Below, piece after piece: positions 1 through 33,995 of a stretch of 33,995 nucleotides of DNA. Each line of letters opens with the position of its first letter. Positions within the stretch are counted from its first letter, which is position 1. The stretch lies in assembly GCA_003224725.1 (NCBI GenBank), contig QHZQ01000005.1, positions 1 to 33,995 of the forward strand, given 5' to 3'. The position numbers and the translations under genes are program-made. The DNA is from Acidobacteriota bacterium. GTDB taxonomy: Bacteria; Acidobacteriota; Terriglobia; Versatilivoradales; Versatilivoraceae. The notes beneath the pieces were generated by a model, which was not told the DNA's origin, made no database searches, and worked only from the letters and a program-made list of their open reading frames with translations.

Positions 1-650
1 ATGGCGGAAGTAAATTCTCCATGCAGAGCCAAGAGGGTAGAGACCTGAAAAAAACGCGGGTCCTGGGGTTTGAGTAAAGCCTGCAGTTTTCGGGTAGAAA
101 GCCGGGCCTCGGGTTCGCGCTGGAGCAGGAGTTGACTTTCCAACGTTCCAATCAACGCCGCTGCGTCCGATGGATCGGTCTGATGCACCTTTTCGAAGTA
201 GGGGAGAGCTTCCGCAGGCCTCTCTTGAATTAGCGCAATGAGCCCTAGATTATAACTTGCCGATTGATTCCTTGGGTTAAGCTTCAGCACTGTTTGAAAA
301 GCATGGCTGGCTTCCGCGAAACGCTTTTGCTGAAGATATACCGATCCCAGGTAGCCTTGAGCGCGATCATTCCGAGGTTGGAGAGAAACGGCCCGCAGAA
401 GATGCTTTTCGGCCTCCTGGAGCTGTGCCTGGGCAGTGGCCACTAAGCCGAGCAAAACTTCTGCATCTGCCAGAGCCGGGTTAATTTCTAAGGCTTTCAT
501 TGCAGCCTCTCGAGACTTCTCCCATTCTTGTTTCTCGAAATGTTGCTGGGCCTGTTGAAACCAGCTCTGTGCTTCGCTGGACGGGGTTGTTGATCTGCTG
601 GACTGCAAAAAGACCAAAACCACCAGCAACAAGGGAAAGAGTTGCATCAT
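1..650 (-). CDS. TPR-repeat protein with N-terminal signal/hydrophobic segment, 3' end truncated by window edge
   Basis: Minus-strand translation from ATG at 650: MMQLFPLLLVVLVFLQSSRSTTPSSEAQSWFQQAQQHFEKQEWEKSREAAMKALEINPALADAEVLLGLVATAQAQLQEAEKHLLRAV...; repeated TPR-like helices. Absent from the ORF track because it runs off the window. Confidence 0.85.
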   Translation of the reverse strand, partial: MMQLFPLLLVVLVFLQSSRSTTPSSEAQSWFQQAQQHFEKQEWEKSREAAMKALEINPALADAEVLLGLVATAQAQLQEAEKHLLRAVSLQPRNDRAQGYLGSVYLQQKRFAEASHAFQTVLKLNPRNQSASYNLGLIALIQERPAEALPYFEKVHQTDPSDAAALIGTLESQLLLQREPEARLSTRKLQALLKPQDPRFFQVSTLLALHGEFTSA

Positions 651-660
651 TCCACCTCTA

Positions 661-1060
661 ACCAGACAAGAGCTTCGCCCTTGATTATGCCGCCTAGCGG
701 CATGCTGATTATAGCCCGGCCTTTCAAGGCTGGGCCAAGGTAAGCAACCGTTTACCGCCTCGCGTCAGCGACGATTGATTCTTGGTGCTGAAGATGATCT
801 GGAAATAGAGCGAGCTATAGGTGTTAGCCATTGCTAAAGTCTCCGACCGCTGATTCAGACGTCGCTCGCGACGGGGTCGACAGATGATACGCCCCTGCCT
901 GGCCTTGAAAAGACCGGGCTAAAATCAACCGTCGCTACGCGGCGGCCCCCAGGCCAGTGCGTTTGACAAGCAACCGCCCGGTTAGACTATCAATCCCCTT
1001 CGGGGAACTAAAATTTCCACGCTTGATGCAGGAGCTTTCGCCCTTGATCCCCGCAAAACG
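661..1060. repeat. REP-like intergenic repeat cluster
   Basis: Related motifs CCGCCTAGCGGCATGCTGATTATAGCCCGGCCTTTCAAGG (about 690-728, +), CCGCCTCGCGTCAGCGACGATTGATT (about 757-780, +) and the reverse complement of CCTTGAAAAGACCGGGCTAAAATCAACCGTCGCTACGCGGCGG (about 903-945); GAGCTT(T)CGCCCTTGAT also occurs twice (about 670 and 1032). Confidence 0.55.
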
Positions 1061-1111
1061 CACGGTCACGGATACGACTCCCGTGTAGGTCGTAATGCCC
1101 AGCCTAACCGT

Positions 1112-3124
1112 CTAATAATTCCAGGCCTGCAAGGCCTCAGGCAGACTGCCTGCCTCAGCAAAATGGGTTTCCTGCCCAAAGAGTTTATAAATCCGACGAG
1201 TATAATTGAACGCCTCAGGAAACCCGGTCAGGCAAACTATCCGTCGGGGAGCAAAAGCCCCTGCTACTTCAGGGATGTCGGAAACACGCAGGACATTGAG
1301 GAGCGCTGCCCCCCGCCAGTGAGAACCTGGAGGATCGTTAAGAATCACTTGCTGGACCCGCTCATCGAAAAGGCCCGCATAAAGCGTCAGAATTCCCATG
1401 TCTCCCTTTCCATAAAGAGAAATGGATGGGGAAGAGATCTTCTCTTCCTCAGTCATCCATTCGATGGCGCGCATAATGTCCCAGACTTGCATAGAAGCGA
1501 CGGTCCGCCCTATCCAGGAGGCGGTTCGTTGGATCTCGGCATATTCGAAGGCGCTCACTGGATGTTCGGTTAGTCGCGGATTAAAGATCAAAATGGTGTA
1601 TCGACCCAGCAGGGGCAAGAGTTCATCGAGGTCGAGGGGATAGATGGAATCGCCGGGACGCTTGACGTAGATGAGAACAGGAAACTTTTTCGAACGGTCC
1701 TTAGGCACAAGGAGTCGGGCACTAACCTTAACGCCTGGCTCACTGCTGAATTCAACCTCTTTGTAGTCGGCATAGAGAGCTGCCCAGCCTCCGCTGTTAC
1801 GAATAACGTTGGTTTGAAAGGCGTCCTTTTTTCGAGGGAACCAGCGGAAGACTTTGTCCTTAAGCCGCTCTAATAACTCTTGGCGACGGCGCTCCCACTG
1901 GGCCTGCGAAGTCCAAGTCCTGAGGGGGGCAGGAGAAGTAAGCAGGTTGTGGATCTTGTAATTGATGGCATCTGAAGGCAGCTTAGACAGGACGGCCAGG
2001 TCTTCGGCCTTTTCTTTTTCGAATTGTCCTTCGCTGTAAGAAGGGTTGCCTTTCTTAAGCCACCGGTTCATCCATTCCCGGGCCTCTTTGAGGAAAAGCG
2101 GAATGTCGCTATGTCCAACATCGTCGTCGACCTCCTTGACCCGGTCGGAGCTTGCATTGAGTCCCGCATGGAGGTCATAAATTCTTTTCACTTGGCGGAA
2201 CACCTCATGATATCCATCGGGCGGAAAGTCCGGGTCCTTTCTACCACTTAAAATGATCAATGGCCGCGGTGCGATTAGCGCACCAACGCTGGGGAAATCC
2301 TCCAGGTAAGTGTTATGGAAATAGATGCAGTCACATTGGCCGGCGGCGACCCAATGGGCTGCCTGTGAACCCAGGGTATAAGTGGAGCAGACCGGAGCCG
2401 CTACGGCAATTCTTTCGTCGACTGCGGCAGTGAACCAAGTCACAGCTCCGCCGCCAGAGATGCCAGTCATTCCAATACGGCCTTTATCGACCTCGGGTCG
2501 CGTCTCCAAATAATCCAGAGCTCGTATGGCATTCCATACTTCAGTTCCTGCTGGAGTGTATCCCAGCGACAACCAGTTCCACATATTTAAGTCGTGGATG
2601 CCGTGATGGATGCCCGCCACCTCGCCGAATTCAAGCGTGTCCAGAACCAGACAGGCGTAACCATTGGAGGCAAACCAGACTGCGCGGTCCTGATAACTCC
2701 ATTTTGCGCCCAGCGGATGGGGAGAGTGTCCGCAGACATAGAGAATTGTAGGAAGAAGCCCGACAGGCCTCATGGGAACATAAAAGTTGCCAGTCACATA
2801 AAGGCCCGGCAGACTTTGGAACACGAGCTTCTCTATCCTGTAATTAGCCCGTTGAAGCGTTCCGGTAATTTTCACGTTGAGCGGAGTGCGTTTCGGTAGC
2901 GGATCGAGCCCCAGCATGTAAAGCAATTTGCGTTTCAACATGGGTCGTTGTTTCGCCCAAGCCTCTGTACTCTCAAATTGAACCAACGATTCAGACGAGA
3001 TCCTGGCGGCAGTCTCTTTCAGATAGGTAAGAAACATCTCATGGCGTCTAAGCGCGCTTTCCTGCGCGGCAAGAGACTGAGACAGGAGAAGAAACAGAGG
3101 GAATGTAATTTTAGTCAAAGACAT
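1112..3124 (-). CDS. Secreted alpha/beta hydrolase (acetyl xylan esterase-like), two tandem hydrolase-like halves
   Basis: 670 aa; signal-peptide-like N-terminus MSLTKITFPLFLLLSQSLAAQ; nucleophile elbow GMTGISGGGAVTW; LIAPRPLIILSGRKDPDFPP and a later GHSD, typical of AXE1/dienelactone-hydrolase-type folds. Confidence 0.8.
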   Translation of the reverse strand: MSLTKITFPLFLLLSQSLAAQESALRRHEMFLTYLKETAARISSESLVQFESTEAWAKQRPMLKRKLLYMLGLDPLPKRTPLNVKITGTLQRANYRIEKLVFQSLPGLYVTGNFYVPMRPVGLLPTILYVCGHSPHPLGAKWSYQDRAVWFASNGYACLVLDTLEFGEVAGIHHGIHDLNMWNWLSLGYTPAGTEVWNAIRALDYLETRPEVDKGRIGMTGISGGGAVTWFTAAVDERIAVAAPVCSTYTLGSQAAHWVAAGQCDCIYFHNTYLEDFPSVGALIAPRPLIILSGRKDPDFPPDGYHEVFRQVKRIYDLHAGLNASSDRVKEVDDDVGHSDIPLFLKEAREWMNRWLKKGNPSYSEGQFEKEKAEDLAVLSKLPSDAINYKIHNLLTSPAPLRTWTSQAQWERRRQELLERLKDKVFRWFPRKKDAFQTNVIRNSGGWAALYADYKEVEFSSEPGVKVSARLLVPKDRSKKFPVLIYVKRPGDSIYPLDLDELLPLLGRYTILIFNPRLTEHPVSAFEYAEIQRTASWIGRTVASMQVWDIMRAIEWMTEEEKISSPSISLYGKGDMGILTLYAGLFDERVQQVILNDPPGSHWRGAALLNVLRVSDIPEVAGAFAPRRIVCLTGFPEAFNYTRRIYKLFGQETHFAEAGSLPEALQAWNY

Positions 3125-3320
3125 TTGGTAATGGTTCTTGATTTAAGTTGACAGGAGCCGACATTCCGGGAACGCCCAGTCAACTCGGAGGATTGCACCC
3201 CAGGCAACATCGTACGGAGTGCTACTCTCCAGTGTGTGAAGCGGGGCGTGCTGCATTGCTCCCAATCCCGTTCTGGAAGAGGAGGCTGCCGACTGCTGGC
3301 AGCCTTGGCGAGAAACGCGT

Positions 3321-4685
3321 TTAGTTCCGCTCAAAATTGATTTTCAAGGATTTCAATTTTCGATAGAGGTGGCTCCTCTCGATTCCAAGAGCTTCGGCTG
3401 TGCGAGACACATTTCCATTGTTTTCTTCAAGCTTCTTAAGTATGAAGTCTCTGTCGAAGGCAATGCGGGCTTCTGACAAGCTTTTAGCCTCTGAGGGGTC
3501 GTCGAATAAGACAGTTCCCTTTTGTAAAACTACCGGCGGGAGGTGGCGCACCTCTATTTTAACGGAGGGAGTCATAATTACGATTCGTTCTACCAGATTT
3601 CTCAATTCGCGGACGTTTCCAGGCCATGGATATTGCAATAGAACTTCCATGGCGTCCTGACTGATTTCCTTGGGCTTTCGCCCGTATAAGGAAGAGAATT
3701 CCTTTATGAAGAACTCCGTGAGAACCGGGATGTCCTCGGCACGTTCTCGAAGCGAAGGGACATGAAAAGGGATGACATTCAAGCGATAGAAGAGGTCCTC
3801 GCGAAAGTTTCCTTTTTCCATTTCTTGCTCGAGGTCCTTATTGGTTGCGGCAATAACTCGAACATCAACCGTGACAGGAGAGGAGGCGCCCACAGGTTCA
3901 AAACGTTGTTCTTCCAGAGCCCGCAACACTTTGGCTTGAGTCTTAAGGCTCATGTCACCCACCTCATCCAAGAATAATGTTCCACCATCGGCCTTTTCCA
4001 GTTTGCCCACCTTGTGACTGGCAGCACCCGTGAAAGCTCCTTTGACGTGCCCAAACAACTCACTCTCAATCAGTTCATCAGGAATGGCCGCACAATTCAC
4101 TTCAACAAAGGGAGAGGAACTCCTCAGGCTTTGATAGTGAAGAGCGTGAGCTACCAATTCCTTGCCTGTCCCACTCTCACCGTAGATCAGGACGCGGCCG
4201 TTGGTGGGTGCAGCGATCGCCAGTTGCTGTCTTAGTGCCTTCATTGGAACGCTGTTGCCAATAATCCTGTAGCGAGCACCTAACTCGGATTTTAGAATCT
4301 TGTTTTCATCTTGCAGATGTTTGTTTTCCAGGGCATTTTTCATGACCAGGAGAGTCTTTTCAATAGAAAGAGGCTTTTCAATGAAATCAAACGCTCCCAG
4401 CCGAGTGGCTTTTACTGCGGTCTCGATAGTGCCATGTCCGGAGATCATGACAACGGCCGAATCGATCTTCATTTTTTTCACTGCCTCCAAAGTTTGGAGA
4501 CCGTCAATTCCTGGCAACCAGATATCTAGCAAGATCAACTCGAAAATCTTATTCTCCAAGAGAGCCAGGCATTCCTCCCCACTGCTCGCTGTCTCTACCT
4601 TGAACCCCTCTTCGGTCAGAATTGCGCTCAGAGACTCGCGAATCCCGACTTCATCGTCAACCAGTAAAATGGAATTTCGCGCCAA
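3321..4685 (-). CDS. Sigma54-dependent response regulator, NtrC/NtrX family
   Basis: 454 aa; receiver domain (LLVDDEVGIRESL, LILLDIWLPGIDG), AAA+ GESGTGKELVA, GAFTGA loop, C-terminal Fis-type HTH (GNVSRTAEALGIERSHLYRKLKSL). Confidence 0.93.
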   Translation of the reverse strand: MARNSILLVDDEVGIRESLSAILTEEGFKVETASSGEECLALLENKIFELILLDIWLPGIDGLQTLEAVKKMKIDSAVVMISGHGTIETAVKATRLGAFDFIEKPLSIEKTLLVMKNALENKHLQDENKILKSELGARYRIIGNSVPMKALRQQLAIAAPTNGRVLIYGESGTGKELVAHALHYQSLRSSSPFVEVNCAAIPDELIESELFGHVKGAFTGAASHKVGKLEKADGGTLFLDEVGDMSLKTQAKVLRALEEQRFEPVGASSPVTVDVRVIAATNKDLEQEMEKGNFREDLFYRLNVIPFHVPSLRERAEDIPVLTEFFIKEFSSLYGRKPKEISQDAMEVLLQYPWPGNVRELRNLVERIVIMTPSVKIEVRHLPPVVLQKGTVLFDDPSEAKSLSEARIAFDRDFILKKLEENNGNVSRTAEALGIERSHLYRKLKSLKINFERN

Positions 4686-4820
4686 GGTTCATTAACTCCA
4701 GCTCATTACTTGAAATTCGGAAATCAACATGGGGCGGCCAACGAATTAAGAATTGGTTACGGAAAGTCTGGTGAAACGCTTCTCGAAACCCAATCCGCTT
4801 TCTTCCCTCCAGGCATTATT

Positions 4821-7121
4821 TTATCGGGTAGGAATCTCTATGACAAAGCTAGCGCCGGAGGGGACATTATCTTCGACGTGGATATAACCCTTATGGTCGG
4901 CCACAATCCGGCTGACAATAGCCAGACCCAACCCGGTCCCTTGCTTGCGAGTTGAAAAGTAGGGCAGAAATAGCTTCTCTTTGTCGGCAGGAGAGATACC
5001 CTGGCCTGTATCCTTTACGACAATCTGAATTGTCTCCTTATTGGGATAGAAACTGCTGAGAATCGAAAGCTCCTTCTGGCTGGAGTGGTCCATGGCTTCC
5101 AGAGCATTGTCAAAAAGGTTGACAAACACTCTTTTGAACTGCTCCGGATCGAGTTTAATTTCAGGGAGGGCTGGGGAAAGCACTTTTGTGACCCTAATTC
5201 CTTCAAACCGTCCGTTGTAAGAGGTAAGCGTATTCTCAATGATCGTATTCAGATTACACGAAACCAGGTTAGCTGCAGGAAGTCGCGCAAAGCGCGAGAA
5301 CTCGTCTACCATTCCTTTGAGAGTGGCCACTTCCTGAGTAATGGTTTGAACACATTCCTTAAGAATTCTATCAAAACCTGGATTGGCTGTGGGAAGGGGA
5401 AGCAAAGGGTCCGATTGTGGCTTCAGATAGTTTTTTAAGAGCCGCTCGGCGGACAATTGAATTGGGGTGAGTGGGTTCTTGATCTCATGAGCCATGCGAC
5501 GCGCCACTTCACGCCAGGCATTCGCTTTCTGTGCTTTCAAGACTTCCGTAAGGTCCTCCAGTACCATCACAACCCCCTGGGAGGGGTTATTGGTAGCATC
5601 CAATGAGTTAATGGTGACCTCAACGTAAAGATTGCGCCCTCGCAAACGCAGAGTGAGATCCTTGGTTGCAATCCCTACTCGGGACGCCTTTTCAAGAAGG
5701 GTTCTAATTTCGCCAGTATCTCCCGGCTGAAAGACTTCATCAATACGGAGCCGGTCATTCGAAAGGGTGCATGCCAACATTTCTTGAGCTGCCTTGTTCA
5801 TTTTGCTGATGCAATGGTCTGGGGCGACGGAGATGACTCCCGTTGGGATGTTTTCCAAAACCGTTTCTGTATATCTTCTCTTCTCTTCCAGAGCCTGATT
5901 GGAATTTTGCAGATCCCGGTTTGTTTGTTCCAATTTCTTGGAACTCTCGTGAAGCTGAGCAGTCATTCGATTGAAAGAGGAAACCAGGATGCCCAGTTCG
6001 TCGTCGGCGGGGCAATTCACCTGGTGGAGAAGATTTCCCTTCGAAACTTCATTGGAGGCCTCTGCCAGAGCGCGAATGGGGATAGTAATCCTTTTGGAAA
6101 GATACAGACCGATCCATACGGCTGCAAACAGAATGAGCAAAGTAATCAGCCCCAGCAAGAGCAGATAATTGCTTCGGATGACCTTACGATTAGTGGACCA
6201 GGTTTTGTAATATTTGTTGGATTGGGAGATCTGATTGGCCAGTTTGAGAATATCGCCCGGGATTTGATAGGCAATAATGATGTTGGCAAGAGGCTGTAAA
6301 TCTTCCGCGTGGACGATTTCTCCGGCGAGTATGATGTCCTTTCCCTCCTCATCAACCGTTGTTATCGTTGCCTCACGTTTGTCGGGGTTCCTAATGATCC
6401 TCTCAAAGACGGCAGGAGCCAATTGGGGCTTCCCTTCCTTCCAATCGACCAAACCCAACCTTTCGGTGGTTTTCCTGAAATCAGGATGGCTGCGGGGATA
6501 AAACTCATTTTGCTTATACACATATAAAGGGTTATTGAATTTGTCGGAAACCAGAATCAGTGCAAGATCCAAATCATTGGCAGTATTTCTCAATTCAGCG
6601 AAATTCGCCTTAGTTTGAGATGCTAAGAATTTCCTGAGAGCTGAATGATTGGCCAGGTACCTGGCACCTTGAGTTGCATTGGTGTTGGAGTCGTTGCGAA
6701 CCTGTCGGACGAGCTCCTCTACGTTGCCGAGCGCGCGATCGATAGGTTCACTAAACCATTTGTCCACGTTTCGGTTCAGTAAGAAATAAGCAAAGAAGGA
6801 CATGAAAATAACCGGAATAAAGGACAACCCCAAAAATGCCAGGACCAGCTTGGTTCGGAACTTCGAGCCAAGCTGCTGGCTTTTGCGTTCAAAATAAAGT
6901 TTCAGCAGGTTTCGCAAAAGAATCAGGCTGCAGATGGCGAGGAGGACTACATTCAACGAGCTGAGTGCCCAAAGTAAAAGGGAAGTTTGGCGCTCGGGAG
7001 CACCCAAAAAAGGATTGAGATCGAAGGCCTGCTGGATGACGGCGAAAACTAAAAGAACGGAAACGAGTATCGAGAGAGAAATGATAACGAGCCTTCGTTT
7101 GTCGCTCCTGTTTGAATTCAT
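4821..7121 (-). CDS. Sensor histidine kinase, NtrY-like (TM, HAMP, PAS, HisKA, HATPase)
   Basis: 766 aa; several TM segments, HAMP-like segment after the YLSKRITIPIRALAEAS motif, H-box RRMAHEIKNPLTPIQLSAERL, DTGQGISPADKEKLFLPYFSTRKQGTGLGLAIV. Confidence 0.92.
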   Translation of the reverse strand: MNSNRSDKRRLVIISLSILVSVLLVFAVIQQAFDLNPFLGAPERQTSLLLWALSSLNVVLLAICSLILLRNLLKLYFERKSQQLGSKFRTKLVLAFLGLSFIPVIFMSFFAYFLLNRNVDKWFSEPIDRALGNVEELVRQVRNDSNTNATQGARYLANHSALRKFLASQTKANFAELRNTANDLDLALILVSDKFNNPLYVYKQNEFYPRSHPDFRKTTERLGLVDWKEGKPQLAPAVFERIIRNPDKREATITTVDEEGKDIILAGEIVHAEDLQPLANIIIAYQIPGDILKLANQISQSNKYYKTWSTNRKVIRSNYLLLLGLITLLILFAAVWIGLYLSKRITIPIRALAEASNEVSKGNLLHQVNCPADDELGILVSSFNRMTAQLHESSKKLEQTNRDLQNSNQALEEKRRYTETVLENIPTGVISVAPDHCISKMNKAAQEMLACTLSNDRLRIDEVFQPGDTGEIRTLLEKASRVGIATKDLTLRLRGRNLYVEVTINSLDATNNPSQGVVMVLEDLTEVLKAQKANAWREVARRMAHEIKNPLTPIQLSAERLLKNYLKPQSDPLLPLPTANPGFDRILKECVQTITQEVATLKGMVDEFSRFARLPAANLVSCNLNTIIENTLTSYNGRFEGIRVTKVLSPALPEIKLDPEQFKRVFVNLFDNALEAMDHSSQKELSILSSFYPNKETIQIVVKDTGQGISPADKEKLFLPYFSTRKQGTGLGLAIVSRIVADHKGYIHVEDNVPSGASFVIEIPTR

Positions 7122-7422
7122 AGTTCGTTCCAGCAGACCGTATTGTGGAAACCTAAAATTCTACTACAGCCAACTATCAACGCCCTACCAAAAACAGCAA
7201 CATCGATGCTTTTTTTCTAACCTGTCCGAGGGTTTTTACCGAAAGCGATCTCTATCATGTCGTGCTCTGTGCTAAGCCCTTTCGGAATAATCACCAATCA
7301 GCTGAACCCAGGGCAAATTGGGTCGAATACCCTCTTTAGACTCTTACATACTCATTCAGATTGAGGCCGTGCTACTTCATCCCATTCTCATATCTAACGC
7401 ACACTGGCATGGGCCCCTAATC

Positions 7423-7451
7423 TTGACAAAATGCTTTGCGGTCATTAGCAT
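7423..7451 (+). promoter_or_regulatory. Putative sigma70-type promoter upstream of the pil cluster
   Basis: TTGACA (7423-7428), 17-nt spacer, TAGCAT (7446-7451), upstream of pilB start at 7539. Confidence 0.45.
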
Positions 7452-7538
7452 GAGGCCCTACAATTTTTGTCAGTTCTTATCAAATTTCAATAATGTTAAT
7501 TCCCATATTGCCGAGAATTTCACTGGGAGATTCTACCG

Positions 7539-9272
7539 ATGTCATCAAAATTAGGAGATCTGCTCGTCAAAGAAAACCTCATTAGCCAACAGCAGCTTAA
7601 AGAGGCGCTCGAGTATCAGCGGGTGAACGGAGGCAGGCTCGGAAATTGCTTAATCAGGTTAGGCTTCGTAACCGACGACGAGATCACCGCCATCCTCTCA
7701 CGTCAATATGGAGTTCCTTCCATAAACCTATCCTTTTTTGATATAGACCCATCGATCGTCAAATTAATTCCGGTCGAAACTGCTCAGAAGTATCAAATCC
7801 TTCCTCTGAGCCGAGTGGGATCGACTCTCACCATAGCGATGATTGATCCCACCAACGTCTTCGCGATGGATGATATTAAGTTCATGACGGGTTTCAACAT
7901 CGAACCTGTAGTCGCGTCCGAAACGGCCATCCGGGAGGCCATCGATAAATATTATGGCTCAACGCACGCCATCGAACTTAAGAAGGTGATGGAAGACATT
8001 GCCGTTATTGACCAGAAGCTGGATGGAGACGACACTTCGCTGGAGTTGGCCTCTGAAGAAGAAGCGATCGATCTTGAAGGATTGGAGCAGGCAGCCGAAG
8101 AAGCTCCCATCATAAAACTTGTCAATTTGATTCTTTCCAACGCTCTAAAACGTGGAGCGAGTGACATCCACATCGAACCTTACGAGAAGGAGTTTCGCGT
8201 CCGATTTCGGATTGACGGAGTGTTGTACAACATCATGAATCCCCCTCTCAAGCTTAAAGATGCCATCACCTCCCGTATCAAGATTATGTCCAAGTTGGAT
8301 ATTTCTGAGAAACGTCTACCCCAAGACGGAAGAATCAAAGTGAAAATGAAAAACGACGGAAAAATCAAAGACCTCGACTTCCGTGTTTCAGTTCTGCCAA
8401 CCCTATATGGGGAAAAAGTGGTCCTCCGCCTGTTGGACAAAGATAATCTGATGCTGGACATGACCAGGCTCGGGTTTGAGTCTGAGTCACTGAAAAAGTT
8501 TGAGAGTGCGATTCTTAAACCCTATGGGATGGTTCTGGTCACGGGGCCTACAGGAAGCGGGAAAACCAACACTCTCTATTCGTCGATAGCGCAATTGAAC
8601 AAGATCGATACCAATGTTATGACGGCGGAAGATCCGGTGGAGTTCAATGTTCCGGGGATCAATCAGGTTCAAATGAAGGAACAGATCGGTCTGAATTTTG
8701 CGGCTGCCTTGCGGGCTTTTTTGCGACAAGATCCCAATATCATTTTAGTGGGTGAGATTCGCGACTTTGAGACTGCAGAGATTGCCATTAAAGCGGCATT
8801 GACGGGACATCTGGTGCTCAGCACCCTGCATACCAATGACGCTCCTTCCACTATCAGCCGTCTCATGAACATGGGCATTGAGCCTTTCTTAGTAGCAACC
8901 TCGGTCCATTTGATTTGTGCCCAGCGTTTGATTCGCCGCGTTTGTAAAGAATGCAAAGAGGAAGTCAGCACCCTGGCACAAACTTTGATTGATGCAGGGT
9001 TCTCTCCCACTGAAGCTAAGAAGCTGGCCACTTATCGTGGAAAAGGATGTCCCACTTGCAATGGGACTGGATACAAGGGGCGCGTCGGATTATACGAAGT
9101 GATGGAAATAAATGATGACTTACGCGAACTCATTTTGATTGGGGCTTCCTCACTTGAATTGAAGAAGAAAGCCGTTGAGCATGGAATGATTACACTTCGT
9201 GCCAGTGGGCTGCAGAAGCTACGGGACGGGGTGACTACTCTTGAAGAAGTTCTAAGGGAGACGGTGAAATAA
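7539..9272 (+). CDS. pilB: Type IV pilus assembly ATPase PilB (GspE family)
   Basis: 577 aa; N-terminal MshEN-like domain, Walker A VTGPTGSGKTNTLYS, Asp box, VGEIRDFETAEIAIKAALTGHLVLSTLHTNDA, CxxC pairs (CKEC, CPTC). Confidence 0.95.
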   Translation: MSSKLGDLLVKENLISQQQLKEALEYQRVNGGRLGNCLIRLGFVTDDEITAILSRQYGVPSINLSFFDIDPSIVKLIPVETAQKYQILPLSRVGSTLTIAMIDPTNVFAMDDIKFMTGFNIEPVVASETAIREAIDKYYGSTHAIELKKVMEDIAVIDQKLDGDDTSLELASEEEAIDLEGLEQAAEEAPIIKLVNLILSNALKRGASDIHIEPYEKEFRVRFRIDGVLYNIMNPPLKLKDAITSRIKIMSKLDISEKRLPQDGRIKVKMKNDGKIKDLDFRVSVLPTLYGEKVVLRLLDKDNLMLDMTRLGFESESLKKFESAILKPYGMVLVTGPTGSGKTNTLYSSIAQLNKIDTNVMTAEDPVEFNVPGINQVQMKEQIGLNFAAALRAFLRQDPNIILVGEIRDFETAEIAIKAALTGHLVLSTLHTNDAPSTISRLMNMGIEPFLVATSVHLICAQRLIRRVCKECKEEVSTLAQTLIDAGFSPTEAKKLATYRGKGCPTCNGTGYKGRVGLYEVMEINDDLRELILIGASSLELKKKAVEHGMITLRASGLQKLRDGVTTLEEVLRETVK

Positions 9273-9295
9273 CACCGAACGAAAGGAATGTGTAA

Positions 9296-10420
9296 ATGGC
9301 AACGCTGTCTTTGAGTGAGCTCTTAAAAAAGATGACAGAAATGGGGGCGTCGGATCTGCATCTGACGACCAATACACCGCCGCAGGTGCGCGTGGACGGA
9401 CATCTCAAGCCACTGACCGAATGCCCCGCGCTGACGGCCGCCGACACGAAACAGTTGGCTTACAGCGTGCTGACAGATACTCAAAAGCATCGTTTTGAAG
9501 AGGACCTGGAGATTGACTTTTCCTTTGGTATTAAGGGCCTTTCTCGATTTCGAGGAAATATTTTCAATCAGCGAGGAGCTGTGGGAGCTGTCTTCCGGTC
9601 TATTCCATATGAGATAAAAAACTTTGACGCATTATCACTTCCGCCTGTCGTAAAAACTCTTTGTGATAAACCTCGGGGCCTTGTCTTGGTCACAGGGCCT
9701 ACCGGGAGTGGGAAATCGACGACCTTGGCGGCTATGCTCGACAAGATCAACACCGAGCGTCATGATCATATTGTCACTATCGAGGACCCCATCGAGTATC
9801 TCCACGGACATAAGAGTTGCTTGGTTAACCAGCGAGAAGTGCACGCCGATACCCGTTCGTTTGCAAATGCTTTGAGAGCGGCTTTACGTCAAGATCCTGA
9901 TGTCGTTCTGATCGGTGAAATGCGGGACCTCGAGACCATCGAATCAGCGCTGCGTATAGCCGAGACGGGACATTTGACCTTCGGAACGTTGCATACTAAC
10001 TCAGCCTCATCGACGATTAACCGCGTCATTGATGTTTTTCCGTCCCATCAGCAGTCTCAGATTCGCGCTCAGCTCTCCCTGGTCCTGGAAGGCATTCTTT
10101 GCCAAGCTCTCCTGCCCAAAGCTTCCGGGTCAGGACGAGCCATGGCCATGGAAATTCTTATACCCAATGCGGCCATTCGCAACTTGATTCGCGAGGATAA
10201 GATTCATCAGATTTACTCGTCGATGCAGACAGGTCAGGAAAAATTTGGAATGCAGACCTTCAACCAATCGCTGGCGTCACTTTACTTCAGCAAGCAAATT
10301 GCGCTGCAAACGGCGCTCAACCGCTCCAGCAATCCTGAAGAGTTGCAGGACATGATTAATCGAGGACCCAGCCTGCTGCAACGCACACCTGCGCCCGTTG
10401 CCGGCCGGAGTCTGAGATAA
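9296..10420 (+). CDS. pilT: Type IV pilus twitching motility ATPase PilT
   Basis: 374 aa; MGASDLHLTTNTPPQVRVDG, GPTGSGKSTTLAAM, AALRQDPDVVLIGEMRDLETIESALRIAETGHLTFGTLHTNSA. Confidence 0.95.
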   Translation: MATLSLSELLKKMTEMGASDLHLTTNTPPQVRVDGHLKPLTECPALTAADTKQLAYSVLTDTQKHRFEEDLEIDFSFGIKGLSRFRGNIFNQRGAVGAVFRSIPYEIKNFDALSLPPVVKTLCDKPRGLVLVTGPTGSGKSTTLAAMLDKINTERHDHIVTIEDPIEYLHGHKSCLVNQREVHADTRSFANALRAALRQDPDVVLIGEMRDLETIESALRIAETGHLTFGTLHTNSASSTINRVIDVFPSHQQSQIRAQLSLVLEGILCQALLPKASGSGRAMAMEILIPNAAIRNLIREDKIHQIYSSMQTGQEKFGMQTFNQSLASLYFSKQIALQTALNRSSNPEELQDMINRGPSLLQRTPAPVAGRSLR

Positions 10421-10448
10421 TCTGCAGTCCCACTATTAGGAGCTATTC

Positions 10449-11654
10449 ATGCCGGTCTATTCTTTTCGTGGCAAGTCCAGGACAGGAACCGAAGTTCGAG
10501 GTGAGAGGGAAGCTGACACTAAGCAAGCTCTGGTAGCGGCACTGCGTCGCGAACAGATCAGTCCTCTGGTTATAAAGGAAAAAGGCAAAGAATTTACTCT
10601 GCCAAAATTTGGAGGAAAGGTAAAGACCAAGGAACTGGCAATTTTTACCCGTCAGTTCTCTGTGATGATTGACGCAGGTTTACCGCTGGTTCAATGTCTG
10701 GAGGCTTTAGCAGTGCAGCAAGAGAATAAGATTTTTCAAAGTGTGTTACAAGCCGTCAGAACCGAAGTGGAGGGAGGTTCAACTCTAGCTTTCGCCATGC
10801 GGCAACATCCTCGAGTTTTTGATGACCTATACACGAATATGATCGCAGCTGGCGAAGCCGGTGGAATTCTCGATACGATTTTACAGCGGCTGTCCTCTTA
10901 CATCGAGAAGGCCGTCAAGCTGAAACGGGCCGTCAAGTCCGCCATGGTTTACCCCGTGGTGGTCTTAACCATTGCCGTTGGTGTCATCATATTGATTCTC
11001 TGGAAAGTAGTTCCAATCTTTTCTACTCTTTTTGCCAGCATGGATGTAAGCCTTCCCCTTCCGACCCGGATAGTTATTGGAGGCAGTAACTTTGTCGGCC
11101 GCTATATCATCTTTATTTTTCCCGCCTTTTTCGTGATAGGGTACGCCTTTAAGAAATATTACCGAACTGAAAATGGACGACGAGTGGTAGACCGAGCCCT
11201 TCTCAAAGTTCCAGTGCTGGGCAGTGTTTTAAAAAAGATCGCGGTCGCCCGCTTTTCTCGGACCCTGTCAACTTTGATTTCCAGTGGCGTTCCTATTCTC
11301 GAGGGATTGGAAATTACTGCCAAAACCGCGGGCAATGCCATTGTTGAAGAAGCCATCTTGAAGACGCGCAATTCCATTGAGGAAGGAAAAACGATCGTGG
11401 AACCGCTCCGTGATTCGGGAGTATTCCCTACCATGGTGACTCAGATGATTGGGGTAGGCGAGCAAACAGGCGCCTTGGACGCGATGTTGACAAAGATTGC
11501 AGAGTTTTTTGAAGATGAAGTGGATGCTGCTGTTGCAGACCTTTTGACCGCGATCGAACCCCTCATGATCTTGATCCTGGGAGTTATCGTCGGAGGAATC
11601 GTGATCTCCATGTACTTGCCACTCTTCTCATTAATTTCTAAGTTATCAATGTAG
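10449..11654 (+). CDS. pilC: Type IV pilus inner-membrane platform protein PilC (GspF family)
   Basis: 401 aa; FTRQFSVMIDAGLPLVQCLEAL, repeated GspF domain, MIGVGEQTGALDAMLTKIAEFFEDEVDAAV, C-terminal TM. Confidence 0.95.
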   Translation: MPVYSFRGKSRTGTEVRGEREADTKQALVAALRREQISPLVIKEKGKEFTLPKFGGKVKTKELAIFTRQFSVMIDAGLPLVQCLEALAVQQENKIFQSVLQAVRTEVEGGSTLAFAMRQHPRVFDDLYTNMIAAGEAGGILDTILQRLSSYIEKAVKLKRAVKSAMVYPVVVLTIAVGVIILILWKVVPIFSTLFASMDVSLPLPTRIVIGGSNFVGRYIIFIFPAFFVIGYAFKKYYRTENGRRVVDRALLKVPVLGSVLKKIAVARFSRTLSTLISSGVPILEGLEITAKTAGNAIVEEAILKTRNSIEEGKTIVEPLRDSGVFPTMVTQMIGVGEQTGALDAMLTKIAEFFEDEVDAAVADLLTAIEPLMILILGVIVGGIVISMYLPLFSLISKLSM

Positions 11655-11745
11655 CTTGACCGGCCCCGCGGAGGCGCAAGGCTAAAGGAACAAGGCAAAG
11701 AGTATTTGCCATTCTTTACACCCTTCCCTCGGCCTTTTTGCAATA

Positions 11746-13371
11746 TTGACCATGCCCAAGAATATCAGAGACTGGCTTTCCTGGCTCATTAAGCTAAGGA
11801 TTGTGGTTGTGACCACATTGCTTGGTGTGTCTTTGGGTTTAGAATCGGTTTTTGTTCAAGACGAAGCCCTGGCGAGACTGTTCCGAATCATCATCGTTAG
11901 CTACTTGGTCTCATTGATTCATTACGTTCTCCTTCGCTTTTCCAGTAAATATGTTCTGCAAGCCTACGTTCAGACTTTTTGTGACCAGCTCATGATCTTC
12001 TCCATCATCTATGTCACGGGGGGAATTGACAGCTACTTCTCATTCCTGTATTTGCTGTCAATCATCATGTCTGGCATTCTCCTTTATCGCAAAGGAGCAC
12101 TAATCACGGCAACTGGGAGTTCGATTCTTACTGTAGCCCAATATCTCGTGATCCGGCAGGGACTATTACCCTTAACCACTTACGCCCCTATAGAAATCCG
12201 AAATGTTAAATTCCTTATTGGAACTAACGTCTTTGCTTTTTATGCAGTAGCCTATCTTAGCAGTCACTTGTCTGAAAGCCTGCGAAAAACAGGCAGCGAA
12301 TTAGAAGACAGACGAGGCAAACTGGCCAACCTTCAAGCCTTTAATGAGAACATCATTAATAGCATGCGAGGAGGTTTATGCACTACCAATCTGGATGGGT
12401 TTATTACACTCTTTAACAAATCCGCATGCGAAATTACAGGTTATAAGCCGGAAAGAATTATCGGTGCCCATGTCAATAAGGTTTTTGGTTTTTTGGACCA
12501 CGAAGGACAATCCGCCCCTCCAGACAATTTGCCCATGCGTTTCGAGAAGGGAATTAGGAATGTCAACGGAGAGGAAATCTACTTGGGTTTCACTGTTTCA
12601 CCATTGTTAGTAGAGCATAACCGTCAGATTGGCTATGTTTATACCTTCCAGGACTTGACCGAAATAAAGAAATTGGAACAACAAATTCGACAGAAAGACC
12701 GCATGGTGGCTATGGGGAGAATGGCTGCTGGCATTGCTCATGAGATTAGGAACCCTCTCACTGCAATCTCTGGCTCCTTTCACTTACTAAAAACAGAACT
12801 AGCTCTGAACCACGATCAGTTGAAATTAATGGAAAATATTTCCTTGGAGACTAAACGCTTGTACAAAATCGTTACCGATTTCTTATCCTATGCAAAACCC
12901 GTCGCGTTTTCGGTTGGTTGGGTTGATCTGAAACGACTGACCCGAGATACGGTCGATCTATTGAGAAACAGTTCTGAACTCACAGCCAGTCATAAGATCG
13001 AGTATTCTTTCGATGCCAAAGACTCTTTGTACTGCCAAGCGGACCCTGATCTCATCAAACAGGTTTTTTGGAACCTTTGTAACAATGCGATAAAGGCCAT
13101 GCCAGCTGGAGGGACTCTCTCCATTTCTCTTGAGAAAACACAATATGAACTCACTGTGAGCTTTCGAGACACCGGTAGCGGATTGACCAAAGAGGAGCAG
13201 GAAAGGATTTTCGAACCGTTTCAATCTTCCTTTAATGATGGGACGGGTTTGGGATTATCAATTGTATTGCAGATCATAGAGGCGCACCATGGCTCGATAA
13301 AAGTTGCGTCCACCAAAGGAGAGGGCACCACTTTTCAGATCACTCTTCCAAAGGAAATGAGCACAACTTGA
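11746..13371 (+). CDS. pilS: Sensor histidine kinase, PilS-like (start may be ATG at 11752)
   Basis: 541 aa; six-TM-like N-terminus, PAS segment, H-box MAAGIAHEIRNPLTAISGSFHLL, HATPase DTGSGLTKEEQERIFEPFQSSFNDGTGLGLSIV; adjacent to pilC and a pilR-like gene. Confidence 0.88.
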   Translation: MTMPKNIRDWLSWLIKLRIVVVTTLLGVSLGLESVFVQDEALARLFRIIIVSYLVSLIHYVLLRFSSKYVLQAYVQTFCDQLMIFSIIYVTGGIDSYFSFLYLLSIIMSGILLYRKGALITATGSSILTVAQYLVIRQGLLPLTTYAPIEIRNVKFLIGTNVFAFYAVAYLSSHLSESLRKTGSELEDRRGKLANLQAFNENIINSMRGGLCTTNLDGFITLFNKSACEITGYKPERIIGAHVNKVFGFLDHEGQSAPPDNLPMRFEKGIRNVNGEEIYLGFTVSPLLVEHNRQIGYVYTFQDLTEIKKLEQQIRQKDRMVAMGRMAAGIAHEIRNPLTAISGSFHLLKTELALNHDQLKLMENISLETKRLYKIVTDFLSYAKPVAFSVGWVDLKRLTRDTVDLLRNSSELTASHKIEYSFDAKDSLYCQADPDLIKQVFWNLCNNAIKAMPAGGTLSISLEKTQYELTVSFRDTGSGLTKEEQERIFEPFQSSFNDGTGLGLSIVLQIIEAHHGSIKVASTKGEGTTFQITLPKEMSTT

Positions 13372-13380
13372 GGTTAAGAA

Positions 13381-14754
13381 ATGTCCAATCTGTTAATTGT
13401 GGATGACGAACGTTCTCTTCGGGAAGTTCTGCAAATGGTTTTCAAGAAAGAAGGATACAATGTGTCTGTCGCCAGCAGCTATCACGAGGCGGTAGCTCAG
13501 GTCAAGGCAGGGGTCTATGACCTCGTTGTCTCCGATATCAAAATGAATGACGGCAGTGGAATTGACTTATTAAAGGACATCAAGGCCACTAATCCCGAAA
13601 CCTTAGTTGTCATGATAACAGCCTACGCCACAACCGAAAATGCCATTCAAGCTCTCAAAATGGGTGCTGTGGATTACATTCTTAAGGATAACGAAAATTT
13701 TGTCGAGGAGATCAAAATCGCGGTTGCCAAGTCACTTGAGTTCTATCGTCTTCGGCAAGAACACCGTCTCTTGAAGCGACATTTTAATCAACAAAATGCC
13801 ATCCATAATATTGTTGGCTCCAGCCCCAAAATGAAAGAACTCTTTCAGATGATTGAAACCATTGGAGCCACTCAGAGCACGGTGCTCATTACCGGAGAGA
13901 GCGGAACAGGTAAGGAATTAGTGGCCAAGGCCATTCATCTTAACGGCAGCAGGAGCGAGCTCCCCTTTGTCTCCATTAATTGCGGGGCTTTTCCAGAGAC
14001 TCTTCTGGAAAGCGAGCTTTTTGGCTACATGAAAGGAGCTTTTACCGGCGCCACCATCAATAAGAAAGGCTTATTCGAAGTTGCAGACAAAGGAACAATC
14101 TTCCTTGATGAAATCGGAGAAATGAGTCTCTCCATGCAGGTAAAGTTACTCAGAATTCTCCAGGAAAAAAAGTTTCGCAGGGTGGGAGGAACCGAGGAGC
14201 TTCCTTTAGACGTGCGAATCATTGCGGCGACGAATAACGACCTGCAAAGACTGATGGCTGAGAATAAGTTCCGCGAAGATCTTTACTATCGAGTCAGTGT
14301 GATTCCTTTGGAAATCCCGCCTTTGAGAGAGCGGAAAGAAGATATTTCCTGTTTGGCCAATCATTTTCTGAAGAAATTTAACTTACAGATGCAGAGATCC
14401 ATTCTGCGCATTAGCCAAGAGGCAATGCATTCTTTGGAGCAATATGATTGGCCTGGTAATGTCAGAGAGTTGGAGAATACAATTGAAAGGGGTGTTGCAT
14501 TTGAAACTACGGAAGAAATAAGACTGGAGCGTCTCCCCTCTAAGATGAGTTGCTTGAATCCGAGCGAAATTGCTGGCACTGGCAAGATTCCAAAAAACGG
14601 AATTGATCTTGAAAGGCACATTGAAGAAATTGAAAAGTCGTATATTGCGGAAGCCCTTCAGAGGGCAGGGGGTGTTCAAACCCGAGCCGCTGAACTCTTG
14701 AAAATGTCTTTCCGGTCCTTCCGTTACTTTGTAAAGAAATATGATCTCCGCTAG
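13381..14754 (+). CDS. pilR: Sigma54-dependent response regulator, PilR-like
   Basis: 457 aa; receiver (LLIVDDERSLREVL, LVVSDIKMNDGSG), GESGTGKELVAKAIH, GAFTGA, C-terminal HTH (RAAELLKMSFRSFRYFVKKY). Confidence 0.9.
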   Translation: MSNLLIVDDERSLREVLQMVFKKEGYNVSVASSYHEAVAQVKAGVYDLVVSDIKMNDGSGIDLLKDIKATNPETLVVMITAYATTENAIQALKMGAVDYILKDNENFVEEIKIAVAKSLEFYRLRQEHRLLKRHFNQQNAIHNIVGSSPKMKELFQMIETIGATQSTVLITGESGTGKELVAKAIHLNGSRSELPFVSINCGAFPETLLESELFGYMKGAFTGATINKKGLFEVADKGTIFLDEIGEMSLSMQVKLLRILQEKKFRRVGGTEELPLDVRIIAATNNDLQRLMAENKFREDLYYRVSVIPLEIPPLRERKEDISCLANHFLKKFNLQMQRSILRISQEAMHSLEQYDWPGNVRELENTIERGVAFETTEEIRLERLPSKMSCLNPSEIAGTGKIPKNGIDLERHIEEIEKSYIAEALQRAGGVQTRAAELLKMSFRSFRYFVKKYDLR

Positions 14755-14905
14755 CCAAGTGGGCTAGAATTTCCAGCAGGGAACTCGCTCGCCCGCCAAC
14801 ATTCATTTATTGAGCCTAGCAGATATTTCTAGGAAAATATCTTCACTTCTGCTATCCTCGTGGTGTGTTGAGAATTGTAGGCCTATTGTGAAGCAAATCT
14901 AAGGA

Positions 14906-14930
14906 CCACAGATAATGAATTTATCTGTGG
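14906..14930 (+). promoter_or_regulatory. Perfect 10-bp inverted repeat (stem-loop) just upstream of the small Tudor-like ORF
   Basis: CCACAGATAA-TGAAT-TTATCTGTGG followed by CTTTTGTCG; ends 24 nt before ATG at 14955. Confidence 0.6.
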
Positions 14931-14954
14931 CTTTTGTCGTTTATGGAGGGAAAA

Positions 14955-15194
14955 ATGGCAAAGAATTCTGGCATCACTTTTTCAGCAAACGAACGCATCA
15001 ATCATTCCATCTATGGATTCGGAACAATCAGTGAAGTCAACGACTTGCATACGACAATTGAGTTTGATCAAAATGGCCGAAAGAAGTTCGTGACCAGTAT
15101 GGTCCAACTGGAGCGGACTAGTGTCCCAGCTCCGGTTGTGCCTACGCGAAGAACTCGGTCGAAAACTACCAAAACCAAGGCAAAGGACAATTAA
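14955..15194 (+). CDS. Small protein resembling the UvrD/PcrA C-terminal Tudor-like domain, basic tail
   Basis: 79 aa MAKNSGITFSANERINHSIYGFGTISEVNDLHTTIEFDQNGRKKFVTSMVQLERTSVPAPVVPTRRTRSKTTKTKAKDN; RBS GGAGGG at 14945-14950, so ATG 14955 is preferred over the track's TTG 14934. Confidence 0.72.
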   Translation: MAKNSGITFSANERINHSIYGFGTISEVNDLHTTIEFDQNGRKKFVTSMVQLERTSVPAPVVPTRRTRSKTTKTKAKDN

Positions 15195-15231
15195 TTTCCA
15201 TAAAGCATCGAATTTCTCTTGTGAATCCGTC

Positions 15232-15259
15232 AAAAGGCCCTTACTTTAGGGCCTTTTTT
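15232..15259 (+). terminator. Rho-independent terminator
   Basis: AAAAGGCCC-TTACTTTA-GGGCCTTTTTT stem-loop with T-run about 40 nt after the stop of the 14955 ORF. Confidence 0.85.
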
Positions 15260-15426
15260 ATTGGACGGCTGTAGTGAAGGCTTCCGTCTCCCTGTCCCGA
15301 AATGTAAACGGATGTGGGGTTGGTTTCGAACTTTCCTTTGGCGGCGTCCGTTATTTAGGAGTGTAGACAGTGGTACAATTGAAGTAAGGTGTGTTAAGTT
15401 TCCTCTAGACAATCAAAGGAGGCAAG

Positions 15427-15738
15427 ATGAAAAAGTGTCCTTATTGCGCCGAAGAGATTCAGGACGACGCCATCAAATGCAAACATTGTGGGTCCAATTT
15501 GGCGGCTTCTCATTGGCCGGGGAAGAAGCTGTATCGCTCCCGAAGCGACCGCAAATTGGCCGGTATCTGTGGTGGACTGGGAGATTATCTTAACTGTGAT
15601 CCGACTTTGATCAGGGTGGCCTGGGTCATAGGAGCTTTTCTGTCAGCTGGAGTTGCAGTCTTAGCTTATCTCGCGCTTATCTTTATCGTGCCTAACGAAG
15701 ACGAGATTGTGCCTCGGCCCAGGCCTGTGAGCGTTTAG
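15427..15738 (+). CDS. Zinc-ribbon / PspC-domain membrane protein
   Basis: 103 aa; CPYCAEEIQDDAIKCKHCGSNL zinc ribbon, then LYRSRSDRKLAGICGGLGDYLNCDPTLIRVAWVIGAFLSAGVAVLAYLALIFIVPNE (PspC); RBS AAAGGAGG. Confidence 0.9.
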   Translation: MKKCPYCAEEIQDDAIKCKHCGSNLAASHWPGKKLYRSRSDRKLAGICGGLGDYLNCDPTLIRVAWVIGAFLSAGVAVLAYLALIFIVPNEDEIVPRPRPVSV

Positions 15739-15766
15739 AGAGGAATAAGATAAAGGGGGGCACCTG

Positions 15767-17182
15767 ATGAAGATGTATGTTGCCGGGAGATGGCTAGAGA
15801 AAACCGAAAAGCTTGAGGTGTTGAATCCCTTTGATAACGCCGTGATAGATACCGTTCCAAGGGCCTCCATGGATGATGTGGATCATGCCCTTTCAACCGC
15901 CCTGGAAGGTGCCATAGCGATGAGGAAGATCTCTGGCTATGATCGGTTTCTGATTTTGAAGAAGGCCGCAGAACTGCTCGAGCAGTATAGCTCCGATCTA
16001 GCTAGAATCATCACCTTGGAAGAAGGAAAGATCATTAGTGAAGCTCGCTTTGAAGTCTCTCGGGCAGTGCAAACCCTCACCCTGTCTGCCGAAGAAGCCA
16101 AGAGGGTTTCGGGGGAAATGGTTCCTTTGGATGGGGCGCCTGGCGCGGGCAATCGAATGGGATTCACCCTGAGAATTCCCTGTGGTGTCGTTGTAGCTAT
16201 TTCGCCCTTCAACTTCCCGCTCAACCTGGTTGCGCATAAAGTGGGTCCCGCCTTGGCGGCTGGTAATTGTGTGGTGATTAAACCTGCCACGGATACTCCT
16301 TTGTCTGCTTTACGTCTGACCGAGATCCTTCTGGAGGCGGGTATTCCGCAGTCGGCTATCCAGTGTATTACAGGCTATGGGAGCGATATCGGAGATGCGC
16401 TTTGTTCTGATCCTCGCGTTCGCAAAATCACTTTTACCGGCAGTCGAGATGTGGGAGAACGTATTTGCCAGAAAGCCGGCCTCAAAAAAGTGACTATGGA
16501 GCTAGGTAGCAATTCACCACTTATCATCATGCCTGATGCCGACCTGGAAAAAGTGTGTCAGGCGATTGTTGCCACTGGATACAGTAATGCAGGGCAGGTT
16601 TGCATCAGCACCCAACGCGTTTTGGCCTTACGGCCGATTTATGAAGAATTGGTTAGGGCTCTAAGCCCCAGAGTGGAATCCATTAACACTGGAAATCCGC
16701 TCGATGAGAGGACCAAAATGGGACCCATGATTCGCGAGAAAGAAGCAATTCGAGTTGAGTCCTGGGTTGAAGAGGCCAAACGAGCCGGTGCCACAGTACT
16801 CGTTGGTGGTCAACGCAACGGCTCATTCTATTCTCCAACTTTGATTGCGGATGTAAAACCCCCAATGCGGATTTCATGCCAAGAACTTTTCGGCCCAGCC
16901 GTAGCTGTAACTCCCACCGATACGATTGAGGAAGCCATTTCCCTGGCTAATGACACACACTATGGGCTTTCAGCCGGTATTTTTACTCAAAACCTGGACT
17001 GGGCCCTGAGATTTGCACGAGAAGTCGATGCAGGGAATCTCCATATCAATTGGGGACCCCAGTGGAGAGCCGACCTGATGCCATACGGAGGCCTGAAAGA
17101 AAGCGGCTTTGGTAAGGAAGGCCCTAAATATGCTGTTCAGGAAATGACTGAACTTAAGATGGTCGTTCTTCACTTGAGTTAG
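15767..17182 (+). CDS. NAD(P)-dependent aldehyde dehydrogenase family protein
   Basis: 471 aa; SPFNFPLNLVAHKVGPALAAGNCVVIKPA, FTGSRDVGERI, VTMELGSNSPLII, catalytic Cys in SNAGQVCISTQRV, QELFGPAVAV. Confidence 0.93.
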   Translation: MKMYVAGRWLEKTEKLEVLNPFDNAVIDTVPRASMDDVDHALSTALEGAIAMRKISGYDRFLILKKAAELLEQYSSDLARIITLEEGKIISEARFEVSRAVQTLTLSAEEAKRVSGEMVPLDGAPGAGNRMGFTLRIPCGVVVAISPFNFPLNLVAHKVGPALAAGNCVVIKPATDTPLSALRLTEILLEAGIPQSAIQCITGYGSDIGDALCSDPRVRKITFTGSRDVGERICQKAGLKKVTMELGSNSPLIIMPDADLEKVCQAIVATGYSNAGQVCISTQRVLALRPIYEELVRALSPRVESINTGNPLDERTKMGPMIREKEAIRVESWVEEAKRAGATVLVGGQRNGSFYSPTLIADVKPPMRISCQELFGPAVAVTPTDTIEEAISLANDTHYGLSAGIFTQNLDWALRFAREVDAGNLHINWGPQWRADLMPYGGLKESGFGKEGPKYAVQEMTELKMVVLHLS

Positions 17183-17220
17183 GGTCGTGACTTTTTGAAA
17201 TCGAACTGAAAGGAGGTACT

Positions 17221-18141
17221 GTGTCCCTAATTAGAGAATTACTCGGCTTAGACGTTGCCTCTTGTCTCCAGAGGGCTCAGAAATACGAGAAAATCGGGAA
17301 ACTACGGATGGCCAGACTAGAGTTGGAAAACGCCCTCGAAATGACCGGTCTGCGGGATGAAGCTCAAAGGAAGCAGATCAACGTGCTTTTAGACCGGATC
17401 GCAATGAGTGATCAGGAGGATACAGAAGCTCAGGCCGAAGAAGCGTTGAGAAACGGCGATCATCAAAAAGCCAGATACTACCTTAACGTTGCATTATCCA
17501 GGCTGGAAGAGGGAAGCTCTGAATTCGATCGCATTAAGAGTAAGTTGGATTTCATTCCTGAGGGAATCGAAGAGGCTGAAATCGAGGACGAACTGGAAGC
17601 TATTCTGAGAGCTGATGTGGGAGTTAGCTTCTTGGATCGACAGAGAGCCTTGGAGTTCTGGAAGTCTGGGTTTCCACCTTACCGGGAGGAGTACTACTTC
17701 AATAAGGCACTAACCTCCGATGTCGTCCAGGTTCAAGCTGAACAAGCAAGTAAAAATCCTGATGACGCTGATGGTCACTTCAATTTTGGGGTGACACTGG
17801 CTCAGCTAGGGCTAATCAAAAAGGCTTTGGAGCAAATTCGTTTGTTTGTTTCACTCAGACCTGAGGATCGGGATGGGCATTACTTCTTAGCGAACTTGCT
17901 GGCTGACCAGGGGTATGATGAAGAAGCCATTCGAGAATTTGAGAAGACGATTACTCTCGATCCCGGTTTTGCAGAAGCCTACTTTTATTTAGCTGAGCAT
18001 TATCGCCAACTCAAAGATTTTGAACGCGCCGAAAGACTCTATCAGCATATTATCGAAAGGGAAAAAGGGAGTGAGCTGGCGGAGGAATCACAAGCCAAAC
18101 TGGAAGCCATCAGAGAAGGGATCCAGCGACCAAAAAATTAA
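17221..18141 (+). CDS. Tetratricopeptide repeat protein (GTG start)
   Basis: 306 aa; AGGAGG 5 nt before GTG; TPR motifs NPDDADGHFNFGVTLAQLGLIKKALEQIR, RPEDRDGHYFLANLLADQGYDEEAIREFEKTITLDPGFAEAYFYLAEHY. Confidence 0.85.
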   Translation: MSLIRELLGLDVASCLQRAQKYEKIGKLRMARLELENALEMTGLRDEAQRKQINVLLDRIAMSDQEDTEAQAEEALRNGDHQKARYYLNVALSRLEEGSSEFDRIKSKLDFIPEGIEEAEIEDELEAILRADVGVSFLDRQRALEFWKSGFPPYREEYYFNKALTSDVVQVQAEQASKNPDDADGHFNFGVTLAQLGLIKKALEQIRLFVSLRPEDRDGHYFLANLLADQGYDEEAIREFEKTITLDPGFAEAYFYLAEHYRQLKDFERAERLYQHIIEREKGSELAEESQAKLEAIREGIQRPKN

Positions 18142-18157
18142 CCTCGTTTTGACTCAA

Positions 18158-18290
18158 TCTCGGCGGTACCACCGAGGATGAAATGTATATTCCCCTCCCC
18201 CGGAGGGGCGCAGGGGTGGGTTGTGGCGAACCGGAGGACCCACCCCCGAAGGCTGACGCCTTCTGCCCCTCCCCAGAGGGGATTTTCAGA
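18158..18290. repeat. GC-rich multi-hairpin palindromic element (REP/BIME-like)
   Basis: Successive inverted repeats: CTCGGcGGTACCaCCGAG; CCCCTCCcccGGAGGGG; GGGGTGGGT...ACCCACCCC; GAAGGCtgacGCCTTC; CCCCTCcccaGAGGGG, all between the TPR stop and the galU RBS. Confidence 0.7.
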
Positions 18291-18299
18291 GGAGTCTTC

Positions 18300-19178
18300 A
18301 TGAAGATACGTAAGGCGGTCTTTCCCGCTGCGGGGCTTGGAACCCGATTTTTGCCGGCAACAAAAGCGCAACCTAAAGAAATGCTGGCTCTGGTAGATAA
18401 GCCAGTAATTCAATACGTCATCGAAGAAGCAGTGGCTTCAGGCATTGAAAACATAATTATTGTCACAGGACGGGGCAAGAATGCCATCGAAGATCATTTT
18501 GATGTCTCTTATGAACTGGAAAAAATATTGGAGAGCCGCGGCAAGACTGATCTTTTGGATCAAGTAAGAGCAATATCCAACATGGTTTCAATTTCTTACG
18601 TCAGGCAAAAAGAAGCCTTAGGGTTAGGCCATGCAATATTAGTCGCTAAGCATCTTATCGGTGAGGAACCCTTTGCAGTATTGCTTGGAGATGACATTAT
18701 CGACTCCGTTACGCCGTGCACCCAACAAATGATCGCCAGCTTTGAAAAGCACCATACATCCATCTTGGCTACCCAGGTTGTTGAGGGACCAGATATTTCT
18801 CGTTATGGTGTTATCAAAGGCCAGCCCGTTGAGCATGATTTTGAGATGGACAGAACTTATAGAGTGATGGATCTTATAGAAAAGCCCCGATACGAGGAAG
18901 CACCATCCAATCTGGCCATCATTGGTAGATACATTCTTACACCGGAGATCTTCGATGTTCTGGAAAAAACTTCTCCAGACGCGGGCGGTGAGATCCAACT
19001 TACCAACGGGCTGCGGAAACTTTTAGAACGACAGCCGATTCACGCCTATCGATTCGAAGGGAAACGATATGATGCAGGAGATAAACTAGGTTTTCTAAAG
19101 GCCACCGTAGAATTTGCGTTGAAAAGGGAGGATCTGGGTAAGGAGTTTGGAATTTACTTAAAGTCGTTAAATCTCTAG
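18300..19178 (+). CDS. galU: UTP--glucose-1-phosphate uridylyltransferase
   Basis: MKIRKAVFPAAGLGTRFLPATKAQPKEMLALVDKPVIQYVIEEAVASGI; the track start 18183 extends into the hairpin element; ATG 18300 is preceded by AGAGGAG. Confidence 0.93.
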   Translation: MKIRKAVFPAAGLGTRFLPATKAQPKEMLALVDKPVIQYVIEEAVASGIENIIIVTGRGKNAIEDHFDVSYELEKILESRGKTDLLDQVRAISNMVSISYVRQKEALGLGHAILVAKHLIGEEPFAVLLGDDIIDSVTPCTQQMIASFEKHHTSILATQVVEGPDISRYGVIKGQPVEHDFEMDRTYRVMDLIEKPRYEEAPSNLAIIGRYILTPEIFDVLEKTSPDAGGEIQLTNGLRKLLERQPIHAYRFEGKRYDAGDKLGFLKATVEFALKREDLGKEFGIYLKSLNL

Positions 19179-19406
19179 TGGCGTGTTTTGCCAATGACTA
19201 TAGCTAAGCTTTCGGACGGTGGTTCCCGCCCCCCTGTGTCGCCGGCCGCAGATATGGGTTAGCGATCAGATTGGTACTTGAGAGGGGTGGTTTCTCCAGT
19301 TCAAGTCCTCAAGCTTGGATCACCAGAAGGGAATTCCTTATTTGGCAGGCTGTTTCAACTTTCTATCCAATTGGTGAAGCCTCTATTTTGAAGAGTGAAA
19401 GAGTCG

Positions 19407-19430
19407 CCCCTCCCAGTTGTCTGGGAGGGG
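19407..19430. other. Perfect 10-bp inverted repeat, no T-run
   Basis: CCCCTCCCAG-TTGT-CTGGGAGGGG in the non-coding region upstream of selB. Confidence 0.65.
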
Positions 19431-19485
19431 GAAGTATGCAGGTGAGACAAATATCAGTGAAGAGTACAAATAACTTAGTTGGAGG

Positions 19486-19502
19486 GCTGTCCTATGGACA
19501 GC
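19486..19502. other. Perfect 7-bp inverted repeat with 3-nt loop, followed by AAAAAG
   Basis: GCTGTCC-TAT-GGACAGC in the region upstream of selB. Confidence 0.5.
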
Positions 19503-19840
19503 AAAAAGAGGTTTGCATAATGATGGAAGGAGCTCTTTATTTTTGTCCAACATTACATTTCTTAGCAGTGAATTGATGCTCAAAAGATGAATGTCTCTTT
19601 TCACGATCATTACCTCACTGCTAAAAAACTGAGCTAATTGAACCTCATTCTAAACGAAACAACAGGGATGTCAAGTAAAAAAAATCACATTTGATGAATA
19701 TTCACTTAGTTAGTTCCGCCCGGCAGGGGTCACAAGCATAACTCATTATTGTGCAATTGTTTTTGTGACTTCCAAAACCTACTGGCGGCATCAAAATCAA
19801 AACCATTCTGACGGTTAATTCTCGTCTAATCTACAAAAAA

Positions 19841-19849
19841 TGGTATAAT
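19841..19849 (+). promoter_or_regulatory. Extended -10 promoter candidate for selB
   Basis: TGGTATAAT (TGnTATAAT) about 58 nt upstream of the selB ATG at 19908. Confidence 0.5.
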
Positions 19850-19907
19850 ATTCAAGCGCAATACAAATTTGTGTATTTATTAGAGAATAATCCCAGAAAT
19901 TGGATTC

Positions 19908-21818
19908 ATGAAGAATATCATAGTTGGTACAGCCGGTCATATTGATCATGGTAAGAGTACCCTAGTCAAAGCGCTGACTGGGATCGACCCAGATCGCCTG
20001 AAGGAGGAAAAGGAACGCGGCATTACTATTGACATTGGGTTCGCTGACTTAGAATTAAGTTCAGAGGTTCATATTGGATTTGTAGATGTCCCCGGACACG
20101 AACGTTTCATTAAGAATATGCTTGCCGGCATCGGTGGCATTGATGCTGTTCTGCTTGTGGTAGCTGCTGACGAATCAATCATGCCTCAGACGAGAGAGCA
20201 TCTGGATATATGCGCACTCCTTAAAATCCCCACTGGGATTATAGCCATCACAAAGTGTGACATAGTCGATCAAGACATTCTCGAAATTGTTCGGGGGGAA
20301 CTGAGAGCGCATGTTAAGAATGGATTCTTGCAAAATGCCCCCATAATCCCCGTAAGCGCAGCTTGCGGATTGGGACTGGATGAATTGAAAAAAGCGCTCC
20401 TAAAGACGGCTCAGAGTGTTCCGTCCAGGAATTCTCAAGCGGTCTTTAGGTTACCTATTGATCGTTGCTTCACCCGGCATGGGTTTGGCACCATCGTTAC
20501 CGGAACTTTGATGAGTGGAATGATTAGTAGAGACGAAGAAGTAGAAATCTATCCCACAGGCAGAAAATCACGAATACGAAATGTTCAGGTTCACAATCGG
20601 CCAGTAGATTACGCGATTGCCGGGCAGCGGACGGCTTTAAACCTCCAAAATGTCGAGGTCAGTGAAATTCAAAGAGGGATGCAACTTTCCGTTCCCAACC
20701 GCTTTCATCCGAGCCTGATGGTAGACACAAAGCTCCATCTTCTGGAGACCTCTCCCATTCCATTGACCAAGCGAACCCGAGTTCGTCTTCATCACGGTAC
20801 ATCTGAGGTACTGGCAACCGCCAGTCCAATGGGTGTTAAAGAGATTTTACCAGGACAAACCAGCTTTGCTCGGATTACTCTGGAAAGCTCAATTCTGGCA
20901 GTTCTGGGCGATCACTTCATTCTCCGTCGAATTTCCCCCATGGTTACCATCGGTGGAGGAACTATCCTGGATGCTCGACCGGTCAGTTCAAGGAAGAACT
21001 TGAACTCTACCTTAGAAAATTTGATGAATCTGGACCCGAATGACTTGAAGAAAGCTATTTTACAGCTCGCGCACCGAAGTGCTCTTTCCGGAATTGATGA
21101 GGATCAGATTCTTTCTCGTACCCTTGCTCCAAGAGAGGCCATTCGAGCCCTACTCAGTGAATTGGCCCGGTCAAACCAAATAGAACAGCTAGCTGAAAAT
21201 CCCTTTCAGGCAATTGCCAAGAAGTCTTTTGAACAGCTTTGTCAAAAGTCCGTGGACGCGATCAAAGATTTCCACACTCGCCAACCCCTTTTGCAGGGGA
21301 TCTCGAAAGGAGAACTTTATTCCGCAAACTTTAAAAGCAGCTCTCAAACCTGCTTCAAAGCCGTGATGGATTATTTGTCTGCGCGTGGACAGATTGTCAT
21401 CGAGCAAGACCGCGTCAGGTTGGGGGGACGTGAGGTAACCTTAAATCAGAGGGAATCTTCGGCTAAACAGCAAATCGAAGAAGTCTTTCGTAAAGCAGGT
21501 TTGAAGGTGCCTCAACTTCAAGAAGTGCTTTCCACCTTAACTGTTCCCGAATCTCAAGCTAAACAATTGCTGTTAATGCTTACCAAGGAAAGGAAACTAA
21601 TCAAGATATCGGAGAATCTCTTTTTTCACACCGACTCTATTAATCAGCTAAAAAACGTGTTGGGTGCTTACAGGAAAGAGACTGAGAAGATTGATGTGGG
21701 AAAATTTAAGAACTTGACGGGCATATCTCGAAAATACGCCATTCCTCTTTTGGAGTATCTCGACCGAGAAAGGATTACCAAGAGAGTTGGAGAATTCCGA
21801 ATGATCCTATTGAAGTGA
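19908..21818 (+). CDS. selB: Selenocysteine-specific translation elongation factor SelB
   Basis: 636 aa; [81 protein letters not shown]-terminal winged-helix region ending [34 protein letters not shown]. Confidence 0.95.
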
Positions 21819-21915
21819 TAACGAGCCGCAAGTCAGGAGTCAGTCTGACTCCGGCTTCTGGACTCTCCTCTCTCGACTGCCGGGGGGCGACTTGCAATAG
21901 CGCGCTTCAATCTTC

Positions 21916-23208
21916 TTACGGCCTCTCTATTTGTGGCTGGGTGCGCCTGGGATGGGTTTCATACATGAATCGAGCAACAATGATCCCCGACAACAACGTG
22001 AGCGCCCCGATGGTACCTATTGCCCAGCGCATGCCATACAAGTCAGCTATGGCACCTGCCAGCAGCGCACCGGCCGCGTAGCCGCCATCGCGCCACAAGC
22101 GGTAGACTCCCACTGATGAGGCCCTCCAGCTTGGAGCAGCTACGTCACCAATGGCGGCCAGCAGCGTTGGGTAGACCATGGCTGTTCCTAGTCCCAGCAA
22201 AAAGGCGGCACACAGCCAGGGGAGGAAAGTTCTCGTCAAGAGGAAGACGAAGATGGACCCAGCCTGAACGATCATGCCGCCAGCAATCATTCCCTTACGG
22301 CCAAAGTGGTCTGAGAGACCGCCAGTTGCCAACTGCGCGATGCCCCACACGCCTGGATAAATTGCTCCGAGAATACTGACCTGACCCAGCGAGAGCCCCT
22401 GAGAAGCAAAGTAGAGCGGTAGCAACCCCCAAGCCAAGCCGTCATTCATGTTGTTGACTGTGCCAGCTTGGCTGGCTGAGAACAGGGCTCTGTCCTTCCA
22501 ACTAGTTAGCCAGAAAATTTCAGAGAAGGTGAGCCTCCTGGTCCGCTGCGTCTCCCCTTGCTCCTTGGACTCATACCGAGCATGGTAAAGGGACTCTCGA
22601 ACGAACAACCCGGAAAGCACAAGTCCCCCCACAGCCAGGGCTTCACCGATGTAAAACAGGCCGGGCCGCAGCCCGTAGGTTCCCGCAGCATGACCTGAGG
22701 CGAACGCGGTTAGCGCCACTGCCAGGTATCCGGAAGCTTCGTTGAATCCCATGGCCAGTCCGCGGCGCTGGGGTCCCACCAGATCGATCTTCATGATGAC
22801 CGTGACGGACCAACAAAGTCCCTGGTTGATGCCGAGCAGCATATTTCCCCAGACGACCCACTGCCATGAGGGTGCCAGGAGAATAATCAGCGGGACAGGC
22901 AAACCAAAGAGCCATCCCGCAACAAGCACCCTCTTGCGCCCCAGGCGGTCGCTCAGCCGCCCCGCAAGCAGATTTGTCGTTGCCTTTACCAGACCGAAGG
23001 TGACGATGAAGGAGAGAATGGCCGCTCTCGAAGCCATGGAGAAATCTGTCTCGGCAAGGAGAGGCAAGATGACTCTTTCAATCCCAACCATGCCCCCGAC
23101 AAACGCATTAACCAGAACCAACAGCGAGAACTGACTCCAGTTCTCGCGGAGTCCAAGACGTATGGTTTGTAGTGCCGGGGAACTTTTTGTGTCCAAACTA
23201 ATACCCAC
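21916..23208 (-). CDS. MFS transporter
   Basis: 430 aa, about 12 TM segments; LLAGRLSDRLGRKRVLVAGW and LATGGLSDHFGRKGMIAGG loop motifs. Confidence 0.9.
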   Translation of the reverse strand: MGISLDTKSSPALQTIRLGLRENWSQFSLLVLVNAFVGGMVGIERVILPLLAETDFSMASRAAILSFIVTFGLVKATTNLLAGRLSDRLGRKRVLVAGWLFGLPVPLIILLAPSWQWVVWGNMLLGINQGLCWSVTVIMKIDLVGPQRRGLAMGFNEASGYLAVALTAFASGHAAGTYGLRPGLFYIGEALAVGGLVLSGLFVRESLYHARYESKEQGETQRTRRLTFSEIFWLTSWKDRALFSASQAGTVNNMNDGLAWGLLPLYFASQGLSLGQVSILGAIYPGVWGIAQLATGGLSDHFGRKGMIAGGMIVQAGSIFVFLLTRTFLPWLCAAFLLGLGTAMVYPTLLAAIGDVAAPSWRASSVGVYRLWRDGGYAAGALLAGAIADLYGMRWAIGTIGALTLLSGIIVARFMYETHPRRTQPQIERP

Positions 23209-23319
23209 GTAATAAGAGACGTTACCAATTCAACACAGACCTCTCTCAAGACGCCCCTTGGCAAGGGGGGACGACAGGGAGTGAGGCCTCGGCAGCAAAC
23301 ACGACTTGGTGCGTTAGTA

Positions 23320-24423
23320 TTAGAGAACAGCACAACGGTTTGCCCCTGCTTCCAATTCTGTCGGATCACCCTCAGGCAGCGTGCCGGCCTCATTCAGTTT
23401 CACAATCCGTTCATAGTTGGCTGGGGTTGGAGGAATCCGACTCATGAGCCTTTGCACAAACTCTTGCTCCGAAGAATACTGAGTGGCCAGGAGTCTGAAG
23501 ACCTCGCCCAGGTGACTATAGATTGCCTTGCCATCAAATGCGATAGGCTCACTGGCGTGGCCCGGAAAAATCAACACTTCTGGCGAGAGCCGGTGTAAGT
23601 TCTCAATCGAATGATAGAGGTATCGCGCTCTTTCGCGGGTTTCTGCTAGATCGGCGTGTAAATCCGGTCGGCCTACGCTTGAAAGAAACAAGGTATCTCC
23701 AGTGAAGAGAGCATCGTCATTGAGCAGATAACAAGTGCTCTCCATTGTATGCCCGGGCGTCCAAATCGCTTTCAGCCTAGCTTGCCCGAATTGCACTGTG
23801 TTTCCATCTGCCACCGGAGTGAAGAGGAACGCGGCTCGGTGTTGAGCAGGTAGTAGCAGAGAGGCACCTGCCACCTCTGCCAGGATTTTGGAGCGAGAAA
23901 GGTGATCTGCATGAATGTGTGTCTCCACCACGTGGCTGATCCTCCAGTCGTGCTGCTCTGCCAAATTGAGATACACCTCTGTGGGCAGTGAAGCATCGAT
24001 TACCACGGCTGAGCGATGACTGCCGATGAGATGGGAGAGACAGCCCTTACCTGTTCGCCGCAGTTGAAGAACGCAGGTCGGAGGGCTACTGATTGTCACT
24101 TCGGCGCTGTTCCAAGCGAGGCTCCACGCTCTCATGCCTCCCTCGAGCGAGAATGCATTGAACCCCAGATTTTGAAGTTGTTTGGCTGCAACCTGGCTCA
24201 CTCGCCCTCTGCCGCAAACCGTCACTACCGGAACATCCGTCGGCAGATCCAAACTCGCCAGGGCATTTGGGTTCTGCGCTTTCAGTGCTTGATAGGCATC
24301 CACGTGAATGCTCCCGGGGATAGACCACTCAGAGCGATCTTCTGAGGAGCGGACATCAAGTACGTTGACCGGCGTACCGTCTTCAAGCCATTGTCTCAGA
24401 GTGTTCACATTAATCTGCCTCAT
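23320..24423 (-). CDS. Rhodanese / metallo-beta-lactamase fusion (persulfide-dioxygenase-like)
   Basis: 367 aa; rhodanese half with active site VVTVCGRGRVSQVAAKQLQNLGF; MBL half with THIHADHLSRSKIL, TPGHTMESTCY, LFTGDTLFLSSVGRPDL, FPGHA; RBS AGGAGG before ATG. Confidence 0.9.
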   Translation of the reverse strand: MRQINVNTLRQWLEDGTPVNVLDVRSSEDRSEWSIPGSIHVDAYQALKAQNPNALASLDLPTDVPVVTVCGRGRVSQVAAKQLQNLGFNAFSLEGGMRAWSLAWNSAEVTISSPPTCVLQLRRTGKGCLSHLIGSHRSAVVIDASLPTEVYLNLAEQHDWRISHVVETHIHADHLSRSKILAEVAGASLLLPAQHRAAFLFTPVADGNTVQFGQARLKAIWTPGHTMESTCYLLNDDALFTGDTLFLSSVGRPDLHADLAETRERARYLYHSIENLHRLSPEVLIFPGHASEPIAFDGKAIYSHLGEVFRLLATQYSSEQEFVQRLMSRIPPTPANYERIVKLNEAGTLPEGDPTELEAGANRCAVL

Positions 24424-24457
24424 GGCTCTTTTCCTCCTATGAAAGTGGGACTAATCC

Positions 24458-25141
24458 CTACTTCCCGACCGCGATACGAAATCCTCGGGCTCGCCAGTCG
24501 AGAATACCGTCCTCTAGTCGAACTGCCTCGAAGCCTTTGTTGCGAAGCAATTCCACGGCTTGATCAGAGAAGACACAATAAGGGCCACGGCAGTACGCCA
24601 CTATTTCCTGATTTCTGGGCAACTCGGAGAGACGCCGCTCCAGCTCTCTCACCGGAATGGAAATGGCCCCCGGGATATGACCCGCACGATATTCTTCTGG
24701 AGGTCTCACATCCAGTACGATCACCTCCCCTTTGCGGACTCGTTTCACCAAAGTTTTCCGGTCGGTGGGAGCAAGACCTTTTCGCCCCTTCAGGAAACGG
24801 TGCGTGATCTGCTCTACTTCGGCGAGTTGATTCTGGGCCAGGATCCGCATAGCCCGGAAAAATTCTCCGACCACTCCATCGGCAACGCGATAAGTCACAT
24901 AGAGTCCGTCCTTCGTAGATTCCACGAGGCGAGCGGCCCGGAGGACTTTCAAATGTTGAGAAGCGTTAGCCACACTGATCTGGGCTTCATCTGCCAAGGC
25001 TTCCACGCTACGGTCCGCCTGGCAAAGCAAGTCCAAGAGCTCCAATCGCTTTGAGCTGGAGACGGCTTTTCCGATGCGCGCGACCTGTTCGTAAATAGCG
25101 TCTTTAAATTGTCGTTTTGCCTCGAACGAAATCATAATCAA
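24458..25141 (-). CDS. ArsR-family regulator fused to C-terminal rhodanese domain (likely ATG at 25135)
   Basis: 227 aa; winged HTH (SVEALADEAQISVANASQHLKVLRAARLVESTKDGLYVTYRV), then rhodanese VIVLDVRPPEEYRAGHIPGAISIPV...IVAYCRGPYCVFSDQAVELLRNKGFEAVRLEDGILDW. Confidence 0.92.
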   Translation of the reverse strand: MIMISFEAKRQFKDAIYEQVARIGKAVSSSKRLELLDLLCQADRSVEALADEAQISVANASQHLKVLRAARLVESTKDGLYVTYRVADGVVGEFFRAMRILAQNQLAEVEQITHRFLKGRKGLAPTDRKTLVKRVRKGEVIVLDVRPPEEYRAGHIPGAISIPVRELERRLSELPRNQEIVAYCRGPYCVFSDQAVELLRNKGFEAVRLEDGILDWRARGFRIAVGK

Positions 25142-25167
25142 TTATTCAACTAATCAATTGAATAATT
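25140..25167. promoter_or_regulatory. AT-rich palindromic operator candidate at the ArsR-rhodanese start
   Basis: AATTATTCAA-CTAATCAA-TTGAATAATT: perfect 10-bp arms, 8-nt spacer, immediately upstream of the minus-strand ATG at 25135. Confidence 0.65.
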
Positions 25168-25425
25168 AAATTATACTGCGTGCTAGAGGGTGGTGTCCAT
25201 CGGAATTTAGCTAGGTCTGGTGTTTTTCTTCCTTTGTGGCGAAGAGAGCCCGATTATGAAATGTGACCTTCTGCCGATAAAGGCACTAGAGCTTCCCCTC
25301 TGGCACAGCCAGCTCATGTACCTGCTCTCTGTCCAGCGTCAACGTCCTTGCAAACCTTAGGTTGAGGGTGTAAGCTTCCGCATAGTAGGCCGTCTAGCGA
25401 TGATGTTTGCTTTATTGTTATTATT

Positions 25426-25453
25426 GCTTAGCGATAAGTAACCTAAGCTTTTT
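25426..25453 (+). terminator. Weak terminator-like hairpin
   Basis: GCTTAG-cgataagtaac-CTAAGC followed by TTTTT; no + strand gene directly upstream. Confidence 0.3.
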
Positions 25454-25549
25454 CGGCGGCTTCGTGCCCCAAAAAATGGCAGCGCGTTAGGCGCAAAAGA
25501 AGAGCTTACCCCGCTTCTCAAGTGTTTGCATTAACCTAGTCTAGTTGGC

Positions 25550-27478
25550 ATGCGGTCCACAATGTACGCTCAGACTACTCCTGAAACATACATACAGAAA
25601 GCAACAGCCTCTCCCTTGCGACGTTATGGCGTGGCTGTGTGGCTGGGTTTGCTAGCGCTGTTGCTTACCTTGCTGCTCCAGCAGCCAATGCAGCAGAATC
25701 CGCAGAGCCCTTTCCTGCTATTTTTCGCGGCCGTATTAGTGAGTGCTTGGTATGGCGGTTTGGGACCGGCACTGCTGACCATCGTTTTGTCCGTAGTGGC
25801 CTGTTACTACCTCTTACTATCAGGAGTTTATTCACTCGTCTTTGATCTGGACAGCCCGCTGCGATTGGGTATCTTTGCGCTGATGGCTCTCCTGATTAGT
25901 TTTCTGGCCAGCGCGCGCAAGCGGGCAGAGGACGCGCTCTTAGAGTCCAACAATAAGGTACACGTCATTATTCAGGCCTCCCCACTGGCGATAATCACCC
26001 TCGATCTGAGTGGGAACATAAAGATGTGGAATCCAGCGGCTGAGCGCATCTTTGGCTGGAGCGGAGCTGAGACACTTGGCCATCCTGTACCCTTTGTCCC
26101 TGCCGAGAAGCAGGCCGAGTTCGAGACGCTACGCCAACGGGTGTTGCACGGTGAGGCGTTTGCCGGCGTGGAAATGTGTCTGCAGAGGCATGGTGGGTCA
26201 TCCATTGACATCAATATTTCCATGGCGCCCATGTGTGGTGCCGGCGGAAGCATCAGTAACATCCTCACTGTGATTGCGGACCTCACAGAGCACAAGCAGG
26301 CCGAAGTCCAGCGGAAGCATTTAGAAGAACAGCTGCTCCAGGTGCAGAAGATGGAGTCGATTGGGACGCTTGCCGGGGGCGTGGCCCACGACTTCAATAA
26401 TCTCCTGACCGTGATCATGGGCTACGCACAACTCAGTCGTGCCCAACTCCGGACGGAAGAAGCGCTGCAGGAATACTTAGCCAACATCGAAAGTGCGGTC
26501 AAATATGCTGCCTCACTGACGCACCAACTGCTGGCCTTCAGCCACCGCCAGCTGTTGAAGCGTAAAACGATTAGTCTAAACGACACGATTGACAATTTTA
26601 TGAAGATGATAAGCCGCATCATCGGCGCGGACGTCGAAGTGCGATTGTTGACAGCTCCAAATTTATCTCCTGTCTTTGCCGATCCCACACAGATGGAGCA
26701 GGTGCTGATGAACTTGGTGGCCAATGCTCGTGATGCCATGCATGGCGGTGGCCAACTGATTATCGAAACACACAACGTGGAATTCGACGATGCCTATTGT
26801 CGCGAGCACCAGTGGGCTAAGGCCGGCGAATATGTTCAACTCACTGTCAGCGATACGGGTTGTGGAATGGAGGCGGAGGTAGAGCGGCGTATCTTCGAGC
26901 CCTTCTTTACCACCAAGGAACGGGGCAAAGGAACTGGACTTGGGCTGTCCGTTGTCTACGGAATTATCAAGCAGCACGATGGCTTGATGCAGGTCCACAG
27001 CCAACTGGGAGAAGGAACTTCATTCAGAATCTACCTACCGGTGGCACAGAAGAATGTCGAAGCGACACCTGAACCAATCGAGCCCTCGGTACTTCGTGGA
27101 GGTGGGGAAACGATTCTGTTAGCAGAAGATGACGAGGCACTGGGCGAGTTAGCGCGAAATATATTGACAGGACTGGGCTACAGCGTGTTGCTTGCACGGG
27201 ATGGCCAAGAGGCAGTGGAAATGTTTACCAGCCATCGCGAGCGGGTTGACCTGGTCATCTTGGACTTCGCGATGCCGCATATGGGAGGGCGAGAAGCCTA
27301 CGAACGAATACGCGGGATGGGAAGCGATGTGAGCGTACTGTTTGCAACGGGCTACAGCGCCGAGATGGCACAGGCCACAATCCTGGAAGATGGGGACGTC
27401 AGGGTCATGCAGAAGCCTTACAGTGTCAATGAGCTGGGGCGCAAGGTACGCAACTTGTTGGACGAAGTGAATCGCTAA
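25550..27478 (+). CDS. Hybrid sensor histidine kinase (DUF4118-like TM region, PAS, HisKA, HATPase, receiver)
   Basis: 642 aa; TM segments, PAS (IITLDLSGNIKMWNPAAERIFGWS), H-box GGVAHDFNNLLTVIMGYAQL, EPFFTTKERGKGTGLGLSVVYGII, C-terminal receiver ILLAEDDEALGELARNIL...LVILDFAMPHMGG. Confidence 0.92.
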   Translation: MRSTMYAQTTPETYIQKATASPLRRYGVAVWLGLLALLLTLLLQQPMQQNPQSPFLLFFAAVLVSAWYGGLGPALLTIVLSVVACYYLLLSGVYSLVFDLDSPLRLGIFALMALLISFLASARKRAEDALLESNNKVHVIIQASPLAIITLDLSGNIKMWNPAAERIFGWSGAETLGHPVPFVPAEKQAEFETLRQRVLHGEAFAGVEMCLQRHGGSSIDINISMAPMCGAGGSISNILTVIADLTEHKQAEVQRKHLEEQLLQVQKMESIGTLAGGVAHDFNNLLTVIMGYAQLSRAQLRTEEALQEYLANIESAVKYAASLTHQLLAFSHRQLLKRKTISLNDTIDNFMKMISRIIGADVEVRLLTAPNLSPVFADPTQMEQVLMNLVANARDAMHGGGQLIIETHNVEFDDAYCREHQWAKAGEYVQLTVSDTGCGMEAEVERRIFEPFFTTKERGKGTGLGLSVVYGIIKQHDGLMQVHSQLGEGTSFRIYLPVAQKNVEATPEPIEPSVLRGGGETILLAEDDEALGELARNILTGLGYSVLLARDGQEAVEMFTSHRERVDLVILDFAMPHMGGREAYERIRGMGSDVSVLFATGYSAEMAQATILEDGDVRVMQKPYSVNELGRKVRNLLDEVNR

Positions 27479-27753
27479 TGCAACCCACTACAAGCTAAAA
27501 TAATTAAGTACATATCCGCTGCCAATTCGGGCAAATTCCATTGACATAAGTTTTCGGATCCGTTTCGGTGTGTCCGCTTCGAACGGAATCAAAGAATCTG
27601 ATTTCTCGCTACAGGGGAAATATACTACGCTGCGCCAGAATGCTGGGGCTGAAAAGGAAAGTGACAAATGATGAAAGGCGCCCCGCCCGCCCTCGACTTT
27701 CTGAGAACGCTTTCAAAAAGTTTGGGATGATATAAAAGAATGCAAGGAGTTTC

Positions 27754-28932
27754 ATGGCTGCACTTCAATTCAAGGTCGACCGAACGGCACTACTCAACTT
27801 ACTAGCCGATTTGATCTCAATCAATAGCATTAATCCTGCCTTTGCGACGGGCGCTCCCGGAGAGGGTAAGATCGGACAATACGTCAGCGACTTTTTCAAA
27901 AGGCACAAAATCCGGTGCCAACGGCATGAGGTCCTTCCCGGCAGATTCAATGTTATCGGTCAGGTTCCGGGCCGCGATCCCAATCGCTGTCTGATTTTTG
28001 ATGCCCATCTAGACACGGTTTCCGTGCAGGGTATGAGCATCGATCCCTTTGAACCGAAGATTCAGGACAACAACATGTTTGGGCGGGGTTCATGCGATAC
28101 CAAGGCCGGAATGGCAGGCATGCTGATGGCCCTCCAGCGGGTCTCCCAGAGTGATGTTCGTCCTCCGACTAACATATGGGTAACAGCGACTATCGACGAA
28201 GAACACTCCTTTCAAGGAATTCGTTATCTGGTCAACCAAGGTATTCGTGCCGCGGGTGCTGTGATTGCGGAACCCACTCAATTGGAAACCATCATCTCCC
28301 ATAAAGGTTGCGTTCGCTGGAAAATCTCTACCCAGGGACGCTCCGCTCACAGCGCCAAGCCTCAGCTCGGGATAAACGCGATCACCCAAATGGCCCGGCT
28401 GATTGGGGCCATTGAAACCAGGATCGTTCCCCATTACGAAAAAAGGAAACACCCGATGCTGGGTTCACCCACCATCAACATCGGCGTGATTCAGGGAGGC
28501 ATTCAAGTGAACTTGGTTCCCGACTCCTGTGAGATTCAAATCGATCGTCGCACCCTTCCCGGCGAAAGTAGCCTGGATGTTTTGACCGACTTCGAAGAAT
28601 TGGTGCGCGAATTAGAGAAAGAAGACGCAAATTTTAAGGCGGTTATCGAGACGCCTGTCCTGGAAGATTCCTGCTTGGAGACGTTACCCCACGAAAAAAT
28701 TGTGAGGGTGGCCGAAGACGCTGGTTGGACAGTGTGTGGCCACTCTCGACTCACTGGGGTTCCCTATGCTACCAACGCCAGCAAGCTATCGGCCCTAGGG
28801 ATTCCGAGTGTGGTGCTGGGGCCGGGCAATATCGATCAGGCCCACACAGCCGTTGAGTTTGTCGACATCGAGCAGGTGGCGCAAGCTGCCGAAATTTACT
28901 TAGGTATCATGTTGGGATTTGATGATCTTTAG
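27754..28932 (+). CDS. M20-family deacylase (ArgE/DapE/acetylornithine deacetylase-like)
   Basis: 392 aa; FDAHLDTVSV, GRGSCDTKAGMAGMLMAL, TIDEEHSFQG, GRSAHSAKPQLGINAI, dimerisation-domain pattern. Confidence 0.9.
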   Translation: MAALQFKVDRTALLNLLADLISINSINPAFATGAPGEGKIGQYVSDFFKRHKIRCQRHEVLPGRFNVIGQVPGRDPNRCLIFDAHLDTVSVQGMSIDPFEPKIQDNNMFGRGSCDTKAGMAGMLMALQRVSQSDVRPPTNIWVTATIDEEHSFQGIRYLVNQGIRAAGAVIAEPTQLETIISHKGCVRWKISTQGRSAHSAKPQLGINAITQMARLIGAIETRIVPHYEKRKHPMLGSPTINIGVIQGGIQVNLVPDSCEIQIDRRTLPGESSLDVLTDFEELVRELEKEDANFKAVIETPVLEDSCLETLPHEKIVRVAEDAGWTVCGHSRLTGVPYATNASKLSALGIPSVVLGPGNIDQAHTAVEFVDIEQVAQAAEIYLGIMLGFDDL

Positions 28933-29016
28933 GTGCTGTGTGAACAATGAAAAAGCGAAAGAGCAGACGGTGCAGAAAACGCTCCTTGGGGCGTTCCTTT
29001 GTCAAACAGAGGTTTT

Positions 29017-29775
29017 ATGTCCTCGACCCACTCAAAATTTGACGCTAGGCCGAAATTCCAGGGTTTCGACAAAGATTGCTTTCAATTTTTCCGCGATTTG
29101 AGCAAGCACAATAACAAAGATTGGTTTGACAAAAATCGCCGACGTTATGAAATGAAGATTCTCGGAACCTTCCGAGGCCTTTTGGAAAGCCTGAGATCCT
29201 TTGTGTTGAGCTTGAATCCTGATTTCGAGGTCGCCGGAAAAACCAACGGGAACTTCTCCCGAATCAATCGGGATGTGCGTTTCAGTAAAGACAAGAGTCC
29301 TTATCACGCCAATTTCTACTGTTATTTCTTCAATAAGAAACTGAAGCGTCAGGATGATGGTCGTCTCTATGTCGGATTAAGCGGAGAGCATGTGACCGTG
29401 GGGTTCTCCATTTATGCAGGAAAAAGCCAAGGAGGTTCTTTGGCTCAAGTGTTCAAACCTCGTCTGGAACGAGACCACGCCTTCTTAGGTCATTATCTGA
29501 AAAAGAGAGCGATCGCTAAAAATTATGATCCCTATTGGTATCGAAGTGAAAAGCGAGATTGGGTCCAAATTAACGGGATTCCGGAAAATCTGGTGGAATG
29601 GCAAAGAGCCGGTGGCATTGTCATCCGCAAGATATTTTCTCCGGGTTTCAAAACTCTGGGTTCGCCCGTGTTCCTCAAGGAGATTCAGTCTACGTTCACC
29701 GATCTTTATCCTCTTTACCTCTTCACCTCAGTGCGAAGCGACGACTGGCCAGGACTGCTCAAGAAATACTCCTGA
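29017..29775 (+). CDS. DUF2461 (TIGR02453) family protein
   Basis: FQGFDKDCFQFFRDLSKHNNKDWFDKNRRRYE...RINRDVRFSKDKSPYHANFYCYF; ATG 29017 with AGAGG upstream preferred over TTG 28999. Confidence 0.85.
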   Translation: MSSTHSKFDARPKFQGFDKDCFQFFRDLSKHNNKDWFDKNRRRYEMKILGTFRGLLESLRSFVLSLNPDFEVAGKTNGNFSRINRDVRFSKDKSPYHANFYCYFFNKKLKRQDDGRLYVGLSGEHVTVGFSIYAGKSQGGSLAQVFKPRLERDHAFLGHYLKKRAIAKNYDPYWYRSEKRDWVQINGIPENLVEWQRAGGIVIRKIFSPGFKTLGSPVFLKEIQSTFTDLYPLYLFTSVRSDDWPGLLKKYS

Positions 29776-30688
29776 AGCGAAATTGAAGCGCCAGCGCCAA
29801 GGCACCGAGGGTTATAACAACAGACCCCCAGAAAAGGATTGTCCAGAGTCGCTGCTGCGACACCACTGTCTCAGCCCGATTGGGATTGCCCAGGGTGAAA
29901 GCCAGTGCTACTCCTGCGACAAAACCTCCCAGATGGGCGGCATTATTGGCCCCCAGAAGTAATCCATAGACGAACCCGTAAATTGCCCAATGTACCAACT
30001 GTTGATGTAACACGCTTCCCCAGGTAGACCAGCGCTTTGACAAAACGATAGCGACCCCAATCATGCCGAATATTGCGCCGGAGGCTCCGGCCGTAGTCAA
30101 TATGGGCGGATAGTACCAGTTACTCAGCAAGAAACCAAAGGCACCGGTTGTCAAATAAAGCACCAGAAACCGCTCTTTGCCTAAGAGTTCTTCGAGTAAA
30201 GGTCCAATGAAAATCAGGGCGTAGGAATTAAAGGCTAAATGGATAATTCCAATGTGAATAAAAATCGCAGAAATGAGCCGCCACCATTGACCTCGTTGCA
30301 CCAGCCATGCCACATCGGCGCCCCATGCGGCCAGCGCCGAGGAGTTGCTCCCCCCAAGAAGCCGCTGCAGGTCCTGGGCCGAGGAATCACGATCTGTGTA
30401 GAAGATCAGCAGAAAGAAGAGGAAGTTTGCCGTTAATAAGGAGTAGGAAACCGGCGCATAGTGAGGCAAGACCTTCTGCAGTAACTTCCCTAAACCGCTG
30501 GGACGGCGGCGGAGTTTCTCACCACAGAATTCACACCGCTTTTCTCCAACAGCTACCAAGGCTCGACAGTTTGGACACATGCGGGTGGAAACCTGAGTCC
30601 CGCGCCAAAGATTCTTGAAAGACTCGATCTGTTGTTCCAGCTGGCGCCTGAAGCGTTTGATTTTCCACTCTAAACGTTGTTTGAGCAT
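29759..30688 (-). CDS. Rhomboid family intramembrane serine protease with N-terminal zinc ribbon
   Basis: 309 aa; MCPNCRALVAVGEKRCEFCGEKL, HIGIIHLAFNSYALIFIGPLLEELLG, catalytic GASGAIFGMIG, AHLGGFVAGVAL. Confidence 0.92.
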   Translation of the reverse strand: MLKQRLEWKIKRFRRQLEQQIESFKNLWRGTQVSTRMCPNCRALVAVGEKRCEFCGEKLRRRPSGLGKLLQKVLPHYAPVSYSLLTANFLFFLLIFYTDRDSSAQDLQRLLGGSNSSALAAWGADVAWLVQRGQWWRLISAIFIHIGIIHLAFNSYALIFIGPLLEELLGKERFLVLYLTTGAFGFLLSNWYYPPILTTAGASGAIFGMIGVAIVLSKRWSTWGSVLHQQLVHWAIYGFVYGLLLGANNAAHLGGFVAGVALAFTLGNPNRAETVVSQQRLWTILFWGSVVITLGALALALQFRFRSIS

Positions 30689-30874
30689 CGCAGGGATTCG
30701 GCCTCAACCCAAAGATGGGAGGTTCTCTTAATTGAAAGAGAAAGCACTCGAAGGAGTTTCGATCTTAACGCGCAGGTTTGCTCAAGGCAACTCTTTATTC
30801 AATACCGCGTCCACCCGAGCTTTAACCAAACCGGCGCTGACTCAAGGGCTCAATTTGTGCTAGACTCCGCTTCA

Positions 30875-30890
30875 AAACCTGCTATCATCC
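30875..30890 (+). promoter_or_regulatory. Extended -10 promoter candidate for ribH
   Basis: TGCTATCAT (TGnTATCAT) in the sequence ACCTGCTATCATCCAC, about 175 nt upstream of ribH. Confidence 0.35.
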
Positions 30891-31061
30891 ACTACGGCTT
30901 CCTTCGTGACTTTCAAGACTGATTGGACTGCTGATCAACCAGGAGAAGGCATGACGTTTTAAAAAATTGAGTCGTTCGGGCTGGTGCTTCAGGCAAGGAA
31001 TGAGGGTGACTAAGGAATCGCAGCGGAGACCCTCACTGCTATTCAGAAAGGGAGAACTAGG

Positions 31062-31526
31062 GTGCCTAACACCATTCAAGGAAACCTCAATTCAACCGGA
31101 ATAAAGTTCGCGATTGTGGCGAGCCGTTTCAATGATTTTATAACCAGTCGTCTTCTGAGTGGAGCCTTGGACGCTTTGGAAAGAACAGGGGCTTCGGAGG
31201 CTAACATTGCAGTCATCAAAGTGCCTGGCTCATTTGAAATTCCCTTGGTTGCAAAGAAGCTGGCGCACACCAAGAAGTATGACGCCATCATTTGTTTAGG
31301 CACCCTAATACGAGGAGAAACCCCCCATTTCGAATATATCAGCAACGAAGTGACTAAGGGAATAGCCACAGTTTCGCTGGAAGCGGGAATTCCGGTGGCC
31401 TTTGGCGTTCTGACAGCCGACACGGTGGAGCAGGCCATTGATCGAGCCGGCCTTAAATCTGGAAATAAGGGATTTGAAGCCGCCATGTCAGCGGTAGAAA
31501 TGGTCAATCTTATCAAGCAACTTTAG
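31062..31526 (+). CDS. ribH: 6,7-dimethyl-8-ribityllumazine synthase (GTG start)
   Basis: 154 aa; [80 protein letters not shown]. Confidence 0.95.
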
Positions 31527-31536
31527 GGTACCGGCA

Positions 31537-31922
31537 ATGGGTGGAAGAAGGAGAGGACGTGAGCTTGCTTTACAAATGTTGTTTCAATGGGATCTATCCA
31601 AAGACTCGTTGACTAATGTCCGCGGCACTTTTTGGACCTTGAACAAAGATGTAGAGGAAGAGGTGCGGTCCTTTGCTGACCATCTGTGCAGTGGTACAGC
31701 CGAACAAATTGAAAAGATCGATCTGCTGCTTGCCCGGCACGCCGAGCACTGGCGTGTCTCGAGAATGGCCGCCGTGGACCGAAATATCTTACGGTTAGCG
31801 ACTTTTTAATTGTTGTTTGAGTTTCAAACGCCCAGAGCCGTTATCATCAATGAGGCGCTGGAGGTTGCGCGCAAATCTTTATCAACGGAATCCTGGATAG
31901 TATCCGTAAAGAGAGCGAATAG
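31537..31922 (+). pseudogene. nusB: Transcription antitermination factor NusB, disrupted by premature stop plus frameshifting deletion
   Basis: N-part MGGRRRGRELALQMLFQWDLS...RMAAVDRNILRLATF then TAA (31807-31809); same frame continues LLFEFQTPRAVIINEALEVARK; C-terminus FINGILDSIRKESE* is encoded in another frame at 31878-31922. Confidence 0.85.
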
Positions 31923-31929
31923 CCGCGGT

Positions 31930-33483
31930 ATGACGAGGGATGCACGCTTGACCGAATCCACACATGACCAGGACCTGGTAGCTCAGCGTTACCTAAAATT
32001 AGAAAAAATCAAAGAGTTAGGACATTCTGCTTACCCGCATCGTTACGATTTTACTCACACGCTTCGTCAAATTCTAAGCCGGTATCAGAACTATTCGCGA
32101 GAGCAGTTGGATGCTGAGAAAATTCATGTCCGTATTTGTGGCAGGCTGGTGGCCCTCCGAGGACATGGTAAAGCTGGTTTTTCTCATATTTCCGACGGGG
32201 ATAATCGCTTGCAAATTTACACGCGGCTGGACGCTGTGGGACCGAAGAACTTTGAGCTTTACGGTTTGCTCGACATCGGCGACTTCATTGGAGTGGAAGG
32301 GTTTTTGTTTCGCACCAAGACCAATGAACTGACAGTGCACGCCTCAAACATCAAATTTCTCGCCAAATCGTTGCTCCCGTTGCCGGAAAAGTGGCATGGC
32401 TTGACGGACGTGGAGATTCGCTATCGTCAGCGTTATCTTGATCTGATGGTCAACAAGGACGTGAGAGAGGTTTTTATGGTGAGGAGTAAAATTATTAGGG
32501 AGATGAGAAACTTTTTCGACGAGCTGGGTTACATCGAAGTGGAAACCCCCATGATGCAGCCTATGGCCGGCGGAGCGACGGCTCGTCCTTTCAAGACTCA
32601 TCATAATGCTTTGGACATGGACTTGTACCTGCGAATTGCCCCTGAGCTTTACTTGAAACGGTTGATCGTAGGTCAATTGGAAAGAGTCTACGAGATTAAC
32701 CGCAATTTTCGCAACGAAGGAATTTCTACCCAGCACAATCCAGAATTTACCATGCTGGAGTTTTATCAGTCTTATAGCGATTATCGCGACCTGATGGATT
32801 TGACAGAAACCTTGATGAAACGTTTGGCTGAGCGAATTCTGGGAAAAATGGAAGTCGAGTTTGACGGAGAAAAGATCTCTTTAGCCAGTTGGTCTCGGTA
32901 TTCTCTCAAAGAAGCCCTTCTCAAATACTGGCCGGAAGAATGTCCGCCAAGGCCTGAAATCAAAGACCTGGAGGAGTTCGCCCGGCTGCAGCAACTCTCC
33001 ATTCGCTGGAATGCCTATGCAGCGGCGCATGCATTGGAAACCGTTCCTGTAAACCAGGATGTTTCCAGAGGAGAAATGCAGGGAGCTTTGTTTGAGACTG
33101 TCGTCGAAAGATTCCTATTGCAACCCACCCTTATTTACGACTATCCGATCGAGTTATCACCCTTGAGCAAAACCAAAGCCGATGACCCTGCGCTGGTCGA
33201 GAGGTTTGAGCTCTACATTGGGCGAATGGAGATTGCCAATGCTTACAGTGAGCTGAACGATCCGGAAGAACAGAAAAGAAGGTTCGAATCTCAGGCGGCT
33301 GAATGGGAAAAAGGAGACGAAGAAGCTCACCAAATGGATTCAGACTACGTCCGGGCCTTGCGCTACGGAATGCCTCCTGCCGCCGGTGAAGGTATCGGGA
33401 TTGATCGTTTGGCGATGCTCTTTACCAATTCCCGTTCCATTCGCGATGTCATTCTCTTTCCTCATATGCGACCTGAAAAATAG
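31930..33483 (+). CDS. lysS: Lysyl-tRNA synthetase, class II
   Basis: YRQRYLDLMVNKDVREVFMVRSKIIREMRNFFDELGYIEVETPMMQPMAGGATARPF, RNFRNEGISTQHNPEFTMLEFYQSYSDY, GEGIGIDRLAMLFTNSRSIRDVILFPHMRPEK; ORF-track start 31810 actually takes in the nusB 3' part. Confidence 0.95.
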   Translation: MTRDARLTESTHDQDLVAQRYLKLEKIKELGHSAYPHRYDFTHTLRQILSRYQNYSREQLDAEKIHVRICGRLVALRGHGKAGFSHISDGDNRLQIYTRLDAVGPKNFELYGLLDIGDFIGVEGFLFRTKTNELTVHASNIKFLAKSLLPLPEKWHGLTDVEIRYRQRYLDLMVNKDVREVFMVRSKIIREMRNFFDELGYIEVETPMMQPMAGGATARPFKTHHNALDMDLYLRIAPELYLKRLIVGQLERVYEINRNFRNEGISTQHNPEFTMLEFYQSYSDYRDLMDLTETLMKRLAERILGKMEVEFDGEKISLASWSRYSLKEALLKYWPEECPPRPEIKDLEEFARLQQLSIRWNAYAAAHALETVPVNQDVSRGEMQGALFETVVERFLLQPTLIYDYPIELSPLSKTKADDPALVERFELYIGRMEIANAYSELNDPEEQKRRFESQAAEWEKGDEEAHQMDSDYVRALRYGMPPAAGEGIGIDRLAMLFTNSRSIRDVILFPHMRPEK

Positions 33484-33492
33484 AGATGCATT

Positions 33493-33995
33493 ATGAAGTT
33501 TGAGCTGTACGTAGCCCTGCGATATCTCAAAGCCAAGCGAAAACAAGCCGTCATCTCCGTGATTACGGTGATCTCGATTCTGGGAGTCACGGCGGGCGTC
33601 ATGGCGTTGATTGTAGCGCTGGCGATTAGCACGGGATTTCGGGAGGACTTGCAGAGTAAGTTGCTTCGCGGCACCGCCCACATTAATGTCATGAATATTC
33701 AAGTCCTGGACGGGATTGCCAACTACCCAGAGCTGGTGGCAAAAATCAAAGCCGTAGACGGCGTTCGCAGCGCCTTGCCAACAATTTACCAAAATGTTCT
33801 GCTAAGCAGCGGTCGTCAAACCCCCGCGATATTAAAGGGAATAGCTGTCGACGATCCCACTTTTTTTTCTGACGGGTTTTTTACTATTAGGCAAGGCAAC
33901 ATACGAGAATTGATTACGAATCCGGATGACCCTGTGAGAGACAAGATTGCGATCGGGGATGAAATGGCCCAGAGGTTGGGCACTTTTGTGGGAGA
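33493..33995 (+). CDS. LolC/LolE-type lipoprotein-releasing ABC transporter permease (partial, runs off window)
   Basis: MKFELYVALRYLKAKRKQAVISVITVISILGVTAGVMALIVALAISTGFREDLQSKLLRGTAHINVMN...; typical LolC/E N-terminus. Confidence 0.88.
   Translation, partial: MKFELYVALRYLKAKRKQAVISVITVISILGVTAGVMALIVALAISTGFREDLQSKLLRGTAHINVMNIQVLDGIANYPELVAKIKAVDGVRSALPTIYQNVLLSSGRQTPAILKGIAVDDPTFFSDGFFTIRQGNIRELITNPDDPVRDKIAIGDEMAQRLGTFVG

Follow-up and report, generated by a model that had tools for sequence, protein, structure and literature searches.

The nusB Locus and Its Two Lesions

The question raised by this locus is whether an acidobacterium has recently lost the transcription factor NusB, or whether its nusB gene was damaged only in the assembled sequence. 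The gene occupies positions 31537-31922 of a 33,995-nt stretch of contig QHZQ01000005.1, referred to here as the window, and all of the features described are on its forward strand. It is preceded by ribH (lumazine synthase; 31062-31526), intact by comparison with a sister species of the same genus, and followed by lysS (lysyl-tRNA synthetase; 31930-33483), also intact, as its open frame indicates when set against the sister. From the ATG at 31537 there are 90 readable codons, MGGRRRG...AVDRNILRLATF, up to a premature TAA (5' part, 31537-31809; TAA at 31807-31809), after which the same frame continues as LLFEFQTPRAVIINEALEVARK (31810-31876) and stays conserved until a deletion. Past the junction at 31876-31877, the sequence TTTATCAACGGAATCCTGGATAG... 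(FINGILDSIRKESE*) is in another frame (31877-31922), as seen from the frame itself and from the same-genus copy, and it ends at the original nusB stop (TAG, 31920-31922), 7 nt 5' of the ATG at 31930. The 90-aa part matched the Pfam NusB profile (PF01029) at 8e-19 (68.7 bits, above the Pfam cut-off of 23.1; profile positions 3-91), and the piece after the stop had a weak match to profile positions 93-118. Because of these two matches the identity of the broken frame as NusB, judged from its sequence, is beyond chance.

Comparison with the intact, 135-aa nusB of the same genus bore out both of the lesions claimed by the original prediction. Codon 91 is GAA in that copy and TAA in the window, and every one of the 29 NusB proteins aligned has Glu at this position, in keeping with the proposed Glu-to-stop change. 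Exactly 22 nt are absent between 31876 and 31877, a clean, frame-breaking loss that agrees with the roughly eight residues said to be missing near the C-terminus. The junction has no N and, as judged by the sister sequence, no microhomology. All of the anomalies, namely the E91 stop, a two-base T96F change and the 22-nt deletion, are inside ~70 nt. The deletion also brings the post-stop part of nusB into the register of lysS, producing a 661-codon frame interrupted by the TAA alone; this shared register is a 1-in-3 accident.

Additional variations were noted around and outside the gene. The sister has ACG at the position of the window lysS ATG (31930), and the conserved lysS start may for this reason be the TTG at 31948. 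The sister lysS (L032:3494-3521) is without 36 nt in frame (12 residues) that are present in the window and in other family genomes. Two dispersed repeats were found in the window: one of ~95 bp (686-781) that is matched about 20 times in the sister genome, and one of ~130 bp (18161-18295, CCCCTCCCCCGGAGGGG...) with >35 matches across that genome, located directly upstream of a nucleotidyltransferase (galU-like) gene.

Intact nusB Genes in Relatives

The host genome is a 6.63-Mb draft of 763 contigs, 88.7% complete, and was sampled as stretches totaling 561 kb. Most of the named relatives recovered by protein search were metagenome assemblies of acidobacteria; the one from the same genus is "Acidobacteria bacterium isolate gp11 AA58". 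In the sister species (L032/L112), NusB has 90% identity to the window protein over the first 90 residues, and the ribH-nusB-lysS order is common to both. Full-length nusB frames were present in 28 more distant relatives, and among the family matches over the cut-off the window nusB was the sole one with an internal stop. Hence the broken architecture, whose possible occurrence in close relatives the original prediction had raised, is not shared by them. As a pseudogene would, the window gene has lesions that disable it where a close relative keeps the orthologue intact.

Each of the family genomes carries a single nusB in addition to RsmB. The 88.7%-complete draft gave a single NusB match, with no second nusB among its contigs. 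A phylum-wide count gave 394 of 396, a number that is not specific to nusB because RsmB carries the same domain. Similarly, nusB was not found in G006, G011, G041 and G043, which we judged uninformative because ribH was not found there either. A literature search for published nusB pseudogenes gave unrelated pseudogene papers only.

The Truncated Product and Its Target

Against the NCBIfam NusB model (TIGR01951), the 90-aa product scored 74.9 bits, below the equivalog cut-off of 88.35, while the sister protein scored 133.8 bits. Structure prediction rendered the full-length sister NusB as seven helices, from 2-21 to 117-134, matching solved NusB-NusE-boxA structures (PDB 1tzt, 3d3b and 3r2c are listed for NusB). 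On that model the 90-aa product would stop at residue 90, within the helix 79-94; the remainder of helix 5 would be missing, as would helices 6-7 entirely, which falls short of the two-bundle, seven-helix fold. The invariant E91, P99, E106 and E109 are absent from the fragment. Its own model retains helices 1-4 at high confidence, which is no evidence of stability.

NusB forms a heterodimer with S10 (NusE) that reads boxA on pre-rRNA. BoxA-like elements of the form TCTTTGANAACT...TAAGACCAGCC occur in four family genomes, and in three they were seen ~80-90 nt upstream of 16S. Because such elements stand in rRNA leaders of family genomes, the family should have a target that NusB reads. The rRNA genes and leader of the host genome itself are absent from its assembly.

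Constraint on nusB and the Age of the Lesions

Selection has left little sign of decay in the rest of the gene. The dN/dS of nusB between the window and the sister was 0.097, similar to that of neighboring genes, and over the 113 readable codons the stop was the sole window-only change at outgroup-invariant sites, with no missense. These two results indicate that any loss of nusB would be very recent. Purifying selection acted on nusB until very recently. The relaxed constraint by which pseudogenes are also recognized was not found in the remaining nusB sequence, and it would be expected only after an old loss. Two lesions can arise in little neutral time, in agreement with the low dN/dS. Most of the amino-acid differences between the window and sister NusB are sister-side changes. 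Of 62 outgroup-invariant sites in NusB, 5 are changed in the sister, versus 8 of 364 in ribH and lysS together (Fisher p = 0.03, one of several comparisons).

Decay of rsmB in the Genus

RsmB is the other NusB-fold protein. Its gene, for a 16S rRNA m5C methyltransferase, persists in both species of the genus only as an eroded relic flanked by fmt and a desaturase gene (L171:8254-8637 on contig C492 of the host genome; L241:6867-7247 in the sister), and the breakpoints differ between the two. Strong full-domain rsmB matches were present in ten other family genomes. Since rsmB is a genuine eroded relic in both species, this lineage does lose NusB-fold genes, which speaks for a real loss of nusB. 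In the host and sister stretches G+C was 49-52% and ORF coverage about 0.81-0.88, compared to 58-59% and 0.88-0.90 in G003 and G009; the lower values in the genus fit slackened selection, small as the samples are. A broader hypothesis is that this genus is in the course of discarding its rRNA factors of the NusB fold, rsmB having decayed before or around the species split, the sister NusB now drifting and NusB having just been lost here. We consider this unlikely; if true, it would give a free-living bacterium that has a large genome yet lacks NusB-dependent rRNA antitermination.

Null Allele or Assembly Defect

Overall, we hold a null allele and an assembly defect to be almost equally likely. 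We lean slightly towards a null allele that is real and very recent, which we tentatively place just under an even chance. On this reading the lesions would be present in the organism itself, and the only detected nusB would be inactivated by the Glu91-to-stop change together with the 22-nt deletion, and its C-terminal third could not be translated in frame. The expected product would be a 90-aa fragment in which the two-bundle fold is predicted to lack helices 6-7 and the last part of helix 5. Such a fragment would not be expected to pair with S10 (NusE) in the heterodimer that recognizes boxA and would probably be inactive, and rRNA antitermination and chaperoning would presumably be lost or weakened. 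Since E. coli nusB mutants are viable, though cold-sensitive, the organism could by analogy survive without NusB. Apart from the rsmB relics, we count in favor of a null allele the extra changes of the sister NusB at conserved sites.

The main rival, which we regard as a serious possibility at somewhat under an even chance, is that nusB is intact in the organism and that thin or strain-mixed coverage gave rise to a mis-joined gap, seen as the 22-nt loss, and to wrong adjacent bases including the TAA. The draft is fragmented. Its N runs occur approximately every 20 kb with lengths that, where they could be checked, are wrong relative to the sister (38 N for 21 nt expected, 6 N for 14), and they break reading frames even at 1 N. 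The nusB junction without microhomology, the clustering of the lesions as a local assembly fault would give, and the pristine readable codons all suit such a fault, and we count the clustering, the lack of missense and the mis-sized scaffold gaps against a null allele. Counted with them is a deletion in rpe (ribulose-phosphate 3-epimerase; L171:10696-11327, contig C492), where 43 nt are missing with no N, breaking the frame of an otherwise conserved gene. Low-coverage assembly is documented to create spurious pseudogenes through false stops and frameshifts (Cooley and Wright 2024, PMC11017572). On the other side, not one N occurs in the 34 kb of the window and ~20 of its other genes have no internal stop relative to the sister, with lysS open, and for these reasons the general sequence quality is good. 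Conserved genes are free of 1-2 nt frameshifts, and a base error to a stop would have to coincide with a lost stretch. The smallest marked scaffold joins still have 1 N and the nusB junction none, so k-mers spanning the junction are probably present in the reads. A survey of breaks, with the complete family genome G009 and further relatives as references, covered 48 comparable places, and the only N-free breaks in clear core genes were those of nusB, rsmB and rpe. Breaks in mlaD/mlaF-like genes were dismissed as gaps, as they coincide with N runs. A codon-usage scan for frame switches scored too few cases for use.

The remaining readings fared worse. That a second, intact nusB replaces the broken gene from the unassembled 11% or so of the genome is very improbable; the incompleteness of the draft leaves room for it and is counted against a null allele, but family genomes carry just the one nusB beside RsmB. 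More improbable again is that the N-terminal fragment of 90 aa functions as a short NusB. Its retained helices 1-4 would favor this, but the score below the TIGR01951 cut-off and the loss of later helices and invariant residues argue against it; all 29 aligned relatives and the other over-cut-off family matches are full length, leaving no precedent among the relatives examined. Least credible is functional recoding or read-through, in which an amino acid would be inserted at the TAA or NusB would be made as a fusion with LysS. The frame would then be open for 661 codons, still running into lysS, but the missing segment has conserved NusB residues and the in-frame arrangement needs nothing beyond chance. 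We rejected recoding and fusion on two grounds: the true C-terminus lies in a different frame, and the arrangement is found in no relative. Of the readings offered by the original prediction, recoding and a functional fragment are unsupported and no second copy was found in the 88.7%-complete draft; recent decay and assembly error are both still plausible.

Comparison with Known Systems

The window gene is a broken gene of an ordinary kind, whether its loss was very recent or the damage arose during assembly; it is new only as an instance and involves no new mechanism. The broken nusB is of interest only if confirmed by reads. Should the very recent null allele be real, it would show a free-living bacterium shortly after the loss of an rRNA transcription factor that is broadly conserved, and one could ask there how rRNA synthesis manages without NusB. 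Should it be an artefact, nusB and rpe would illustrate how stop codons and short deletions that carry no mark can make a draft metagenome look as if core genes had been lost.

In comparison to the NusB of E. coli and Thermotoga (PF01029, TIGR01951; 1tzt, 3d3b, 3r2c), the window gene is orthologous by sequence and by the ribH-nusB-lysS order that it shares with the sister; its frame, however, is broken twice, leaving 90 aa versus about 135 and no C-terminal bundle. The nusB mutants of E. coli are viable and cold-sensitive with defective rRNA maturation, according to PMC4807359, which cites Taura 1992, and they would resemble the present case in that NusB loss can be survived; those are laboratory mutants in another phylum. 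In the spurious pseudogenes of low-coverage assemblies (PMC11017572), too, a conserved gene present in one copy carries an internal stop and an indel and comes from a fragmented draft, but the window contig is otherwise clean and N-free. Recent bacterial housekeeping pseudogenes have the same pairing of a nonsense change and a frameshifting deletion in a gene that is intact in a sister species, and the window nusB differs from them in that its codons show no relaxed constraint yet.
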